A stretch of 64,000 nt of DNA. Source: Candidatus Bathyarchaeia archaeon. Lineage in GTDB: Archaea > Thermoproteota > Bathyarchaeia > Bathyarchaeales > Bathycorpusculaceae. Below the pieces are notes generated by a model. The model ran no database searches. It was not told the DNA's origin and saw nothing but the letters and a program-made list of their open reading frames with translations. Shown here one piece after another: positions 1 to 64,000 of this stretch. Location: contig CP166960.1 in NCBI GenBank assembly GCA_041447175.1, forward strand, positions 1,263,507 through 1,327,506. The letters run 5' to 3'. How positions within the stretch are numbered: position 1 is the stretch's first letter; each line of letters opens with the position of its first letter. Position numbers and translations under genes: made by a program.

Positions 1-1080
1 TTCCGCAGCATGCAAACCGACCTAAAACGCATCCAGCAACTGTCCACCGAGAAGGAGAATCACTGCCCCGTGTGCCTGCAGCCGCTGAACGGTGAATACA
101 AAGCCTCCATGATGCAGCGCATACAGGCAGAGAACGTTGAGCGGCAGACGCTGATTCGGCAACTTCAGGAGGAAATTGACAAGCTCCAGCAGACCAAGCT
201 GGCGGCTAACGAGGCGTTTGGCAACATACAAACGCTAACTTCGCGGCTGGAAGAGCTCAAACAAAACATCACAGGCGAAGAAAAGAACCTTGCCGACCTG
301 CTGGCGGAGCAGGAGCAGAGGCAGCAAGACGGCGGGGACCTACAGGCGGAACTGGAGCAGTTGCGGTTTGAGATTTCACGGTTTGATTTGTCGGATTTGG
401 AGACGGCACGGGTGCAACGGGAGAAAGCATTCAGACAATACTACGCTACTGAGTCGGAACTGCGAACCAAGCAGAACCGCAAAAGTGACCTGCTGCGAAG
501 CCTCGACTTGATTAAGGACCGGATTGATGGCGCACAGCAGAAGGTGGAGCGGGTTGAAAAAATCCAGAAAACCACCCAAATCCTCTCCGCCATCCGCGAC
601 GCCTACCGCAGCATCCAGCCTAAACTGCGCAGCGAATTCGTTAAGGTTTTGCGTAACTTTGTGCAGCAGGTGCTGGACAGCCTTGCCGGCGGCGAAGCAC
701 AGATGCTTAATGTGGTGGTAGATGAGAATTACACGCCGTATGTGAAAAGCGATTCAGGCGTGGACAGGGAAGTTGCGAACCTGAGCGGTGGGGAGCGCAC
801 GTTGGTGGCTTTTGCTTATCGGCTGGGTTTGGGGCAGCTGATTATGCAGTCACGGACGGGTCACGGCTTGGGCATGTTGCTGCTGGATGAACCCACAGAG
901 AACTTGGGCACGGAAGATGGCAGCATAACACGGCTAGCAGAAGCAATTTCGCGCTTCAAAGCCATCGAACAAATCATTGCGGTGACGCATAGCGAGGACT
1001 TCGCCGAAAAAGCAAGCCACGTCATCGTCCTAGAGAAGGAAGCTGGAGTCAGCAAGGCATCTATAGCCAAAGGCGAATAA
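1..1080 (+). CDS. rad50: DNA double-strand break repair ATPase Rad50, C-terminal part (cut by window start)
   Basis: The frame is open from the first base, so the N-terminal Walker A lobe lies outside the window. Counting from the first ATG at base 10, the zinc-hook motif CPVC sits at residues 19-22. It is followed by the return coiled coil (about 30-200, rich in Gln, Glu and Leu) and the C-terminal ATPase lobe: signature LSGGER from residue 258, Walker B LLLDEP around 290-295, and the VTHSED switch histidine near 325. In the family, Rad50 dimerises through the Cys hook with Zn and works with Mre11 in end resection; Mre11 and HerA/NurA would be expected upstream. The hook-signature-Walker B order makes this call secure. 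Confidence 0.95.
   Translation, partial: FRSMQTDLKRIQQLSTEKENHCPVCLQPLNGEYKASMMQRIQAENVERQTLIRQLQEEIDKLQQTKLAANEAFGNIQTLTSRLEELKQNITGEEKNLADLLAEQEQRQQDGGDLQAELEQLRFEISRFDLSDLETARVQREKAFRQYYATESELRTKQNRKSDLLRSLDLIKDRIDGAQQKVERVEKIQKTTQILSAIRDAYRSIQPKLRSEFVKVLRNFVQQVLDSLAGGEAQMLNVVVDENYTPYVKSDSGVDREVANLSGGERTLVAFAYRLGLGQLIMQSRTGHGLGMLLLDEPTENLGTEDGSITRLAEAISRFKAIEQIIAVTHSEDFAEKASHVIVLEKEAGVSKASIAKGE
1063..1074 (+). repeat. 12-bp direct repeat, left copy
   Basis: The sequence ATAGCCAAAGGC at the end of rad50 recurs exactly at 1545-1556. The two copies bracket the orphan 131-aa gene at 1135-1530, as the scar of an insertion or recombination would. A chance match is possible. Confidence 0.4.
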
Positions 1081-1134
1081 ATTTGGGGGATAACATAAAA
1101 ATCTCAGCTTAATGGTATGGTGAGGGGATAGTCT

Positions 1135-1530
1135 TTGGATCAAATCATTGTTGGTTGGTCAACCACGGAAGTTTTTGCAGTTCACAATCTAAGGTTAAGA
1201 GAAGGTCAATGGTTAATTGACGTAACTTACGCCGCCAGAAAGAAGACGGAGACAAAAGTCATAGGAGCAAAACTTAGCTGGGAAAAAATTTCACAACTGA
1301 TACCTGAAGCGATATTCAAAAAGCCAACACAACAGTACTTAACTGACTCAAGGATAGTCTCGTTTGTTAAACTAAACATCAAAACCCAAAGAGTAGACCG
1401 TTCCAAAGGCGGGTACGTTTCCGAAGTTTCCCCCTCATCCATGGCTGAAAATGGAGCAATCCGCGTCAATATCGATACTGGAAACGAAATTGCCCTAGAC
1501 ATAAGACGAGCACGAGTGCGAAATTTCTGA
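1135..1530 (+). CDS. hypothetical protein, 131 aa
   Basis: I do not recognise this protein. The frame starts at a TTG; a purine-rich GGTGAGGGG stretch about 10 nt upstream acts as ribosome-binding site. The product is soluble and basic, with no signal peptide or membrane helix. It has alternating beta-type segments (IIVGWS..., WLIDVTYAA..., IRVNIDTGNEIALDIRR), which suggests a small beta-rich fold. It follows rad50 after 54 bp on the same strand and could be co-transcribed, but the 12-bp direct repeat on both sides hints that it was inserted there. A T-tract (AACTTTTTCC) lies about 35 bp after the stop. Confidence 0.6.
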   Translation: MDQIIVGWSTTEVFAVHNLRLREGQWLIDVTYAARKKTETKVIGAKLSWEKISQLIPEAIFKKPTQQYLTDSRIVSFVKLNIKTQRVDRSKGGYVSEVSPSSMAENGAIRVNIDTGNEIALDIRRARVRNF

Positions 1531-1544
1531 GAAGCAAAAAATTC

Positions 1545-1556
1545 ATAGCCAAAGGC
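1545..1556 (+). repeat. 12-bp direct repeat, right copy
   Basis: Exact second copy of ATAGCCAAAGGC (first copy at 1063-1074), 15 bases after the stop codon of the orphan gene. Confidence 0.4.
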
Positions 1557-1574
1557 AAACAACTTTTTCCGTTA

Positions 1575-1985
1575 CTATGCTTTAATGAAAACTACTTCAT
1601 CTAACTGTCGAAAGTGTTCGTCTCCGGTTACCACTTTGCCATTCAGGTTTCTTGCAGTGCACAGGATTATGGAATCCACCAGCCCCCAACCCTTGGTCGT
1701 TCCTTTCTGTTCCTCATTGACTTTTCCTGCTTCAGCGGCAGTTTCAAAATCCAACTCCACTATTCTGCTTGTTGCCCTTATGAAGTCTAGACGTTTTAGG
1801 CGACCCTGTGCAGTTTCGTTTCCAAGCTTGATTTCTTGCAAGAGTTTACGGCTGATTTCTGCAACGACCACAGTTGGGGTGACTGCATTCTCGTTTTCTA
1901 TGTATTCTTTTGCGACCTCTCCTGCTTTGGAAGCCCTGAAGTACTCAAGCCACGCATAAGAGTCTATGATGAAGTTACAGTTCAT
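1575..1985 (-). CDS. vapC: VapC-type PIN-domain ribonuclease toxin
   Basis: This is a small PIN-domain protein. The acidic residues expected for Mg-dependent RNA cleavage are visible: Asp in the N-terminal FIIDSYAWLEYF motif, Glu in VVVAEISRKL, Asp in LVDSIILC and Asp in VVTGDEHF. The chosen ATG overlaps the end of the antitoxin gene by 11 bp, a usual toxin-antitoxin arrangement that implies translational coupling. An ATG at 2000 in the same frame is an alternative start. Family knowledge: VapC toxins cut tRNA or rRNA and are held inactive by VapB. The pair stands alone, with no mobile-element genes beside it. Confidence 0.88.
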   Translation of the reverse strand: MNCNFIIDSYAWLEYFRASKAGEVAKEYIENENAVTPTVVVAEISRKLLQEIKLGNETAQGRLKRLDFIRATSRIVELDFETAAEAGKVNEEQKGTTKGWGLVDSIILCTARNLNGKVVTGDEHFRQLDEVVFIKA

Positions 1986-2187
1986 GGAATTCAGCTTCAT
2001 CTTCTTGGGTGAAAGAATTGAGTTTGCGATTGGACCCGAACATGGAAGTGGGTATTTTTTTTCGTTCAGCTATTAGTTTAGTTATGACTTCGTCGTGGCT
2101 TTTGGCGTGCATTTCTTTTTTGACTCTGTTGAGCATCTGGAGGGTTCTTTCGTTTACTTGAACGGTTGTCGGCAACTCTGACACCAC
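1975..2187 (-). CDS. vapB: VapB-type antitoxin
   Basis: A short acidic protein directly upstream of and overlapping the PIN toxin gene. The N-terminal segment (LPTTVQVNERTLQMLNRVK) has the strand-helix-helix pattern of ribbon-helix-helix DNA-binding antitoxins. The C-terminal tail is acidic (TQEDEAEFHEL), as expected for the part that wraps the toxin. The start is a GTG at 2187 or 2184; starting further upstream at 2208 would place a perfect 20-bp palindrome inside the coding sequence. With the GTG start the palindrome sits between the TATA-like stretch (AAAAATTAAAT at about 2213-2223) and the start codon, where an autoregulatory operator belongs. Confidence 0.8.
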   Translation of the reverse strand: MVSELPTTVQVNERTLQMLNRVKKEMHAKSHDEVITKLIAERKKIPTSMFGSNRKLNSFTQEDEAEFHEL

Positions 2188-2205
2188 TATAACTATAGTT
2201 ATAGT
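2186..2205. promoter_or_regulatory. perfect 20-bp palindrome, probable vapBC operator
   Basis: The half-site ACTATAACTA is followed directly by its exact reverse complement. It lies at the vapB start and downstream of an A/T-rich box about 30 nt away. Position and symmetry fit autorepression by the VapB-VapC complex; no binding data are available here. Confidence 0.6.
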
Positions 2206-2262
2206 CAAGGATTTAATTTTTACTGAACCGGAGTTTGGTTTATCAGCACAAGAAAAGGAAAG

Positions 2263-3000
2263 TTAAACGGGTTTAAGGACCCATAAGGCTACGTTCCAGT
2301 GTGTTGGGGCGTTGTCGCGTTCGGCTTGGAAGTGCTCGATTACGGCTTGGGCGTCCTGTTTGAGGTCGGGGTGGTCTTTGATGAACTGCTGCAGGGTAAC
2401 AAGGATGGGGCTCACGTATAGTTGCCAGTCCAGTTTTGTGGAGACGCTCTGGTGGATTGTTTTTAGTCCCTGCTCGATGAGTAGCTGCTGCATTTCGTCA
2501 AGGGTCAGGTAGGCTTCTTGAGTGATGCCAAGGACTTTTAGGACATTGGGGGCTACGGGTTTTTGTGTGTAGATGGGTTCGGTTAGGATGATGGCGCCAT
2601 TGGGTTTTAGCATGCTTTTGAGTTTGTTTAGGGCTTGGATTCTGCCGCCGTAAATGCCCACATCAAAGCCTAAAGCCGCGACGATGTCGTATTTTTTGTC
2701 GGGCGTAAATTTTGCTATGTCTTGGCAGGCATACCGCGCTTTATCATCAAGATGCAAAAGCTTAGCACGTGCATTAGCATACTCCACATACTCCTTGCCA
2801 AGCTCATAACCTTCAACTGTAACGCCAAAGACGCTTGCCCAAAGCAAAGACGGCGAACCCTTCCCACTGGCCAAATCAACAACGGACATGCCCGACGCCA
2901 ATCCAGCAGCCTTACCCGCCAAAAACAACGCCTCCACCGAAACAGGATTAAACAAATCAGAATTCCTGAAAATCTCCTCAAACGATATGTTCATTGCCAT
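2263..3000 (-). CDS. class I SAM-dependent methyltransferase
   Basis: A Rossmann-type methyltransferase. Motif I is VVDLASGKGSPSLLWA, followed by an acidic residue after strand 2 (VEGYELG), then DIAKF and the motif IV region YDIVAALGFDVGIYGG. The C-terminal half has the alternating pattern ending in VALWVLKPV. It resembles the small-molecule (UbiE/cyclopropane-type) branch, but the substrate cannot be read from the sequence. The ATG at 3000 follows the stop of the upstream FAH-family gene by one base, so the two genes are almost certainly co-transcribed. A second ATG at 2994 is possible. Confidence 0.85.
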   Translation of the reverse strand: MAMNISFEEIFRNSDLFNPVSVEALFLAGKAAGLASGMSVVDLASGKGSPSLLWASVFGVTVEGYELGKEYVEYANARAKLLHLDDKARYACQDIAKFTPDKKYDIVAALGFDVGIYGGRIQALNKLKSMLKPNGAIILTEPIYTQKPVAPNVLKVLGITQEAYLTLDEMQQLLIEQGLKTIHQSVSTKLDWQLYVSPILVTLQQFIKDHPDLKQDAQAVIEHFQAERDNAPTHWNVALWVLKPV

Positions 3001-3001
3001 G

Positions 3002-3886
3002 TTATCTCTCCTCCACATTATTCTCCAAGATGCCTATACCATCAACCTCAATACGTACGTTGTCGCCGTGCTTTAGCCACTTCTGCGGCTTCATAGCCAT
3101 CCCCACGCCTGAGGGTGTGCCAGTGGCGATTATGTCGCAGGGCTCCAACGTCATTACTCGGCTTAAGTGATAAATGATTTGAGGTATGTTAAAGAGCATG
3201 TCGCGGGTGTTGCCGTCTTGTCGCAGTTCACCGTTAACCCACGTTTTAATGCCCAAGTTGTCCACATCACGAATCTGGTCTCGAGTAACAATGCAGGGTC
3301 CAATGGGCGCAAACGTGTCAAACCCTTTGCCTCGTGTCCACTGCTTGTCTTTGAATTGGAAGTCCCGCGCCGAAACATCATTGAAAATTGTATAGCCAAA
3401 CACATAGTTCATAGCTTCGGTTGTGGACACATCTTTGGCGGTTTTGCCTATGACCACGGCGAGTTCTCCCTCGTAGTCCAGTTCCGTCACAAACGGGCGT
3501 TTGACGATGTTTTGGTTGGGGTTGGCTATGGCGGTGTGGGGCTTCATGAAAACCACGGGTTCCGTTGGGGGCTGCGTTTTGGTTTCCACCGTGTGGTCAA
3601 CGTAGTTCCAGCCTAAACACAGGATTTTTGGCGGCGACTTGAGAGGCGCCAGCAGTTGCACTTGGCTAAGCGGAACCGAAACCGTCTTTAGCATGTCCTC
3701 GTCAGCTATTGCCAGCAGGCTTTCCACAGTCACCTGAGCAATTCGACCAAGAGCCACAAACTCCTCCAACGTAGCGGGTAACGTTGCATGCAGAACGGTA
3801 GCCAAAGCGGGCAACGAAAACAGAGACTGGCCCTGTAGAACTCCGTAAGATTCTTGACTTTTGTAGATGTAGCGGGCAAGTTTCAT
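3002..3886 (-). CDS. fumarylacetoacetate hydrolase family protein
   Basis: This has the FAH/HpcE fold layout: a variable N-terminal domain (about residues 1-80) and a catalytic C-terminal domain with ILCLGWNYVDHTVET, the metal-binding LDYEGELAVVIGK, FNDVSARDFQ, KGFDTFAPIGP and ATGTPSGVG. The family hydrolyses or decarboxylates acylpyruvates and related beta-keto acids with Mg; the exact substrate is unknown. I chose the ATG at 3886 because it has a GGAG ribosome-binding site 10 nt upstream and matches where the family begins; the frame extends 37 codons further upstream. The gene heads a two-gene unit with the methyltransferase. Confidence 0.88.
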   Translation of the reverse strand: MKLARYIYKSQESYGVLQGQSLFSLPALATVLHATLPATLEEFVALGRIAQVTVESLLAIADEDMLKTVSVPLSQVQLLAPLKSPPKILCLGWNYVDHTVETKTQPPTEPVVFMKPHTAIANPNQNIVKRPFVTELDYEGELAVVIGKTAKDVSTTEAMNYVFGYTIFNDVSARDFQFKDKQWTRGKGFDTFAPIGPCIVTRDQIRDVDNLGIKTWVNGELRQDGNTRDMLFNIPQIIYHLSRVMTLEPCDIIATGTPSGVGMAMKPQKWLKHGDNVRIEVDGIGILENNVEER

Positions 3887-4142
3887 GTTGGCAACTCCGT
3901 TTGATATGCTTACCGATGGGCTTGCAGTAGAAAAATGTTTACGCACCCAAACGCCGCCAAAAGCCGCCAGTTTACCCCAATCTAAGCCTGACTTCACCCT
4001 TTCCCGACGTAACCTAAGCCCAGTTTTTATCCTGAATTAAAAAAGCAGCCCAAAACAAACTTTTCAGAAACATAGGGGAGACACGGCTCAGAGCGAAGAC
4101 ACTGCTGTGTGTTGGAGTTGCAAAAAAGAAAAAGAGGTGTAA

Positions 4143-5021
4143 TCAGTGGTCCTTGACTTGGGCGTTCATTCGTTTTGCAAGGGCGTAGATTACGGGTATG
4201 AGTACTAGAGCTAATGCGATGGCAAAGCCCCATGCAATGTTGGCTACTATCGCTGTGACGCCTGGGAAGCTTGAAAAGATTGCGCCGGCACCAATCAGTA
4301 GGAAGATTGAGTACAGGACGAATTTGGCAAAGCCTGCTATGCCTCGGAATTCTTCATGGTCGTCCGTGATGGATTTAACCACTCCGTCGGTTAGTATGAT
4401 GCCTGCACCGATAATCACGAAGCCGATAATCAAAGAGTACACCAGCCCACCTGAACTGAGCAGCAACAAGTCAAAGGCTATGTTGAGTATGACTGCAACT
4501 AGACCGATGAATAGCAGATTGCGTAGCATGTCAGCGATTTCCGCTTTCTTTTCACCAAACATGGGTCGTATAGTTGTTCCAACAAGAGAGGCTAGAAAAT
4601 CAACCAACACAATGCCCAAAACAATAATCAAAATGCCACCCAAAAGCCTAGGAAGATACGCAGCAATGTCTACAATAAATTGGCCAGCGGGTCCGGAGAT
4701 GTCCAAAAGCTGAACAGCAACTGTTATTGCAACCACAATGACAAAAGCATACAACAGCCCTCCCACAAAGCTTGAGAGGTCAAAGCCAGCTGACCTAAAA
4801 GATTGCCCGATTCGGCTACGGTCAAAATTTTTCTCTACGGTACGGTCCACGATGCGGTTAGCGATTTTTCCTACAGCCCAACCTATAATGACGCCGATGA
4901 TTAGGATGATGATTGCCCCGATTACGCCGGGCAGTGCACTTGAAAAGTCGTTGACAAAATTATCGAAGACTTCAGTCAAGGTTAGCAGTGCGACAATTGA
5001 GAAAAGCATAAAATACACCAT
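4143..5021 (-). CDS. MscS-related membrane protein with conserved TM-helix repeats
   Basis: A protein of about 292 aa with roughly six to seven hydrophobic helices. Pairs of helices repeat the pattern LPGVIGAIIILIIGVIIGWA... and LPRLLGGILIIVLGIVLVDF..., typical of the 'conserved TM helix' repeats found in small mechanosensitive-channel-like proteins. No large cytoplasmic MscS beta domain is present. It probably acts in the cytoplasmic membrane, perhaps in osmotic adaptation, but that is family-level inference. An A/T-rich promoter (TATTTAATATG at about 5041-5052) lies 20-30 nt before the ATG, consistent with a leaderless or near-leaderless transcript. Confidence 0.8.
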   Translation of the reverse strand: MVYFMLFSIVALLTLTEVFDNFVNDFSSALPGVIGAIIILIIGVIIGWAVGKIANRIVDRTVEKNFDRSRIGQSFRSAGFDLSSFVGGLLYAFVIVVAITVAVQLLDISGPAGQFIVDIAAYLPRLLGGILIIVLGIVLVDFLASLVGTTIRPMFGEKKAEIADMLRNLLFIGLVAVILNIAFDLLLLSSGGLVYSLIIGFVIIGAGIILTDGVVKSITDDHEEFRGIAGFAKFVLYSIFLLIGAGAIFSSFPGVTAIVANIAWGFAIALALVLIPVIYALAKRMNAQVKDH

Positions 5022-5137
5022 TTAACGTGTAAGTTTTATGACATATTAAATATTTGTGACTACAAAATGCAACAGCAAACAAAAAATAAGCTAAAAATCA
5101 AGCGCGCAAAATCGCGAAACACAGAAAGGAAAAGAGG

Positions 5138-5422
5138 CTAATCTTCCTCTTCAAACAGTTTACGTGAATTTATCCGCAAGGCATCTTCTTGTCCGCCGAT
5201 AACACGGTAGGTGTTCTTTAGCGCCTTGTGGTGCAAAAACTTTTTCAGCAGAACCTTCACGTATTTCTTGTTCACGCCGATTGCATCTGTTTTGACGACA
5301 AGTTTGCCGTTGTCGTTGCTGACTTCGCCGCCTGACTTTTCTTTGAGGAAATCCGCCAACTGCGCGTATATGCTTTTCTCTTCGCCCTTCATTTTAGTGG
5401 CGTCAACTTTAACTTCAACCAT
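5138..5422 (-). CDS. rpl22e: eukaryote-type ribosomal protein eL22
   Basis: The 94-residue protein aligns along its whole length with eukaryotic eL22: an N-terminal VKVDATKMKGEEKSIYAQLA segment, a Gly/Asp turn, the LVVKTDAIG strand, then the diagnostic KKYVKVLLKKFLHHKALKN helix and YRVIGGQEDALRI, ending in an acidic EEED tail like eL22. eL22 binds large-subunit rRNA; it is general in eukaryotes and only patchily reported in archaea. The gene is monocistronic with its own promoter (GGTTATATGGGG about 35-45 nt upstream) and a GGGGTGA ribosome-binding site. The identification rests on the aligned core motif and length. Confidence 0.82.
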   Translation of the reverse strand: MVEVKVDATKMKGEEKSIYAQLADFLKEKSGGEVSNDNGKLVVKTDAIGVNKKYVKVLLKKFLHHKALKNTYRVIGGQEDALRINSRKLFEEED

Positions 5423-5554
5423 TGAAATTTCACCCCGCCTTTAAACGTAAAAGCCCCATATAACCTTAATGCACCCAAAACCACACTGCAACATTACAGT
5501 TCGAAAAACCAACTACGCACCAAAGAATTAGGACAGTACATAAGGTTTTTTATG

Positions 5555-5613
5555 TCAGTTCGCCCGTCGAGTCCGTATCACCGCCTAAGCTCAGTGACTC
5601 TAGGCTTCATCAT
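5555..5613 (-). ncRNA. predicted box C/D guide sRNA
   Basis: Reading the minus strand from 5613: box C ATGATGA (5613-5607), a 12-nt guide (5606-5595), box D' CTGA (5594-5591), a 9-nt spacer, box C' GTGATAC (5581-5575), a 16-nt guide (5574-5559) and box D CTGA (5558-5555). Order and spacing are those of archaeal C/D sRNAs. The second guide contains GACGGGCG, the complement of the universal 16S segment CGCCCGUC. Counting five nucleotides upstream of box D places methylation at the equivalent of E. coli C1402. A TATA-like TTCATAAG lies at 5647-5640, about 26 nt before the probable RNA start. Terminal pairing outside the boxes is weak. Confidence 0.68.
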
Positions 5614-5664
5614 CCAAACTAACTCAGATGCAAACCACTCTTATGAACCTTACAGAAACCAAAC

Positions 5665-5690
5665 AAAAAAAGCCGGGTAGGTAAGCTACC
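5665..5690 (-). terminator. hairpin plus T-tract after the PNPOx-family gene
   Basis: On the minus strand a GGTAG/CTACC stem with a 5-nt loop (5690-5676) is followed by CCGGC and seven T (5671-5665). It lies just past the stop of the FMN-type gene and upstream of the predicted C/D sRNA, so it may end the first transcript. It overlaps the two-copy element described at 5675-5717. Confidence 0.45.
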
Positions 5691-5717
5691 TTTCCGATAG
5701 ACCCCTTCCCCTCTACG
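5675..5717. other. conserved two-copy element, copy A
   Basis: A 43-nt stretch that aligns with 34495-34536 at 34 of 43 columns with one gap. Shared blocks are GGGTAG, AGCTA, CCGATAGACC and CCCTCTACG. A GGTAG-loop-CTACC hairpin is present; in copy B the same stem keeps pairing through a C-to-T change that gives G-U. The single-base indel argues against a coding origin. Both copies are followed by five or six T on the plus strand, and both lie 3' of a minus-strand gene. Orientation is unresolved. Confidence 0.5.
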
Positions 5718-6186
5718 CTTTTTCCCCGAACTTTACCATTTTTTTAGGCTCAAAATTGGTTGCCCAAGTCCAAGTGTACGCTTCACCCTTTGCGATGCGG
5801 AAAATAACCAGCCCCGGACTGGAAGCCGTTATGCCCATGGTTTTCAGAAAAGGCCTGTCCGCAACAACCTTTTCGCGCATATTTGGCGTGTCAAGAAACT
5901 CCACTTCACCCGTAACCCGCAGCATGATGCCGCCTTCGGTTTTGTTGTTAAACCAGCAGACTTCCGTTTTGGGGTTCTTCTTCAACTGCCCAACCAACTC
6001 TTTAACGGTTCCTGACTGGAAATAGAAGCCCGTTTCATCCGCATACCACATGGCTAACGCACGTACCCGGGGTTGCCCTTTCTCGTCAACCGTAGCTAGG
6101 TAGGCAACAGGGTTTTCATTAGCAAACTTTACACACTCTTCAAAATTCAACGCAAACACCTCATGTTCTTTTGAAGGCTGACACAT
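5713..6186 (-). CDS. pyridoxamine 5'-phosphate oxidase family (FMN split-barrel) protein
   Basis: The segments PVAYLATVDEKGQPRVRALAM, FYFQSGTVKELVGQLKKNP and TEVCWFNNKTEGGIMLRVTG are the strands of the PNPOx-like FMN-binding split barrel. At about 157 residues it is the short stand-alone form seen in many archaea and bacteria, whose members bind flavin or F420. True PNP oxidase function is not implied. The ATG at 6186 was chosen because the family fold begins shortly after it; the frame runs 26 codons further upstream into non-family sequence. A TATA-like CATTTAAAC lies near 6250-6261. The stop codon overlaps the end of the conserved element at 5675-5717. Confidence 0.82.
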   Translation of the reverse strand: MCQPSKEHEVFALNFEECVKFANENPVAYLATVDEKGQPRVRALAMWYADETGFYFQSGTVKELVGQLKKNPKTEVCWFNNKTEGGIMLRVTGEVEFLDTPNMREKVVADRPFLKTMGITASSPGLVIFRIAKGEAYTWTWATNFEPKKMVKFGEKA

Positions 6187-6388
6187 AAGAAACTTTCGAA
6201 AACAATCCCCTCCAACCGTCACGGCAAACACCTGAAGCGCCAAATTCACAAAGTTTAAATGCAACCCTATAATTCATATGAGGTTTCATCAGACTCTTGG
6301 ACTCACGCTTGGACATGAGAACCTTGACCAAGCAAAATCCACCGTCAGTCTGAGAAAAAGGACAGTTAACTAGGAGGTAGAAAAAAGA

Positions 6389-6514
6389 GTGCTATCCAGA
6401 GATTGTGACGGCTGCAGCCAAATGAAACCGTGCAGCAGACGTTACTTTGACGTACAAAAAGGCAGCAGGGTATACTGCCCAGACGGAACCGCCCACTTAG
6501 TGGACGGACTATAA
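6389..6514 (+). CDS. 41-aa cysteine-rich microprotein
   Basis: A short frame starts with GTG at 6389 and has a strong AGGAGGT ribosome-binding site 10-11 nt upstream (6372-6378). The product reads VLSRDCDGCSQMKPCSRRYF..., followed by a second part with VYCPDGTAHLVDGL at the end. Four Cys (residues 6, 9, 15 and 30) and a C-terminal His could bind zinc or a cluster. I do not recognise the family. The good ribosome-binding site, the in-frame stop and the hairpin with T-tract just downstream support a real gene. It lies alone between the flavin-protein gene and DNA ligase. Confidence 0.6.
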   Translation: MLSRDCDGCSQMKPCSRRYFDVQKGSRVYCPDGTAHLVDGL

Positions 6515-6535
6515 GATAAAATAATCTGTTTTTAA

Positions 6536-6591
6536 GCAGCTATGCGATGAAACCAGCAGGTGACTGCTGGTGGATATCTGCTTCTTTTTTT
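6536..6591 (+). terminator. long two-part hairpin followed by seven T
   Basis: The outer stem GCAGCTAT (6536-6543) pairs with ATATCTGC (6574-6581) with one mismatch. The inner stem ACCAGCAG (6552-6559) pairs perfectly with CTGCTGGT (6564-6571) around a GTGA loop. An asymmetric internal loop (GCGATGA against GG) separates the stems. TTCTTTTTTT follows. It may be the terminator of the microprotein gene, or the 3' part of a small structured RNA. Confidence 0.55.
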
Positions 6592-6685
6592 AGTTCTTTT
6601 CCCACAGAGCCAGTTCATGTAGGGGCATCGGCAAGAAACGGTTTTAATAGGTAATTCTCAGACTATACGTCCAGAGGAAAAATAA

Positions 6686-8458
6686 TTGAACTACGCCAAA
6701 ATTGCTGACGCCTACGAAAAAATCGAAGCCACCACCAAACGCCTAGAAATGACCGACTTACTGGTTGACCTGCTCAAAAACACGCCAACAACCCTAATCG
6801 GCAAAGTGGTCTACCTAACCCAAGGCAAACTGTACCCCGACTTTGAAGGCGTCGAAATCGGCGTAGCCGAACGCTTAGCCATACGCGCCCTTGCCCGCGC
6901 CAGCGGAAGAAAAGAAAACGAAATCGAAGCCGACCTGCAGAAAAGCGGCGACATAGGCGCAACCGCCCAAAACCTGCTTGCCAAAAAGAAACAATTCACA
7001 TTCGGCGTGCAAAAAGCCCTAACCGCCCAGCGGGTGTATGAGGTGCTAGACAAGATGGCGCAAACCACCGGTTCAGGCGCGGTAGACACCAAAATGAACC
7101 TGCTGACGGGAATGCTCGCCGACGCCTCACCTAAAGAGGCAAAGTACATCCTACGCACCGTCACAGGGAACCTGCGACTGGGCATCGCAGACATGACCGT
7201 GTTGGACGCGTTGGCAATTGCTTACGGCGGCGGCAAAGAAAACCGCGAACTCATCGAACGCGCCTACAACATAAGCAGCGACCTTGGACGCGTCGCCACC
7301 GTAGTTGCCGAAAAAGGCATTGAGGGAATAAAGAAATTTCAAGTCACCGTTTTTGAACCTGTCCGCCCCATGCTGGCAGAACGTTTAGCTTCCCCCGAAG
7401 AAATCTTGGATAAACTTGGCGGCAAATGCGTAGCAGAATACAAGTACGACGGCGAACGAATTCAACTGCACAAAAAAGGAGACGCAGTTGTTCTTTTCAG
7501 CAGGCGGCTGGAAAAAATCTCGGACCAGTACCCCGACGCCATTGAGCTTGTGAAAAAAAACGTCACCGCAGAAGAAGCCATTCTTGAGGGCGAATGTGTC
7601 GCCATGGATTTGGAGACGGGAGAAATGCGCCCCTTCCAAGAGCTAATGCATCGCCGACGCAAATATGGCATCAAAGAAGCCATATCAGATTACCCCGTTT
7701 CATTGTTCATGTTTGACGCCCTTTACGTGGATGGCAAAGACTACACCCAAGAACCATTCCAGACCCGACGAAAAGCCTTAGAGCAAGCTACAGCGAAGAA
7801 CCTTCGCTTGACGCTGGCAAAGCAGAAGCTGGTGCGAACTGTGAAGGCGTTGGAGGAGTTTTTTGAAGAAGCCATAGAGGATGGTTGCGAGGGAATCATG
7901 TGTAAAGCCGTTGGGGACACATCGGTTTATCAAGCGGGTGCGCGGGGTTGGCTGTGGATAAAGTACAAACGTGACTACAAGAGCGAAATGACCGACACCG
8001 TGGACCTTGTGGTGGTGGGTGCAATTCACGGCAGGGGTAGACGCGCAGGAGCCTACGGCGCGTTGCTGCTGGCGACTTATAGCAAGGAATCAGACGTGTT
8101 TGAGACAGTTACGAAACTGGGAACAGGCTTCACGGACAAAGACTTAGCGTACCTGCCTGAACTGCTGCGTCAACATGAAATTCCACGCAAACACTCACGG
8201 GTAAAGTCCCTGTTGGAGGCGGATGTCTGGTTTGAACCCGCCGTGGTTTTGGAAGTTTTGGGCGCAGAAATCACGTTAAGCCCCATTCACACCTCCGCGA
8301 TGGATTCCATCCGCAAAGGCAGCGGTTTAGCCATCAGGTTTCCGCGGTTCACAGGGAAATACCGCACGGACAAAGCCGCTGAAGACGCCACCAGCAGCGC
8401 AGAGATTGTGCAGATGTATCAAAATCAACTAAAACAAATCAACGGCAGCCCCCCATAG
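6686..8458 (+). CDS. lig: ATP-dependent DNA ligase
   Basis: A 590-residue archaeal ligase. The N-terminal DNA-binding domain spans about residues 1-220. The adenylation domain carries the catalytic Lys253 in EYKYDGERIQLH, followed by FSRRLEKISDQYP, AILEGECVAMD, LFMFDALYVDG, EGIMCKA and WIKYKRDY (motif V). The C-terminal OB-fold part contains DLVVVGAIHGRGRRAG and ends by residue 590. Length and motif order match archaeal Lig1-type enzymes, which seal nicks in replication and repair. The start is a TTG with an AGAGGAAA ribosome-binding site about 8 nt upstream. The gene is monocistronic; the next gene is convergent, 18 bp past the stop. Confidence 0.96.
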   Translation: MNYAKIADAYEKIEATTKRLEMTDLLVDLLKNTPTTLIGKVVYLTQGKLYPDFEGVEIGVAERLAIRALARASGRKENEIEADLQKSGDIGATAQNLLAKKKQFTFGVQKALTAQRVYEVLDKMAQTTGSGAVDTKMNLLTGMLADASPKEAKYILRTVTGNLRLGIADMTVLDALAIAYGGGKENRELIERAYNISSDLGRVATVVAEKGIEGIKKFQVTVFEPVRPMLAERLASPEEILDKLGGKCVAEYKYDGERIQLHKKGDAVVLFSRRLEKISDQYPDAIELVKKNVTAEEAILEGECVAMDLETGEMRPFQELMHRRRKYGIKEAISDYPVSLFMFDALYVDGKDYTQEPFQTRRKALEQATAKNLRLTLAKQKLVRTVKALEEFFEEAIEDGCEGIMCKAVGDTSVYQAGARGWLWIKYKRDYKSEMTDTVDLVVVGAIHGRGRRAGAYGALLLATYSKESDVFETVTKLGTGFTDKDLAYLPELLRQHEIPRKHSRVKSLLEADVWFEPAVVLEVLGAEITLSPIHTSAMDSIRKGSGLAIRFPRFTGKYRTDKAAEDATSSAEIVQMYQNQLKQINGSPP

Positions 8459-8476
8459 ACAAGCCGCTGACGAGGG

Positions 8477-10459
8477 TTACTTGACTTTTTCCAGCCGCAA
8501 CGTATTCAACAGCAACAACAACGTCACCCCGTCATCGCCTGCAATGACAGCTGCCAGCAACCCCGTAACCCCAAAAACGCCCAACGCCCCCAAAACCAAC
8601 TTTATTATCAGCGAAGCGGCGATGTTTTGCTTGGCGATTGCCATTGATTTTTCGCTTAGCCGCACCAAGTAGGGAATCTGTGCCAACTCATCTTTTACCA
8701 GCACGATATCCGCGGACTCCAAAGCCACATCCACCCCGCCAGCGCCCATCGCGATGCCCACATCTGAAGCCGCCAATGCAGGAGCATCATTCACGCCGTC
8801 ACCAACCATCGCAACTAACCCGCCGTTGTGGCTTGTACGTTTGTATTCCTCTAAAATCCGCAGTTTATCCTCAGGAAACAGCTCCGCATGCACTTCATCA
8901 ATCTTGAGCGAGGCAGCGGTATCCTTGGCGATTTCGTTTCGATCACCAGTGAGCATGGCAGTTTTGATGCCGCTTTGTTTAAGAGAAGCAACCGCATGCA
9001 ACGCGTCCTCACGAACTTCGTCCACCACACAAACTGAAGCCATCCCCTCCTTGCCAACTGAAACACAAACCGCGGTGTGAGTGTCGTTCTCGCTGATTTG
9101 GTAGGCTTCTTTGCAGTTGCATTCGAACTCTTTCATTAACTCAGGGTTACCCACCGCCACAAAGTTGCCATCCACATAACCCACAATGCCTTTCCCGGGC
9201 ATTTCGGTGACGTCCGTAACTTTGAATTGGCTGATGTCAATTCCTTGCTCGGCAGCCCTGCGCACGATGGCTTTTGCCACAGGATGATTACTGTACTGGT
9301 CAATGGCGGCGGCATAAGCCAAAGCGTCTTTTTGAGGACGCTGAACCGAACGAACCTCATGCACCGCAGGTCTACCCAGAGTCAAGGTGCCTGTTTTGTC
9401 AAAGACCACCGTCTTGATTCGCGTCAGCTTCTCAACATAAATGCCTCCTTTGATGATGACTCCGCGTTTTGCCGCGATGGTTATGGCGACAAAGATGGTG
9501 GCGGGAACCGAAATGATGAACGCACTTGGGCAAGAAACCACCAGCAATATCAGGGAACGGTACAGCCAACTCTCCCAAGAGCCGCCTGCAAGCAGCGGTA
9601 ACCCAACCGCTGTGAAAACCGCCAAAGCGATGACGATAGGGACATATACTTTTGCAAAGCGGTCCACCAGCCGCTCTATGGAAGCCTTATGTTTGCCTGA
9701 CTCCGTTACCAACTGCACAATACGCGACACCAACGTTTCTTCCGCTTTCCGAGTCACCAGGACCTTTAGAACCCCACTCGTGCTCAACGTGCCAGCATAA
9801 ACACAGTCATTAACGGCTTTGAGAACAGGAACTGACTCGCCAGTAACCAACGCTTGGTCCACGCGTGAATAACCTTCCACCACATTGCCATCCAACGGGA
9901 TTCTTTCGCCAGGCTTGACCAAAATGACGGCGCCCACACCCACAGCCCCAACCTCCACGGTTTTCTCGGAACCATCCGCGAGGACGCGAGCTTTGTCGGG
10001 AATGAATTTGCCCAATTTCTCTACCGTGCGGCGAGCACGGTCCTGAATGTAGCCTTCAAAGTATTCTGCTATGCAGTAAAGCAGAAGAACCATGGCGGCT
10101 TCAAAAAAGTACTCCAAGTAAAGCGCGCCCAACGCCGCAACAGCCATGAGAAACTCTACGCTGAAACGGCGTTCAACCAGCAACTCACGCAGCCCAAAGT
10201 AACCCACATAGCCAGCAGCGAAAACAACAACCAAATAGTAGATTATGCGGCTTACCGTTGCGGGGACGTTTAGTAGAGGAAAGGAAAAGCCCAACGGGAC
10301 GCCACCAAGTAGCAAATCCAGAAGCCCTGCAACAAGAATGGTTGCGGCTAACGTTACGGCAAGCACAACCATAACCCGTTTCTCATCTGCTTCTTCTGTG
10401 GGTAAGCTGGGTTTTTCTGCACAGCTTTTTTCTTCAGAAGACAAAAGATGCCCCGTCAC
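8477..10459 (-). CDS. heavy-metal P1B-type ATPase, probably Zn/Cd class
   Basis: A 660-residue transporter. The actuator motif TGES is at residues 206-209, the phosphorylated Asp in DKTGT at 354-358, the N-domain HP dipeptide at 392-393, then MLTGDRN and MVGDGVNDAP. The transmembrane metal motif reads CPS (310-312) rather than the usual CPC. The last helix carries AGDDGVTLLLLLNTLRL; an Asp-x-Gly in that helix is a mark of Zn/Cd/Pb exporters. There is no N-terminal heavy-metal-associated domain, only a short hydrophilic tail with one Cys. The start is GTG. Metal specificity is inferred from the last helix and is uncertain because of the altered CPx motif. Confidence 0.9.
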   Translation of the reverse strand: MTGHLLSSEEKSCAEKPSLPTEEADEKRVMVVLAVTLAATILVAGLLDLLLGGVPLGFSFPLLNVPATVSRIIYYLVVVFAAGYVGYFGLRELLVERRFSVEFLMAVAALGALYLEYFFEAAMVLLLYCIAEYFEGYIQDRARRTVEKLGKFIPDKARVLADGSEKTVEVGAVGVGAVILVKPGERIPLDGNVVEGYSRVDQALVTGESVPVLKAVNDCVYAGTLSTSGVLKVLVTRKAEETLVSRIVQLVTESGKHKASIERLVDRFAKVYVPIVIALAVFTAVGLPLLAGGSWESWLYRSLILLVVSCPSAFIISVPATIFVAITIAAKRGVIIKGGIYVEKLTRIKTVVFDKTGTLTLGRPAVHEVRSVQRPQKDALAYAAAIDQYSNHPVAKAIVRRAAEQGIDISQFKVTDVTEMPGKGIVGYVDGNFVAVGNPELMKEFECNCKEAYQISENDTHTAVCVSVGKEGMASVCVVDEVREDALHAVASLKQSGIKTAMLTGDRNEIAKDTAASLKIDEVHAELFPEDKLRILEEYKRTSHNGGLVAMVGDGVNDAPALAASDVGIAMGAGGVDVALESADIVLVKDELAQIPYLVRLSEKSMAIAKQNIAASLIIKLVLGALGVFGVTGLLAAVIAGDDGVTLLLLLNTLRLEKVK

Positions 10460-10521
10460 AGAAGAGGGAGAACCGCATTATTAAGCTATGCCAAAAAAGA
10501 AACTAAGAAAAGGGTGGCAGT

Positions 10522-11508
10522 TTAGGGTATGAACTGCTTATAAACGGGGTGACCCTTAAAGCGCAGCGTGGTTTCGGAACGCTCAATGGTTCCGCTGGGC
10601 AGCCGCATACAAATTGAACTGACAACTGCACCGTCTGAAATTAACCGTACACCATCTAACAGTTCCCCTTTAGTGACACCTGACGCTGCAAAAACCAACT
10701 CGTTACCTCGGGCTAACTCATCCTGATTGTAGGTTTTCTCCACATCGACACCAACAGCCTGCAGACGCTCCATCCGCTTGTCATCGTCCTTCTTGTCCCG
10801 CCAAACCTTAACCAGCATGGTTCCGCCCAGACACTTCACCGCTGTCGCCGCAATTGTTGCTTCAGGACCAGCACCGGCACCGATAAGCAAGTCAACCCCA
10901 CTGTCGGGAGTGCAAGCAACTACCGCGGCAGCGATATCGCCATCAGGAATTAAGATAATTCGCACCCCAAGTTTTCGAAGGGTAGCCAAAATCTCGTTGT
11001 GCCGTTCACGCTCCAACATGATGACAGTAAAGTTGGTCAACGGTAAACCTTTAGCGCTAGCAACCGTCTGCACAATCTCCTCAATGGGCATGTCAGGGCT
11101 GAGTTTCTCCAAAATGTGGTTACTGCAGGCAATTTTGAAGTAGTACCCATCATCGGGAAGAACCTGAAAACATCCTGCGGGTGCACAAGCAAGCGCGGAT
11201 ATGGCATCTTTGCGTCCTTTACTGGCGGCAGTTGTTCCGTCAACGGGGTCAACAACAAACTCCAGTTTTGGACCGTTTCCAGTGCCCACTTTCTCCCGGT
11301 AAGCAAAGCTTGGAGCGTTGTCTTTGGGTCCTTCACAACAAATGATTTCGCCTTCGATGTCAGTTTGATGCAAAACTGCCCTACTAAACTCCACAGCTTG
11401 GTCGTCGACTAAATCACAGTTGCCTTGTCCAACATGAAGTGCAGCTCCAACTGCACCAGCGACGGTTATGCGAGTTAATGAGGGTGCTAATGCTCTTAGA
11501 GTTACCAT
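10522..11508 (-). CDS. glpX: class II (GlpX-type) fructose-1,6-bisphosphatase
   Basis: Motifs of the GlpX family are present: an N-terminal helix with ITVAGAVGAA, IEGEIICCEGPKDNAP, the metal/phosphate signature FVVDPVDGTTAASKG, RIILIPDGDIAAAV, LLIGAGAGPEATIAA, and the C-terminal SSICMRLPSGTIERSETT. At about 328 residues it matches the family. The enzyme removes the 1-phosphate of fructose-1,6-bisphosphate in gluconeogenesis. Many archaea use the class V aldolase/phosphatase instead, so a class II enzyme is of some interest. The ATG at 11508 is preceded by GAGGAAGAAGG; the frame runs 31 codons further upstream past the predicted TATA box, which excludes that start. Confidence 0.92.
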   Translation of the reverse strand: MVTLRALAPSLTRITVAGAVGAALHVGQGNCDLVDDQAVEFSRAVLHQTDIEGEIICCEGPKDNAPSFAYREKVGTGNGPKLEFVVDPVDGTTAASKGRKDAISALACAPAGCFQVLPDDGYYFKIACSNHILEKLSPDMPIEEIVQTVASAKGLPLTNFTVIMLERERHNEILATLRKLGVRIILIPDGDIAAAVVACTPDSGVDLLIGAGAGPEATIAATAVKCLGGTMLVKVWRDKKDDDKRMERLQAVGVDVEKTYNQDELARGNELVFAASGVTKGELLDGVRLISDGAVVSSICMRLPSGTIERSETTLRFKGHPVYKQFIP

Positions 11509-11556
11509 CCTTCTTCCTCGTTGTACATATGCATACCTTTGTAGTGTTATTTCACA

Positions 11557-11567
11557 GCATATAAAAC
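11557..11567 (-). promoter_or_regulatory. TATA box of glpX
   Basis: On the minus strand GTTTTATATGC is centred about 54 nt before the ATG at 11508. That predicts transcription from near 11537 with a leader of about 29 nt holding the GAGGA ribosome-binding site. The box is flanked by two CATATG-type short palindromes. Confidence 0.5.
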
Positions 11568-11815
11568 ATATGTACGTAAAAGAAGGCACAGTTATAGGCA
11601 AGCTATGCTCAGATTCAGCTTTATAGCCAGTTATGGCTTAAACATTTGAAAATACAGTGTGCGTCTTAATTTTTTGTGGCGAATTTTAACATACCTTTGC
11701 CAAGTTAAGTGTGACTGTTCAGCAGGTAAATACGAATTTTAGTGCAGGGTTGTGTGGATAAGAACTTCCCTAATTTTATATACAAAAGCATCCAAGTCAC
11801 GTTAAGGCGAAAAAG
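11568..11815. promoter_or_regulatory. divergent intergenic region between glpX and the nuclease-like gene
   Basis: This is the outer part of a 307-bp gap with no convincing open frame. It is A/T-rich. Toward the right, TAATTTTATATACAAAAG (11771-11788) is a clear TATA-type promoter about 35-40 nt before the TTG at 11816. Nothing else recognisable was seen. Confidence 0.45.
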
Positions 11816-13028
11816 TTGAATTCAAAAATACAACTCGAAGAAAACGGATTGACTATTCAAAACCTACTAATTGAGGATGTTGAAGTCAGAGAATACTTCA
11901 CAGAAGTCAAACCTGAAGACCTGGAAAACAGGTTCAGCAGTCAAAGTAGGCACTATTGCACTTAAGACGATGGGAACTGCTGAGAGAGTTGATTATATAC
12001 AGAAAGAATTTAACAAGTTGGACACAAAGTTTAATGAAATTCTTCAGGGAACGGCAAATCAACTTTCTGAAAACATGAACAACATTTTTGGACAAAACGG
12101 AACGGTACTCACCATGTTGGAAACCAATTTTGGGGAAGAAGGCAAGGTGAATTCCATCATGGCAGGACATTTAGGTGAGAATGGAACTTTTTCGCATCAA
12201 CTGGAGAAGTATTTTGGCAAAAACGGAATTTTAGTGAAGGAACTTTTTGACCCCATGACAGATGGAACACCACTTAACCTATTAAAGAAAAGCCTCTCAG
12301 AAGAACTAACAGCCATCAAACAAACTATAGACATCGAAAAAGCTAGAAAAGAAGAAAGGAAAAAGTCAATTCAAAAAGGCGGGGACTTCGAAGACTTATG
12401 CGAGGAACTTTTGGACGACATAGTTGGGAACCACAAGGGCGATGTGTTCTATAAAACAACGGTTGAGAAAGGTCAGAAAATGAACAGCAAGAAAGGAGAT
12501 TTTGTAATCGACATCAATGGCAAAGCCGAATACCGGATAGTCATTGAAACCAAAGATTGGAGCAGTTTAACACTTCCCAAAATTAATCAGGAAATTGAAG
12601 AAGCATTGGAAAATAGAGGCGCAAAATACGGAATTTTCGTCGCCAAATATAATGAGTCATTACCAAGGGGCGTTGGATGCTTCAATTACTACAATGATGA
12701 CCGTATAGTGTGCAGTTTAGGAAGCAAAGAGGACGAGGTAATTCATGAAGAAATCCTACATGCCGCATACTGTTGGGCTAGGGCAAATATTCTAAGGAAA
12801 TCGGCGTTATGTGAAGAGGTTCGGTTCGAAGTAATTGACAGCAACCTCAGCCAAATAAAGAACGAATTGGATGCGTTCCAAACAATTAAAACCCAGTGCT
12901 CCAACATTTACAACGCGCAAAGAAAAATTGTCGAAATAACTGATGAAATTGCGGCAAACATTGAGCATCATATCCATAACATTCATATCGAAATGCGGAA
13001 AGGAGCAGAAAGAGAGATAGAAACCTGA
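11816..13028 (+). CDS. coiled-coil protein with restriction-endonuclease-like C-terminal domain (frameshifted near 11930-11940)
   Basis: Two overlapping frames make one protein. The first starts at TTG 11816 (NSKIQLEENGL...EVREYFTEVKPEDLENRF) and stops at 11965. The second, one base ahead, continues from about 11938 as AVKVGTIALKTMGTAERVDY. Removing one base near 11935-11937 would fuse them smoothly. The long middle is helical with repeated LGENGTF/FGKNGIL-like units. The C-terminal part has GGDFEDLCEELLDDI, KKGDFVIDINGKAEYRIVIETKDW and GIFVAKY, the D...ExK arrangement of PD-(D/E)XK nuclease folds. No partner gene is adjacent. It could be a nuclease, but activity is not shown. Confidence 0.6.
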
Positions 13029-13096
13029 AATTGACGGCGAAACAGAGTATGCTGCAGACTGCTGGACTGAAACGATAGTCAACAATCCTGCAGAAG

Positions 13097-13522
13097 CTAC
13101 GGTTTTTCGTTAAAATCTTTTTTCGAAGAAAAAACCCAGACGGCCACAACCGCCACCACAACCGCCGCAGCAAGGAACCCCCACTGCAACCCGCCGCCAA
13201 GCCCCTCAACGGTAGCAGGAACAGGTGACGGAGTAGGCATCGCCGCTGTTGATGGGGAAGGAGTTGGCGAGCGGGGAGCTTGCAGGTCGCCTTCAGCGGT
13301 TTTAGGGCTTGATGAAGCCACATTTGGCGTACTAGTGGGCGATGGAATTGGGGGCGGGAGGGAATTTTGAGGCGCGATAGATTGCTCCGCGGCAGACCCA
13401 AACACTGGAACCGGAGCCTCTGGTTGTGCTGGAGGAAACGAAAAAGCGGCACCAACCAGAAGTAACCCTAAAGCAACAGCGAGGAGGGGTGCAAGAAGCA
13501 TTTTGGGGTTTCTTAGACTCAT
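13097..13522 (-). CDS. secreted Pro/Ser/Thr-rich stalk protein with C-terminal membrane anchor
   Basis: The N-terminus is a signal peptide (basic start, LLAPLLAVALGLLLVGAAFS). Residues about 30-105 are low-complexity, rich in Pro, Ser, Thr and Ala (repeated PSPTSTP, SPTPSPS, PTPSP). Then come a short Gly stretch, a hydrophobic helix (WGFLAAAVVVAVVAVWVF) and a basic end (SSKKDFNEKP). Such a stalk is probably heavily glycosylated and fixed in the membrane on the outer face. No enzymatic domain is present. The function is unknown. Confidence 0.65.
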   Translation of the reverse strand: MSLRNPKMLLAPLLAVALGLLLVGAAFSFPPAQPEAPVPVFGSAAEQSIAPQNSLPPPIPSPTSTPNVASSSPKTAEGDLQAPRSPTPSPSTAAMPTPSPVPATVEGLGGGLQWGFLAAAVVVAVVAVWVFSSKKDFNEKP

Positions 13523-13643
13523 TGCGTCAACTCTACGATTAGCTCTGTGATTAGAGAGGTGTGTGCAGTTATTTAATGCTATATTCCGTATGGTTTGTCC
13601 TAAACTTTAGAACAAGCTCCACAAAACTGGGGGTAGGTCTTAA

Positions 13644-14102
13644 ATGGTTGAGGCAACTATTTCCGTTGGGGATACGTGTTTGTCTGCTGGGGAATCGAAA
13701 GAAGTTCTGAAGGGAACCACCTTTGAGGTTTACAGGTTCCTCCTCAAAAACGGCAAACCCGTGGGCATACGCGAGCTGCAACGTGCCCTCAACTTAAGCA
13801 GCCCAAGCGTGGCAACCTATCACCTTTCAAAGCTTGAGGACGCAGGCTTAATCAAACGTAAAGACGGCAACTACGTTGTCGCCAAATACCTGCTTGACCA
13901 CAGCGTAAAAGTCAGCCATTTCTTGGTTCCCCGATACTTCTTTTACGCGTTCTTTGCGTGGGTAGTTCTGGTTTTAGAGTTAACCCTGATGAAACCCATG
14001 TTTGTAAGCCGCGAATACGTCTTCTCCACCGTTGCCACCGCGATGTTTGTCTTCTTCCTCTCCTACGAAACCGCAAAAACGTGGCTGAAAGGGAGCTTAT
14101 AG
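13644..14102 (+). CDS. winged-helix regulator with two C-terminal membrane helices
   Basis: The N-terminal half is a winged helix: FEVYRFLLKNGKPVGIRELQ, then the recognition helix SSPSVATYHLSKLEDAGLI and the wing KRKDGNYVVAKYLL. It is followed by two hydrophobic helices (FFYAFFAWVVLVLELTL and VFSTVATAMFVFFLSYETA). Membrane-bound ArsR/MarR-like regulators of this shape are common in Bathyarchaeia and related archaea; targets are unknown. The gene lies 36 bp upstream of a site-2 protease on the same strand, so the protease could release or regulate this membrane-held DNA-binding protein. That is inference from context only. Confidence 0.78.
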   Translation: MVEATISVGDTCLSAGESKEVLKGTTFEVYRFLLKNGKPVGIRELQRALNLSSPSVATYHLSKLEDAGLIKRKDGNYVVAKYLLDHSVKVSHFLVPRYFFYAFFAWVVLVLELTLMKPMFVSREYVFSTVATAMFVFFLSYETAKTWLKGSL

Positions 14103-14138
14103 AAAGCCTAATCAATCACACAAAGTAAGTCTTTTTCA

Positions 14139-15210
14139 ATGAAGTTTTCTTTTAAAATTGCTTCTGTTTGGGGAATACCCATCGAACTGCACCTCACCTT
14201 CATACTGCTCATGGTGGCTTTCGCTGTTCTTTCGTACCCATCATATGTTACGTTCTTGTTGATTCTGTTTCTTTTCTTTTTTGTTTTAGTCCACGAACTG
14301 GCACACACTTTCGTCGCCAAACACTACAACATTAAAGTCCGTAAAATCGTGCTTTACCCCATAGGGAGTTTCCGAGATTGAAGAAATCCCCCGCATCCCC
14401 AGTATAGAATGGCGGGTAGCCATAGCTGGACCGTTGACAAGTTTTCTTATCGGTGGCTTGTTGTTGGCTGCCAATTTTGCGGTCCAAACCGCCGCACCCG
14501 TAACACCCATCAGTGAACCTCTCAACACCGCAGGGAGTTTCATGTTTGACTTAGCCGTACTTAACTTGCTGCTGGGCGGATTCAACTTGATTCCAGCGTT
14601 TCCCATGGACGGCGGCAGGATTTTCCGGGCGCTACTCGCTACACGCATGAAATTCACTGATGCCACAAAATACGCCTCATACATCGGCAGGCTTCTGGGC
14701 ATCGGCATGGTGATTTTTGGGATTTTGTTTCCGCCATATTTCTTAATTATCGTGGTGGGTTTGTTTGTGTATGTTGGCGCCACCGAGGAGGCAAAGCAAA
14801 CTATAATTTCCACAAACCTTGCCCGAGTTCGAGTCAGCGAGGTCACCTGCGCAGAAATTGGCACCGTGACGCCTAAAACCAGCCTTGCCGAAGCCTTGGA
14901 AACCATATTCAGGTTTCGCTACCACGATGCCATAGTTGAAGAGGACGGCAAATATTTGGGGCTGGTTGTCTGGAGTGACCTTGCCAAAGTTAAACCTGAA
15001 CAGCGAAGCCAGATGCGTATCGAACAGTTGCCGTTGGTGAAGGTTTGGGTTTATCCGGATGAATCAGTGCTTGAGGCGCAAAAAATTTTGATTCAAAAAG
15101 GGCTCTCGGCAGTTCCAGTGGTTGACCGAAGTGACCCTGCTAAGGTTATCTGCGTTTTGACAACTGAAGGCATCGCGGCATCTTTGGATAGAGCAAAAAA
15201 CCTGCACTAA
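14139..15210 (+). pseudogene. site-2 (M50) metalloprotease with CBS pair, frameshifted at about 14365-14379
   Basis: The first part (14139-14381) begins with a membrane segment and carries the zinc motif HELAH (residues 52-56, VLVHELAHTFVA). It ends at an in-frame TGA after YPIGSFRD. One base further, the other frame reads VSEIEEIPRIPSIEWRVAIA..., the expected continuation, then NLIPAFPMDGGR (the second metal motif) and two CBS domains (about the last 130 residues). One extra base, or two missing, in the GGGAG stretch explains the break. Intramembrane S2P proteases cut membrane-bound regulators; the preceding gene encodes one. Whether this is a real lesion, programmed shifting or a sequencing error cannot be decided here. 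Confidence 0.82.
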
Positions 15211-15213
15211 ACA

Positions 15214-16014
15214 TCAAGCCGCTTCAGATTGCTTTAGGTAGCTTATGGTGAAGCTGGAGCCGCCGCTGTGCAAATCTGAAACCTCAACCAGAGCTCCAGT
15301 CGAGTCTTGCATAGCAATTTCGTAGTTGGGAAAGTCGCCGATGGTTCCCACTTTGTCGGCTATCTGCGCTTTTGCATCCATAAAGGTGATGCTGCCAAAA
15401 TCCGCCAGCGTAGTTACGCGGTTGTTTACTTTGGGGCGTTCCATTACCCATTCTGCCGTAAACTGCGTTGATTCATAGATGAAGTTCTTTTGGAAGGTTT
15501 GCCCAGTGGTTTGGTCTGTTATGCGTACAGTCCAGTTGTTGGCTTGGCTGTCGACAAGAATGACGGAAGCAGTGAGCAGGTCTCCGGGGGCTATTTTTAT
15601 GTCGGGGATTGGAACGGAATAGTTAGGCAGCAGCTCATACCATAAAGCGTAAACGGCTTCACCGTTTATGGAGTCATGTTCGGAGCCAACCTGAATCAGG
15701 GTTTCGTCGTTTTGTCCGCCTATACCAATCCATGCGGCACTGTAGGTGTTTGCTTCGGAAACTGAAACCGCCGGCACCACCCATGAACCGCTGACTGCAA
15801 CCACATGGGGATGCTGAAAGAGAGTGCTTGAGGAAACCGAGTAGCCAGCCCATTCAGAGCTAACCAGATTTTGGGTTTGCAGACTTCTAAGAAACGGCCT
15901 CACCACTGAAGACAAAACCGTAACCGAGGCGACAAGAAGCACCACCCAAATAACGGTTAGAATGAGGGCGTTAGTTTTCCATTTCTTGGGTTGACTAGAC
16001 AAAAAGGGGTTCAC
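15214..16014 (-). CDS. glutamic peptidase, family G1 (eqolisin-like), membrane-anchored
   Basis: After an N-terminal hydrophobic anchor (about residues 14-36), the sequence follows the eqolisin pattern: SSEWAGYSV, VSGSWVVPAV, YSAAWIGIGGQNDETLIQVG with the catalytic Gln at 108, YALWYELLPNYS, IAPGDLLTASV, TTGQTFQKNF, FTAEWVMERP with the catalytic Glu at 188, and LADFGSITF. The Gln/Glu dyad lies in the same sequence context as in fungal G1 peptidases, which work at acid pH. A membrane-anchored, outward-facing form would act on extracellular protein. The stop is 4 bp from the stop of the convergent protease gene. Confidence 0.85.
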   Translation of the reverse strand: MNPFLSSQPKKWKTNALILTVIWVVLLVASVTVLSSVVRPFLRSLQTQNLVSSEWAGYSVSSSTLFQHPHVVAVSGSWVVPAVSVSEANTYSAAWIGIGGQNDETLIQVGSEHDSINGEAVYALWYELLPNYSVPIPDIKIAPGDLLTASVILVDSQANNWTVRITDQTTGQTFQKNFIYESTQFTAEWVMERPKVNNRVTTLADFGSITFMDAKAQIADKVGTIGDFPNYEIAMQDSTGALVEVSDLHSGGSSFTISYLKQSEAA

Positions 16015-16133
16015 TCCGGAGCAGGCGCCCTTGAACTGAAAGTGGGCAAAGGTGGTTTAATTTAGGTTTAGTGGCACACTACACAGACAACAAAACGCCT
16101 ATTTGGGCAAGGTAAATCAAAAAATTTGGTGGT

Positions 16134-16553
16134 TTAGCGTTTGAAGCTAAAGTTAAATTTCATGGCTGTATGGTTGAGGACAAAGTGCGAGAGGGTTCCA
16201 ACGAGGCTTCCGCAGAGCCACGCCGCATTTGAGTCTTTAATGAAGATTATGGCAACTGCAAACATAGCCGACGCCACAAGAAAGCCGATGATGCCGGTAG
16301 CGTTGAAGACCACAAAGTTTTTGGCGATGCCCTCTTTGGTTTGCCGCTGCATCACAAAGTTGGCGCCAAAATGGGACAAGCCACCGATGGCGTTGCCAAA
16401 CAGCCAAGCAAAGGTGGGGTTTGGAAACACGAACATAGAGCCCGCGAAGGCGGCTGTGCCCAGTAAGAAACCTACAACAGCGGCAAGGTTGAAAAGGATA
16501 AAACTTTTGAAAACCGCAAATTTGCTTGGTTTAGGCAATTCTTTGCGTCTCAT
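16134..16553 (-). CDS. GtrA-like four-helix membrane protein
   Basis: Four hydrophobic helices in two repeated pairs fit the GtrA family: FILFNLAAVVGFLLGTAAF... with LFGNAIGGLSHFGANFVMQR, and FVVFNATGIIGFLVASAMF... with LCGSLVGTLSHFVLNHTAMK. Family members are linked to flipping or handling polyprenyl-linked sugars in the membrane. The start was placed at ATG 16553 because a TATA box (AGTATTATATCG, about 16590-16602) would start transcription near 16569; the longer frame beginning at TTG 16613 includes that box. Confidence 0.75.
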   Translation of the reverse strand: MRRKELPKPSKFAVFKSFILFNLAAVVGFLLGTAAFAGSMFVFPNPTFAWLFGNAIGGLSHFGANFVMQRQTKEGIAKNFVVFNATGIIGFLVASAMFAVAIIFIKDSNAAWLCGSLVGTLSHFVLNHTAMKFNFSFKR

Positions 16554-16762
16554 CCTTAGGCTCCCAGAGAATACGTGTTCTATTAACCGCGATATAATAC
16601 TTTTGTGATTCAACCATCAGAAACTACAGGGCAAAAGCGACCAAACTACACTCGCCAATTTTTGGGGATGCATCTTGGGTTTTTGGAGAAAAAGACAGGT
16701 TTTTTCGGGGTTTGGGGCAAAGGTTAAAGCCGTAGCCGCTTTTCTTGGTGCAGGTGGCATCG

Positions 16763-17344
16763 ATGGTTGAAAACTTCTACGTTCATTTAGAGTTTGAAGG
16801 CAAAGACGGCGGCTGGTCCATCAACCTGCCCTTCCTCTGCAGCCAATGCGGCAAATGCTGCACCTTAGAAGATTTCCTAACAGCAGGTCCACTCAAGGGC
16901 ACATCTGAAACGCATCCAGAAGCCCACGCCAAAGCCAACCGCTTCTACACCGAACTGGGCGACCTGTGGGCAAAAAACGAAGCGGAATACGACGACCACG
17001 TAGCCAACACGCCGTGCCCGTTTCTGAAGGGCAATCTCTGCAGCATCTATGAGGTTCGACCTGAAGGCTGCCGACAATTCCCCAACACCATGTTTGGAAT
17101 GCTAACAACCGACTGCCCCGCCCTGACGCGGTTCAAGAAACAACGCACAGCCCTAAAAAGAGGCAGAAAATGCAAAGCAACCTACAACCAAACAGGAAAG
17201 ACACAAAGAACAAACGGTTCTGAGCCAATCGAGTCGGCAAAGCTAACTGAAAAACGCTATCAGAAGTGCATTGCCAAATTGCGACAAGCAGACATAACCG
17301 ATGATGAATTAACGATATTCAACCAGATCAACGGCAAAATTTGA
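16763..17344 (+). CDS. YkgJ-family Zn/Fe-S cluster protein
   Basis: A conserved cysteine set is visible: FLCSQCGKCCTLEDF (CxxCxxCC), then CPFLKGNLCSIYEVRPEGCRQFP. This is the YkgJ/UPF0153 signature, with Cys thought to hold zinc or an iron-sulfur cluster. After about residue 125 a basic Lys/Arg-rich tail replaces the family core. The function of the family is undefined. The ATG at 16763 has AGGTGG about 9 nt upstream; an upstream GTG in frame is less likely. Confidence 0.82.
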   Translation: MVENFYVHLEFEGKDGGWSINLPFLCSQCGKCCTLEDFLTAGPLKGTSETHPEAHAKANRFYTELGDLWAKNEAEYDDHVANTPCPFLKGNLCSIYEVRPEGCRQFPNTMFGMLTTDCPALTRFKKQRTALKRGRKCKATYNQTGKTQRTNGSEPIESAKLTEKRYQKCIAKLRQADITDDELTIFNQINGKI

Positions 17345-17432
17345 GCCACTAATTCAGCCAAATAATTGGTTATTATGTTCTGGAAAAATCTTTAATCCCA
17401 AATCAGCCGCGTATTAGGTGTAGGTGTATTTT

Positions 17433-17768
17433 ATGAATGAAGCAGGATACGTGAGGGTAGCTTCAACATCCGAGGTGCCAGTTGGAAAAATGAAAAAGGT
17501 CACCTTAGAAGACAAAGAGGTACTTATTGCAAACGTTAACGGAACTTACTACGCGATAGGCAACTTGTGTACTCATTTTGGGGGTGACCTCTCGCAGGGT
17601 ACTCTGGAAGGAAACGTCGTTACCTGCCCGAATCATAACTCAAAATTTGACGTAATCACAGGAAAAGTTGTTGTGCCCCCTACCGAAGCCTTAGGCAGAG
17701 CCGAGATAGAAGACGAACCACAATATGCAGTCAAAGTGGAGAAGCAAGACATCCTGATAAAACCGTAA
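17433..17768 (+). CDS. Rieske-type [2Fe-2S] ferredoxin
   Basis: The small soluble protein has the Rieske cluster boxes: CTHFGGDLSQG (C-x-H) and CPNHNSKFDV (C-x-x-H), 18-20 residues apart, in a beta sandwich beginning YVRVASTSEVPVGKM. It lacks a membrane anchor and a partner oxygenase domain, so it is of the stand-alone ferredoxin type that passes electrons to oxygenases or other redox enzymes. No partner is adjacent. The start is the ATG at 17433; the frame also contains a GTG 9 bases upstream. A TATA-like element is less clear. Confidence 0.9.
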   Translation: MNEAGYVRVASTSEVPVGKMKKVTLEDKEVLIANVNGTYYAIGNLCTHFGGDLSQGTLEGNVVTCPNHNSKFDVITGKVVVPPTEALGRAEIEDEPQYAVKVEKQDILIKP

Positions 17769-17873
17769 ACTGCAACATTCGCCCTTTGAAGGCCCTCGCT
17801 TTCGCCGTCAAAGGTAATGGCTATGTTTTTATACGCTTCTCTGCGTATTTGGCAGTAGCATGAGGCTTAGACT

Positions 17874-20800
17874 TTGGCATCCAAACCCAACCAGGAAGCA
17901 GAACAGGCTCAGTCCCTTCCCCCAGACTATCGACCCATGGAGCTGGAAAAAGAAATCCGCGAATTCTGGCAAACAAACCAAATCCGCGAAAAACTCGAAA
18001 TGCGAGAAAACCAGCCTAACAAGGGCAACTTAGGATACATCGAAGGACCACCCACGCTCAACGGTATCCCCCACATTGGCCACGCTCGCGGACGCATCAT
18101 GAAAGACATCCGCTACCGATGGCGCACCATGCAAGGCTACTACATGCCTTTTTGGGCAGGCTGGGACTGCCAAGGTTTACCCGTCGAGCTTGAAGTTGAA
18201 AAGCTGCTTGGCGTTAAGATGGGCAAACGTGAACTCTTGGAGCGCGTTGGCATGGAGTGTTTCATTGAGGAATGCAAGAAAGCCATCATGCGGTACCATC
18301 AGATGTGGCTGGAAGCCGACACTAAACTGGGCATCGCCATTAACCAAGAGAAGGCGTACTGGACATATAAGGATGAATATATTGAGCGGGAGTGGCAAAT
18401 CCTCAAATGCGCCTGGGACCAAGGCTTGCTTGAAGAGGGACACTACGTTGTCGCCTACTGCCCTAGCTGCCAGACCAGCTTAAGCAGCGCCGAAGTCGGC
18501 TATGAGGGCAGCTACAAAGAAGTCGAAGACCCCTCGCTCTACTTCAAATTCAAGGTGGCGGGCACCGAGAATGAGTACTTCTTGGTCTGGACCACCATGC
18601 CGTTCACCGTCATCACCGACACCATGCTGGCGGTTCAGCCCAAAGCGGAATACGTCAAAGTCCAAGTCGGCAGCGAAACGTGGATTATGGTTAAGCAGCG
18701 GGTAGAGCCCGTCATGGCGGAGCTGGAAATCAAAAACTACTCCATAATCCAGACCATCATGGGACAAGAGTTGGAAGGCACAGCTTACGAATATCCCCTC
18801 AAAGACCTCATCCCCCAACAGGCAGAACTCGAAGCCAAGCATCCGCTTGTGCACCACGTTGTGGGCGAGGAATTTGTGGATGTAGACACCGCCACGGGCG
18901 TAGTGCACCTGTCGCCTGGAAACGGCGAAGACGACTTTTGGGCAGCCAACCGCCGCGGCGTCCCCATCTTTGCCCCCTACGACGACGAAGTCAAATTCAC
19001 CCAAGACGCAGGCACCTTCGAAGGCACCTTCGCAAGAGACGCCGACATGCAAGTCGTAGAAGCACTAAAAGAGCGGAACGCTTTTGTCAAGGTTAAACGG
19101 GTTAAACATGAGTATCCCACCTGCTGGCGCAGCCACCACAAGCTGGTCTGGCTGGCACGCAAAGAATACTTTTTGCGCACTGACAAAATCAACGCCAAAG
19201 TGCTGGAAGCCGCCGACAAAATCCAGTGCTTCTTTGACGAACCCAAAAACCGCTTCCTTGCCTTCCTCAAAGAGGCTAAGCCGTGGTGCATCAGCCGTGA
19301 ACGCATCTGGGGCACACCTTTGCCCGTGTGGACATGCTGGAACTGCGGCGAAAAACGCGTCGTCTCCAGCAAAGCCGAACTCCTAAGCGCCGCCCAAGAA
19401 GAAATCCCCGCAAACTTTGAGCTACACAAACCATGGGTAGATCGCATCACGTTAAAGTGCAGCAAATGCGGCGGTGTCATGCGACGGGAGGATTTCGTGT
19501 TGGACACTTGGCATAACAGCGGCGCCTCCCACTTTGCCCGCTTCACCGACGCCCAAGTCGAAAAATACGTTCCCGCAGTTTTCCTCACTGAAGGCATTGA
19601 TCAGACCCGCGGCTGGGCAAACTCGCTGCTGCTCGAATACGTCATTCTCACAGGCAAAGCAGAAGCCCCCTACAAGGCGTTCCTGTTCCAAGGCTTAACC
19701 CAAGACGCCAAAGGCAGAAAAATGAGCAAGAGCCTGGGCAACGTGGTGGAAACCAACAAGTTGCTCGCCGAAACCAGCGCCGACTTGAGCCGCTTTTACA
19801 TGATGCGCAAATGCAGCCCCATCGACTTCATGAACTTTGACCTCAAAGAGCTCAACCGCCGAACTTACCAAGTCATCAGCACCCTCTACCATCTAAGCCG
19901 GTTCTTTTTGCAGAATGCCGAGTTTGACCAGTTCCAACCCACCAAGTACAAGGTCCAGTGGGCACAAACCAACGGGTTACTGGGCAACCCTGACCGCTGG
20001 CTTCTCTCTAAGCTGCAGGCAAAAATCGACGAGTACAACCAGAAACTGGAGGCATGCCAATTCAACGCCGCCGTCGCCATCCTTGAAGACTTCGTCATAG
20101 ACACACTCAGCAGGCTTTATGTGCCCATGATTCGCAAGGAACTCTGGACCGACGAGCCCGAAACAAGGCAGCGTCGGCAGGCAATCTACGCCGTACTCCA
20201 CACCGCACTCAAGACAGTCACACTCATGTTTAACCCCGTCACGCCCTATGTGAGCGAGGCGTTGTTCCAGAAAATCTACCGCAAACTCGACCCCGCACTG
20301 CCCGAGTCAGTGAACATGGAAAACTGGCCCGAACCCAACCCCGCACTGCGCAACCCGACTGTTGAGGCAGACTTTGATGTGCTCTTCAAATGCGTCTCCC
20401 TTGTTAACGCGGCTCGGCAAACCGCCAAGCTCAAACGCCGCTGGCCCCTGCGCACCGTCGTCGTGGTTGCACCCCAAACCGTCACTGGCGCCCTGCAACG
20501 CAGCGAAGACCTGTTCTTGGAGATGACTAACGTAAAAGGCGCCGAATATGCCTCCGCCACCGTAGAACACTCCGACAGCGAAGGCTGGGTCTCCGCCGTC
20601 GAAGCCGACACAACGGTGCTCATCAACGGAAAACGCGACGACCAACTCCTAGGCGAAGGCATCATGCGCGACCTCGCCCGCCGCGTCCAAGCCCTACGCA
20701 AAGAACTCGGATACATGCCCACCGACGTTTTAGAAGCCGCCCACATCGCCGAGCTTGACCCAGAAAGCAAAACCCTGCTGGGACCGTATCTGGAGGAGAT

Positions 20801-20915
20801 GGCTTCGCTGGTGCGTACCCACAAAATCTACCTACACGGCAGCCAAAGCGAAGTGGAAGCGGAGTGGAGCCAGTCAGAGTTGGATGGCAAAAAAATCTGG
20901 ATAACCATCCACTAA
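17874..20915 (+). CDS. ileS: isoleucyl-tRNA synthetase
   Basis: A 1013-residue class I synthetase of the archaeal/eukaryotic form. The HIGH motif is in GIPHIGHARG, the editing domain lies between about residues 190 and 400 with WTTMPFTVITDT, zinc-type cysteines (CWNCGEKR, CSKCGG) are near 490-540, and KMSKS is in GRKMSKSLGNVV. The C-terminal anticodon-binding region follows. It charges tRNA-Ile with editing of Val. The start is a TTG at 17874 with TGAGGCT about 9 nt upstream and a TATA box (GTTTTTATACGC) at about 17825-17836. The tRNA-Ala gene follows after 66 bp. Confidence 0.96.
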   Translation: MASKPNQEAEQAQSLPPDYRPMELEKEIREFWQTNQIREKLEMRENQPNKGNLGYIEGPPTLNGIPHIGHARGRIMKDIRYRWRTMQGYYMPFWAGWDCQGLPVELEVEKLLGVKMGKRELLERVGMECFIEECKKAIMRYHQMWLEADTKLGIAINQEKAYWTYKDEYIEREWQILKCAWDQGLLEEGHYVVAYCPSCQTSLSSAEVGYEGSYKEVEDPSLYFKFKVAGTENEYFLVWTTMPFTVITDTMLAVQPKAEYVKVQVGSETWIMVKQRVEPVMAELEIKNYSIIQTIMGQELEGTAYEYPLKDLIPQQAELEAKHPLVHHVVGEEFVDVDTATGVVHLSPGNGEDDFWAANRRGVPIFAPYDDEVKFTQDAGTFEGTFARDADMQVVEALKERNAFVKVKRVKHEYPTCWRSHHKLVWLARKEYFLRTDKINAKVLEAADKIQCFFDEPKNRFLAFLKEAKPWCISRERIWGTPLPVWTCWNCGEKRVVSSKAELLSAAQEEIPANFELHKPWVDRITLKCSKCGGVMRREDFVLDTWHNSGASHFARFTDAQVEKYVPAVFLTEGIDQTRGWANSLLLEYVILTGKAEAPYKAFLFQGLTQDAKGRKMSKSLGNVVETNKLLAETSADLSRFYMMRKCSPIDFMNFDLKELNRRTYQVISTLYHLSRFFLQNAEFDQFQPTKYKVQWAQTNGLLGNPDRWLLSKLQAKIDEYNQKLEACQFNAAVAILEDFVIDTLSRLYVPMIRKELWTDEPETRQRRQAIYAVLHTALKTVTLMFNPVTPYVSEALFQKIYRKLDPALPESVNMENWPEPNPALRNPTVEADFDVLFKCVSLVNAARQTAKLKRRWPLRTVVVVAPQTVTGALQRSEDLFLEMTNVKGAEYASATVEHSDSEGWVSAVEADTTVLINGKRDDQLLGEGIMRDLARRVQALRKELGYMPTDVLEAAHIAELDPESKTLLGPYLEEMASLVRTHKIYLHGSQSEVEAEWSQSELDGKKIWITIH

Positions 20916-20981
20916 GCAAAGCTTAATACCAAAACCCTTTATTTTCTGTCTGCACAGCACTAAAGAAAGATGCACAAAAGT

Positions 20982-21059
20982 GGGCCGGTAGATCAGTCTG
21001 GCATGATCGCCGCGTTCGCAACGCGGAAGCCGCGGGTTCAAATCCCGCTCGGTCCACCA
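20982..21059 (+). tRNA. trnA: tRNA-Ala(CGC)
   Basis: A full cloverleaf is visible: acceptor GGGCCGG with TCGGTCC, D arm GATC...GATC, anticodon stem CCGCG/CGCGG with loop TTCGCAA (anticodon CGC at 21017-21019), T arm GCGGG-TTCAAAT-CCCGC, discriminator A and encoded CCA. The G3-U70 wobble pair, the main identity mark for alanine, is present. No intron is present. Confidence 0.96.
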
Positions 21060-21146
21060 TTATAGTTTTAAAACATTGAACTGTAGCACTTTTTATTTCT
21101 GCACTTGCCCCTTGCAGTCGAACTTGGGTTAAGGCATTTTTCACTG

Positions 21147-21896
21147 TCATTTTCCATTTTCAAGAAACCCATGAATTATGCTGATTGTGTATTTTGTAAC
21201 TCGGCTGTTTTCACACAGGTCTTTTCTCTGCTTAGTTCTATCGATGTAACTTGCCCAATGGTCAAAAATTAGCTTGAAGTCTTTTCTTTGTACTATTTGT
21301 GTTGAAGCTGACGCGGGGTAAACAACTATTTTTCCAAAATCATAAACTGCCTTAAAATCTTCTCCAACATAACCCTTGAGAATTGTCCAGTTTTTAATAT
21401 TTCGTCTGCTTGCAAGAAAAGTTGCAAGTTTGCTCCAGAAGGCATCAAAGCTCATATCTTGAGGAATAATAGGCTCTTTGTGCAGATTCATGGATTGCGA
21501 AGATTTACTTTTGCGATTTTCTTCCGGAATTAATTGAATCACTATTTTTTCATCAATCTTTCCATTCGAATACCTCTTAAAGACCATGTAAAAGTCCATG
21601 TCTGTTAGCAAGAGGAATTTCTTTTCAGCATTGACTTTCTCAAGCATTGAACAAGCAGTATAGGTGTTATCGATTTTTGCAGATGGTATGTTTCCTGTTT
21701 TTGTCATCGTGTGTGCTTTTACTTCTGCGACGATTTTACAGTCAAAGGAAACAAGGTCGAAGTTATGCCAGACTGAACCATCTGGCAATTTACCAACCTG
21801 AAGTTTTCGAGGTTCGAATGCGCATGCAAACCTTTGTTGCATATAGGTTTTGGCTAATTTTTCTGCTTCTTGACCTTTCTGGTAATTTAAAGACAT
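21147..21896 (-). CDS. PD-(D/E)XK nuclease-like protein of unknown role
   Basis: I do not recognise a named family. The N-terminal third has a nuclease-like layout: KGQEAEKLAKTYM (helix with Glu), HNFDLVSFD, then VAEVKAHTMTKTG, giving E...D...ExK. The rest is mixed alpha/beta, with many Lys and aromatic residues (KFLLLTDMDFYMVFKRYS; WTILKGYVGEDFKAVYD). It is A/T-richer than its neighbours. It runs toward tRNA-Ala and is divergent from the CD-NTase-like gene. The chosen ATG at 21896 precedes the conserved-looking start; another start lies 15 bases upstream. Confidence 0.55.
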   Translation of the reverse strand: MSLNYQKGQEAEKLAKTYMQQRFACAFEPRKLQVGKLPDGSVWHNFDLVSFDCKIVAEVKAHTMTKTGNIPSAKIDNTYTACSMLEKVNAEKKFLLLTDMDFYMVFKRYSNGKIDEKIVIQLIPEENRKSKSSQSMNLHKEPIIPQDMSFDAFWSKLATFLASRRNIKNWTILKGYVGEDFKAVYDFGKIVVYPASASTQIVQRKDFKLIFDHWASYIDRTKQRKDLCENSRVTKYTISIIHGFLENGK

Positions 21897-22228
21897 GCCG
21901 TCCTTCACCAAATTGGTAATCTTCTATTGTCACTTCTTAGTTTTTAAAAACTTGCATATTCTGTTAACCAATTTGTGTACACAACGTACCAATGCTTTTT
22001 GATTCGTCTGAAGACGTGCAGTTCGAGTTTATACTGCTCCAAAGGTTCCTTAACCTTTTGTAGTGCTCGCCATTTTACCATTGTGAAAAAAGTGTTACTG
22101 TGAGGCGTTAACTTTCACGCTTCTTTGAAGAGTGAGAGGCACCCAAAACTCACTTATTTCGAGAAACGGAAAGTACAACAATAGAGAGTCAAAAACTGGC
22201 TACACTAAAAAAGAACAACGGTGACTTA
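21897..22228. promoter_or_regulatory. A/T-rich divergent control region of the island
   Basis: No open frame is convincing here. CAAATTGGT (21909-21917) is repeated in inverted form as ACCAATTTG (21967-21975) just upstream of the minus-strand gene. AAAGGTT (22041-22047) pairs with AACCTTT (22052-22058) around a 4-nt loop. A GGTGACTTA ribosome-binding site precedes the ATG at 22229. Confidence 0.4.
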
Positions 22229-23104
22229 ATGGAACTCCCAACTCACTTCCTAACCTTCCTCTCCAACATTGAACCCACAAACGACCAGAAAAACGAAATA
22301 TCCACTGCATACACAGCACTACGCTTAAGGCTGCAAGAGTGCGAGTATGCAGCTTACTTTCAAGGTTCGTTTCTATCGGGCTCTTACGGAAGAGGCACCG
22401 CCATCCGCCAAACCAAAACCGTCGACGTCATCGTTGTTGCAAGGTACAATCGAAGCTTCTGGGAACCACACCTTGCCCTCTCTCAACTAAAACGGCACCT
22501 CTCAAACCACTACTCAACGGCAACGGTCCAAAATGGTTCAATCCGCATTCCGCTGAGTCTTGTAGAGTTGAACATAACGCCTGCCATCACCGAGGAGCGC
22601 AAGTTCCTAAAAATCTCTAACCGAGACGGACACAACTGGGTGTACTCTAATGCGCATCGTCACGTTCAGTTAAGCGACGCCATGGATGCGTCCAAAAAAG
22701 GGTTATACAAGCCGCTTGTTAAGGCGCTTAAGTGCTGGCGAGACCACACGATGGCTGACGCGTGGAAGCCAAACTCGTTTTTGCTTGAGTGCTTGGTTTA
22801 TGAGTTTGCAGCGAACTCAGCTTTGGTGTCGGTTCCTAAGGCGGTGGAGGGGTTTTTGTGGTACACCCACAACAAGTACCAACGCTTCAGGCAGTCCCGC
22901 GAGTCCTCGCCGTTTATCCGAGAAATCGGCGCCCCAGACGTAAACGTGGCAAAGAACTGGACACATGCGGATTTCTGCTGCTTCATGGACCAGGTGCACC
23001 ATTCATGGATTTTAAGCCACCAGGCAGTGGACGCGCCAAGCAAAATCGTTTCCGTAGACAGATGGCACCAGCTGTTTGGCGACGTATTTCCAGCGGATGA
23101 ATAA
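22229..23104 (+). CDS. CD-NTase-like (OAS/cGAS-fold) nucleotidyltransferase with altered active site
   Basis: The core motif YFQGSFLSGSYGRGTAIR matches the GS helix of OAS/cGAS-like enzymes, which make cyclic or linear oligonucleotide signals, often in CBASS defence. Aligned to OAS1, where D75, D77 and D148 bind Mg, this protein has Thr64, Asp66 (KTVDVIVV) and Asn115 (VELNITPAI). Two of three acidic ligands are therefore replaced and catalysis is doubtful. The C-terminal helical domain (LVKALKCWRD, KPNSFLLECLVYEFA) is the usual one. No effector gene is next to it; the next gene is a convergent histidine kinase. The divergent neighbour is nuclease-like. Confidence 0.78.
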   Translation: MELPTHFLTFLSNIEPTNDQKNEISTAYTALRLRLQECEYAAYFQGSFLSGSYGRGTAIRQTKTVDVIVVARYNRSFWEPHLALSQLKRHLSNHYSTATVQNGSIRIPLSLVELNITPAITEERKFLKISNRDGHNWVYSNAHRHVQLSDAMDASKKGLYKPLVKALKCWRDHTMADAWKPNSFLLECLVYEFAANSALVSVPKAVEGFLWYTHNKYQRFRQSRESSPFIREIGAPDVNVAKNWTHADFCCFMDQVHHSWILSHQAVDAPSKIVSVDRWHQLFGDVFPADE

Positions 23105-23141
23105 AAAAGATTGATTTGCTGTTCCAAAGACAGTTAAGCTA

Positions 23142-24500
23142 TCAGATTTGCTTTTGTGGAAGTTCGATGGTGAATTGGGTGCCCTTGCCCAATGCGCTGT
23201 CAAAACTCACCGTTCCATCCAGCGCCTCGGTTAACCGCTTAACCACCGCTAACCCAAAGCCCTGCCCCTTGGACTTAGTTGTAATCAATGGCGTGAACAG
23301 ACGGCTTTTTGCTTCTTCAGATATGCCTTCCCCGGTATCTTCCACTGTGATTTGCGCTTTTCCATCCGCAACTGCCACATTCAAAGATAGTTTCCCGCCT
23401 TGGGGCATAGCTTGAACCGAGTTCAAGACCAAATTGGTAAGGATTCTTCTCAAATATAATGCGTCAGTTTTTAACTTGGCAGAATCAACCTCAGAAGAGT
23501 AAACAACAGCTATGTTGCTAGGGATTTTCAAATCTGACAACACGCTTTGAATAATTTGCTCGACGGTTACCTCTTCGATTTTTGGCTGAAGCGGTCTTGC
23601 ATAGTCTTGAAGGTCGGCTACTATCTTATTTACGTAGATTGTTTGGTCTGCAATTAAATCGAGGTTGCGCTGCAATTCCGATTTTGCTTTGCCTTCAGGA
23701 ATATTTGCCAACTCTTTTTTAGCTAAGTAAACTGCGCCGGTGATTGCCGTTAGTGGATTGCGGATATCGTGTCCCACCATCCCCGCAGTAGCACCTATGG
23801 TGGCTAAGCGTTCGGCAGTTTTCAGCTTCTCGGTGCGTTCAGCCACAAGCTTTTCCAAATGCTGGGTGTGCTGCTTAAGGGCATCCTGAAGTTCATTGCG
23901 TTTTACAAAATCTTGGTAGCCCAATCGGCGGTAAGCGTGTATCTGCCATGCGCTTAGCAAGCCGATGATGTTTGCAAATGCTAAGCTAAGCAGCACCGTG
24001 AAGAGGGTTGGGATGTCGCTAGCTTGCAGGAAAACAATCACAATCAATGTTTGGCCAAAGGAAACTCCAGTGGCGAGAAAGAACTGATAAAGGAACCTGT
24101 TGGGGATTACAACATAAAATACTAGCACGGCCATGCCGGTGAGGACTACTTGGACTATGAAGTTTTGGGGTCGGGTGGCGTTGATTACTCCGCCTCCAAG
24201 CAAGAGAAGGATTGAACCGAAAAACACGGTTCGGTCATAGGAACGGTAACTGTTCACTTTACTTAAGTGTACAAACATCAAGCTGACCCCAACCAGAAGA
24301 CTTAATCTCAGGGCTACAACGCCAAAGAACGCCCAGGTTAACCTGAAAAACGCGTAATCATTGAAAATAAACGCAGTTACAGGAATAGCAAACAGAAATA
24401 TGCCCAGTTTTGCCCGACTAATATCGGTGCGGAGATAAAACTGACGATAACCCTCCTCCTGCGCACAAGATAATTTAGGTGATTGAAACTTGTCAAACAT
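23142..24500 (-). CDS. membrane-bound sensor histidine kinase
   Basis: About six hydrophobic helices occupy residues 25-190, followed by a coiled segment (QHTQHLEKLVAERTEKL). The dimerisation box with the phosphorylated His is MVGHDIRNPLTAITGAVYL. The ATPase part has NLVLNSVQAMPQGG (N box), VEDTGEGIS (G1) and KGQGFGLAVVKRL (G2). There is no receiver domain and no adjacent response regulator, so the phosphate acceptor is elsewhere. The membrane part may sense a lipid or small molecule; it is not a recognised sensor domain. ATG 24500 was preferred over a TTG 15 bases upstream. Confidence 0.88.
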   Translation of the reverse strand: MFDKFQSPKLSCAQEEGYRQFYLRTDISRAKLGIFLFAIPVTAFIFNDYAFFRLTWAFFGVVALRLSLLVGVSLMFVHLSKVNSYRSYDRTVFFGSILLLLGGGVINATRPQNFIVQVVLTGMAVLVFYVVIPNRFLYQFFLATGVSFGQTLIVIVFLQASDIPTLFTVLLSLAFANIIGLLSAWQIHAYRRLGYQDFVKRNELQDALKQHTQHLEKLVAERTEKLKTAERLATIGATAGMVGHDIRNPLTAITGAVYLAKKELANIPEGKAKSELQRNLDLIADQTIYVNKIVADLQDYARPLQPKIEEVTVEQIIQSVLSDLKIPSNIAVVYSSEVDSAKLKTDALYLRRILTNLVLNSVQAMPQGGKLSLNVAVADGKAQITVEDTGEGISEEAKSRLFTPLITTKSKGQGFGLAVVKRLTEALDGTVSFDSALGKGTQFTIELPQKQI

Positions 24501-24774
24501 GGGCAACCTGTCCAACAGTTTCTCATTTCGGGTTTCTCGTTTATTAAGCTATAACCTACAAACCACGGCTTCGCTCATCTAAAGTTTAAACACTCAAACT
24601 CGACACACCTCACCAGTTACTGAAGCTAACAACTCGCAGAAGTATCCAAATTTAAAAGGTCAAAAGCCCTGACAAAAAACTGGACAGAATAAAAAAATAC
24701 GCCGTTCAGCCGCGTTAGAAGCCAATTAGCCCATGACGCCGTCGTCACTTTGAGGGTTAATGCAAAAAGAGTAG

Positions 24775-25158
24775 TTATTTGTGTTTTTCTTCTTCGCTGT
24801 GGTAACATTTCTGTGTGAACGCAGGTGTGCAAACACAGTAGAAAAGCAGGTCTGAATCGCCCGTGTTGGTAATTCTCTGGGAGACCCTTGGCGGAATAAC
24901 AACTACATCACCCTCAACCACATCAGTAGGCTCCAGGTCGCCAACGTAAACTTTGCCGGTTCCCTTCACGATAACGTAAATTTCTTGCACCCCCTCCAAG
25001 TAGTGCCACTTCGCAGTGACGCCTGGTTCAACTCGGGCGCGGGCAACAGACAATTCTTTGTCGCCTGCCGTAACCGAGCCCCAGTTTTCAGAAACGTGAC
25101 AGCCCTCAGAGGTCAGGGACTCTTTGAGCGTGCTGGCTTTGATGATTTTTGGCTCCAT
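24775..25158 (-). CDS. small cupin-domain protein
   Basis: A single cupin barrel of about 127 residues. Motif 1 is WHYLEGVQEIYVIVKGTGKVYVG with the His/Glu metal ligands, and motif 2 is VVIPPRVSQRITNTGDSDLLFY. The second motif has Arg where many cupins have His, so metal binding may be incomplete. Stand-alone cupins act as isomerases, dioxygenases or sugar-binding regulators; the role is unknown. The gene is alone, and the 270 bp after it hold no gene. Confidence 0.82.
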   Translation of the reverse strand: MEPKIIKASTLKESLTSEGCHVSENWGSVTAGDKELSVARARVEPGVTAKWHYLEGVQEIYVIVKGTGKVYVGDLEPTDVVEGDVVVIPPRVSQRITNTGDSDLLFYCVCTPAFTQKCYHSEEEKHK

Positions 25159-25304
25159 GACGGTTCACTCTTGCGTTTGTTTTTCCAAAAGGTTTCAAGG
25201 TATATAAACAAAAAATGTAATTGACCAACACCACAAAAGACGGCTGCTGGTGCGAAAAGCTTAACAACCCAACATGACCACAGTTTAAAAAACGGAGGCT
25301 TCTC

Positions 25305-26003
25305 ATGTACCACGAGTCAACTCGAAATTTCGATTCAAACAAACTCTTAGGCGCGGTCGGCGCTTTGCTGACTGCGATTGGTTCTCTGGTGCTTTTTTCA
25401 GGCGCTGTGGGCATAGTTGGAATCGTTGGATTAATTTTGGTGTTAATTTCCATGAAGGGGTTAGCCGACGACTTCAGAGAGTACGCTATCTACCGCAACG
25501 CTCTTAGCGGCGTTATCCTTGGCTTAATCGGCGTCGTCATATCCATCATCGTGTTTGCGTCGTTCTCGTTCCTGTCAGGCTTCATATTCCAGCACCCCAT
25601 TGCGGGAGCATTCGGCATAGTGCTTGCCATCGTAGCATGGCTTTTAATGTTTTTATTCATGTTAATCTCAGGCATCTTCTACAAAAACGCCTTCAGCATA
25701 TTAGCCTTCAAATCCAACGAGGGACTGCTCCGAACAGGCGGAACCCTAATCCTTATAGGCAGCATACTGACCATAATTTACATAGGCTTCTTTTTGCTGT
25801 TTATCGGCTGGATACTCATAGCCGCAGCCCTCTTTTCGCTACGTCCGCCAATGCAGTCTGCGCAGGCTTACACGCCGCCTCCCCCGCCACCTTCAGGTTC
25901 AGACCCCTCAGGAACGGTCAAATACTGCCCTTACTGTGGCGCTGAAAACAAAATGGGAGGCACCTTCTGCACTCACTGCGGCAGAAGACTAAACCCCACC
26001 TAA
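25305..26003 (+). CDS. DUF996-type membrane protein with C-terminal zinc ribbon
   Basis: Five to six hydrophobic helices (LLGAVGALLTAIGSLVLF..., VILGLIGVVISIIVFASF, and so on) carry the pattern of the archaeal DUF996 family. A Pro-rich linker (PPPPPPSG) then leads to a two-CxxC zinc ribbon: YCPYCGAENKMGGTFCTHCGRRL. The ribbon faces the cytoplasm if the helix count is even. The function is unknown. An AACGGAGG ribbon-binding stretch lies just upstream of the ATG as ribosome-binding site. Two other genes in this window (56824-57360 and 57485-59500) also join zinc ribbons to membrane parts. Confidence 0.8.
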   Translation: MYHESTRNFDSNKLLGAVGALLTAIGSLVLFSGAVGIVGIVGLILVLISMKGLADDFREYAIYRNALSGVILGLIGVVISIIVFASFSFLSGFIFQHPIAGAFGIVLAIVAWLLMFLFMLISGIFYKNAFSILAFKSNEGLLRTGGTLILIGSILTIIYIGFFLLFIGWILIAAALFSLRPPMQSAQAYTPPPPPPSGSDPSGTVKYCPYCGAENKMGGTFCTHCGRRLNPT

Positions 26004-26067
26004 CAGCCACAGCAGACCACTTTTTCCTTTTATTTTTCGCTGCTAATATAAAGCTGAGGCTACATGC

Positions 26068-26922
26068 ATGTTTAAGGTGACGCGAATGGAACCAGCGGAT
26101 TATCAGTCAGCCGTCGAGCTTGCCAACACCATGAACTGGCACATGACCACCGAGGACTTCGCATTCAACGCAACGCTGGAACCAAACGGCTGCTTTGCCT
26201 TGCGGGAAGGCAAGGAGCTTGTCGGCGTAGCTACATGCATTAACTACGGCGATGTCGGGTGGTTTGGCAACCTCGTCGTAAAGGAAGCCTACAGGCAAAA
26301 AGGCGCGGGGTCAGCCTTGGTAAACTACGCAGTGAACTACCTAAAAGGGGCAGGCGTAAAAACAGTTGGGCTCTACGCTTATCCACATTTGAAAGCGTTT
26401 TACGGCAAAATGGGCTTTCAAGCCGACGTGGAGTTTGTGGTTTTGAAAGCGGCATCCGTTTCCGCGGGTTCGATGGAGGTAGCAGAGGAAAAATGTGTTC
26501 GGGAGATGTGGACTCAAGATTTGTCTCAAGTTTCGGCTTTTGACGCAGGGTGCTTTGGGGGTTGCAGAAAAAAACTTTTGGAGCTAATTTTGCAAAACCC
26601 CAACAACACTGGCTATGTAGCCTTTGACCGCGGTGAGGTTGCAGGGTATGTGACCGCCAAGGTTTTCGGCGACACGGCAGAGGTTGGACCCTTAGCCTGC
26701 CAAAGAAGCCACCCCGCAGACGCTGCTGGGCTGCTTGGGGCGGTTTTGCGTGGTTTGGAGGGCAAAGAAGCATTCATGTATCTGCCCGCCTCCGAGTTGG
26801 AGCTTTTGCAGGTGGCTAGGGATGCGGGGTTTAGGGAAGAGTTTGGTCTTGTGAGAATGTTTTTAGGTTCCGTTACTCTTCAGCATTGCCTATACACCGC
26901 GGAATCTTTGGAAAGAGGATAA
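26068..26922 (+). CDS. GNAT-family N-acetyltransferase, two-domain
   Basis: The N-terminal GNAT domain shows VTRMEPADYQSAVELAN, VGWFGNLVVKEAYRQKGAGSAL (acetyl-CoA loop QKGAGS) and GLYAYPHLKAFYGKMGF. A second, degenerate GNAT-like half follows (GYVAFDRGEVAGYVTAKVFG, AEVGPLACQRSHPADAAGLL). This two-domain form is shared with the YitH/HolE-like acetyltransferases; the substrate is unknown. A TATA box (AATATAAAGC at about 26045-26053) lies so close to the ATG that the mRNA is probably leaderless. The gene heads a unit with the next two genes (gaps of 7 and 13 bp). Confidence 0.87.
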   Translation: MFKVTRMEPADYQSAVELANTMNWHMTTEDFAFNATLEPNGCFALREGKELVGVATCINYGDVGWFGNLVVKEAYRQKGAGSALVNYAVNYLKGAGVKTVGLYAYPHLKAFYGKMGFQADVEFVVLKAASVSAGSMEVAEEKCVREMWTQDLSQVSAFDAGCFGGCRKKLLELILQNPNNTGYVAFDRGEVAGYVTAKVFGDTAEVGPLACQRSHPADAAGLLGAVLRGLEGKEAFMYLPASELELLQVARDAGFREEFGLVRMFLGSVTLQHCLYTAESLERG

Positions 26923-26929
26923 ACAGTTT

Positions 26930-28291
26930 ATGTCAGACGACTTTTGCCGCATCTTGGTAGAGAATTTCCTACGCGACTCATGGGTCAGCGTCAAAACATT
27001 GGTCGAAAAAGCAGAAGGGTTTGAAACACAAAACAGGCAACCAGTTGCCTTCTTCAAATTTAAAGACAACCAACGAATTAACCAAACGTTGGAGGGGAGC
27101 CATTTCTTTTTACGGGGGTCAGTGGAGTACACCAACCCGCAGCTAACGGTGGAGGAAGTTCAGGGCATAATCGGCACACGGCTTCTGGAGGTCTGCGGAA
27201 ACTTTTTTTGTGAAAATGGCTTGCGGCAACCCGATGTAGGCGATGTGAAGCAGTTGTGTGAGTTAGTCAAGAAGCCCAGTGAGGGAAAAATCGCGGGGTT
27301 TCTGCTTAACACTGATGATGTAGAAGCAGACCGGTACAGCATGAACCCGCTGAAGGCATCCATTATGGAGAGCGGGCAAAGCGCGTTTCCAGCCGCAAAC
27401 ATAAACACCGATAACCTTGTGGTGGATGAAAAATTCGCCGCCAAATATGAGGGCACCCTGATTTGTAGGGGCGAAATTGAGCTCATCCGAAGCTTGCTGG
27501 CGGAGTCGAACGGTTCGTATTTGGATTTTGTGGACGCCGTCAAGTATACGCAGCTGGAGGGTTACTCGGAGGTTTTTGGAATGGACCTGTTTTTGCCTGC
27601 GCTGCGGATGCCGCTGACAACGTTGCAGTCCGAAAACACGCAGGGGCTGCTTCATCACATAATCAGCGAAGCCCACAAGGATTACAAGTCGGTGCAGCAA
27701 GCCTATGAATGCATGGGCAGAAGCATGACTAAGCGAACGACGCTTTTGACTGTGCCCCATTCGCCTAAAGGTTATGGGTCTAAACGGGCGGCAAGGGGTA
27801 AACTCTACTTTGACGATGACCACCTTGAGGGTGTACACGTGAAATACAAAGACACCCTGCTTTACCCCAACGCCATGGACCCCCAAGACATCAGCGTAGC
27901 TAAATGTGAAGACGAATTCACTGTTGCCCCCGAAAAACTCGCGCATTACGCTTATTTGGAAACTCCTTCCTCGCCGCAGTTCTTCTTGTACGCGTTAGGT
28001 TCCCCTGAAGATGCCGCGTTATGGCATGGGGTGGGAGCTTTTGGTGCGCCACAACTGCTTCAAAGCTACACGAACGCGCGGAGCGCCTGCCGAAACGGGC
28101 AACTGATGCAGGGACTGAAAGAGAAATATGACGCCCGCGTGGAAGCGCCGCTGCACTTGAATTTGGTGCCAGGCGGCATGTGGGTGCATCCAGTTCGCCG
28201 CAACATTGACGCCAGCATCGGCTGCGTGATGGACATGCATGACTTAGCGCGTATGGGCATGAAAATTGAGCATTTAGCAAACATCCAATAG
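26930..28291 (+). CDS. uncharacterised 453-aa protein
   Basis: I do not recognise this protein. It is soluble with no signal peptide. The N-terminal 110 residues look like a compact domain (FKFKDNQRINQTLEGS..., FFLRGSVEYTNPQL). The C-terminal half has GMDLFLPALRMPL, a His-containing LLHHIISEAHKDY helix, HSPKGYGSKRAARGKLYFDDDH, and near the end HLNLVPGGMWVHPVRRNIDAS. Several conserved-looking Asp/His/Arg residues suggest an enzyme. It sits 7 bp after the acetyltransferase gene and 13 bp before an HExxH protein gene, in one operon. Confidence 0.7.
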   Translation: MSDDFCRILVENFLRDSWVSVKTLVEKAEGFETQNRQPVAFFKFKDNQRINQTLEGSHFFLRGSVEYTNPQLTVEEVQGIIGTRLLEVCGNFFCENGLRQPDVGDVKQLCELVKKPSEGKIAGFLLNTDDVEADRYSMNPLKASIMESGQSAFPAANINTDNLVVDEKFAAKYEGTLICRGEIELIRSLLAESNGSYLDFVDAVKYTQLEGYSEVFGMDLFLPALRMPLTTLQSENTQGLLHHIISEAHKDYKSVQQAYECMGRSMTKRTTLLTVPHSPKGYGSKRAARGKLYFDDDHLEGVHVKYKDTLLYPNAMDPQDISVAKCEDEFTVAPEKLAHYAYLETPSSPQFFLYALGSPEDAALWHGVGAFGAPQLLQSYTNARSACRNGQLMQGLKEKYDARVEAPLHLNLVPGGMWVHPVRRNIDASIGCVMDMHDLARMGMKIEHLANIQ

Positions 28292-28304
28292 AGGCGCTTT
28301 TCTT

Positions 28305-28844
28305 GTGAACCCCCTTGATTATTTGGCGACGCAGCTTTTCCGTTTATTTAGGCAGCTTCACCTGTCAAGGCTGATGGGGATGACAAAATCAACGCGGTGT
28401 TTCACGGATTACTTTAAGGGCTACGAAAAAGTAGAGGCGATTAGGGGAATTTTCGGCGACCAAACCGAGGAAGTGCTGGCGAATTTGAAGGTGGAGTTTG
28501 TGTGGTTTGGTTACATGGGCGTAGACAACCATGATGGGCATTTGATGGTGAATGAGCGCTACCTTAACAGCGGCGACAAAACCGACATCTACTTGGATGT
28601 GGTACATGAGCTTTGCCACGTGAAGCAATGGATGGACGGCAGAGACCTCTTTGACCCCCACTATGAGTATGTGGATCGCCCTACGGAGGTGGAGGCTTAT
28701 CGGTACGCGGTGCTGGAAGCCAAACGCATAGGGTTAAGCAATGAGCAGATTTTGGCGTATCTGAAAACGGAGTGGATAAGCTCCGCTGACCTAAAACGCT
28801 TGATAAAAAACATGGATGTTGACCTTGGAGCAGTCAATTTCTGA
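28305..28844 (+). CDS. small zinc-metallopeptidase-like protein (HELCH)
   Basis: A 179-residue protein with a zinc motif in VVHELCHVKQWMDG (HExxH) and a downstream Glu in RPTEVEAYRYAVLEA, the usual third ligand position of gluzincin-type folds. The N-terminus (FRLFRQLHLSRLMG) is amphipathic. No signal peptide is present, so it should act in the cytoplasm. It is not a named family to me; it recalls the minimal SprT/IrrE-like peptidases. The start is a GTG at 28305, 13 bp after the upstream gene, with which it is probably co-translated. Confidence 0.72.
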   Translation: MNPLDYLATQLFRLFRQLHLSRLMGMTKSTRCFTDYFKGYEKVEAIRGIFGDQTEEVLANLKVEFVWFGYMGVDNHDGHLMVNERYLNSGDKTDIYLDVVHELCHVKQWMDGRDLFDPHYEYVDRPTEVEAYRYAVLEAKRIGLSNEQILAYLKTEWISSADLKRLIKNMDVDLGAVNF

Positions 28845-28871
28845 GGTTTATGATAGGTCAGGGCTAACAGG

Positions 28872-29567
28872 TTATTTGGATTTTTCCTGAAGCAGGGAAT
28901 AAATCTCTTTGGCTAAGTATTCCAGATACGCGGTTTTTTCTGCCAAGTTAAAGACTGTAACGGACGCTTCCCGAGTAATACCCACCACGTACCCCGTGTC
29001 TTTAGAGCGCCCCACAACGTACCACAAGTTGCCGTGCTTCATGTAGTCCTCAAACAGGGACGTATTATTCAAGTCGGGGCCATAAAGGCTGAGTTTATCC
29101 ACGTTGGGGATGTCTACGTCGTCGAAGAAGGTGATTTTGGTTTCTTCAGGGTTTCGGTCGTGAAAAGCCTTCAATGTGTCAGGTGTAATGTGTGTGTTCA
29201 CGATGATGCCTACTTTGCCAAAGAGGATTTCGCTGAGTTTGTTGGCGATGAGGTTTGCTGTGCGTTTGCGTTCCACCACCGCCAAAAAAGTGGTCTCTGC
29301 GTTTGATGCGAAGCTGAACATGGCTTCGACGGTGCGGGGAAAGGGCGCGCTTGTGCCGCGGTGGAAAACGTGGATGACGTAGTCGCTGCTGAAAATGCCA
29401 GTGAGCAAGTCAGGTTTTGGGGTAAGGTAGGTGACTTCGTTGACCAGTTTGAATTTGTAGTCGCCTTCCTCGAAGTCTTCTTCTACATGGTAGCCGTTGA
29501 GTTTAGCCGCAATTTCTCCAACTGTGAGGGGTTGGGAGAGCTTGAAAATTTTGCCAGCAACAACCAT
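28872..29567 (-). CDS. uncharacterised archaeal protein, 231 aa
   Basis: I do not recognise this protein. It is soluble and mixed alpha/beta: GKIFKLSQPLTVGEIAAKL, YHVEEDFEEGDYKFKLV, YVIHVFHRGTSAPFPRTVEA, TTFLAVVERKRTANLIANKL, and a C-terminal helix (YLEYLAKEIYSLLQEKS). No catalytic motif stands out. It is convergent with the metallopeptidase-like gene and divergent from glucan phosphorylase. The start at ATG 29567 was preferred over a GTG nine bases upstream. Confidence 0.68.
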   Translation of the reverse strand: MVVAGKIFKLSQPLTVGEIAAKLNGYHVEEDFEEGDYKFKLVNEVTYLTPKPDLLTGIFSSDYVIHVFHRGTSAPFPRTVEAMFSFASNAETTFLAVVERKRTANLIANKLSEILFGKVGIIVNTHITPDTLKAFHDRNPEETKITFFDDVDIPNVDKLSLYGPDLNNTSLFEDYMKHGNLWYVVGRSKDTGYVVGITREASVTVFNLAEKTAYLEYLAKEIYSLLQEKSK

Positions 29568-29641
29568 AAGAGTCACTGCCCACTTTAGTTAATTTGCCAA
29601 GCCTTAAGAAACTTTGCATAAATCCACATCCGTTCTAAGCA

Positions 29642-29655
29642 AGGCTTAAATAAAA
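29642..29655 (+). promoter_or_regulatory. TATA box of glgP
   Basis: GGCTTAAATAAAAT fits an archaeal TATA box. It predicts a start of transcription near 29675, 40 nt before the chosen ATG at 29715, and argues against the TTG at 29664, which would lie before the transcript. Confidence 0.45.
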
Positions 29656-29714
29656 TCTGCTCGTTGCTTGCTTGGAACAACGGGAACACGTCCGAAGGTT
29701 TTGGGGTGCAGACG

Positions 29715-31385
29715 ATGGTCAGTCAATTAAATGGAAAAAAAATTGCTTACTACTCAATGGAAATTGGGATAAGAAACGACATCACAACATACAGTGGCGG
29801 TTTGGGGGTTTTAGCAGGGGACACAATCCGCTCCAGCGCAGACCTTTCCGTGCCCATGGTTGCCGTGACGCTGGTCAGCCGTAAAGGATACCTGAAGCAG
29901 ACGCTGTCGTCCACGGGGGAGCAGAAAGAGTTTCCTGACGAATGGAACCCAGAGCGCATCATGGATTTGGCACCCAAAAAAGTTGAAATTAACATTGAAA
30001 AAAGAACCGTGAAAGTGCAAGCGTGGGTTTATCAACATAAAAGCACCATCGGAGGCACAGTGCCGATACTGTTTTTGGATACGGATGTGGAAGGCAACCA
30101 CGCAGAAGACCGAAGCATAACCGACAGCCTCTACGGCGGTGACAACAGGAATCGTCTAAAACAGGAAATGGTTTTAGGCATAGGCGGAACCCGAATGCTT
30201 GACGCGTTGGGGTACAGGATAAGCAAGTACCACATGAACGAGGGGCACTCGGCACTGCTCACTTTGGAGTTGCTGCAGAAATTTGACATGGACATCGACC
30301 GAGTCCGCGAACACTGCGTGTTCACCACTCATACACCTGTAGAAGCCGCCTTTGACAGGTTCCCCTACGACATCGTTGAGAAGGTGCTTGGAAAAGAGTT
30401 CCCCGTGCAGATAATCAAAGAGTTAGGCGGAGACGAAAACCTCAACATGACCCGCCTCGCATTTAACTTGAGCGGATTCCAAAACGGCGTCACCAAAGAA
30501 CACACCAAGTATTCACTAAAGATTTTCCCGCACTACGCCATACGGGCAATAACAAACGGCGTCCACTCCAGCACATGGACCTCGCCAAGTTTTCATAAAC
30601 TGTTTGACAAGTACATTCCCGGATGGGCTAGCGAACCAGAAATGCTTGTGCGCATTGAAAAAGCGCCTCTGTGCGATATCTGGGATGCCCACAACGAAAA
30701 CAAGAAGAAGTTGATGACGTTTGTGGAAGAAAAAACGGGCGAAAAACTTGACGAGAACGTGTTAACGATTGGGTTTGCACGCCGAGCTACAGGCTACAAG
30801 CGGGCGAGGCTGATTTTCTCGGACCTAAGACAACTCAGGGAGATAAACAAGCAAAGACCTATTCAGCTTATTTTCGCGGGAAAAGCCCACCTAAGAGACA
30901 CTAACGGCAAGGCGCTCATTAAGGAAATCTTTTGGTACAAACAACAACTCAAAGACGAATTAAAAGTTGTTTACTTAGAAAACTATGACATGGACATTGC
31001 CGCCAAACTCACTGCAGGAGTTGATGTCTGGCTTAACACGCCCCTTCCGCCTATGGAGGCTTCAGGAACCAGCGGCATGAAAGCCGCCCACAACGGCGTC
31101 GTAAACTTCAGCGTTCTAGATGGCTGGTGGATAGAAGGCTGCATCGAAGGCGTCACAGGCTGGGCGATTGGACCTGAACCAGAAGCACAAGTCACCGAAG
31201 ACGAACGCAGACGACAAGAACTGGATGACCTGTTTAACAAACTCAAGTACCTGATTGCACCAAAGTATTACGATGAACGCGACGCGTGGGCAGCCATGAT
31301 GAAAAACAGCATCGGCAAAGTCGCCTACTACTTCAACACCGACCGCATGATGCGCCGATACATAACCGCCGCATACTTAGGATGA
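29715..31385 (+). CDS. glgP: alpha-glucan phosphorylase (GT35 family)
   Basis: About 556 residues, the short archaeal/thermophile form. Visible motifs: YYSMEIGIRNDITTYSGGLG, LAGDTIRSSADL, MNEGHSALLTLELLQ, VFTTHTPVEA, IGFARRATGYKRARL, IFAGKAHLRD and the pyridoxal-phosphate/phosphate region TPLPPMEASGTSGMKAAHNG. The enzyme releases glucose-1-phosphate from storage or dietary glucan. It is monocistronic. ATG 29715 was chosen with GGGGTG about 9 nt upstream. It fits the carbohydrate-to-pyruvate theme with pyruvate kinase and phosphoglycerate mutase at 37-39 kb. Confidence 0.94.
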   Translation: MVSQLNGKKIAYYSMEIGIRNDITTYSGGLGVLAGDTIRSSADLSVPMVAVTLVSRKGYLKQTLSSTGEQKEFPDEWNPERIMDLAPKKVEINIEKRTVKVQAWVYQHKSTIGGTVPILFLDTDVEGNHAEDRSITDSLYGGDNRNRLKQEMVLGIGGTRMLDALGYRISKYHMNEGHSALLTLELLQKFDMDIDRVREHCVFTTHTPVEAAFDRFPYDIVEKVLGKEFPVQIIKELGGDENLNMTRLAFNLSGFQNGVTKEHTKYSLKIFPHYAIRAITNGVHSSTWTSPSFHKLFDKYIPGWASEPEMLVRIEKAPLCDIWDAHNENKKKLMTFVEEKTGEKLDENVLTIGFARRATGYKRARLIFSDLRQLREINKQRPIQLIFAGKAHLRDTNGKALIKEIFWYKQQLKDELKVVYLENYDMDIAAKLTAGVDVWLNTPLPPMEASGTSGMKAAHNGVVNFSVLDGWWIEGCIEGVTGWAIGPEPEAQVTEDERRRQELDDLFNKLKYLIAPKYYDERDAWAAMMKNSIGKVAYYFNTDRMMRRYITAAYLG

Positions 31386-31550
31386 CTCCAAACAAACCCA
31401 CATACCAGCCCCACCAAATTCGGCATGAAAAGAAGACAAGGTTCTGGGTCGGGTTGCTTTGTTGAACCTATTTGGCGTCTATTTGGATGCTAATATTAAT
31501 TGTATGCAGAACCTATAGAGGGGAGGTCTACTCAACTGAACAAAATTTGA

Positions 31551-31566
31551 GCCTGAACAGGTTTTT
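31551..31566 (+). terminator. short hairpin plus T5 after glgP
   Basis: CCTG-AA-CAGG is followed directly by TTTTT, about 165 bp past the glgP stop. Upstream of it, TAGAGGGGAGGTCTA (31516-31530) resembles the reverse-strand core of the two-copy element but also contains a Shine-Dalgarno-like GGGGAGGT. Confidence 0.35.
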
Positions 31567-31599
31567 CCTCTGAGTGCAGGTTTTTTGTGTCAAGAACGG

Positions 31600-32484
31600 T
31601 TACATGAGTCGTTTGTCTTTTGGCGACGCAGTGGGCTTTTTGGGCTCCACATGAATCGTCAAGTTCGCGTTGGGTAACTCCGTTTTCAACTCGTTCTCCA
31701 AGTGGTCTGTCAAATCGTGCGCTTCGCTAACGCTTAGCGAACCATCAACAGACAGGTGCAGCTCGCAGAAAACGAGGTTGCCGTTTCGGCGGGTTTTCAT
31801 GTCATGGAAGTCTATGAAGCGGAACTTGTGACGAAGCAGAACCTCTTTGATTTTGGCTTCTTCTTCCTTACAGGAGTTATCCATCAAGCGCCCACAGGAC
31901 TTGCATACTAACCCTATGCCCATTCGTGCGATTAAAGCGGCAACAACAAAAGCTAAAATCGCGTCCATAGGCGCCCAACCCGTAAGTTCAACAATAACCA
32001 AGCCAACCCAAACGCCAGCAGTGGAGATAACATCGGAGAGAAGATGTTTGGAGTCGCCTTCTAACGCGGCTGACCCGCTTTTTTTGGCGGCGCGGGCAAG
32101 AATCCACGACAAACCTCCGTTAATGGCGGTAGCTACAATCGAGATGCCTATCGCCAAGTTAATTTCAACGGGCAAAACCGACGAGAATAATCGTCCAATG
32201 GCAGCGTTTACGATGAGCAAGGCGGCGGCTATGATGAAGATGCCTTCAATTAGGCAGGTTATGTCTTCAATTTTTTGGTGTCCGTAGTTGTGGCTGTCGT
32301 CGGCGGGTTTTTCGGAGAGCCAAACAGAAAACAGCATCAACCCTGAAGCAACAATGTTCACGATGGATTCTAATGCATCAGAGAGCAAAGCCACGGAGTT
32401 AGAGACAAAGTACGCCAATAACTTCAGGGCTAAGATAAACACTCCGCCTACCAATGCTATGAGTGCAGCCTGTCGCTTTTGCAT
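31600..32484 (-). CDS. cation diffusion facilitator (CDF) transporter
   Basis: Six membrane helices are followed by a cytoplasmic domain of about 85 residues. The metal-site residues are visible in SNSVALLSDALESIVNI (helix 2) and EGDSKHLLSDVISTAG (helix 5, HxxxD). The C-terminal domain has a His/Glu-containing CELHLSVDGSLSVSEAHDLTDHLENEL, as in zinc/iron/manganese exporters. It expels divalent metals in exchange for protons. Together with the P1B ATPase at 8.5 kb it makes a second metal-efflux function in the window. The gene is monocistronic. Confidence 0.92.
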   Translation of the reverse strand: MQKRQAALIALVGGVFILALKLLAYFVSNSVALLSDALESIVNIVASGLMLFSVWLSEKPADDSHNYGHQKIEDITCLIEGIFIIAAALLIVNAAIGRLFSSVLPVEINLAIGISIVATAINGGLSWILARAAKKSGSAALEGDSKHLLSDVISTAGVWVGLVIVELTGWAPMDAILAFVVAALIARMGIGLVCKSCGRLMDNSCKEEEAKIKEVLLRHKFRFIDFHDMKTRRNGNLVFCELHLSVDGSLSVSEAHDLTDHLENELKTELPNANLTIHVEPKKPTASPKDKRLM

Positions 32485-33024
32485 ATGTATAGCTCTATAG
32501 TCGGCGCTTTTAGGATTTTTCTTTTGCGCGCAAAAAAACTATGGTTCGGTTAGTTAAACTGGGGTTTATCTGCAAAGCCACAACGTGCAAAGCATCTACT
32601 CCTTGATAAGTCGCCTGCAGAAGGAACTGCCCCTGCTAATAGTCGCCAATGCAGTGCATTGGGCTGTGGCGCTTTTAGCGGTTTAGTCAATTTGAGGGCA
32701 GGCTGCATCAGGTTACGGTTTTAACTTTTGCCGCCCTCTGGTTGGCCAGTAACCTAGTTTTGTATGGTCTTTCGTTGCGGGTGAGAAGCACGTGTAGCTG
32801 TCAACTTAGGGGGTTTGTTGCTGGGGTGTCGTCTTTGTTGACACCACATCCTTGAAGCTTTGCTTTGGCGTTCGTCTGCTACTTTGGCATTAGTGTGTTT
32901 TATGTTGCGGCTAGCGGTTTTGGGCAAAATGGATACGCTTAGCGTAGGGAAAGTCCACAATAGATTTAACTGGCATCCACAGATTAAGTCAGTCACGTAA
33001 CCCCCAACCCCCGAGTAGAGTGAT
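32485..33024. other. 540-bp region without a convincing gene
   Basis: One short stretch looks protein-like: 32561-32686 (+) reads GVYLQSHNVQSIYSLISRLQ... and ends in a hydrophobic LLIVANAVHWAVALLAV before a stop, but it has no start codon upstream. A frame on the minus strand (32754-32996) has poor composition and no ribosome-binding site. Toward the right end GATTTAAC (about 32963-32970) could be the promoter of the next gene. Confidence 0.4.
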
Positions 33025-34071
33025 TTGAATTCAAAAAAAATTACGCGTATACTGCTTCAAGTCGTTGTCATGGTTGCTATCTTTGCTGCTTTGTTCTGGT
33101 ATGTCGGGTCAAGCTCCAGCGGCGAAGGCAAATCGCTTCTTGAGATTCTGAGCAACATCAACCCCTACTATCTGGCGTTGGCGTTTGCAAGTTATTTTGG
33201 AATCAACGTGTTTTTCACCATCAGGCTGCAGCGGGTTTTGGCACGCGAAGGTGTCAAAACATCCTTTGGCAAAACGTTACTCGCCCAATATGCAGGTATG
33301 TTAAGCAGCGACGTAACCCCTGGCAGGTCAGGATACATCTTAACTCCAGTGTACCTTAAAGACCAAAATGTTCCTGCCCCCGTGAGTCTTTCAGGGATTC
33401 TGGGAATCCAATCCGTTGAGTTTCTCGCAAAAGTTTTAGGCGGAACCTTGGCGCTGGTTTTTCTGGTGCAAACCACCACTTTAAATCAGGAACTTTTGTT
33501 TTTGGCAAGTGCAGGCATTGGGCTTATGCTTCTGGGGGCAATTTTGCTGATTTTGATGAGCACATCTCAAAGGGCAATTGCGGTGATTCAGAGAATAGCC
33601 AATCACCGGTTTATTGCGAGGTTCACAGGCGGTTTGCTGGGTAAACTGGAAGAATACGCGGAGAACGCAAAGAAAATTCGTAAAGCATTCCCCGAAATTG
33701 CGGTTTTGACATTAGCGTGTTGGGTCTTGAAAGGGTTTGAATGGTACTTTGTGTCGTTGGCTTTAGGCATGACTTTGGGTTTAAGTCCGCTTTTGACTTG
33801 GTTAGCCTTCTTCCTGATTCACCCGCTGGTTACGGCATTGGGTTTTGTGCCCATAACTCCTGCAGGATTAGGCGCGCAAGAGTGGGGAATCGTGTTAGTA
33901 TTGGGCTTTTTCGCCGTTGACCCCACAACAGCGTTGTCATTTGCTTTGGTTGCGCGGGCTCTTTTGATAATCGAAGACTTAATCGGGGTGCCTCAGATAG
34001 TGAAAACATCCAGCCTGCTGTTTACCAGAAAAACCAAAACAATCACCCCAAACCCCCCAGTTACTGAATGA
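33025..34071 (+). CDS. UPF0104/lysylphosphatidylglycerol-synthase-TM-type membrane protein
   Basis: About eight to nine helices with the marks of the AglD/MprF-TM (UPF0104) family: YLALAFASYFGINVFFTIRLQRVL, TLLAQYAGMLSSDVTPGRSGY, PVSLSGILGIQSVEFLAKV, VTALGFVPITPAGLGAQEWG and ARALLIIEDLIGVPQI. Members are linked to lipid-linked sugar transfer or flipping at the archaeal surface. The start is a TTG at 33025; no strong ribosome-binding site is seen. The gene is monocistronic. Confidence 0.88.
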   Translation: MNSKKITRILLQVVVMVAIFAALFWYVGSSSSGEGKSLLEILSNINPYYLALAFASYFGINVFFTIRLQRVLAREGVKTSFGKTLLAQYAGMLSSDVTPGRSGYILTPVYLKDQNVPAPVSLSGILGIQSVEFLAKVLGGTLALVFLVQTTTLNQELLFLASAGIGLMLLGAILLILMSTSQRAIAVIQRIANHRFIARFTGGLLGKLEEYAENAKKIRKAFPEIAVLTLACWVLKGFEWYFVSLALGMTLGLSPLLTWLAFFLIHPLVTALGFVPITPAGLGAQEWGIVLVLGFFAVDPTTALSFALVARALLIIEDLIGVPQIVKTSSLLFTRKTKTITPNPPVTE

Positions 34072-34107
34072 GGCACTTTTGCCGTGAAATAGGGTTTTGA
34101 TTTTAAT

Positions 34108-34446
34108 ATGATGAGGGGCAGGCGGGGTACCTGCGGGAGTTAAGAATTCAAAAGCGCAACCTGCGACAACTTTGTCATATACATCAAAACCAACAGCACC
34201 CTCCCCGGAGACTTGCCCTACGTAGCCGACATACCCAAAGGCAACATAACCATAAAAATCGGCGGAACAAACTACGACTTCAACACCGCAGAAACGGGCG
34301 TAACGCTTCGGTCAGGACACACCATGGCACTCTACGTTGCCGTACCTAACCGCGCCATGGTTTACGACCTTTCAACGCCGCTACGCATGGTCATTTCCAC
34401 AATACAAGCAGTTTATTGCACCGAAACACTGGTCCAAACCGCCTAA
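34108..34446 (+). pseudogene. remnant of a pilin-like or secreted surface protein
   Basis: An ATG at 34108 opens MMRGRRGTCGS and then a TAA (34141-34143). The same frame continues without another stop as ATCDNFVIYIKTNSTLPGD..., IPKGNITIKIGGTNYDFNTA, GHTMALYVAVPNRAMVYDL, to 34446. The C-terminal beta-rich part resembles the body of archaeal type IV pilin-like proteins, while the membrane helix that should follow the basic start is missing. It is best read as an internal deletion plus nonsense. A TATA-like TTTTAATATG sits on the start. Copy B of the conserved element begins 49 bp downstream. Confidence 0.45.
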
Positions 34447-34494
34447 CCACCCTTTCATTACGCTCCAGTCAGCAAGTGTCAAGGTACATGGAGA

Positions 34495-34536
34495 GGGTAG
34501 CTGAGCTATCACCCGATAGACCTCTATCCCTCTACG
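34495..34536. other. conserved two-copy element, copy B
   Basis: A 42-nt stretch matching 5675-5717 at 34 of 43 aligned columns. The segments GGTAG, CTATC, GATAG and CTATC follow one another with 4-5-nt spacers, so three mutually exclusive 5-bp hairpins can form. Six T follow on the plus strand (34538-34543). It lies about 65 bp past the stop of the minus-strand gene at 34600. Confidence 0.5.
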
Positions 34537-34599
34537 ATTTTTTAATACTGATCAGAAAAAGGAAGACGACAAAGGGGTTACAGGATGAAAGGCAGGCGA

Positions 34600-34944
34600 C
34601 TATTTATCGTATGCTAACAATAATTGAGGCAGGGCTTCGCTTATGGACTGACCCAGGTCTAAGCCGGTGAGTTTTTTCAACTCGCTTTTTATGTAGAGGT
34701 CAAAGGGGTTTTGGGACGCCGCAAACTGCGCGAACGCTTTGCTTAAGTCTTCGGCTTCAACGTACATGAGAACTATATCGCCGTTGGGGGTGATTTGTAG
34801 GAAATCCCGTTCTTTAACAATGCCTGCGCGCTCTTCTGATTGGCAGAATTCTTGCCATTTTTCAGCTTTGAGGTCTTCAAAATATTTTTGTGTTTCTTGG
34901 GTTTTACCCGGTAGTATGGGTATGGCCATCACAACTGATTCCAT
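34600..34944 (-). CDS. DUF6176-like small protein
   Basis: About 114 residues: VVMAIPILPGKTQETQKYFED, then AGIVKERDFLQITPNGDIVLM and YVEAEDLSKAFAQFAASQNPF, a ferredoxin-like alpha/beta pattern as in small monooxygenase-like folds. The assignment to DUF6176 is by general resemblance only. The start at ATG 34944 is preferred because the family begins with the IPILPGK strand; the frame runs 57 codons further into the ABC transporter promoter region. It is divergent from the ABC operon. Confidence 0.65.
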   Translation of the reverse strand: MESVVMAIPILPGKTQETQKYFEDLKAEKWQEFCQSEERAGIVKERDFLQITPNGDIVLMYVEAEDLSKAFAQFAASQNPFDLYIKSELKKLTGLDLGQSISEALPQLLLAYDK

Positions 34945-35071
34945 GGTGTTCACGCGGTTAGGTCGCATCTTTGGATGTATAATGGTTGTGAACTGTGAAT
35001 TCAGACGGAGCGGTTCTGAAAGCTTTATAGCGTTGACTATGAAAAATAAGGTGCTTACCTGTGGGTTTAAC

Positions 35072-35989
35072 ATGGATTCCCCTGAAGTTCTCATCAAAGC
35101 ACGCGGCTTAACCAAACGCTACAAAGAGTTCACCGCAGTGGACCATATAGACTTCAACGTGTACAAAGGGGAATGCCTGGGTTTTTTGGGTCCTAACGGT
35201 GCAGGAAAAACCACCACCGTGCGCATGGTCTACTGTTTTCTGCCCATCACCGAAGGCGAACTGACCATTGCAGGAATGAACGTTGTTACTCAGGCAAGAC
35301 AAATCAAAGGCTTAATCGGCATCAGCCCACAGGACGATAACCTTGACCCTGACTTCTCCGTCATCAAAAACCTCCAAGTTTATGCCAGCTACTTTGACAT
35401 ACCCAAAGCTGAAGCCACCAAACGAGCCATAGAACTGCTCAAATTCTTCAATTTGGAGGAAAAGCGGGACGCATCAATTATGGCGCTGTCAGGCGGAATG
35501 AAACGCCGCTTAATCATGGCACGCGCCCTAATTAACGAACCAAAAATCCTTTTACTAGATGAACCCACCACTGGTTTGGACCCGCAGGGCAGGCACATTG
35601 TTTGGGACGAAATTCGAACGCTTCGAAAACAAGGCGTAACCATCATCCTCACCACCCACTACATGGACGAAGCCGCAGCCCTATGTGACCGAGTCCTGAT
35701 AGTTGACGCAGGAAAAATCATCGAAACAGGCGCCCCCGCGGAGCTAATCCGCAAGTACGCTGGAGAAGACGTGCTCGAAGTTGACTATGACCAAGCAGTG
35801 ATGGAAACCCTCAAAAAGTTACCCGACGCTGAGGTGGAGGTTTTCGGCGATCAAGTCCGCGTCTTTGCCAAGCAGCACGGCGTCTTTGAGCAGGTCATCA
35901 AACAGTTTCCAGGCAAAAAAGTCACAATACGCAACGCAGATTTGGAGGATGTTTTCCTAAAGCTGACGGGGAGGAAACTGCGCGAATGA
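35072..35989 (+). CDS. ABC transporter ATPase (ABC-2 exporter type)
   Basis: About 305 residues. Walker A GPNGAGKTTTVR, Q loop ISPQDDNLDPD, signature LSGGMKRRL, Walker B ILLLDEPTTGLDP and the switch His in LTTHYMDEA are all present. The C-terminal extension (residues about 220-305) is typical of the DrrA/NodI-type drug or lipo-oligosaccharide exporters. The real start is ATG 35072 (DSPEVLIKARGLTKRY follows); the frame runs 111 codons further upstream without family similarity. The stop overlaps the permease start by 4 bp. Confidence 0.93.
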   Translation: MDSPEVLIKARGLTKRYKEFTAVDHIDFNVYKGECLGFLGPNGAGKTTTVRMVYCFLPITEGELTIAGMNVVTQARQIKGLIGISPQDDNLDPDFSVIKNLQVYASYFDIPKAEATKRAIELLKFFNLEEKRDASIMALSGGMKRRLIMARALINEPKILLLDEPTTGLDPQGRHIVWDEIRTLRKQGVTIILTTHYMDEAAALCDRVLIVDAGKIIETGAPAELIRKYAGEDVLEVDYDQAVMETLKKLPDAEVEVFGDQVRVFAKQHGVFEQVIKQFPGKKVTIRNADLEDVFLKLTGRKLRE

Positions 35990-36777
35990 CCCTGCCTAAA
36001 CTAACATACCGCGTCTGGAAGGTGTGGCGTCGAAACGCAGAAGTCTTCACCAAAACAATATTCGTCAACTTTCTGCCTTCGCTGCTTGAGCCCATACTGT
36101 ATTTGACGGCGTTTGGGCTGGGTTTGGGCGCATATTTTGGGGCGGACGCATTTCCAGGCGGCTACATCCAGTTCATTGCGCCAGGATTAATCGCCATATC
36201 CGTCATGTACGGAAGCTTCTTTGAATGCACCTACGCCTCGTTTGTGCGCATGTACTTTCAGAAAACATTTGACGCCATAATCGCCACTCCAATAAGCGTA
36301 GAGGAAGTCATCGCAGGCGAATTGTTGTGGGGTGCCACACGCGCAACCATAAACAGCAGCATAGTGCTTGCAGTGGTTGCTGTTTTTGGTTTGGTCTCCA
36401 GCCCACTGTTCCTGCTTATCCCAGTGGTTTCTTTCTTCGGCGGCTTACTGTTCGCATCTTTAGCCATGTGCTTCACAGCGATAGCGCCAAACATCGACTT
36501 CTTTAACTTCCCAGCCTTCCTCTTCATCACCCCCATGTTCATCCTAAGCGGAACCTTCTTCCCTATTCCAGACGTAATTCAGGGCGCCGCAATTGCCGTA
36601 TTGCCACTAACCCATGTGGTAAACTTGATGCGGGGGCTGCTCACAGGCAACTTCACCGCATTGGCAGGATTAAACGCTCAAAGCATCGCCGCAATCGGGG
36701 TGGTTTGGATTGCCGTAGCAACACTGACCTTCTTTGTGTTGAGCATTTATCTGATGAAACGCCGACTCATCAAATAA
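35986..36777 (+). CDS. ABC-2 type permease
   Basis: 263 residues with six hydrophobic segments and the family motif region FLFITPMFILSGTFFPIPD. The N-terminus (LTYRVWKVWRRNAEVFTKT) is the cytoplasmic entry helix of NodJ/DrrB-like permeases. It forms the membrane part of the exporter with the preceding ATPase (ATGA overlap). The substrate is unknown; drugs, lipids or glycolipids are usual for this class. Confidence 0.92.
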   Translation: MTLPKLTYRVWKVWRRNAEVFTKTIFVNFLPSLLEPILYLTAFGLGLGAYFGADAFPGGYIQFIAPGLIAISVMYGSFFECTYASFVRMYFQKTFDAIIATPISVEEVIAGELLWGATRATINSSIVLAVVAVFGLVSSPLFLLIPVVSFFGGLLFASLAMCFTAIAPNIDFFNFPAFLFITPMFILSGTFFPIPDVIQGAAIAVLPLTHVVNLMRGLLTGNFTALAGLNAQSIAAIGVVWIAVATLTFFVLSIYLMKRRLIK

Positions 36778-36821
36778 CAAAAAACACGCAAACGATAGGC
36801 AAAATCCGAGCCGTCAGGGGC

Positions 36822-37514
36822 TTAATAGTATTTTTTTAGGGGGTTTTGCGGGTCAGTTGCCAACTGCACATACAAGGGAACAAAAACGCCCTCCCAATCC
36901 AACGCCTTCTGCTGTTTCGTGTCTTGATTGACATGAACGTGATGTATTTGAAGCGCGTACTCCAATGCTTGACCTTGGGGGTTCTCAAGCTTTAGCATCT
37001 GCTCAAGATTCAAATGCTCAAAAACCCGCCGTATAGGACGCATCGAGTTGCCGTGACACGAAATCGCCACATTACAAGGATGAGAACCAAAACATTCCTT
37101 CAGCTGCTCCACAAAAGGCAAAATACGGCGTTCCACCATGTGAATGCTTTCCCCTTCAGGAGGCGCAAAATCGTATCCCCGATGAATCTTGGCAAACCAC
37201 TCAGGGTCTTCGGCAGCGGCTTCCAGCTTACTCTTCCCCTGCAACGTGCCATAGCAGCGTTCGATTAGGCGGTCATCCACAAAAACAGGCACCGCGGGAT
37301 GTTTTTCAAGCACAATTTCAAGGGTTCGTTTCGCCCGTTTCAGATGCGAGGTGAAGGCAAAATCAATTTTTTCCCGCGTCAATTGTTGGGCTACTTCTTG
37401 GGCTTGCAACATGCCTTTTTCAGTTAAGTCGGGGTCGCGCCATCCCGAAAAGATGTTGTCGCGGTTATCGGTGGTTTCAGCATGCCTAAACACAAACAGA
37501 TTACACTTCTTCAT
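36822..37514 (-). CDS. histidine phosphatase family, probable phosphoglycerate mutase
   Basis: RHAETTDNRDNIFSGWRDPDLTEKG carries the RHG-type catalytic His and the GW-D-LTEKG pattern of cofactor-dependent phosphoglycerate mutase. ERCYGTLQGKSK has the catalytic Glu region and VAISCHGNSMRPI the second His. At 230 residues it fits dPGM-like enzymes. It lies 14 bp after pyruvate kinase in the same operon, with a GGTGA ribosome-binding site, which supports the glycolytic role (3- to 2-phosphoglycerate). Bacterial-style dPGM is uncommon in archaea; a general phosphatase remains possible. Confidence 0.83.
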   Translation of the reverse strand: MKKCNLFVFRHAETTDNRDNIFSGWRDPDLTEKGMLQAQEVAQQLTREKIDFAFTSHLKRAKRTLEIVLEKHPAVPVFVDDRLIERCYGTLQGKSKLEAAAEDPEWFAKIHRGYDFAPPEGESIHMVERRILPFVEQLKECFGSHPCNVAISCHGNSMRPIRRVFEHLNLEQMLKLENPQGQALEYALQIHHVHVNQDTKQQKALDWEGVFVPLYVQLATDPQNPLKKYY

Positions 37515-37528
37515 AATTCACCTAACGC

Positions 37529-38902
37529 TCATGAAGCGGCAAAATGCCTCAATTCACTTATTTTATGTATCTCAATGGCGTTGCTGGCATGCTGCATTTT
37601 AGTTCTCATACCCGCGGTGAACAGAACAGTTTCTTTGTCGTCAAGCAGATGCATTTCGCAGAGTTTGTTTGCAACAGCGGATATGCGGTCTTTTTCCTGC
37701 CGATAATTCACCAAAACGGGCTGAACCCCAAACGTGAGCTCCAAATGCTTTTTAACATTGAGTTCAGGGGTGACGGCGATTATAGGTTGGGAAACTTTGA
37801 AACGCGCAATCATGCGGGCAGTGTAACCTGAACGCGTCAAGGTTACCACTTTGTCAACCGGCATGTTTTGGCAAATTCGCTGGATTGCACGGCTTACGGT
37901 GTCGGAGATGTTGATGAAAGCGGAGTCTTCAACGTTGCTTTTGACGGCTTTTTCGGTTTCGTTAGCTATACGAGTCATAAGCTCAACGGTTTCCACTGGA
38001 TATTTGCCAACTGCGGTTTCACCCGAAAGCATCACAGCATCTGAGCCATCCAAAATTGCGTTGGCAACGTCGCTGACTTCTGCGCGGGTCGGTTTAGGCT
38101 GATGAATCATTGATTCAAGCATTTCGGTGGCTGTGACAACCAGTTTTCCCTGCTGATTACACATTCGTATGAGAGATTTTTGAACCAAAGGCACCCGTTC
38201 AGGCTCAATCTCAACACCCAAATCTCCGCGGGCAACCATTAACCCACTGCTGGCACCCAAAATGTCACGGGCATTCTGGACACCTTCAAAGTTCTCGATT
38301 TTAGCGATGATTCCGCCGTCAAAACCGTTGACTTGAGAGAGGTTTGTCACGTCTTCGACATTTCGAGCGAAAGACAGCGCGATATATTCTACATTATGGG
38401 TTTTTGCGAATTTTATGAGTTCAAGGTCGGTTCCGGTGAAGGTTGGAAGGGGTAAGTGCTTGTTGGGGATGTTGACGCCTTTGCCGTCTTCCACAACCCC
38501 ATCATCCAAAACCAGCAAGTGAAGCTTTTGGGCTTTCTTTTCGACGACGCGAGTACGGATTTTTCCGTTGTCAATCAAAACCGTGTCTTCCGGTGCCATT
38601 TCTTCGTAGAAATTGTGGTTGAAGCATACCTCCCCGCTGTTAAACCCTACATCAAGAGTGTCGCCTGCTTTGAGGGTTCTTGGTTGGGCTGCTTTGATGC
38701 GGATTTCGGGTCCTTTTATGTCAAAAATTATGGGGATATCGGCGGTTTCGCGGACGTTTTCTATGATTGATTGGTATTGTTCAAGGTTTCCGTAAGCGGT
38801 GTTTATCCGTGCCCCATTCATACCCGCCTGAAAAAGTTTTGTAATGGTTTGCTTGGATGAACTGGCTGGACCTATGGTGCAGATGATTTTTGTTTTCTTC
38901 AT
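37529..38902 (-). CDS. pyk: pyruvate kinase
   Basis: 457 residues. Motifs: TKIICTIGPASSSKQTITKL, MNGARINTAYG, IIFDIKGPEIRI with the catalytic Lys, GLMVARGDLGVEIEPERVP, VVTATEMLESMIHQPKPTRAEVSDVANAILDGSDAVMLSGE. The C-terminal domain runs from about residue 320 (AIQRICQNMPVDKVVTLTRSG). The usual NFSHG after the catalytic barrel strand reads NTAYG here. It makes pyruvate and ATP from phosphoenolpyruvate. It is the first gene of a two-gene operon with phosphoglycerate mutase. Confidence 0.95.
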   Translation of the reverse strand: MKKTKIICTIGPASSSKQTITKLFQAGMNGARINTAYGNLEQYQSIIENVRETADIPIIFDIKGPEIRIKAAQPRTLKAGDTLDVGFNSGEVCFNHNFYEEMAPEDTVLIDNGKIRTRVVEKKAQKLHLLVLDDGVVEDGKGVNIPNKHLPLPTFTGTDLELIKFAKTHNVEYIALSFARNVEDVTNLSQVNGFDGGIIAKIENFEGVQNARDILGASSGLMVARGDLGVEIEPERVPLVQKSLIRMCNQQGKLVVTATEMLESMIHQPKPTRAEVSDVANAILDGSDAVMLSGETAVGKYPVETVELMTRIANETEKAVKSNVEDSAFINISDTVSRAIQRICQNMPVDKVVTLTRSGYTARMIARFKVSQPIIAVTPELNVKKHLELTFGVQPVLVNYRQEKDRISAVANKLCEMHLLDDKETVLFTAGMRTKMQHASNAIEIHKISELRHFAAS

Positions 38903-38999
38903 AGAAACGCCCCTTAACCCTGTAAGAGTAGGTTGCTTTCAAGTAATGGTGACGGGGTATATTCAGGTTGCCATCAAAAACGCCTTTTGGGTTGGAAGG

Positions 39000-39575
39000 T
39001 TAGTTGTGGGGGCGTTTTAGGAGGAGAGGACTGATTTTTTTGGCGCGGTCGCTCCAGCCTAAACCCTGATAGAGAGTGTACAGCACATGCATGGGCATGA
39101 TAGCCGTTTTCACCCCAACAAGGTAAATATGTTCAGGTGTGAAATCCATTTTGGCGCCCCATTCACCGTTGCTTATTTTGTATTGAAGGTCACCATGAAC
39201 TTTCACGGGGACATTTGCCAAGTTGAATTCAAAATAGTGACTGCGAATGTACGCAGGGTATTCTTTTCCACCGATTTTGGCGTTTCGGCTTAATCGTTGG
39301 GTCTGGAAAAAAACGCCGGTGGGGTTACAATCTTTGACTGCCAAGAAAATTTCCACTGCACCTCTTTTGGTGGTCACAATTTCGACGCATTTGGGCTTCA
39401 CGTTTACTGCTCGGAGGGCTTCAGAAAGTTCGCCTCCAACCATCCAATCTGTACGTTTTTTGGCTAGCCGTTTGTGGAGTTGCAGTAAAGCTGAGATGTA
39501 ATCTGGTTTTATCAGCGTTTCAGTCTTGGTTGCTGGCTCTCTGAGCCTGTTTGCGCTGGCAGTGTACACACTCAT
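39000..39575 (-). CDS. nucleotidyltransferase-fold-like protein of unknown role
   Basis: 191 residues. The stretch WMVGGELSEALRAVNVKPKC followed by VEIVTTKRG resembles the GG...E/D and (D/E)xx(T/D) pattern of minimal nucleotidyltransferases, but the DxD motif is not clear. Later parts (VKVHGDLQYKISNGEWGAKM, GLGWSDRAKKISPLL) look conserved. No partner gene is adjacent. A TATA-like CTTTATTTACG (39588-39600) lies close to the ATG. The function is unknown. Confidence 0.6.
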   Translation of the reverse strand: MSVYTASANRLREPATKTETLIKPDYISALLQLHKRLAKKRTDWMVGGELSEALRAVNVKPKCVEIVTTKRGAVEIFLAVKDCNPTGVFFQTQRLSRNAKIGGKEYPAYIRSHYFEFNLANVPVKVHGDLQYKISNGEWGAKMDFTPEHIYLVGVKTAIMPMHVLYTLYQGLGWSDRAKKISPLLLKRPHN

Positions 39576-39951
39576 CTTTATCCACTCGTAAATAAAGAAA
39601 AATTAATCACACGCAGCCAATAGTTGAACCATATTCGTTAATTCTCAATATAGTTTTTCTGCAAAATTTCGAATAAGCATCAAACAAAGAAACAGGTAAT
39701 GGCGACTTGGCTTTGAACCCAAAACAAGCCTCTACAGATTCAGTTTATATTCAGAGAATTTAAGCCTAAGTGACTGTGCCCCAACAACCACAACAGAAAC
39801 TTAATGTTTGAAAAGGTATGGGGAAAAGGGTTGTTTGAGGTTTTCCGCTTGGTTTCTTATGCTGGTTTATGAATAAACTGAGATAGATATGGGTAAAGGC
39901 ATATATTTGCTCAGTTGCCCTTTTATCAGTTTACCCTACAGGCGCAAGGCC
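39576..39951. promoter_or_regulatory. divergent intergenic region upstream of nadA
   Basis: No convincing gene. GGCATATATTTGC (39898-39910) is a good TATA box that starts nadA transcription near 39930, 22 nt before the ATG at 39952. The rest is A/T-rich without clear repeats. Confidence 0.45.
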
Positions 39952-40866
39952 ATGACTGACATAATTGACAAAATTCAGCAGCTAAAAAAAGAAAAAAACG
40001 CTGTCATACTTGCACACAACTATCAGCGAGGAGAAATCCAAGAGGTAGCAGACTACGTAGGTGACAGCATCGAACTCAGCCGAAAAGCAATGGAAGAGAA
40101 AACCGCAAAAATCATCGTTTTCTGCGCAGTAGATTTCATGGCGCAGTCAGCGGCTATTCTTAATCCAGAGAAAAAAGTTCTTTTGCCCACACTGGGTGCG
40201 CGTTGCCCCATGGCACAAATGTTAACAGTAGAAGAAATCAAACGCGCCAAAACCAAGTACCCCAAAGCCCCTGCAGTGCTGTACGTGAACACACTAGGGG
40301 AAGCCAAAGCCGAATGCGACATATGCTGCACCAGCGCCAACGCTGTGCAGGTTTTGGAGTCTTTGGATGCTGACACAGTGCTGTTTGGTCCCGACCGCAA
40401 CTTGGGCGAGTATGTAGCGGAGAAAACAGGCAAAACAGTTATTCCAATTCCTGAATGGGGTTTCTGCCCAACCCATTTACTGTTTCAACCTGAAGATGTC
40501 ACCGTGATGAAACAGATACATCCTAAAGCCGTTGTGATGGTTCATCCAGAATGCAGCAAAGAGATGCGCAAAGTGGCAGATTTCATAGGGAGCACTAGCC
40601 AAATGTGCCGTTACGCCAAAGAATCCAACGCAACAGAATTCATCGTTGGAACCGAAGAGGGCATTTTGCATCGGCTCCGTAAAGAAAACCCTGACAAAAA
40701 ATTCTTTTTGGCGTACGGGGATGCGGTTTGCCCGAACATGAAGCTGACTACTTTGGATAGGCTTTATGCTTCGTTGAAAGAGGAAAAGTATTTGGTGGAA
40801 GTTCCTGAAAATGTGGCGTCCAAAGCGCGTGGTTCACTGGAACGGATGTTTCAGGTCAAAGCCTAA
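39952..40866 (+). CDS. nadA: quinolinate synthase
   Basis: About 304 residues, the archaeal short form. The three cluster cysteines fall in VFCAVDFMAQSA, AECDICCTSANAV and GDAVCPNMK. Other family marks are VILAHNYQRGEIQEVADYVGDS, FGPDRNLGEYV and MVHPECSKEMRKVADFIGS. The [4Fe-4S] enzyme condenses iminoaspartate with DHAP to quinolinate in NAD synthesis. The ATG at 39952 is chosen because the frame's earlier start (39889) precedes the TATA box. No nadB/nadC or aspartate dehydrogenase gene is adjacent. Confidence 0.95.
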   Translation: MTDIIDKIQQLKKEKNAVILAHNYQRGEIQEVADYVGDSIELSRKAMEEKTAKIIVFCAVDFMAQSAAILNPEKKVLLPTLGARCPMAQMLTVEEIKRAKTKYPKAPAVLYVNTLGEAKAECDICCTSANAVQVLESLDADTVLFGPDRNLGEYVAEKTGKTVIPIPEWGFCPTHLLFQPEDVTVMKQIHPKAVVMVHPECSKEMRKVADFIGSTSQMCRYAKESNATEFIVGTEEGILHRLRKENPDKKFFLAYGDAVCPNMKLTTLDRLYASLKEEKYLVEVPENVASKARGSLERMFQVKA

Positions 40867-40876
40867 CGTTAAAGGG

Positions 40877-41287
40877 CTAAATGGTAACGACCACAGTTTT
40901 TAGGATTTTGACGCCTTTTTTTGTTGCCAATTCGTCGCTTACGTGGCGAATTTCGGAAGCTTTGCCCCTGACGGCTATGGCTTCTAGGCAGTCGCGTTCG
41001 CCTATGTGTATATGCAGGGTGGAGGTGACAACGTCGGAGTGGTGATGTTGAACTTCGGTTAAGCCGCTTTCTAACCCCCTAACGTCGTGGTCGTACACCA
41101 TCAGGATTATGCCTGTTTGTTGGGTGGTGGATTCTTCTTGGAGCCATTTGCGTTCAGAGACAAAGAGGCGGACTGCGTCTTGGATGGCTTTGCTGCGGCT
41201 TTCGTAGCCCATTTTTGCGGTGATGGCGTCGAAGTCTTGGAGGAGTTCAGGGGGGAAGGTTACGCCTACACGGGTAATTTTGGTCAT
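40877..41287 (-). CDS. nikR: NikR-type nickel-responsive transcriptional regulator
   Basis: The N-terminal ribbon-helix-helix (ITRVGVTFPPELLQDFDAI, SRSKAIQDAVRLF) is followed by an ACT-like metal domain with the Ni ligands in QHHHSDVVTSTLHIHIGERDCLEAIAVRG (given here in part): two His regions and one Cys in the usual order. NikR represses nickel uptake when Ni is plentiful. No nickel transporter is next to it. A TATA box (TTGTATAAAAGC, about 41324-41335) gives a short leader. The gene is convergent with nadA (10 bp between stops). Confidence 0.93.
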   Translation of the reverse strand: MTKITRVGVTFPPELLQDFDAITAKMGYESRSKAIQDAVRLFVSERKWLQEESTTQQTGIILMVYDHDVRGLESGLTEVQHHHSDVVTSTLHIHIGERDCLEAIAVRGKASEIRHVSDELATKKGVKILKTVVVTI

Positions 41288-41630
41288 GTTTATCGATAGG
41301 GAATTGGTGGTTTATGCCTAAAAGCTTTTATACAATCCAGCAGCGGAAGCGCCGACACTAATGGCACTTTAACGTGTTTGTGGAGCGATAGTGTCTGTTC
41401 GGACATGCGATTTCCATCGATACCTCTCTGTAAATACAGTCCCCACTTGCTGAGGTTTCGATGTTAAGGTGCTGCTGCATGCTTGCTATAGGTTTGCGAA
41501 TGTGAGGTTATGGCTGTTTGAAGTGTCTTGTTTTGGTTTTTATTTGTCGTAGCTGTTGGCGCTAAAATGCCTCTGCAGACACTATCTATCGTTAGGTGTT
41601 TTCCTTGCATGATGTTTGCTGCGACTTGTT
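41288..41630. promoter_or_regulatory. region upstream of nikR with inverted repeats
   Basis: Past the nikR TATA box, GACACTA (41354-41360) and TAGTGTC (41389-41395) form an inverted repeat with a 28-bp spacer. CTGTA-AA-TACAG (41428-41439) is a small perfect hairpin. No open frame is convincing. A role in nickel control is possible but not shown. Confidence 0.4.
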
Positions 41631-43052
41631 CTATCGTCTAGGCAAACGATTTCTTCTTGTGAACACATTTGCGCATCCAATGGTTAGAACCGTAAACGTA
41701 AGGGTTACAACTGCGGGGTTCATTTCGGGGACTGTGGGTGATGGTGAAGGCGACGCCGTTAATGAGGGCGATGGCGATGGACTATGGTTCGCTGTAGTTG
41801 AGTTATCGTTAATTGTTATGGTTTGTGTGTTGCTCCAACCGCTTGTCTCGCTCATAGTGAAACGTTTTTCATAGTTTCCAGAACCGCTCAGTGATGGAAT
41901 GTAAACTTGAATATAGTGCCACAGCATTGCCTCTACTTGAATATCTACTTGAGAACCAGTGACAAAAGGATAGACTGCTGCAATGGGTATCCTTGTATAT
42001 TCAGACGCTGATGCGCCCTGAAGGGTTCCTGAAGAATGCATGGAATAGGAGTAAAGGTCAGCCCAACTCTCTCCAAAGTGACCTTTGTATCTAACATTAT
42101 AATACAAACGGTAGTTAGGGGCAACAGGCTGGTTTTTAATCGTGACAACTATGGACCTATTCTCTACATGATTCCCTTCGTGGATAGTCACATTTTCTCC
42201 CGTGTACGGGTTTACTTCAAAAGTTGGTGGAACATCATATGGGTGGGATTCAAACTGTAAGGTAAACTCCGGAATAGACAACGAAGACATAACCGTGAGG
42301 CTGTCTATGTTAAAGAAAACAAAGCCCGAATCACCCACGTTTCCCGCAGCGTCTTTAGCGTAAATAATCAAGTTGTGCATACCCGCCGACAAATCCGACA
42401 AAGTGGTGTTTCCTGTGAGGGTGGTGTTGGCTTGCTGGTCCACGGCGTAGCTGAGCTGGGTTGTTGGTTCGTTTACGCAGAAAGTTAGCGGCACCTGTCC
42501 GGAGTTGTAGGTTTTGTCGGCTACGGATAAACTGGAAACGGTAGGCGGCGTCGTGTCTACGGGGAAGTAGACGGTTGCGTTGCTACGGGTTGAAAAAACC
42601 GTCATGTTATCAAAGTCGGCGGTGGTTCCTTCGACATAAACGGTCAGGCTGTGGTTGCCTTCAGGCAAAGTCAAGTTTTCAGAGTAACAGAACTCTGGCA
42701 AACCTACACTGCCCCGTGTATAAACCTCGCATTCGTAGAGCACCCCAGCGTTTTCGGGATACCCGCTGGAACTGTCGTCCACATCTAAGGCATATAAAAC
42801 TCGGGAAACGCCCTCATCCACAGGCACAGGCGAATGAGGGTTAGTTACGTTGAAGCTGAAGCTGAGGGTTCTGGAAGCGTAAGCAGTATTGTTTTGGGGA
42901 CTGAACACGGCGATTGTTGGGGGCGTTGTTTCGGGGTACGGGTCAATCGGAGTCCAAAAAAACGAGAACGGGTTCGCGTCTACTTCATTGACAGTCATCG
43001 CGAACAAAAGGACAAAGAGAACGATTGCTGTGAGGACGATTTTTCTGTTCAT
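41631..43052 (-). CDS. secreted surface protein with Ig-like domains and C-terminal sorting-type tail
   Basis: The signal peptide is KIVLTAIVLFVLLFAMTVNEVDA. Two Ig-like regions begin with TTPPTIAVFSPQNNTAY and DTTPPTVSSLSVADKTY, each with LTLPEGNHSLTVYV or LSDLSAGMHNLIIYAKDAAG strands. Many NxT/NxS sequons suggest N-glycosylation. A Pro/Ser stalk (PSPSPSLTASPSPSP) leads to VPEMNPAVVTLTFTVL..., a helix and RRNRLPRR. This tail (PEM/PEF, helix, basic end) recurs in this window. The first codons overlap the end of the upstream propeller gene by 4 bp (ATGA), so the two are one operon. Confidence 0.78.
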   Translation of the reverse strand: MNRKIVLTAIVLFVLLFAMTVNEVDANPFSFFWTPIDPYPETTPPTIAVFSPQNNTAYASRTLSFSFNVTNPHSPVPVDEGVSRVLYALDVDDSSSGYPENAGVLYECEVYTRGSVGLPEFCYSENLTLPEGNHSLTVYVEGTTADFDNMTVFSTRSNATVYFPVDTTPPTVSSLSVADKTYNSGQVPLTFCVNEPTTQLSYAVDQQANTTLTGNTTLSDLSAGMHNLIIYAKDAAGNVGDSGFVFFNIDSLTVMSSLSIPEFTLQFESHPYDVPPTFEVNPYTGENVTIHEGNHVENRSIVVTIKNQPVAPNYRLYYNVRYKGHFGESWADLYSYSMHSSGTLQGASASEYTRIPIAAVYPFVTGSQVDIQVEAMLWHYIQVYIPSLSGSGNYEKRFTMSETSGWSNTQTITINDNSTTANHSPSPSPSLTASPSPSPTVPEMNPAVVTLTFTVLTIGCANVFTRRNRLPRR

Positions 43053-44887
43053 TGCCTACTTGTCTTCCTTTTCCAGCAGATTATCAGCAATGTAGACGCA
43101 ACGAAGAGGGGACTCATCCATGGAGAAAACTCGGGAATTGTAGGAGACGGAGACAGCTTCAAAGAGGCAGTTGGAAAAGGTGATTCTGCTTGGCCATCAT
43201 TTTCATTTTTTGGGGGTTCACCTATTGCGTAGAGTTTGCTGTCGCTGGAGCCTACATATAATACGCCGTCGGCAACAGCTGGTGAAGATTTAACGATTCC
43301 ACCCGTGGTGTAGGTCCAAATTATTGCGCCTGTAGTTGCGTTTAAGGCGTAGATTTTGTGTCCCGTCGTCGAATTTAGGAGATAAGAGGGCCCAGTGTCG
43401 TCTGAGCCCACGTAAACTATTCCGTCAGCGACAGCAGGTGAAGACTGGCTTATGGAGCCTATGGTTTGATTCCAACGTAAAGCGCCTGTTGCTGCATCTA
43501 ATGCGAAAACTCCGCCAGCATGAAGAACACTTGACCCCCCATAAGTCGTGCAAACATAAAGCATTCCGTTGGCTACTGCAGGACAAGACATGTAACAGCC
43601 TCCGCTGACGCTTCCGTTCCAAACAAAAGCGCCGTTATACGCGTTGAAAGCCTGAACAACCTCCGTCGTCGCCCCCGCATAAACTAAACCCTCATCAACA
43701 GTCAGGGCATCTATACCATAAGCATCAATGTTTCCGTTCCAGATTGCGGCTCCTGTAATTGCGTCTAGAGCTTCAAGCCCCCGCGATGACCCAATGTAAA
43801 CCACGCCGTCTGCAACTGCAGGAGAAGAAGATATCCAAGCGGATGGGTCATATATCCACAAGAGCTTGCCTGTTGTCATATTCAAAGCGTAAAGTTCGCC
43901 ACCGTGACCCGCCTCAGCAACGTAAACGCTCACATAAACTACGTCGTTCGCTACAGTTGTGGCAGAAATAGTGTTGGGATAAAGAGAGTTAATCGGACTC
44001 TTCCACAGCAGATCACCCGTTGAAGCATTTATTGCAAAGACCATGTGCGCACGGTAACCACCTGCATAGACCACGCCGTTCACAACTGCGGGGGATGACC
44101 GCGCTGGACCCTCAGTGGTGAAGTCCCAGATTAAGGTGCCATCCTGAGCGTCTACGGCATAGATGCTTCCATCGTCGGAGCCGAAATAAACTCTGCCGTC
44201 AACAACGACTGGTGAAGTCTCGATGGCTCCTCCTGTGGTGAAAAACCAACGCGTTTGGTTCGTCTTAGGACCAGATGAAGACGAAAAACCTGTGTGCCCA
44301 ACATCGTGGTGAAACATTGGCCAATCGTTGGAGTCTGATAAGTCTGCAGCGGTGGTTAATGACTCTATAGATGCAGTCGACGCCGTTTTTTCGGTTTTAA
44401 CGTTGAATTGGGTTGTTGCTGACCAATTCGCGTTATACACTACAGATGCATTGTTGATAAGTGCACCCCAGTAGACAGTTATGTTGTGGCTTCCTTCAGT
44501 TAAGTCTGTCAATTCTACTTGACCACTAAAGTTGTGGTCAGTGGCAATTGAGTATTGTACTGCTTTTGGCCCTTGAACCTCCGTAAATCTAACTCCAGAA
44601 GTCATGTTTTGCCCATCTAAAGCGTAGAAAAACCCATTAATCCACCCCTCCGATTCGTTCGCGGGAAGGAAGAAATAGCTGCTGCTTTGTGCCGTGAACT
44701 CCACAAGAACCGGGAGGGTATTTGTGGATTCGTTCTGCGGAGAAGGGATTGTGATGTTCATTTCGGGGTTCATCCAGTCTGGGGGAAGCGGATTAGCATC
44801 TGCCACTTCAAGACCCACGTTGCCCAAAGCCAAAACGAGGAATAGTGTGACTGTGACTGCTATGACTGCTTTCTTGCTCATAGCCAT
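43049..44887 (-). CDS. secreted PQQ-like eight-bladed beta-propeller protein
   Basis: A signal peptide (KAVIAVTVTLFLVLALGN) is followed by an Ig-like domain (about residues 30-165). Then WPMFHHDVGHTGFS opens eight repeats of the type VYVGSDDG.IYALNATTG..W.YTTGG, enough for one propeller. After a Pro/Ser linker the tail reads TIPEFSPWMSPLFVASTLLI...KRKTSRQ, an anchor with basic end. PQQ-type propellers of this kind bind partners rather than quinone. It shares its opening motif with the 16-repeat protein at 54.5 kb. The start is one of two ATGs (44887 or 44881). Confidence 0.85.
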   Translation of the reverse strand: MAMSKKAVIAVTVTLFLVLALGNVGLEVADANPLPPDWMNPEMNITIPSPQNESTNTLPVLVEFTAQSSSYFFLPANESEGWINGFFYALDGQNMTSGVRFTEVQGPKAVQYSIATDHNFSGQVELTDLTEGSHNITVYWGALINNASVVYNANWSATTQFNVKTEKTASTASIESLTTAADLSDSNDWPMFHHDVGHTGFSSSSGPKTNQTRWFFTTGGAIETSPVVVDGRVYFGSDDGSIYAVDAQDGTLIWDFTTEGPARSSPAVVNGVVYAGGYRAHMVFAINASTGDLLWKSPINSLYPNTISATTVANDVVYVSVYVAEAGHGGELYALNMTTGKLLWIYDPSAWISSSPAVADGVVYIGSSRGLEALDAITGAAIWNGNIDAYGIDALTVDEGLVYAGATTEVVQAFNAYNGAFVWNGSVSGGCYMSCPAVANGMLYVCTTYGGSSVLHAGGVFALDAATGALRWNQTIGSISQSSPAVADGIVYVGSDDTGPSYLLNSTTGHKIYALNATTGAIIWTYTTGGIVKSSPAVADGVLYVGSSDSKLYAIGEPPKNENDGQAESPFPTASLKLSPSPTIPEFSPWMSPLFVASTLLIICWKRKTSRQ

Positions 44888-45049
44888 CAGCAAGTAATTA
44901 GGGGTGCAACAAGTTAAAAGGGTGTTTGTCAAGGTTTCTTCTGTAAAGAAAACTTTTAACCAAACGAAAGGGCTGCCCCGTGACGCGGCGGGGTTTAGTT
45001 ATTCCGCAAGTTATATGAGCCCAAAACGCTCCATTCACAAAGGATAAAC

Positions 45050-46438
45050 ATGAAAAGAATTGCCTGCCTGCTCCTCATCGCCCTCTTAGCCACCTCAACA
45101 ATGGCATGCCTATGCAACGCAAACTTTTTTCCACCCCCCGCATCGCTTCAACATGTTTACATCCGCGACGACGGTAGCATAGACCCCCCATCGGTTCCCA
45201 TCAGGCGAGAAAACAACATTTACACGTTCACAGAAGACCTCTCAAACTTCACGCTAAACATCCAACGCAGCAACATAGCAGTGGACGGCGCAGGACACGT
45301 TTTGGCTGGGAACAGCAGCGGGCAAGGCATCGTTATGCGAAACGTGGCGGGCGTCATTATTAGGGATTTGACGGTTAGGAACCTACGGGAAGGCATTGAA
45401 CTCACCTCATCCGTGGACTGCACACTTAGCCGAGTAACGGTAACCAAAGCAGAGCGTGGCGTTTACCTGTATAATTCCTCAAACAACATTATCCAAAAGA
45501 GCACCGTGAGGGCTAACAGCGGCGATGGCATCGTACTTTTGGATGGCTGCAACAACAACAGCATAACCGACAGCTGGATAGCAGATAATGGCAACGGAGG
45601 CATAAGCCTTCAAGCTCCTAATACGCTTCTAAACCAGACTGCCTGCAACCAAAACAGCATCATAGGAAACAACATCACAGCCAACGCGGTCTATGGCATC
45701 TGGATTTTGTCCTCCTCCGACTGCCTGATCCAACGCAACACTATTGGCAACAGCCAGTGGGGCATCCAACTGCATGGGGAGAACTGTAAAAACACCACCA
45801 TCATTTGGAACCAAATCCGAAGCTGCCGAGGCTTTGGCATCATTTTAGCTGGCAAAACCAGCGGCAACACCGTCGCCAAAAACACGTTGATGTGGAACCA
45901 AGTTGGCGTGGACCTCACCCTCTCAGAGGATAGCCAGTTTTACAGTAACAACTTTGTTTACAACTATCAGCAGGTTGACACCCACTACGTTGGAGGCTTG
46001 GAAGGGGCACCGTGGTCTTTGTCGCCTCGTAACTTTTGGGATAACGGTTCAGAGACTGGCGGGAACTACTGGAGTGACTTGTACCGAAGCGACGACGATG
46101 ACGACGGCTACATTGACACACCCTACATCGTTGATGAAAACAACACTGACCATTACCCTTTAATGCAGACGTTTGGCAACGTCGAAGGCTACGCAATGCC
46201 TACTCAGTCGCCCAAGCCTTCAACAGCCGCCACGCCATCCGCCACTGCATCACCCAACGAAACTTATAATCCACATTCTACCCCCACATTCCCCATCGAA
46301 ATCGCCTACCTCATAGCATTCACCATAGCCGTTGTCGCCATCGCAACAGCGTACACAGTCAAAAAACGCAAACCCCACCCAGCACCCAAACAAGACAGAC
46401 AGACAAGCAGCTACGGGAAACGCGATGACGGACCTTGA
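45050..46438 (+). CDS. NosD-like right-handed beta-helix surface protein
   Basis: Signal peptide KRIACLLLIALLATSTMACLC; then a domain starting FTLNIQRSNIAVDGAGHVLAG and repeated beta-helix rungs (IIRDLTVRNLREGIELTSS, NSITDSWIADNGNGGISL, IQRNTIGNSQWGIQLHG), a NosD/CASH-type pattern. After FWDNGSETGGNYWSDLYRSD comes an acidic Ca-type loop (DDDDDGYIDTPYIVDENNTD). A Pro/Ser/Thr linker leads to TPTFPIEIAYLIAFTI... and a KKRK end, the shared tail type. It is divergent from the propeller operon. A TATA-like GTTATATGAG lies at about 45010-45019. Confidence 0.84.
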   Translation: MKRIACLLLIALLATSTMACLCNANFFPPPASLQHVYIRDDGSIDPPSVPIRRENNIYTFTEDLSNFTLNIQRSNIAVDGAGHVLAGNSSGQGIVMRNVAGVIIRDLTVRNLREGIELTSSVDCTLSRVTVTKAERGVYLYNSSNNIIQKSTVRANSGDGIVLLDGCNNNSITDSWIADNGNGGISLQAPNTLLNQTACNQNSIIGNNITANAVYGIWILSSSDCLIQRNTIGNSQWGIQLHGENCKNTTIIWNQIRSCRGFGIILAGKTSGNTVAKNTLMWNQVGVDLTLSEDSQFYSNNFVYNYQQVDTHYVGGLEGAPWSLSPRNFWDNGSETGGNYWSDLYRSDDDDDGYIDTPYIVDENNTDHYPLMQTFGNVEGYAMPTQSPKPSTAATPSATASPNETYNPHSTPTFPIEIAYLIAFTIAVVAIATAYTVKKRKPHPAPKQDRQTSSYGKRDDGP

Positions 46439-46898
46439 AATAGCCAAAAGCGAGCTACACGAAGAAAAACTATCCTTAGCTATGGTTAAAGATGGAAACG
46501 TCCTCTACGCCACAAAGAGTGACCCCGTCACCAGCATGCTAGAGGCTATTGATAAACACGGCGACAAGCTGATTGGTGCGTCGGTTGCTGTTCACGAGTC
46601 GACAAAAGCCTTCGCCTTACTTTGCGCCTACGCAAACATCAAAGAGGTTTACTCAGTGAGGATAAGCCGCAAAGCATTGACGACTTTCAAAACCAGCAAA
46701 ATCAGTGTGTATTGGAACAAACTTGCCGAAAACACCAAAAACAGTGACAACACAGCCAGTTGCCCCTTTGAGAGAGCCGCCGCAAACATAAATGACCCCA
46801 AGAACGCGTATCAAACCTTAAAGAAGCGGTTCTTAAACTCCAAAAAAACGTCTCAGAAAACCACGAACGATTTATATCGCAGCAAGGTGAAAGATTAA
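46425..46898 (+). CDS. DUF1893 family protein
   Basis: The first 100 residues match the DUF1893 pattern: ELHEEKLSLAMVKDGNVLYAT, DKLIGASVAVHESTKAFALLC, IKEVYSVRISRKALTTF and a CPFE motif (ASCPFERAAAN). The family is small and uncharacterised; a Cys and several conserved Lys suggest a small-molecule site. The C-terminal 40 residues are basic and specific to this protein. The ATG at 46425 overlaps the end of the NosD-like gene by 14 bp. The thioredoxin gene follows after 12 bp, so these may form one transcript. Confidence 0.82.
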   Translation: MTDLEIAKSELHEEKLSLAMVKDGNVLYATKSDPVTSMLEAIDKHGDKLIGASVAVHESTKAFALLCAYANIKEVYSVRISRKALTTFKTSKISVYWNKLAENTKNSDNTASCPFERAAANINDPKNAYQTLKKRFLNSKKTSQKTTNDLYRSKVKD

Positions 46899-46910
46899 TA
46901 GTGAACTCTT

Positions 46911-47234
46911 ATGATCAACGAACCTTTTCATCTGACAGATGTAAATTTTGAAGAAACCGTCAACAAGAATCCCCTAATCCTGGTTGACTTCTGGGCAGGG
47001 TGGTGTGGGCCATGCCGCGCTTTGGCGCCCACAATCGCAGAGTTAGCTAACGACTTGACAGGCAAAGTGTTAGTTGCCAAACTTAATGTTGATGAAAACC
47101 CCAAAACAGCAGAAAAATTTCAAGTTTTCAGCATTCCAACCGTGGTTCTGATTAAGGGTGGACAAGAAGTGGACCGCATCGTTGGTCTGTGCCCAAGAAA
47201 ACAATACGATGCCGCACTAGAGAAACACATGTAA
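46911..47234 (+). CDS. trxA: thioredoxin
   Basis: 107 residues with the active site FWAGWCGPCRALAP (Cys32 and Cys35) and the cis-Pro region FSIPTVVLIKGG. It is a classical single-domain thioredoxin that reduces protein disulfides. The start is ATG 46911, 12 bp after the DUF1893 gene. A thioredoxin reductase is not present in the window. Confidence 0.95.
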   Translation: MINEPFHLTDVNFEETVNKNPLILVDFWAGWCGPCRALAPTIAELANDLTGKVLVAKLNVDENPKTAEKFQVFSIPTVVLIKGGQEVDRIVGLCPRKQYDAALEKHM

Positions 47235-47252
47235 CAGCTTGTTGAACGGCAG

Positions 47253-47888
47253 TTATTGCTGCTGTAGTTTCATTTTTTCGTACATCTTATCAAATGTCCA
47301 TTTGATGCTGGATTTGAGTTCTTTGAGGCGTTCTTCATCGACGTTTTTGAGGATGATTTCGCGGATTAAGTCGTCTTCGCGGACGATGTTGTAGCTAAAC
47401 ATTTTTTCAGGCGTCAACTGCTTAAGCCGCACCAACTCGGTATCTTTGTCCTGCATCTTTGCAAAAACACGCTCCACCAAAAAATTGGTAAACGGCATCG
47501 TATTCACGCTGAAATGTTTGCTTTCGTCAGGCAAAACGTGAATAGAATCGTCTTTTTCAATGTAAATTATCGCCAACGACTCATCATGAACCGTCTTAAG
47601 CGGGATTACGTTGTCGGGTTCCCCACCCATATAGCCTGTTGGGCGGCTGGGTTTAGGCGCAGGTTTCTCTTCAACTTCGGGGGAGGGTTCCGTTGGGGCG
47701 GCTTGAGCTTCAACGTCTTTAAGGCTACCTCGTTTGAAGCCCTTCTCAAGCAAAATGCCGTTGACAACCTCGAGGGTTAATTGAAGCTCCTTGGCTTCGG
47801 CGTCCAGTTCCGCGAGGCGCGTTTCTAAACGTTGTTTGAGGGCAACGATAGCTTTGATTCTTTCTTGGTCCTGCGACACATCATGCAC
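47253..47888 (-). CDS. coiled-coil protein with a conserved C-terminal domain, unknown
   Basis: Residues about 5-60 form a coiled coil (IKAIVALKQRLETRLAELDAE). A Pro/Glu linker follows (about 65-90), then a folded domain with VIPLKTVHDESLAIIYIEKDD, HFSVNTMPFTNFLVERVFAKM and a helical end. I do not recognise the family. The start is GTG at 47888 or, if the TATA-like CCATATACAAATAG (about 47895-47908) gives a leaderless mRNA, the GTG at 47879. Confidence 0.68.
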   Translation of the reverse strand: MHDVSQDQERIKAIVALKQRLETRLAELDAEAKELQLTLEVVNGILLEKGFKRGSLKDVEAQAAPTEPSPEVEEKPAPKPSRPTGYMGGEPDNVIPLKTVHDESLAIIYIEKDDSIHVLPDESKHFSVNTMPFTNFLVERVFAKMQDKDTELVRLKQLTPEKMFSYNIVREDDLIREIILKNVDEERLKELKSSIKWTFDKMYEKMKLQQQ

Positions 47889-48091
47889 CAGCTATTTGTA
47901 TATGGCTTCTACTTATCAATTCTTTCGCTAAAACCCACATCACCCAAATTACCCTCCAACACGCCATGTTAGCGTTTCTTGTGGGTGAATCGCAACAATC
48001 ACAAACGCTTAAGAACACTTTGCGCCTTGCCTTCTAAGGCTGTTTTAACGTTATTTTATGGAGGTGAACCAACTTTAACCTTTTAGCAGCG

Positions 48092-48397
48092 ATGGGTTGG
48101 ATTTTAGCAGTTATAGGCGGCGTGATTCTGGTCATATTTGGTTTAATCTCCATCTTCAGCAGCCCTTTCGTGGGCATCTTCACGGTCTCCCTCATAAGCG
48201 GTCTTGACGCATTATTAAGCGGCATAATTCTCCTCATCGCAGGCGTAATCGCCATCGCAGGCGCAAAATGGACTTCCCACATACTCTGGGGCATAATTCT
48301 CCTAATTGTGGGCTTCATAGCAGGCGGCGTCGGAGGCACGATGGTCTTCATCGGCGCTCTACTGGGGTTGCTTTCTCGACTAATGAAATCCAAATAG
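48092..48397 (+). CDS. small four-helix membrane protein
   Basis: 101 residues, almost all hydrophobic: ILAVIGGVILVIFGLISIF, LLSGIILLIAGVIAIAGA, ILWGIILLIVGFIAGGVGG and a final short helix with KSK. A strong GGAGGTGA lies about 26 nt before the ATG, further than usual; codons TTT-AAC-CTT-TTA between them are in frame but contain no normal start. The function is unknown. Confidence 0.68.
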   Translation: MGWILAVIGGVILVIFGLISIFSSPFVGIFTVSLISGLDALLSGIILLIAGVIAIAGAKWTSHILWGIILLIVGFIAGGVGGTMVFIGALLGLLSRLMKSK

Positions 48398-48467
48398 CAA
48401 AGGCACAGGTTACGCTACAACACACGCCACAGGAAAAAGGAAACAGAACAGACCTCAACCAAAGCGT

Positions 48468-48490
48468 ATGCTAAGCCTTTGAGTTAGCAT
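48468..48490. terminator. 7-bp stem hairpin between convergent genes
   Basis: ATGCTAA pairs with TTAGCAT around a 9-nt loop, 71 bp after one stop and 46 bp before the other. There is no long T-tract, so a bidirectional terminator role is only likely by position. Confidence 0.35.
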
Positions 48491-48535
48491 GTTTCCGGAA
48501 CGGAGAGGCAGACAGAAAATGCACACATATCCCAG

Positions 48536-48691
48536 TTAGTAGGTTGGTCCAAGAGGCTTCTTCCAGAATTCAGCTTTGGACTCGGCTTTTTCTTGGCCAC
48601 TTTGCGATTGAGGTTTTAGGGCACCACATTTTTTGCAGACCAAGGAGTCATCTTTCTGTTCTGCGCCACAACCTAAACACAGCCAAACCAT
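48536..48691 (-). CDS. 51-aa zinc-ribbon microprotein
   Basis: The minus strand reads MVWLCLGCGAEQKDDSLVCK, then KCGALKPQ, a two-CxxC ribbon (Cys 5, 8, 19 and 22), followed by a charged segment (GQEKAESKAEF) and WKKPLGPTY at the end. GAAGGATA provides a ribosome-binding site about 10 nt before the ATG. It probably binds zinc. Such ribbon microproteins are common in archaea, with unknown partners. It is divergent from the FAD oxidoreductase gene. Confidence 0.7.
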   Translation of the reverse strand: MVWLCLGCGAEQKDDSLVCKKCGALKPQSQSGQEKAESKAEFWKKPLGPTY

Positions 48692-48861
48692 ATCTTATCC
48701 TTCAAGAAGCGCCACGAATCTTCTCAACTGAGATTTAACAAGAGAACAGTATTTGTGTTTTGTGCAAATCCCCCAAAACCCCCTTTCATTTCCAGCCGAG
48801 CAGAAAAATCAACAAAAGCTATTTACGCATAACCAGTATAGCTCAGCTTAGGGTTTTCGCG

Positions 48862-50328
48862 TTGGCAAACAGAATCATAGTGATAGGTGCAGGGATAGGC
48901 GGCTTATCCGCGGGGTGCTACGCCCAGATGAACGGATTTGAAAGCCAAATCTTTGAAATGCATAACCTTCCAGGCGGGCAATGCACAGCTTGGAAAAGAG
49001 GCGGCTTCACCTTCGACGGCTGCATACACCATTTAGCAGGATGTAAACAGGGTTACCTGCTGGAAGCCATGTGGAAAGAGTTAGGGGCACTGCCAAATAG
49101 GTGCATCATTTTTCCAAAAGACATGTGCCAAGTGGAAGATGAAAAGGGCAAACGCTTCACCGTCTACGTTAACCTTGAACAGCTTAAACAGGAAATGCAG
49201 GAACTCGCACCCCAAGACACTGCAGCCATAGACAGCTACATCAAGGCGGCACAAAAATTCACAGATTTGGACATGTTGGACATGCCCCTTTTGGACTCAG
49301 CGGGGTTTGCGGGGCGCTTTGTGAAAATGGCAACCCTCATGAAGTACGGATTACCCATGAGCCAGTTTGCCCAAAAATTTCAAGACCCCTTCATGCGCAA
49401 GGTTTTCCCCACCATTCAGTATGACTGGACAGAAACCCCGCTGTTTGTGCACCTGAACATGATGGGCAACTGTCACAGCCAAAACTACGGGGTCCCCGAA
49501 GGAGGCTCGTTGGAGTTTGCCAAAGCCATCGAACAGAAATACCGTAAACTCGGCGGAACCATAAACTACAACGCGAAAGTGCAAAAAATCCTTGTTGAAA
49601 ACGACACCGCAGTGGGCGTTAGGCTTGCAGATGGTAGCGAGCACCGCGCTGATGTTGTGATTTCGGATGCGTTTGCTCACACCACCATCTTTGACATGCT
49701 GGAGGGGCGCTACATTGACGAGAACGTAGAAAAGATGTTTTCCAAACCCAAGGACGAAGTTGAGATGGGCATCCACGTCTCGCTGGGCGTAAACCGCGAC
49801 TTGAGTAAGGAGCCGCGGGCGTTGGCGCTGTTTTTGGAGAAGCCCACAAAAATCGCTGACAAAGAACGCATTAAGCTGGATTTGGAGCTTTTCGGCTACG
49901 ACCCCACATTAGCACCGGCTGGAAAATCAGTCATAAAGGCGCTTTTACCAACATCATACACGTTCTGGAACAACCTACGCAACGACCAAAAACGTTACAA
50001 AGCACAAAAACAGGCGATAGCCCAAACTGTACTAGAACTTCTGGAGAAGTGCTTTCCAGGCATAACTGACCAAGTAGAAGCTGCCGACGTAGTCACGCCC
50101 CTGACGACAGAGCGGTTCACAGGCATTAACGCCACCTACGACATCAGCTGGGGATTCACGGGTTCCCTGAAATTCATGCGTGGACAGCCTCGTGCGCTGC
50201 CCAAACTAAAAGGCTTTTATTTAGCGGGTGGACAGGCAGGACTGCCGGGATGTGCGGCTCAGGCAAGAAACATTATTCGCAAAATCTGTCAGCAGCACAA
50301 CCGCAAATTTCGACACACCCAAAACTAA
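48862..50328 (+). CDS. FAD-dependent oxidoreductase, phytoene desaturase/CrtI-like family
   Basis: The FAD dinucleotide motif is IIVIGAGIGGLSAGCYAQMNG, followed by FEMHNLPGGQCTAWKRGGFTFDGCIHHLAG and the C-terminal FAD motif GFYLAGGQAGLPGCAAQARNI (given in part). At about 488 residues it fits the CrtI/CrtO/RetSat-like amine oxidase superfamily that desaturates or isomerises isoprenoids. The substrate is not known; no carotenoid genes are nearby. The TTG at 48862 is preferred because the FAD motif starts within five residues of it; the frame continues 34 codons upstream. Confidence 0.86.
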   Translation: MANRIIVIGAGIGGLSAGCYAQMNGFESQIFEMHNLPGGQCTAWKRGGFTFDGCIHHLAGCKQGYLLEAMWKELGALPNRCIIFPKDMCQVEDEKGKRFTVYVNLEQLKQEMQELAPQDTAAIDSYIKAAQKFTDLDMLDMPLLDSAGFAGRFVKMATLMKYGLPMSQFAQKFQDPFMRKVFPTIQYDWTETPLFVHLNMMGNCHSQNYGVPEGGSLEFAKAIEQKYRKLGGTINYNAKVQKILVENDTAVGVRLADGSEHRADVVISDAFAHTTIFDMLEGRYIDENVEKMFSKPKDEVEMGIHVSLGVNRDLSKEPRALALFLEKPTKIADKERIKLDLELFGYDPTLAPAGKSVIKALLPTSYTFWNNLRNDQKRYKAQKQAIAQTVLELLEKCFPGITDQVEAADVVTPLTTERFTGINATYDISWGFTGSLKFMRGQPRALPKLKGFYLAGGQAGLPGCAAQARNIIRKICQQHNRKFRHTQN

Positions 50329-51002
50329 ATCGCTTCGTGGGGTGCTTTGCCAAATTTTGCCACCATCCGATGTAGCCTCTGTAACTGTTGCTGTACATTA
50401 ACAACAACAGGCACCGAGGTCCCCATGGGTTTACATCGCCCAGCCAAAATAGCTTGGGCAACAGCGTCCACAGTGGGTTCTGCGTCGATAACCGTGTATG
50501 CAACCCCAATTTGTGGAGCGTAATGGGCGTCGGTTCCTGCAACACGTGATAAACCAAACTGCACCGCCGCCTGCTCGGCTTTGCGTCTGCTACGGTGGAA
50601 GGGAAACGCGCGCGCATTCAAAGTCTCGATGGCGTCAAACTTTGCAGAGACATTTTTGCCCAAACTTCCCTTGAAAAGGGCATACGGGTGGCATGCAACC
50701 GCGACTCCGCCAGCATCATGAATTTTCTCGACTGTTACTTCTGCAGATAAGCCTCGCGGGATGACTTCACGGAGGTTGAGCCCCACGATGTGCCCGTCGG
50801 CGCTGGAAACTTCTATGCCGGGAATTATGAGGAAATCAGGGGTTTGTTTGGCGATTTTAAGCGCGCCCTCGACACGGTTATGGTCGGTAACGGCAACGGC
50901 GTTTAAGCCACGTTTTTTGGCAAAAAGAATCAGTTCTTTTGGTGTAATCATTGAGTCTGAACTGTAGCAGGAGTGCACATGGAGGTCAGCTTTGACGACC
51001 AT
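50325..51002 (-). CDS. PHP-domain metal-dependent phosphoesterase
   Basis: The PHP motifs are visible: ADLHVHSCYSSDS (motif I), VAVTDHNRVEGAL (II), IIPGIEVSSADGHIVGL (III), VAVACHPYALFKG and VAGTDAHYAPQIG (IV). Such stand-alone enzymes hydrolyse phosphoester bonds, for example in nucleotides or histidinol phosphate. The ATG overlaps the MetRS stop by one base (TAATG), so it is translationally coupled with MetRS. Its stop overlaps the stop region of the convergent oxidoreductase gene. Confidence 0.9.
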   Translation of the reverse strand: MVVKADLHVHSCYSSDSMITPKELILFAKKRGLNAVAVTDHNRVEGALKIAKQTPDFLIIPGIEVSSADGHIVGLNLREVIPRGLSAEVTVEKIHDAGGVAVACHPYALFKGSLGKNVSAKFDAIETLNARAFPFHRSRRKAEQAAVQFGLSRVAGTDAHYAPQIGVAYTVIDAEPTVDAVAQAILAGRCKPMGTSVPVVVNVQQQLQRLHRMVAKFGKAPHEAI

Positions 51003-52720
51003 TATAAAACCGCTGCCGCTTTTTTCTCTCGGGTTTTCTGCAGCAACTCATCAAGCTTTTTTCCGTCAGCATCAATCTTTTGAAACAGCGGCGTCGGCTT
51101 GCCAATCTTATGCCCCGCCTCCAACGGTGCAACAGCTTCGTCCCAACGCATCTTTGCCACACCCTCCGAAAAACCCAAAGTCCGCCATAATTCTTCTGCG
51201 CGGCTGGGCATGAAGGGCGCCGAAGTCACGGCAAGTGCTTTGACGATTTGGGCGGCGACGTAGAATATGGTTGCGGCTTTGGCAGGGTCAGTTTTGAGCA
51301 GTTTCCAAGGTTCCTTTTCGTTGAGGTATTGGTTGCCCATGCGGCTGAGACTGATGAGGGTGTTGGCGGCTGACTGGAGCTTTGCAGCTTCAAGGTCGCG
51401 GGCTATGGCGTCAACTTTCTCTTGTATCGTCGAAAGCAGCGTTTCGTCGTCGGCGTTCAGCCTCTCGGCAGCGGGAACTTCTCCAGCAAATTTAGAGTTG
51501 ATGAAAGTTAAGGCGCGATGAATAAAGTTGCCAAAGGTATCGTTAAGGTCAGCGTTAATTTTTGAGGTGAAAACCTCCCAAGTGAAATCCGCATCCTTCG
51601 TTTCAGGGCGACTCGCAATGAGGAAGAAACGCCAGTAATCCACAGGGAACAAGTCAAGAGCTTCATCAATCCAGATGCCAATTCGGCGGCTTTTGGAAGC
51701 TTTTTCACCGCCAAACTGCAAAAACTCAGTTGCAGACACATTCCAAGGCAGATTGTAGTCTTCGCCGGACGCCAACAACAACGCAGGCAGAATGATTGTG
51801 TGGAAGGGGATGTTGTCTTTGCCCACAAAATACAGGGTCTTGGAGTTTTTGTTAAACCAGAATTCCCGCCACTTCTCAGGCTCACCCAACCGCTGGCACT
51901 GCTCGATGGTTGCCGAAACGTACCCCAGCACCGCTTCAACCCAGACATAGATGGTTTTGCCTTCGGCACCTGGAAACGGCGCAGGAATCCCCCACTCCAC
52001 ATCTCGTGTGACTGCGCGGGGTTTTAAGCCTTCTTTTATCCAGTTGAGGCTAAAGTTTTTGGCGTTGCCCGAAATCTGGTGGTTCTCCTCCAGAAACTTG
52101 CAGAGAGGCGCGGCGAATTTGGAGAGGTCAATATACCAGTGTTTGGTTTTTTTGATCACGGGCGGGTTTTGGCAGATTACGCATCGGGGCTCAACTAGTG
52201 TTGTGGGGTCCAGTAGCCTGCCGCATCGGTCGCATTGGTCGCCGCGGGCGTGCTCATAGTTGCAGTGTGGGCAGTGTCCTTCGACGAAGCGGTCAGGCAG
52301 AAACCGCTGGTCATGCTCACAGTAAAGCATTTCAGTTTCTTTTTCAAAGATGTAGCCGTTGCGGTAAACCTTCATCAGATGCTGCTGCACGAACTCCTTG
52401 TGCACGGGACTTTCGGTGCTGGTATAATTGTCAAAACTGGCGCCCCAACGGCGAAACAGCTCCGAGACGTAAGCGTGGTTGCGGTCGGTGAGCTGTTTAG
52501 GCGTGATTTTTTCCTTCATGGCTTCCACTTCAATAGGTGTGCCATGGGTGTCTGAACCGCTGACCATCAGAACATCTTCACCTTGAAGGCGGTAGTAACG
52601 TGCGGCGACGTCTGCTGAAAGAACCGAACCAACAAGGTTCCCTAGGTGCGGCGTCACGTTGATGTAGGGCCAAGCGGATGTAACAAGAACCTTTTCGGGC
52701 AAACTGTGTGTCTCCGACAA
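51002..52720 (-). CDS. metS: methionyl-tRNA synthetase
   Basis: The catalytic domain shows TSAWPYINVTPHLGNLVGS (HIGH equivalent HLGN), VSGSDTHGTPIE, four zinc-type CxxC knuckles (CEHDQR, CPHCNYEH, CDRCGR, CVICQNP) and FGGEKASKSRRIGIW, in which KASKS stands for KMSKS. The helical anticodon domain follows (residues about 400-540). There is no C-terminal EMAP-like domain. It charges tRNA-Met, including the initiator. The start is probably the TTG at 52720; the frame is open for 24 further codons. Confidence 0.94.
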   Translation of the reverse strand: MSETHSLPEKVLVTSAWPYINVTPHLGNLVGSVLSADVAARYYRLQGEDVLMVSGSDTHGTPIEVEAMKEKITPKQLTDRNHAYVSELFRRWGASFDNYTSTESPVHKEFVQQHLMKVYRNGYIFEKETEMLYCEHDQRFLPDRFVEGHCPHCNYEHARGDQCDRCGRLLDPTTLVEPRCVICQNPPVIKKTKHWYIDLSKFAAPLCKFLEENHQISGNAKNFSLNWIKEGLKPRAVTRDVEWGIPAPFPGAEGKTIYVWVEAVLGYVSATIEQCQRLGEPEKWREFWFNKNSKTLYFVGKDNIPFHTIILPALLLASGEDYNLPWNVSATEFLQFGGEKASKSRRIGIWIDEALDLFPVDYWRFFLIASRPETKDADFTWEVFTSKINADLNDTFGNFIHRALTFINSKFAGEVPAAERLNADDETLLSTIQEKVDAIARDLEAAKLQSAANTLISLSRMGNQYLNEKEPWKLLKTDPAKAATIFYVAAQIVKALAVTSAPFMPSRAEELWRTLGFSEGVAKMRWDEAVAPLEAGHKIGKPTPLFQKIDADGKKLDELLQKTREKKAAAVL

Positions 52721-53008
52721 ACCGTTTCGTGCCGCCCTTATTAAAATTACTACACATGTCTGAGGGAGGGGAAAAACAGGTATACCCGCCATACAGGTTG
52801 TGAGTACCCATTATGTGTAATTTTTCAACGCCAAAGCTACCTGCAGCTGACAACAAGTTTTTCTGCTAAAATCAATCACGAAACCTCTTATATAGAACAC
52901 AAAAGCCTAGTTTATGGGACATGGCATTGCAGAAACACCCGATGCAACTCCAAAAACAAACACGTCAGCTAAATTTTTCAAAGCCGCCTGCTGGCATGGA
53001 GGCTTAAC

Positions 53009-54490
53009 GTGAAGATTCTCCTGATAAACCCGCCCCAATCATACTATCCAGACTCAGACTTGGTGACTGGAAATCTGCCGCTGGGCTTGATGTACTTAGC
53101 CGCGGTTTTGGACAAAGAAGGGTACAAAGTGGAGATTCTGGACGCCTTCATGTCAGACGCCGCCTTCCACACCGTCGGTGACACAATCGAAGTCGGTTTG
53201 TCCTACAACAAAATCCGCGGCGAAATCCAAAGCCGAAAACCTGACCTCGTCGGTGTAGCCAACCCGTTCTCCTCCCAAATCGAACACGCCAAAAAAGTTG
53301 CCGAAGTAGCCAAAGGGGTGGATCCACAAATTTTCACCGTGGTAGGTGGTCCACATGCTTCAGTGGTTCCCGAAACTTTTCTGCAGGAGGCTAAGAGCGT
53401 TGATGTGGCGGTTATCGGTGAGGGCGAATATATCCTGCTGGATTTGGTCAAGTTCTTAGGCGGTACCAAGAAACTGCAAGACATTGAAGGCATTGCCTAT
53501 CGCGAAAACGGGCAAATCAAACTGACGCATCCAAGACCCTTCATCAAAAACTTGGACGAACTGCCCTATCCTGCGTATCACTTGGTGGATATGGAGCAGT
53601 ACCTTAACCCCGTTAAAATCGAGTACCGCAGCTTTAAACCCCGCGCGTTAGCCATGGTAACCAGCCGCGGCTGCCCCTACAACTGCTGCTTCTGCTCGGT
53701 ACACCTACACATGGGAAAAGCCTTCAGAGCAAACTCAGCAGGCTACGTGGCTGACCACTTGCAGTTTGTGGTGGACAAGTACCGCGTAAAAAACGTGTTT
53801 TTTGAAGACGACAACCTCACATTTGACCAGAAACGCATGGAAGCCATCTGCGACCAAATCGTTGAGCGCAAAATCAAATTCAACTGGGAAACGCCCAACG
53901 GCGTCCGCGCTGACCGCCTCAACCTTGAATTACTCAAGAAAATGAAGAAGTCAGGGTGCCGCAGCGTCTTTTTCGGCATCGAATCAGGCGACCAAACGGT
54001 TTCTGACAACATCATACACAAAGACATAGACTTGGCAAAGGTGGTTGAGGTCGCCGAGATGTGTAAGCAGATTCATTTGACCAGCGGCGGCTTTTACATC
54101 ATCGGGTTCCCAGGCGAAAAAATCGAAAACATGAAGAAGACCGTCGAGTTTGGTCTCATGCTGAAACGCGACTACAATGTGGGTATGCACCTGTTGGTTG
54201 CTACCCCCTCATACGGCACCAAACTGTATGAGGAGTGTATGAAGAAGGGCTACGTGAAGGAGGATTTGACGCCGCGGGCTTTGGCGGAGGTGCGGCAGAC
54301 TATGGGTAAGCCCCTGATTGAAACGGAGGACTTCACCGCAGAGGATGTGCAGGAAATCGCCGCGTACGCCATGAAAGAATACAAGCGGCTGTCCATAATT
54401 AACAGCGTGAAATACCCCCGCAAAACGTTGGACACGCTGTTCCATAATCCGCATATCGCCGTGAAATTCATCAAAAAAATATTAGCCTAA
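53009..54490 (+). CDS. B12-binding-domain radical SAM protein
   Basis: Residues 1-150 form a cobalamin-binding Rossmann domain (ILLINPPQSYYPDSD, VVGGPHASVVPETFL, VIGEGEYILLDLVKFL). The radical SAM cluster motif is GCPYNCCFC with Cys222, 226 and 229. KNVFFEDDNLTFD and FFGIESGDQTVSDNIIHK follow. It probably methylates or rearranges an unreactive carbon, but the substrate is unknown. The start is a GTG with GGAGGC about 7 nt upstream. A TATA box (CTTATATAG, about 52888-52896) lies 113 nt before it. Confidence 0.92.
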   Translation: MKILLINPPQSYYPDSDLVTGNLPLGLMYLAAVLDKEGYKVEILDAFMSDAAFHTVGDTIEVGLSYNKIRGEIQSRKPDLVGVANPFSSQIEHAKKVAEVAKGVDPQIFTVVGGPHASVVPETFLQEAKSVDVAVIGEGEYILLDLVKFLGGTKKLQDIEGIAYRENGQIKLTHPRPFIKNLDELPYPAYHLVDMEQYLNPVKIEYRSFKPRALAMVTSRGCPYNCCFCSVHLHMGKAFRANSAGYVADHLQFVVDKYRVKNVFFEDDNLTFDQKRMEAICDQIVERKIKFNWETPNGVRADRLNLELLKKMKKSGCRSVFFGIESGDQTVSDNIIHKDIDLAKVVEVAEMCKQIHLTSGGFYIIGFPGEKIENMKKTVEFGLMLKRDYNVGMHLLVATPSYGTKLYEECMKKGYVKEDLTPRALAEVRQTMGKPLIETEDFTAEDVQEIAAYAMKEYKRLSIINSVKYPRKTLDTLFHNPHIAVKFIKKILA

Positions 54491-54511
54491 CGGGTAACTG
54501 AACGTATCAAA

Positions 54512-56794
54512 ATGAAAACAAAAACTAACAACCTCGTTGTCTACGCGATGGGTTTAGTCTTGTTGCTGGTTGTGGCTTTTGCAGGCAACAGTTTCTTTGA
54601 TGCCGCCGGGGCTTATAGGTCCTCAGATAGCTGGCCCATGTTCCACCATAACCCCGCCCACACAGGTACATCAGCGTCGGCGGCGCCCAAAACCAACCAG
54701 ACCCTTTGGCAGTTCAACACGGGCGGACCCGCAGACTCGCCACTCGTTGCCGGCGGAGTGATTTATGTAGGGTCACTAGACGACCGGTTCTACGCACTCA
54801 ACTCTTCGAACGGCAAAGTCATCTGGAACTACACAACAGGCGGAAACGTGTTGTCTCCTGCCGCCTTCGGCGAAGGCTTGGTGTTTTTCGGCTCAGAAGA
54901 CTTCAACGTTTACGCCCTCAACGCTTCAACGGGAGCCTACGTTTGGAGCTACAAAACGGGCTACTTTGTGGACTCCGCCGTAACCTACTCAGCGGGCACA
55001 TTGTACGTGGCTTCCGAAGACCACAACCTCTATGCCCTGAATGCAGCCGACGGAGAAGTCATCTGGAGCTACCAAACAAACGACCGCATCATGCTCTCTT
55101 CCCCAATGGTGGCTAACGGAGTTGTTTACATCGGCTCACAAGACAACAAAGTATACGCATTAAACACAACAACAGGCGATTTGATTTGGAGTTACGCAGC
55201 CGGTGACGAAGTTGTTTCCTCCTGCGCCGTCTCCGAGGACACGGTTTTCTTTGGCTCAAAAGATGGCTACGTTTATGCATTGAATGCCTCGGAGGGAACG
55301 GTTATTTGGGCTTATCAGACGGATGGACCCGTGTTTTCTTCGCCAACAGTCGACGACGGCAAGGTGTATGTGGGTTCTCAGGATGGCGATCTCTACGTCC
55401 TAAACGCTCAAGAGGGAAGTTTGGTTTGGGATTTTGTCACCGACGGAGGAATTTCGGGTGGAGCTCCTGTTTCGGCGGGTGTTGTTTATGTGGGTTCACA
55501 AGACAGCAAAATCTACGCCCTAAACGCCTCTTCAGGCGAATACTTGTGGAGTTATGCAACGGATAACATGGTGATTTCTACACCCGCCGTCTCAGACGGA
55601 ACGGTTTATGTTGGGGGCTGGGATGGACGGGTATATGCTTTGGGGGCATTAAATGGTGAACTGCGGTGGCGGTTTGTGACGGGCGGCGCAGTAGATTCTT
55701 CGCCAACCGTCGCCGACGGCGTAGTTTACGTGGGCGCCTACAACGGAAACGTATACGCCCTGAATGCTTCAACGGGTGCGGTTGCGTTTGATGAGTTTAG
55801 CAGCGATGTTTTGTGGAGTTTTCACACGGCAAACATGGTTATGTTTTCTTCCCCCGCAGTCGTGTCTGAGGTGGTTTATGTGGGCTCTTATGACGGCAAA
55901 ATCTACGCCCTAAACAGGTTGGATGGCAGGGAAATTTGGAATTTCACCACGGGGTATGCGGTGGTTTCTTCACCCACAGTTGTCGACGGTGTTCTGTATG
56001 TTGGCTCGGAAGACAGCAGCGTCTACGCCCTCAATGCCTCCACGGGGAAGCTGGTTTGGGAGTACGCAACGGGGGACCAAATCCATGTTTCTTCGCCTGC
56101 AGTTGCCAACGGAGTGGTGTATGTGGGTTCAAATGACCACAACGTCTATGCCTTAAACGCCTCTAACGGAGACTACGTATGGGTTTTTTCCACGGGTGGA
56201 TTTGTGGTTTCTTCACCTGCCGTGGTGAGGGACACGGTTTATGTTGGCTCCTACGACCACAAAGTCTACGCGTTGGATGCATCAACGGGGGTGCTCCGCT
56301 GGAATTTTGCCACAGGCGATTACGTGGCTAGTTCACCAGCCGTTGCTGATGGTTTAGTCTATGTGGGTTCAGGAGACCACAAGGTGTACGCTTTGGATGC
56401 TTCTTTGGGGACAAAGCTTTGGGAGTTCACAACTGGCGCAGAGGTGGCTTCGTCGCCTGCCGTGGCTGACAACGTGGTCTATGTAGGTTCGTTTGACGGC
56501 AAACTCTACGCTTTAGACGCTGCCTCTGGGGAGTTTTTGTGGAGCTACCAAACAGGCGGCATGGTTGCTTCTTCGCCTGCAGTCGCAGAGGGTTCTGTTT
56601 TTGTAGGGTCCTATGACCATTTGATTTACGCTTTTGGCCCTGCAGAGAAAACAGGCACGCAGGGTTCACCTGAAATTCCTGAGGCGCAATCACCTTTTTC
56701 CTTGATTGCTGCGGTTGTGTTTTTAGTTTCGATGTTGGTGTTGTCTGTTTGGCTGCGAAAAGGGTACTTGCCAAAAAAAAGGGTGATTGAATAG
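54512..56794 (+). CDS. secreted 16-repeat PQQ-type double beta-propeller protein
   Basis: The signal-anchor is LVVYAMGLVLLLVVAFAGN. WPMFHHNPAHTGTS is followed by 16 repeats of about 40 residues with the pattern VYVGS.D.KVYALNASTG..W.Y.TG..V.SSPAV, enough for two eight-bladed propellers. The tail is SPEIPEAQSPFSLIAAVVF..., helix, RKGYLPKKR. Repeats are regular but not identical, so duplication is old. It is an extracellular, membrane-fixed scaffold or binding protein; no catalytic residue is seen. It starts 22 bp after the radical SAM gene. Confidence 0.88.
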   Translation: MKTKTNNLVVYAMGLVLLLVVAFAGNSFFDAAGAYRSSDSWPMFHHNPAHTGTSASAAPKTNQTLWQFNTGGPADSPLVAGGVIYVGSLDDRFYALNSSNGKVIWNYTTGGNVLSPAAFGEGLVFFGSEDFNVYALNASTGAYVWSYKTGYFVDSAVTYSAGTLYVASEDHNLYALNAADGEVIWSYQTNDRIMLSSPMVANGVVYIGSQDNKVYALNTTTGDLIWSYAAGDEVVSSCAVSEDTVFFGSKDGYVYALNASEGTVIWAYQTDGPVFSSPTVDDGKVYVGSQDGDLYVLNAQEGSLVWDFVTDGGISGGAPVSAGVVYVGSQDSKIYALNASSGEYLWSYATDNMVISTPAVSDGTVYVGGWDGRVYALGALNGELRWRFVTGGAVDSSPTVADGVVYVGAYNGNVYALNASTGAVAFDEFSSDVLWSFHTANMVMFSSPAVVSEVVYVGSYDGKIYALNRLDGREIWNFTTGYAVVSSPTVVDGVLYVGSEDSSVYALNASTGKLVWEYATGDQIHVSSPAVANGVVYVGSNDHNVYALNASNGDYVWVFSTGGFVVSSPAVVRDTVYVGSYDHKVYALDASTGVLRWNFATGDYVASSPAVADGLVYVGSGDHKVYALDASLGTKLWEFTTGAEVASSPAVADNVVYVGSFDGKLYALDAASGEFLWSYQTGGMVASSPAVAEGSVFVGSYDHLIYAFGPAEKTGTQGSPEIPEAQSPFSLIAAVVFLVSMLVLSVWLRKGYLPKKRVIE

Positions 56795-56823
56795 AAAAAG
56801 AGGCAGTAGAAGAGGATCGCTTG

Positions 56824-57360
56824 TTAGCGTCCTTCTCTGACAACCACGGTTTCTGACAGGAAGTTAAAGATTCTCTGCCTCCGCTTGGGATACAAAGCCC
56901 AGCCGATGAGTAGATCCAGCAGTAAGAAGAAGGCTTTACCGACGCTTTCCAGTGCTGCATGAACCAAATCGATGCGGCTCCCGTCTAGCCGTACCACTCG
57001 TAGACGCATAAGCATCTTTCCGAAGGATTGCCCTGAAAGGCCCTCCATAAGCGTCCAGTATAGGAAGTAGAGAACGCCTCCTGTGCCAAAGTTGACAAAT
57101 GGAAGCCAGCTTGGCAAAAACTCAAAAGGTTCCCAAGCAAACCATGTGAAAAACTCCAAAAGACCAACCAAGACGCCGATTATGATTACGTCTATGAGCC
57201 ACGCAACAAAGCGTTCTCCCCACGAGGCTAAAGACAACTGGGATGCGATAGGCGCGGCTTGACGGGGAACATCAGATTCAAAGAAGACAGCGGTTCCGCA
57301 TTTTGGGCAGAACCGGTCTTGGGGCGTTAATAAATTGCCACATTTTTTGCAGTAAGGCAT
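56824..57360 (-). CDS. RDD-family membrane protein with N-terminal zinc ribbon
   Basis: The N-terminus is a zinc ribbon (YCKKCGNLLTPQDRFCPKCG). The RDD domain follows: LASWGERFVAWLIDVIIIGVL (the conserved Arg and Asp), a middle hydrophobic region, LMEGLSGQSFGKMLMRLRVVRLDG, and ALYPKRRQRIFNFLSETVVV. RDD proteins are three-helix membrane proteins, some transporting ions; the function here is unknown. The ATG at 57360 starts MPYCKKCG. It is divergent from another zinc-ribbon membrane gene with a 124-bp shared control region. Confidence 0.84.
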   Translation of the reverse strand: MPYCKKCGNLLTPQDRFCPKCGTAVFFESDVPRQAAPIASQLSLASWGERFVAWLIDVIIIGVLVGLLEFFTWFAWEPFEFLPSWLPFVNFGTGGVLYFLYWTLMEGLSGQSFGKMLMRLRVVRLDGSRIDLVHAALESVGKAFFLLLDLLIGWALYPKRRQRIFNFLSETVVVREGR

Positions 57361-57484
57361 GAATTTTCCTCGAACATATCTCTTCACTTCAGCTATATCT
57401 GGTTTTTCTAAACATAGATATTCCGCTGAATGGGTTTAAAGACTTAAATCTTTGCGCTCATCTGGGTAATTGAGGCGCTTACTT

Positions 57485-59500
57485 ATGTCGTATTGTCAAA
57501 AATGCGGCGCCGAGCTAGACGAAGATGCGAAGTTTTGCCGAGTCTGCGGCGCACCGGTGGAAGCGAAACATACTGAACAAGAAACGTTCAATCACAAAAG
57601 ACACAGGTCACCCTACACGGTACCCCTTGCCGTCGTGATAGTGGTTGTTTTATTTGGGGGATTAGTTGCGGCGGCAGCAATTGTACCGTTAAGGCAGACA
57701 GATTTTAGCCAGAAAGAAATCGCATCAGCCGTTCCTGACGTAAACACGGTCTACGTGAACTTTGAGGCTGACATAGCCGACGTTAATATTATTCCAACTG
57801 ATTTGCCTGACCAACTTGTGAAGCTTGATGTTTCCGCGGTTGGTTCCACGGGGCTTTTTGGGTCAAACTCTGAGCCTGTTAAGGTGACGTTTACTAATCA
57901 CACCCAAGACGGCATCCTCACAGTCACATCAAAGGTTTCCCGCACTGAATCATGGATTTCGATTTTTAACCTTGAAGTTACCTGTGACCTGTACGTGGAT
58001 TACTCTGTTGACCTTAACATTGATGCTCACACCGCAGTGGGAAAAGTGAGCCTGAACTCCCAAGTTCCTGTGGTCTTCCAAAACTTAACGCTGAAAAGCA
58101 CCACAGGCAGCGTTGAAACCAATCTTTCAGGCTCAGCTGTTTTGACTCAGGATGTTTCTGTTTCGACCACAACGGGCAATGTTGATTTTTCGTGGAATAA
58201 TGTTCAGGTTTCAAAAAATATCTCCGTGACCTTGGCAACAACCACTGGTGAAGTAACGGCGAATGTTGCCCACTCCAAGGTTCTGGCGGGTAACGTGTCG
58301 ATTAGTGCTCAGACCACAACGGGCAACGTAAACATTGGGGTGGACATAAGCGGCGACGTCGGCGCCCAGTTAACCTCCCACACAACCACTGGAGGCATAA
58401 CCGTAGATGCCACGAGCTTTAACGGCGACAGCTCCCCAGTGTATTCTAGCAATTACCCTGCATCAAGCAATTTCCTTGTGGACTCACAAACCTTCACGGG
58501 CGGAATTCATCTTAAAGGGGGGTATCACAACCAAGAGCCTGAGAAGCCTTTTCCCGAACAAGCGCGTGACGCCGCCGTATCTTACATAAAGGCTAATCAC
58601 CCAGACGCGGCGCAGTTCATAAACGGCTTTGACTGGGCAGGAGGCAGACAAACCCCTGAAGGTCTTGATGGGGCAGAAACATACTCATACGTCAGCCAAA
58701 ACTGGAACGTAACCATCCACTACCCCGTGGTCCCCAACCCCAGTTACGCGGTTATGGCAAACTACACACACGGAGACGCCTCGATTGCTTGGGAGGGAAC
58801 ATGGCAGAATGGAGACATAGCAGAGACCAACTATGCAAGCACGCTTATGACTTCAATGCAGGAAGAAGCCCGCAACGACGTGATGGGGTACATAAGAGAA
58901 GTTCATGTTGAAACCGCACAGTTCATCAACGACTTGAACTGGAGTGGAGGCAGAGTAGACACGGGACTGTTAGGCGCTGAAAAATATGTTTATACTACCT
59001 TGATGCCGATTCCTGGCGGAGCAGGCTGGACCGTAGCGCTCACTTACCCGGTGGTTCCTAATCCTGTGTACACAGTTACGGCTAACTATACGCAGACGGG
59101 CGTCCTGTCACCCTACAGTGTCCTCTGGGAGGGCACATGGCAAGACGGCGCCGTAAATGAAACAAGCTACAGTTCAAACGTGCCTGTGACGCAGGAGCAA
59201 ATCCGCGACTCAACCATGAATTACATTAAATTTAGCCATAACGAAACCGCGCAGTTCATGCAGGACCTGAATTGGACAGGGGGTAGAGTGGACAGGGGCT
59301 TACTTGTTGGCTCGGAACGTTACACTTACTTAAGCGGTGGCTGGAACGTCACCATGACATACCCTGTTGTGCTCAACCCGATCTACGCTATCACTGCAGA
59401 CTACAAAGCTCAAGGCATAGGCATACCATACCGGGTAATCTGGGAAGGCACCTGGCAAAAGGGCACCCTAACCGAAACCAACTACACATTCGCCCAGTAA
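57485..59500 (+). CDS. zinc-ribbon membrane protein with DUF4097-like beta domain and three C-terminal repeats
   Basis: Residues 1-25 are a zinc ribbon (YCQKCGAELDEDAKFCRVCG), then a membrane helix (VPLAVVIVVVLFGGLVAAAA). Next come repeated short beta strands (TTTGNVDFSWNN, TTTGEVTANVAHS, TTTGNVNIGVDIS) like DUF4097 adhesin-type helices. Three repeats of about 95 residues end the protein, each with YIK..H..AQF...L.W.GGR...G...YTY...W.V...YPVV.NP.Y.V.A.Y and WEGTWQ.G...ETNY. The zinc ribbon faces the cytoplasm, the rest lies outside. It is not a family known to me as a whole. Confidence 0.72.
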   Translation: MSYCQKCGAELDEDAKFCRVCGAPVEAKHTEQETFNHKRHRSPYTVPLAVVIVVVLFGGLVAAAAIVPLRQTDFSQKEIASAVPDVNTVYVNFEADIADVNIIPTDLPDQLVKLDVSAVGSTGLFGSNSEPVKVTFTNHTQDGILTVTSKVSRTESWISIFNLEVTCDLYVDYSVDLNIDAHTAVGKVSLNSQVPVVFQNLTLKSTTGSVETNLSGSAVLTQDVSVSTTTGNVDFSWNNVQVSKNISVTLATTTGEVTANVAHSKVLAGNVSISAQTTTGNVNIGVDISGDVGAQLTSHTTTGGITVDATSFNGDSSPVYSSNYPASSNFLVDSQTFTGGIHLKGGYHNQEPEKPFPEQARDAAVSYIKANHPDAAQFINGFDWAGGRQTPEGLDGAETYSYVSQNWNVTIHYPVVPNPSYAVMANYTHGDASIAWEGTWQNGDIAETNYASTLMTSMQEEARNDVMGYIREVHVETAQFINDLNWSGGRVDTGLLGAEKYVYTTLMPIPGGAGWTVALTYPVVPNPVYTVTANYTQTGVLSPYSVLWEGTWQDGAVNETSYSSNVPVTQEQIRDSTMNYIKFSHNETAQFMQDLNWTGGRVDRGLLVGSERYTYLSGGWNVTMTYPVVLNPIYAITADYKAQGIGIPYRVIWEGTWQKGTLTETNYTFAQ

Positions 59501-59570
59501 CCCGCCGCCCTTTTCCTAAATCTTTAAATTGAAACTGCAACCATCTCAAAGGCAGACAAAGGTGACAATT

Positions 59571-59813
59571 TTGAGTGACGAAAAAAAGTTTACACCTGAA
59601 GAACTAGCAAAGTTTAACGGAAAAAACGGTAACCCCGCATACGTTGCTTTCAAGGGGAAAGTTTATGATGTCTCTGAAAGCAGCTTCTGGATGGACGGAG
59701 ACCACCTTGGCGCTCACGAAGCAGGCAAGGACCTCACAGAAGAAGTAGAGATAGCGCCCCACGGACCTGAAAACCTGGACCGCGTCAAAGCGGTGGGTGT
59801 CCTCAGCCAATAG
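59571..59813 (+). CDS. cytochrome b5-like heme/steroid-binding domain protein
   Basis: About 80 residues: KKFTPEELAKFNGKNGNPAYVAFKGKVYDVS, then SSFWMDGDHLGAHEAGKDLTEE and IAPHGPENL. His in the GDHLGAHEAG part and in APHGP are the likely heme ligands. The small soluble domain is known in many archaea and bacteria as a predicted heme protein. The ribosome-binding site AAAGGTGA (59560-59567) decides for the TTG at 59571; other in-frame starts are at 59562 and 59529. Confidence 0.85.
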   Translation: MSDEKKFTPEELAKFNGKNGNPAYVAFKGKVYDVSESSFWMDGDHLGAHEAGKDLTEEVEIAPHGPENLDRVKAVGVLSQ

Positions 59814-59834
59814 GGCAACCATCACGCTGTTAAG

Positions 59835-60359
59835 TTAGAGGTTGGGGGTTTCGTAGCGTATAAGCGAGAAAATCTCGTGCTTGTCGCCCAATAGTTTACG
59901 TCCACCGCAGTAAGCCAGCTCAATCAGAAAGCCTAAACCCACAACTTCGCCGCCGAGTTTCTCGACCAAGTCAATGTTGGCTTTAACAGTGCCGCCGGTT
60001 GCAAGCAAATCGTCGATGAGAAGAACTTTTTCTCCTTTTTTGATTGCGTCAGCTTGAATTTCAATGGTGTCCGCCTCATACTCCTTCTGGTAAGTCAGAG
60101 GTTCACATTCACCGGGAAGTTTACCCTTCTTTCGTATGGGCACAAACCCTACTCCCAGCGCGTAAGCCAAAGGGGCACCTAAAATGAAGCCTCGGGCCTC
60201 ATTTGACGCAATAACATCAATGCTTTTGTCTTTGTAGTGAGCGGCAAGTTTGTCGATGGCTTCTTTGAAAGACGCTTGGTCTTTGAGCAGGGGCAAAATA
60301 TCCCAGAAAACAACCCCTTTGAATTCGGGAAAACGCCTAATTTTTGCTTTCAAATCCAT
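59835..60359 (-). CDS. apt: adenine phosphoribosyltransferase
   Basis: 174 residues. The PRPP-binding loop is VLLIDDLLATGGTVKAN. The hood region starts DLKAKIRRFPEFKGVVFWDILPLL, a usual APT beginning, and IASNEARGFILGAPLAYALG is the adenine-side motif. The enzyme makes AMP from adenine and PRPP. It follows MTA phosphorylase by 14 bp, which supplies the adenine, so the two form one salvage unit. Confidence 0.94.
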   Translation of the reverse strand: MDLKAKIRRFPEFKGVVFWDILPLLKDQASFKEAIDKLAAHYKDKSIDVIASNEARGFILGAPLAYALGVGFVPIRKKGKLPGECEPLTYQKEYEADTIEIQADAIKKGEKVLLIDDLLATGGTVKANIDLVEKLGGEVVGLGFLIELAYCGGRKLLGDKHEIFSLIRYETPNL

Positions 60360-60373
60360 TTCATTTCACTCCA

Positions 60374-61162
60374 TTAAACTAAAGCGCCAGTCAACGCGCA
60401 GCCACACTCGCAAACTTCTCTTTGCGCAGGCAACGCGGCAACTGCGTCCACAATTATTTTTTTGACTTTTTCCACGTTTGCACGCATTGTAGAAACGATT
60501 TCTTCTGTGCTGACAGGGTGGTCTTTCCAGCAGTCATAATCAGTAATCATCGCGGTGGAAGCATAGCAGAGTTCGGCTTCGCGGGCGAGAACACATTCAG
60601 GGACCATAGTCATGCCCACCACATCGGCGCCCCACATTTGAAACATCCGCGACTCTGCTTTTGTTGAGAACCGTGGACCTTCAATGCAAATGTAGGTTCC
60701 TGTTGGATGCGCAGTGATGCCTGCTTTTTCCGCCACTGCAAGTAGGGTTTTTCGTATCTCGGGGCACATGGGCTCAGCGACCGAAATGTGGCAGACCTTA
60801 TCCTGCGTGTAAAATGACTGCTCCCGTTTGGTGGTTCGGTCAATGAATTGGTCAACAAACGCCAACTCGCCGGGTTTGTATTCTTCTCGCAGAGAACCCA
60901 CAGTGGAGACCGCTAAGACCCGTGTGACGCCCAGCTTTTTGAAGGCGCATATGTTGGCGCGGCTGTTCACGTCGGTGGGACGGATGGTGTGTTTGCGTCC
61001 GTGACGTGCTAAAAACGCCACTTTCTTGCCTGCTAACTCGCCGACAGTAAACGAGTCCGAAGGGGCACCGTAAGGAGTGTTAATTTCTACTTCTTGGATG
61101 TTTTTGAGTAAATTGGGGTCGTAAAGACCTGTTCCTCCGATAATTCCGATTTCGGCTTGCAT
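60374..61162 (-). CDS. mtnP: S-methyl-5'-thioadenosine phosphorylase
   Basis: About 262 residues of the PNP/MTAP fold: IGIIGGTGLYDPNLL, FLARHGRKHTIRPTDVNSRAN, CIEGPRFSTKAESRMFQMWG, VVGMTMVPECVLAREAELCY. It splits MTA into adenine and methylthioribose-1-phosphate, disposing of the by-product of polyamine and diphthamide-type synthesis. Four Cys near the end (VCECGC) could form disulfides or a metal site. The ATG at 61162 was chosen by family start. The pair with apt is consistent with a complete adenine salvage. Confidence 0.93.
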   Translation of the reverse strand: MQAEIGIIGGTGLYDPNLLKNIQEVEINTPYGAPSDSFTVGELAGKKVAFLARHGRKHTIRPTDVNSRANICAFKKLGVTRVLAVSTVGSLREEYKPGELAFVDQFIDRTTKREQSFYTQDKVCHISVAEPMCPEIRKTLLAVAEKAGITAHPTGTYICIEGPRFSTKAESRMFQMWGADVVGMTMVPECVLAREAELCYASTAMITDYDCWKDHPVSTEEIVSTMRANVEKVKKIIVDAVAALPAQREVCECGCALTGALV

Positions 61163-61300
61163 GAGACCGTACTTCGGTGGTTTGACCTTATAAAAATAGC
61201 GACCGAAAAAACAGTCAAAACAGAATTCCAACACATCAACAGTACAGAAACAAGAACAGTTGTTAATTATTTGCCATAGTAAAGGAAAAGGGGTTTAGGC

Positions 61301-62272
61301 TTACGGCCTGATTTCTTTTCGCAAGAAAAGAATGTAAGATGCAATGAAGCACACAACCATGCCAACTGTTATTGCAGTGAATTGGGGCCAACTTGCTTCT
61401 ATGCCCTGATTCGGGTTAAAGGAGCTTAAGGGGCTTACATAAACCGAGTACCCGCTTAAGATAATGCTGCAAGCAGAACTGTAAAGGTAAGACGGCGAAA
61501 TGCTCTGGATTGCATTTTGCAGAGACGATCTTTGCTCTATTCTTTGCATGTACAACTGCGTTTGGCTCTGGTCAAACTGACCGCTACTTGAGGTCACGAA
61601 CTGAATTTGCTGTATGGGAACAATTGCGTTAGCTATGAATGAAGCCAGAATGGTTATGACAAATAAGAAAAATATCCAAGTGAAAACAGTTGTCACCATG
61701 GCAGTTGTTGTTTTCTTAAAAACGGTCGAGAACAGAAGGCTTAGAGCAAGCCAAAACCCAAGGTAGAGAATAGTAAGCAAGGTAAATGCAATAATGCGGG
61801 AAACTTCAGCGGCAGTTGGTCCAAAGCCTACAATGGGAATTGCTAAACCAACCATTATGCCGACCGTGCTCACCGCCATAAGAGAAAGCGCGGAAATTCC
61901 AGCTAAAAATTTGCCGTTTACTACGGCATCACGGTATATAGGTTGGGTCAGAAGAACGGATAGGCTGCCACTTGAACGCTCCTTGTTGATTGCATCAAAG
62001 CCTAAAGCTAAACCGATAACGGGACCAAAATACATCATGAGATACGTGAAGGGTAAACCAGCGAAGGCACTGGTAAATATCGAGAGAAAGTTTGCTCCTC
62101 CAAAACTTACGCTGCTTATTGCGCCTTGGCTCATGTTAGTTTTGATGGAGGTGGCACCCTGATAGGCAGACATCGTGGCTAAGGCAAGGATGAGAACGAA
62201 AAGGATTATGAAACGTTTACTTCCTAAATGGTCGGCAAGTTCCTTTTTGAAAACGGTAACAAAATTTGCCAT
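61301..62272 (-). CDS. ABC-2 type permease (NosY-like)
   Basis: 323 residues. An entry helix (FVTVFKKELADHLGSKRF) and about six membrane segments are seen. INKERSSGSLSVLLTQPIYRD is the signature of the ABC-2/NosY permeases. A large loop (about residues 210-275) lies outside. It works with the ATPase whose stop overlaps its start by one base. The substrate is unknown. Confidence 0.9.
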   Translation of the reverse strand: MANFVTVFKKELADHLGSKRFIILFVLILALATMSAYQGATSIKTNMSQGAISSVSFGGANFLSIFTSAFAGLPFTYLMMYFGPVIGLALGFDAINKERSSGSLSVLLTQPIYRDAVVNGKFLAGISALSLMAVSTVGIMVGLAIPIVGFGPTAAEVSRIIAFTLLTILYLGFWLALSLLFSTVFKKTTTAMVTTVFTWIFFLFVITILASFIANAIVPIQQIQFVTSSSGQFDQSQTQLYMQRIEQRSSLQNAIQSISPSYLYSSACSIILSGYSVYVSPLSSFNPNQGIEASWPQFTAITVGMVVCFIASYILFLRKEIRP

Positions 62273-63210
62273 TAATCACCCTCCTCGTAGTAACGCAAGA
62301 AAATTTCCTCCAAACTATGCTCTTTGGGCTTCATAAGCAGAATAGTGGATTTATGTTTGGTTATTGTTTCAGATATTTCTCGAGCTTGGTTTTTCTCCAT
62401 ATGCACGTACAGCCGACTGTTTTCCTGAGTGACGGAAGTTACTCCGCTGATGTTTTCGATTTCTTTTACCAACTCCGCGGGAGTTTCTGTTAACTCAAAC
62501 TCTAAGATGGAGTTATTGACTGCACCAAGTTTACTGGACAAGTTTTCTATGGTATCGTCGGCGATGAGTTTTCCTCTGCGAATGATGAGAACACGTTGAC
62601 AAGTCTGTTGCACGTCATGAAGCAGATGAGAAGAAAGCATTATGGTAATCCCATGTTCCTTGTTAAGCTTGATTAACATATCCCGAACTTCTTTAGTTCC
62701 TTTAGGGTCTAAACCTATTGTGGGTTCATCAAAAAAAGCGACCTTAGGCTGCTTAACCAACACTTCAGCGATACCTAAACGTTGCTTCATGCCTCTAGAA
62801 AACTTTTCCACCTTTGTATCTGCCCACTGCGTTAACCCAACGGCGTCAATAAGCTCTTTGATGCGGTTTTCTCGCTCTAAACTGGGCACGTCATTTAATT
62901 GGCAGATATACCGTAGGTTTTGTTTTGCTGTTAGGTCCTCGTAGTAACCTGCACCTTCGGGCAAAAGCCCCGCAACAGTGCGGACTTTTCGAGAGTCTTT
63001 TATGATGTCGTAGCCTGCGACGACTGCCGTTCCTGAAGTGGGAAGGGAAAGCCCCATCAGCATCAGGAGGGTGGTGGTTTTTCCAGCGCCGTTTTGCCCC
63101 AAAAACCCTAAGAGTTCGCCCTTGTTGATGGTTAAATTTAGGTTGCTTACAGCTTTGAAGGAGCCGTATTGTTTTGTTAGGTGCTGAATGTCGATTATGG
63201 ATTCAGGCAC
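62272..63210 (-). CDS. ABC transporter ATPase of the NEW3-associated exporter
   Basis: 312 residues: Walker A GQNGAGKTTTLLM, Q-loop LLPEGAGYYEDL, signature FSRGMKQRLG, Walker B VAFFDEPTIGLDP and switch HLLHDVQQ. The C-terminal extension is typical for ABC-2 exporters. It sits between the NEW3-domain gene (2 bp before) and the permease, so all three form one complex-encoding operon. Confidence 0.94.
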   Translation of the reverse strand: MPESIIDIQHLTKQYGSFKAVSNLNLTINKGELLGFLGQNGAGKTTTLLMLMGLSLPTSGTAVVAGYDIIKDSRKVRTVAGLLPEGAGYYEDLTAKQNLRYICQLNDVPSLERENRIKELIDAVGLTQWADTKVEKFSRGMKQRLGIAEVLVKQPKVAFFDEPTIGLDPKGTKEVRDMLIKLNKEHGITIMLSSHLLHDVQQTCQRVLIIRRGKLIADDTIENLSSKLGAVNNSILEFELTETPAELVKEIENISGVTSVTQENSRLYVHMEKNQAREISETITKHKSTILLMKPKEHSLEEIFLRYYEEGD

Positions 63211-63212
63211 TA

Positions 63213-64000
63213 CTATCTCCTCTTAAACTTCCAGAACACCACTACAAGAATCGTGATGAATAAACCTGCTACGCCAACGCCGATTAAGCCCCATGAAGTT
63301 GAAGCCGAAACCGTAACACGCACTTGACCAGGGTTAGAACCCATTTCAATACTATCACCTTTCACGCTAACCATGTAATCGCCTGCAACAGCGTTTTCTG
63401 GGGCGGTTATGCCAACGTTAAACGTAGCTGCATCTCTTGCTCGAACTACATCTACTTGCGAAGGTGTAACAGTATAAGACCACCCGTCTGGAAGGGTAAC
63501 ATTAACCACCACGTCTGTTAGAGGCGTATAGCCAACATTGGTCACCGTTGCTGTAAATGACGCGGTTTCGCCACTGGTTGCGCTGAGCAGATAGGTGGAC
63601 AGGGATAAATCTACGCGGTAGGAGCCGATTACGGTGGTTGTGAGGTTTGTTTCACCCAGCACTATGCCGCCTTCCGATTTAATCTGGACTGGAAGCAGGT
63701 AGGTGTCAAGGTTGACGGTACTTGGGGGTGTCACTTGCAGAGAGAATTCGCTGGTGTTGCTTGCGTACAGAAAGAGTCTAGTCACCTCGACGTCGCCCAG
63801 TCTAAAAACGGCTTTCCAGTTCGGAGGGGAATCAACCGACAGAAACAGAAGGCGGTCGGTGGTGCCCAAGTTTGAAACTGAAAGTGGGTACACTACGGAG
63901 TTTCCTGCTTCAACCGCAACTTCGGGAAGTTTGGATGTTAGAATGATTTCGTTGGGGGTTTCTGTTAAAGCCACCGTTAAGGGTAGGGAGTCGGTTATGT
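63213..64000 (-). CDS. NEW3-domain membrane-anchored protein, partial (cut by window end)
   Basis: The frame remains open to the window edge, so the N-terminus and probable signal peptide are missing. Two or three Ig-like repeats are seen: VEAGNSVVYPLSVSNLG, WKAVFRLGDVEV, ATSGETASFTATVTNVGYTPL and VVNVTLPDGWSYTVTPSQVD, like NPCBM-associated NEW3 domains. A C-terminal helix (WGLIGVGVAGLFITILVVVFW) ends in KFKRR. Such proteins often come before ABC-2 exporters in archaea and may receive or present the exported compound outside the cell. Confidence 0.85.
   Translation of the reverse strand, partial: ITDSLPLTVALTETPNEIILTSKLPEVAVEAGNSVVYPLSVSNLGTTDRLLFLSVDSPPNWKAVFRLGDVEVTRLFLYASNTSEFSLQVTPPSTVNLDTYLLPVQIKSEGGIVLGETNLTTTVIGSYRVDLSLSTYLLSATSGETASFTATVTNVGYTPLTDVVVNVTLPDGWSYTVTPSQVDVVRARDAATFNVGITAPENAVAGDYMVSVKGDSIEMGSNPGQVRVTVSASTSWGLIGVGVAGLFITILVVVFWKFKRR

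Follow-up and report, generated by a model that had tools for sequence, protein, structure and literature searches.

A widely conserved box C/D sRNA of Bathyarchaeia with a predicted guide to 16S C1402 and a covarying internal helix

Results

Locus and architecture of the sRNA gene

The window, a contiguous stretch of 64,000 nucleotides from a Candidatus Bathyarchaeia archaeon genome, harbors a box C/D sRNA gene flanked by genes for the ribosomal protein eL22 and a PNPOx-like protein (Table 1). Read 5' to 3', the minus strand at the sRNA has the sequence TTTGG-ATGATGA-AGCCTAGAGTCA-CTGA-GCTTAGGCG-GTGATAC-GGACTCGACGGGCGAA-CTGA-CAT, in which boxes C, D', C' and D follow one another in order, with intervening segments of 12 and 16 nt exactly as given in a preliminary description of the locus. 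The TATA-like box reported there corresponds to TTCATAAG at positions 5647-5640, and most close relatives carry a clear BRE/TATA-like sequence, CAAAAGCCTTAAG, at a distance similar to that of the window's GTAAGGTTCATAAG. Rfam returns no match in the sRNA stretch at the gathering threshold, while at a relaxed threshold the top minus-strand matches are archaeal C/D families, namely sR5 and sR12 at 19.4 bits each, both below their respective gathering scores of 40 and 38.

Table 1. Coordinates of the sRNA gene, its parts and its neighbors (window numbering)
Feature	Position	Strand	Remarks
eL22 ribosomal protein gene	5138-5422	minus	conserved downstream neighbor; eukaryote-type; Pfam PF01776, 29.5 bits
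Box C/D sRNA gene, conserved extent	5552-5618	minus	BLAST matches of relatives stop here; match of covariance model R1
Box D, CTGA	5555-5558	minus	conserved among relatives
Segment between C' and D, 16 nt	5559-5574	minus	includes GACGGGCG
D guide proper, CGACGGGCG	5561-5569	minus	pairs with 16S CGCCCGTCG; G5563 is position 5 before box D
D guide, also given as CGACGGGC		minus	
Internal helix, 3' strand GACTC	5569-5573	minus	covariation across relatives
Box C', GTGATAC	5575-5581	minus	RTGA core retained in almost all members
Short closing hairpin GC..GC, D'-C' interval	5582-5590	minus	pairs about 95% kept, n = 78 sequences
Box D', CTGA	5591-5594	minus	NNGA in relatives, GA alone retained
D' segment, AGCCTAGAGTCA, 12 nt	5595-5606	minus	3' part (5601-5595) complementary to 23S helix 69
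Internal helix, 5' strand GAGTC	5596-5600	minus	covaries with 5569-5573 across relatives
Box C, ATGATGA	5607-5613	minus	almost invariant among relatives
Putative BRE/TATA promoter element, GTAAGGTTCATAAG	5640-5653	minus	CAAAAGCCTTAAG-like sequence in relatives
PNPOx-like gene	5713-6264	minus	other flank of the sRNA; same strand as sRNA and eL22

Two further elements were noted in the window: a 46-nt dispersed repeat beginning with AAGCGTAGAGGGGAAGGGGTCTATCGGAAAGGTAGCTTACCTACC (5675-5720, minus strand), with about ten further copies in the genome and copies in one genome of the same genus, and a tRNA gene on the plus strand (20982-21056; Rfam RF00005, 59.1 bits).

Conservation and distribution

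A BLAST search with a 221-base query around the sRNA gives matches in 31 of 61 related genomes. In most of these relatives the similarity, the dispersed repeat apart, is confined to the C/D element (approximately query bases 103-168), and the aligned sequences retain box C, GAGTC, GAGC, RTGA, GACGGGC and CTGAC. A covariance model, R1, recovers the sRNA in its own genome at G000:C1:1269057-1269123 with 75.2 bits and detects it in 93 of the 189 genomes of the class that are at least 80% complete, distributed over the organism's own family (71 of 77), other families of the order (18) and the remainder of the class (4). The pattern TGATGA-gap-GACGGGC-NNN-CTGA occurs in 90 of the 189 genomes and its reversed control in none; where R1 finds nothing in one genus (g41 of family f6) and in families f9, f10 and f23, the pattern is likewise absent. 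In many relatives the eL22 start lies at most about 210 nt downstream of the D guide, on the same strand and in the same gene order.

Because the similarity is confined to the element in most relatives and the pattern stands at 90 genomes against none for its control, the sRNA lies far beyond chance expectation, and by these comparative criteria the element at 5552-5618 is a real and widely conserved box C/D sRNA. A fortuitous arrangement of short intergenic motifs with no RNA gene behind them, for which one might cite boxes of just 4-7 nt each and the missing Rfam match at threshold, has next to no probability and is already refuted by dozens of genomes in which conservation does not extend past the element, by the pattern control and by the covariation described below.

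Beyond the class, the R1 survey of Asgard archaea identifies 2 of 148 genomes, one of them a Heimdallarchaeota genome already found by another search, so that at the sensitivity of R1 the Asgard breadth is narrow. In the related RNA of Heimdallarchaeia, the two rRNA-complementary segments are preserved and the internal helix is not.

Several individual loci are recorded here in their own right. The single-contig genome G186:C1 has the sRNA in two differing copies (719274-719341 and 1740630-1740701) that share the D guide. Two genomes of one genus, L230 and L231, have GACGGACG in place of GACGGGCG, one of them with CTAA as box D, and possibly contain a decaying guide. Finally, C/D-like elements are found on contigs of Methanomassiliicoccales and other Euryarchaeota (L059 5795-5844, L113 2999-3048 and L093 3030-3076); L059 and L113 feature a 12-nt D guide, CTGACGGGCGAA, that would likewise address C1402, next to unrelated D' segments.

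The D guide is predicted to target 16S C1402

The organism's own 16S rRNA gene (G000:C1:566672-568166) includes ACACCGCCCGTCGTTCC, within which the D guide finds 9 bp of complementarity; the fifth nucleotide before box D falls inside the duplex and faces the third base of CGCCCGTCG, the equivalent of E. coli C1402. The 16S target CACACCGCCCGTCGTTCC recurs unchanged in 11 of 12 relatives with a match to the segment, the twelfth match carrying a mismatch, and relatives whose guide position 3 is A or T retain 8 bp that still cover position 5. The register between D guide and box D is constant in the loci found with R1, whose selection does not impose that spacing, and in all 99 compiled sequences, a set partly collected with the spacing fixed by the search pattern. 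The preliminary description had proposed this guide and had pointed to a 2'-O-methyl group at C1402 in bacteria; Cm1402 is indeed a known site in E. coli, and the pairing to the organism's own 16S rRNA, its conservation in relatives and the unchanging register to box D all uphold the proposal.

The genome encodes fibrillarin (300.7 bits) and Nop5 (247.5 bits) in adjacent genes, whereas RsmI (TIGR00096) does not reach the cut-off in any of 41 genomes, this one included, with positive bacterial controls. Given the presence of fibrillarin and Nop5 and the absence of RsmI, RNA-guided modification offers the best explanation for a Cm1402 in these organisms, and we consider it very probable that the D guide steers fibrillarin to the C1402 equivalent for 2'-O-methylation. 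Behind this prediction stand the gene and its boxes, the pairing potential, the conservation and the covariation, as well as the synteny with eL22 and the fact that the equivalent site in eukaryotes is methylated under snoRNA guidance. Counted against it are the shortness of the pairing to a universal 16S segment (9 bp), a C'-D spacing above the 10-12 nt described for such guides, the weak terminal stem outside boxes C and D, and a predicted fold energy, computed for this single sRNA sequence, no better than that of shuffles (z = -0.10).

We infer that the RNA is expressed and assembled into an RNP and that methylation ensues. The C/D and C'/D' kink-turns would be the assembly sites of L7Ae, Nop5 and fibrillarin, and the sRNA would bind 16S CGCCCGUCG through the guide CGACGGGCG. 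Methylation would then fall on the ribose opposite position 5, which belongs to the C1402 equivalent in the P-site part of the decoding center. The C'/D' half would adopt a kink-turn-like hairpin with a stem made of the D' segment and the 5' portion of the D guide, and in most lineages the D' segment could pair with 23S helix 69 instead.

The two guide regions form a covarying internal helix

The segment between C' and D measures 15-16 nt here and 12 to more than 15 nt in relatives, longer still in some. Published archaeal C/D guides have 10-12 nt, a usual rather than strictly defining feature, and the excess length of the present family lies in an internal helix, in which GAGTC(A) of the D' segment is matched by (T)GACTC immediately 5' to the D guide. 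This pairing, like the degenerate and sliding D' box discussed below, had been overlooked in the preliminary description. Its two strands change together: GAGCTA/TAGCTC replaces GAGTCA/TGACTC in Bathycorpusculum, and GAGTCT/AGACTC, GAGCC/GGCTC, GGGCG/CGCCC and GAGAGA/TCTCTC occur elsewhere. For the 29 non-standard left strands, the actual partner fits better than in every one of 1000 permutations. When pairs are counted over 78 distinct sequences, 26 cells show a change on both sides as opposed to 5.2 in shuffles, and none of 500 shuffles attains this number. Two caveats apply to these counts: the alignment had been fitted to the model, and kinship among the sequences inflates such values.

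On this comparative evidence, the D' segment and the 5' part of the D guide form a covarying internal helix. Together with a GA/GA core (NNGA in D', RTGA in C') closed by the GC..GC pairs, which looks like a kink-turn hairpin, it makes the second half of the sRNA an unusual hairpin and not simply another guide.

Complementarity of the D' segment to 23S helix 69

The preliminary description had assigned the D' segment to 23S rRNA around positions 2075-2085, and here its interpretation, otherwise borne out for the C/D sRNA as such and for the C1402 guide, does not hold: the matching sequence is absent from the organism's own 23S rRNA. Next to D', the best-matching site is TGACTCTC (G000:C1:1644385-1644378) in helix 69 (GGGAGTAACTCTGACTCTCTCAAGG), an assignment that, like the E. 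coli numbering 1917-1924, rests on by-eye alignment to the known E. coli sequence. Among the Bathyarchaeia relatives checked TGACTCTC is invariant, the matches in G002 and G006 looking like rRNA of other organisms. The D' segment GAGAGTCA forms 7 bp with this 3' strand of helix 69 here and 8-10 bp in many relatives, at a distance from the GA of D' that slides by up to 4 nt (2-6 nt) among relatives. A second guide with a fixed target register is thus not seen at D', nor is one needed for single-guide function. A different D' segment in deeper members of the class, ATTCAGCCTTA, was considered as a guide to 16S near position 900 and rejected, as that site is absent from the organism's own 16S rRNA. 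Separately, the 23S genes of two Heimdallarchaeia, L177 and L178, are interrupted immediately behind the helix 69 strand TGACTCTC by about 800 nt of inserted sequence, probably an rRNA intron.

A purely structural D' half, with C1402 as the only target and the match to helix 69 a coincidence, is quite plausible, if somewhat short of probable. It agrees with the sliding and degenerate D' box, with the compensatory changes in the helix and with deeper lineages that replace the D' segment and keep the D guide. Against it stands the retention of GAGAGTCA where the same helix partner is missing: Heimdallarchaeia L078 and L089 keep GAGAGTCA and CGACGGGCG with an internal helix of just 3 bp, their helix 69 also reading TGACTCTC; L233 keeps GAGAGTCA with essentially no helix; and in two other Bathyarchaeia families GAGAGTCA faces a shifted partner strand, ACTCTC instead of TGACTC. 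This retention despite helix shift or loss favors some role for pairing with helix 69.

One such role, which we regard as possible and only slightly less likely than the structural reading, is that of a second guide for 2'-O-methylation in the C1920/U1921 region of helix 69, whose target and C1402 face each other at intersubunit bridge B2a. The loci just listed speak for it, as do the invariance of TGACTCTC and the fact that helix 69 has been predicted to be a hot spot of methylation in archaea (PMC4644070). However, the sliding D' spacing makes a fixed methylation site doubtful, since it would move the predicted nucleotide from about 1920 to 1923; part of Bathycorpusculum has lost or reduced the complementarity to helix 69 while maintaining the internal helix by compensation; and rRNA matches of 7-8 nt are not rare by chance, with about 0.07 expected by our own arithmetic for a fixed 8-mer in 4.5 kb.

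It appears unlikely that the hairpin acts as a target mimic, in which the 5' part of the D guide would copy the helix 69 strand TGACTC and hold the D' segment until rRNA displaces it, so that target binding may be cooperative or the RNA may serve as a folding chaperone for helix 69. In most of the organism's own family, UGACUC in the sRNA exactly reproduces the helix 69 strand, the internal helix covaries, and C/D sRNAs with two spatially close targets have been proposed as chaperones (PMC4644070); yet any D' segment complementary to both partners would produce such mimicry automatically, and some lineages have the helix without helix 69 complementarity while others show the reverse. Equally doubtful is the most inclusive scenario, in which one sRNA would serve both faces of the bridge (C1402 in 16S helix 44 and 23S helix 69), with the helix 69 guide held in a target-copying hairpin that rRNA must displace and with a guide pair older than the split between Bathyarchaeia and Heimdallarchaeia.

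Because the distance to the GA of D' varies and some lineages keep the helix and lose the rRNA pairing, we take the C1402 guide to be the conserved function and consider pairing to helix 69 unproven. As that pairing would be available in most lineages in place of the internal stem, the D' segment would at most be an accessory or alternative guide.

Discussion

C1402 carries the sole 16S/18S ribose methylation listed as common to bacteria, where protein enzymes install it, and to archaea and eukaryotes, where C/D RNAs do. Equivalents of E. coli Cm1402 are Cm1369 in Pyrococcus abyssi, Cm1639 in yeast and Cm1703 in human (PMC11542601); SNORD43 (U43), yeast snR70 and plant AtU43 guide methylation at the equivalent site, Cm1645 in Arabidopsis (PMC3511168, PMC11542601); and archaeal sR12 of Pyrococcus and Sulfolobus was earlier proposed as a counterpart of snR70 with the same predicted site, the homology being left unresolved (PMC3511168). 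The target is therefore already known, C1402 guiding being established in eukaryotes and proposed for archaea. In the literature searched we found no work joining Bathyarchaeota and C/D sRNAs, and neither the Bathyarchaeia sRNA family nor its internal-helix architecture was found described. Predictions for seven species by Dennis et al. place few guides in helix 44 (1408, 1494) and many in helix 69, and the same authors suggest chaperone roles for double guides (PMC4644070).

The Bathyarchaeia guide family and its Heimdallarchaeia relative provide material for the open question of an archaeal ancestor of SNORD43/snR70, which earlier work was unable to settle through sR12 (PMC3511168). Furthermore, a covarying helix between the guide regions represents an archaeal C/D RNA design that might escape finders set up for 10-12 nt guides and a good D' box.

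Like SNORD43, snR70 and AtU43, the sRNA described here is a box C/D RNA aimed at the C1402 equivalent, the same target nucleotide; those RNAs are eukaryotic, homology beyond the boxes and a target-dictated guide is not demonstrable, and the SNORD43 and snR70 families of Rfam give no match to the sRNA even at an E value of 10. It shares with sR12 of Pyrococcus and Sulfolobus a predicted snR70-equivalent site, but the Rfam sR12 consensus (RF01147) lacks GACGGGCG and its sub-threshold match is through the boxes alone. With the canonical archaeal double-guide C/D sRNA it has in common the order of boxes and the position-5 rule for the D guide. It differs from that type in a C'-D interval of at least 15 nt in most members of the family, in a D' box reduced to NNGA, in a closing hairpin that would give a kink-turn rather than a K-loop, and in two guide regions that pair together. 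Bacterial RsmI acts at the same ribosomal site as a protein enzyme, unlike the RNA guide here, and bacterial TlyA, the enzyme for Cm1409 and Cm1920, is likewise a protein that modifies the same or neighboring ribosomal sites.

Follow-up and report, generated by a model that had tools for sequence, protein, structure and literature searches.

A modular, BOX-like family of dispersed intergenic repeats in one lineage of Bathyarchaeia, and its probable part in chromosome rearrangement

Two similar short sequences, copies A and B, found in 64,000 nucleotides of the chromosome of a Candidatus Bathyarchaeia archaeon (contig CP166960.1; the whole of this stretch is referred to as the window) are probably the F1 modules of composite, BOX-like, non-autonomous repeats that are dispersed through the intergenic DNA of a single lineage of Bathyarchaeia, at family level, and act as recombination substrates. 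The repeats form a family of mosaic build, lie between genes, have been gained and lost between relatives and, in one pair of genomes, are in excess at breaks of synteny. Their modules, F1, M and F2, with a TATA-like leader in a few relatives, occur alone or joined as F1-M-F2. We propose that an enzyme acting in trans may once have spread the copies, that the copies of today would mostly be passively inherited, and that pairs of copies could serve as recombination repeats by which chromosome segments are inverted or moved. Such an explanation would require no cellular function of the elements.

Copies A (5675-5717) and B (34495-34536) are identical in 34 of 43 alignment columns with one single-base gap, the same figures as were given in an earlier note made from the letters of the window. 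This similarity is far above chance and the two are not an accidental pair, because copy A alone, used as a BLAST query, matches 13 other sites (E 4e-11 to 4.8e-4) in its own genome (G000; a single contig of 2,733,033 bases, 2.73 Mb). A sequence-only profile, R1, built on 16 aligned F1 copies, gives 42 matches in G000 at E<0.003, a total that counts those 16 copies as well, and copy A is the top-scoring F1 of the genome. The earlier note had suggested a search of this genome and related ones, and would have abandoned its element had there been neither further copies nor conservation; the 42 matches and the copies in relatives described below are clearly the opposite outcome. A 'weaker relative' that it placed at 31516-31530 is real and forms the 5' edge of a copy of the second module, F2 (Table 1). 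A 62-base F2 query finds 37 sites in G000, one of them at this place in the window, and the F2 profile, R2, gives 48 matches in the genome.

Table 1. Repeat modules located in the window by profile search (window positions; genome positions on the contig)
Feature	Position	Strand	Profile score	E value	Genome position	Sequence
Module F1, copy A	5675..5721	+	58.3 bits	1.8e-15	1269181-1269227	GGGTAGGTAAGCTACCTTTCCGATAGACCCCTTCCCCTCTACGCTTT
Module F1, copy B	34495..34540	+	36.5 bits	1.2e-8	1298001-1298046	
Module F2	31466..31527	-	67.8 bits	2e-19		CCCCTCTATAGGTTCTGCATACAATTAATATTAGCATCCAAATAGACGCCAAATAGG

F1 is a module of ~46 bp, GGTAGGTWRGCTACGTTTYNGATAGACCCCTNYCCCTCTACGYTTT, and its usual partner F2 one of ~65 bp, CCCCTCTATAGGTTCTGCATNNAATTGCTATTAGCATCCAAATAGRCGGCAAATAGG; the middle stretch M, read by eye, covers ~35 bp and is about CAACATGYTTTTGGNTTGAAAANNCGCCAATAGCG. 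Some F1 copies fuse into F2 and others are spaced from it by tens of base pairs, while each of the two also occurs solo. The order was F1-M-F2 in the copies read from the relatives G006 and G004, and F1-spacer-F2 in G000 and G029. F2 is present one to three times in tandem (two to three units at loci L184, L186, L187 and L199 and at C17:267218-267353), and truncated copies exist besides the mosaic and tandem ones. Two G004 copies share 97% identity over 304 bp and have different neighbours. In three long G004 copies (L064, L071, L076) a TATA-like palindrome, CCCCCTTATTTAAAGG, stands ~24 nt upstream of F1, and similar leaders lie ahead of other copies in G085, G081 and G029.

The closest known likeness is to the BOX elements of Streptococcus pneumoniae and S. 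suis, which passages of PMC3049150 describe as boxA-boxB(n)-boxC. By the same passages, BOX elements have distinct modules of ~50 nt, a tandem inner module of variable number and many intergenic copies, and no transposase of their own is known (PMC3049150). Several modules in fixed order and a tandem inner module (F2) that varies in number are also found here. The likeness is one of build, and no relation in sequence is claimed; in contrast to BOX, the present family belongs to an archaeal lineage, its solo modules are common, it has no conserved RNA fold and it is in excess at synteny breaks. Bathyarchaeia would gain a multicopy, modular family of dispersed repeats comparable to the BOX elements. 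Literature searches on interspersed repeats, repetitive elements and genome rearrangement in Bathyarchaeia or Bathyarchaeota returned no description of such a family.

Placement was examined in two whole blocks of G000 (800 kb), in which 87-89% of the DNA was called coding. Twenty-nine of the 31 module copies are intergenic and the remaining two share a single short ORF call; in a wider set, 41/45 F1 and 31/37 F2 copies lie between ORF calls. The gaps that bear elements are codirectional in 11 cases, divergent in six and convergent in five, where gap length predicts 11.9, 6.1 and 4.0, and there is accordingly no preference for gene orientation and no bias to 3' ends. The earlier note had placed both copies 3' of minus-strand genes, which is true of A and B and does not extend to the family, and it had called them non-coding. 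Both do lie outside the larger genes, although copy B is overlapped by one 84-aa ORF call and the last bases of copy A overlap the stop codon of a gene on the minus strand, at 5713-6264. The end of the reading frame of this gene, which has a PNPOx_N domain, is therefore supplied by the F1 module at 5675-5721. Elsewhere, F2 follows what is apparently the same tRNA gene in G000 (L050) and G006 (C2:289397), the tRNA having been identified by eye.

Alternatively, F1 could act as a small RNA, a 3' UTR element or a terminator, with a plus-strand transcript that ends at a conserved T-run and hairpins that regulate or terminate; a small RNA and a 3' UTR regulator were both readings of the earlier note. 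T-runs do follow A and B alike, as had been stated there, and the T-run is part of the F1 module itself (in alignment A5, columns 58-60 are T in every row with letters there). Since in addition TATA-like TTATTTAAAG stands about 24 nt ahead of F1 in three G004 copies, an F1 transcript is conceivable, and copy B folds better than most of its shuffles (z -2.4, 7/200 as good). Copy A, however, folds no better than its shuffles (z -0.24, 70/200 as good), and at the G000 copies no TATA-like box was noticed by eye at ~24 nt upstream. RNAalifold placed no pair in the F1 consensus, either with 16 or with 68 sequences, and none in that of F2 with 113. The 5-bp F1 stem, which had been thought to keep its pairing through a C-to-T change, is formed in 85.6% of cells, and shuffled alignments reach 85.5% (272/500 shuffles at least as high), so that it covaries no better than shuffles, and the F2 hairpin pairs in 75.8% against 79.0%. 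Rfam at its curated threshold found only a tRNA in the whole window and, at E<=5 over seven loci, nothing at the elements. Membership of a class of structured RNA, riboswitch or small RNA is not supported, as there is no conserved fold with covariation, and a 3' UTR regulator sits poorly with gene orientations that are those expected from intergenic length. We therefore regard a small RNA or terminator as unlikely.

Composite repeats that probably recombine remain our preferred explanation, and their distribution among relatives is patchy. Within the genus, R2, with 150 candidates scored in each genome and a limit of E<=0.01, counts F2 copies at 48 in G000, 70 in G001, 42 in G002, 45 in G003, 34 in G004 and 76 in G006, that is 34-76 in six of seven genomes, and at none in G005; of the other genomes scored, G026 has 5, G029 95 and G032 none. 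G005, which is 92% complete, has no F1 match either. F1 is rarer than F2, with matches in seven of 60 genomes searched, its own genome counted. In the family, 34 of 90 genomes carry F2 at E<=1e-4 (22 with at least 19 copies and 12 with 1-6; the other 56 have none), and as 57 candidates were scored per genome the high counts are lower bounds. At the level of the order F2 is matched in 37 of 162 genomes at E<=1e-5, four of the 37 being from beyond the family and having a single match apiece, and since R2 was trained mostly on this genus its 'absence' may in part be divergence. A scan of a genome collection with the exact F1 pattern returned one contig, JAOZHZ010000004.1 (Candidatus Bathyarchaeota archaeon isolate DYS_1), and viral contigs gave no match to this pattern. 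A viral origin was considered and dropped: the sole F2 pattern match, in the phage-like contig L129, is due to chance, and the profile finds nothing there.

Gain and loss can be seen at junctions that are otherwise collinear between G000 and G006. Some have an element in G006 only (C17 20844, 85810 and 239748) or in G000 only (1786518 and 2436723), and at two others both genomes have one. Another possibility is that the modules are binding sites of a single chromosome-organising or regulatory protein and are kept by selection, with breaks arising there through fragility or tethering. The strong conservation of the primary sequence, the intergenic placement and the conserved neighbours that several sites have in G000 and G006 would all fit with this. 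The patchy occurrence in the genus, with G005 devoid of copies, the mosaic, tandem and truncated copies and the gain and loss at collinear sites do not, and a conserved 45-65 bp is long for a single site, so that we hold this possibility to be improbable. What does agree with the dispersed intergenic copies, the patchy occurrence and the presence or absence at collinear sites is the suggestion, also in the earlier note, of a remnant of a small mobile element.

The putative mobilising enzyme was sought in G000. No match was obtained there to PF01797 (Y1_Tnp, RAYT), which is matched in 5/14 control genomes, or to PF07282 (TnpB), matched in 6/14, and these results argue against IS200/IS605, TnpB and RAYT as drivers. 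An all-against-all comparison of 331 ORFs from G000 pieces showed no multicopy ORF family beside the elements, so an autonomous parent element was rejected for these pieces. No terminal inverted repeats were clear by eye, the ends of the elements varying with module content, and in five aligned collinear pairs from G000 and G006 the flanking DNA has diverged too far for ends to be placed or a target duplication to be recognised. Transposition is therefore something that we infer, as no target-site duplication, clear terminal inverted repeat or autonomous copy was seen. Close relatives with dozens of copies and with none provide a comparison of gene presence and absence that could address what spreads such ownerless repeats.

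Correia, ERIC and RU elements are intergenic repeats of 100-170 bp, and inversion has been reported for Correia repeats. The present family differs from them in host domain and modular make-up. Like the REP/BIME sequences associated with RAYT, as outlined in passages of PMC3733652, it consists of short dispersed intergenic repeats, and F1 happens to contain GTAG; the F1 alignment, however, has no stable palindrome beside GTAG and G000 has no Y1_Tnp match. Membership of the REP/RAYT group thus fails both on the GTAG-tagged palindrome (68 F1 sequences) and on the Y1 transposase in G000, and membership of the IS200/IS605-TnpB (omega-RNA) group on the lack of a PF07282 match in G000. MITEs, including SM1-SM4 of Sulfolobus, are in the relevant passages of PMC10969869 likewise non-autonomous and present in tens of copies per genome, whereas here no clear terminal inverted repeats, target-site duplications or parent element were seen.

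The first hint of an association with rearrangement came from the flanking ORFs of six G006 F1 loci mapped to G000: at two of the six the neighbours map to separate places in G000, each beside an F element. A wider count used two 400-kb blocks of G000, fetched whole, and two contigs of G006 with 400 kb taken from each; elements were located with R1 and R2, and adjacent G006 gene pairs were classed as collinear or broken in G000. Matches had to reach 60% identity and 90 aa, gaps of more than 5 kb between neighbours were left out, and the collinear gap limit was 12 kb in the final count, widened from 6. The choice of the G000 blocks and of the second G006 contig was guided by breaks already known from the F1-locus mapping. 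At the G006 junction an element is present in 6/17 breaks and 6/275 collinear pairs (Fisher p=1.1e-5), and a G000 element lies at most 400 bp from the junction end in 7/17 breaks and 4/275 collinear pairs (p=1.7e-7); these p values are too optimistic because the 17 breaks are the ends of about seven events, as grouped by us. The second contig is no blind replicate, as one of its breaks, the second of the two cases from the F1 loci, had already come to light before it was picked; taken alone, it gives 2/11 breaks and 2/132 collinear pairs for an element at the G006 junction (p=0.03) and 3/11 and 3/132 for one at the G000 junction end (p=0.006). The counts on the whole blocks replace an earlier one (6/11 breaks, 5/149 collinear) that was biased by G000 DNA fetched near elements. 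The excess persists when gaps are limited to 20-2000 bp (elements at 5/12 breaks and 6/140 collinear pairs), although breaks and elements may still both favour permissive intergenic gaps. The elements may serve as a marker for the places at which chromosomes of Bathyarchaeia break and rejoin.

The clearest cases are a 10-kb inversion (G000 1586312-1596233), a 41-kb inversion (G000 2540005-2581471) whose two ends each have elements nearby in either genome, and a three-way exchange between places at 2427, 2463 and 2500 kb, each of which has an element in G000. The elements of the 41-kb inversion have retained their orientation relative to the segment that was inverted, an outcome not predicted by simple crossing-over between inverted copies. 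In crossover mapping over four break sets a single flank comparison, with a score of 21, surpassed all of 100 shuffles (best score 19) and none of the other flanks tested did so, and the mapping is thus suggestive at most.

The core of F2 consists of eight bases between 5-bp arms, CTATT-type and AATAG. After one duplicate site was dropped, the core reads AGCATCCA in 33/112 rows and its exact reverse complement, TGGATGCT, in 11/112, where 0.19 would be expected under independent columns. We infer that strand-switching at a small DNA hairpin is the likeliest source of this inversion and, as G000 supplies ten of the 11 inverted cores, a few events may account for them. The two orientations of the core, together with the clustering of synteny breaks at elements, would also be explained if F2 were the site of a putative site-specific recombinase, with the CTATT/AATAG arms around an 8-bp spacer and the rearrangements as its products. 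If this were so, the dozens of F2 sites per genome would amount to a dispersed system of inversion by which the chromosomes of Bathyarchaeia are reshaped. We consider such a recombinase very unlikely, however, as hairpin strand-switching also yields inverted cores, those observed come nearly all from one genome and perhaps from few events, and crossover points cannot be fixed within the elements.

Recombination between dispersed copies, the explanation that we prefer, does not extend to every junction. A cluster of six junctions at 213-278 kb of G006 C2 contains no R1 or R2 element, and another cause of rearrangement must therefore exist. This dense cluster matches 2368-2396, 2377-2382 and 2487-2489 kb of G000. 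Elsewhere on the same contig, at 60113-73186, four adjacent reading frames, each of some 850-950 aa, all have their matches (50-58% identity) in one pair of G000 regions and are probably a tandem family of paralogues.
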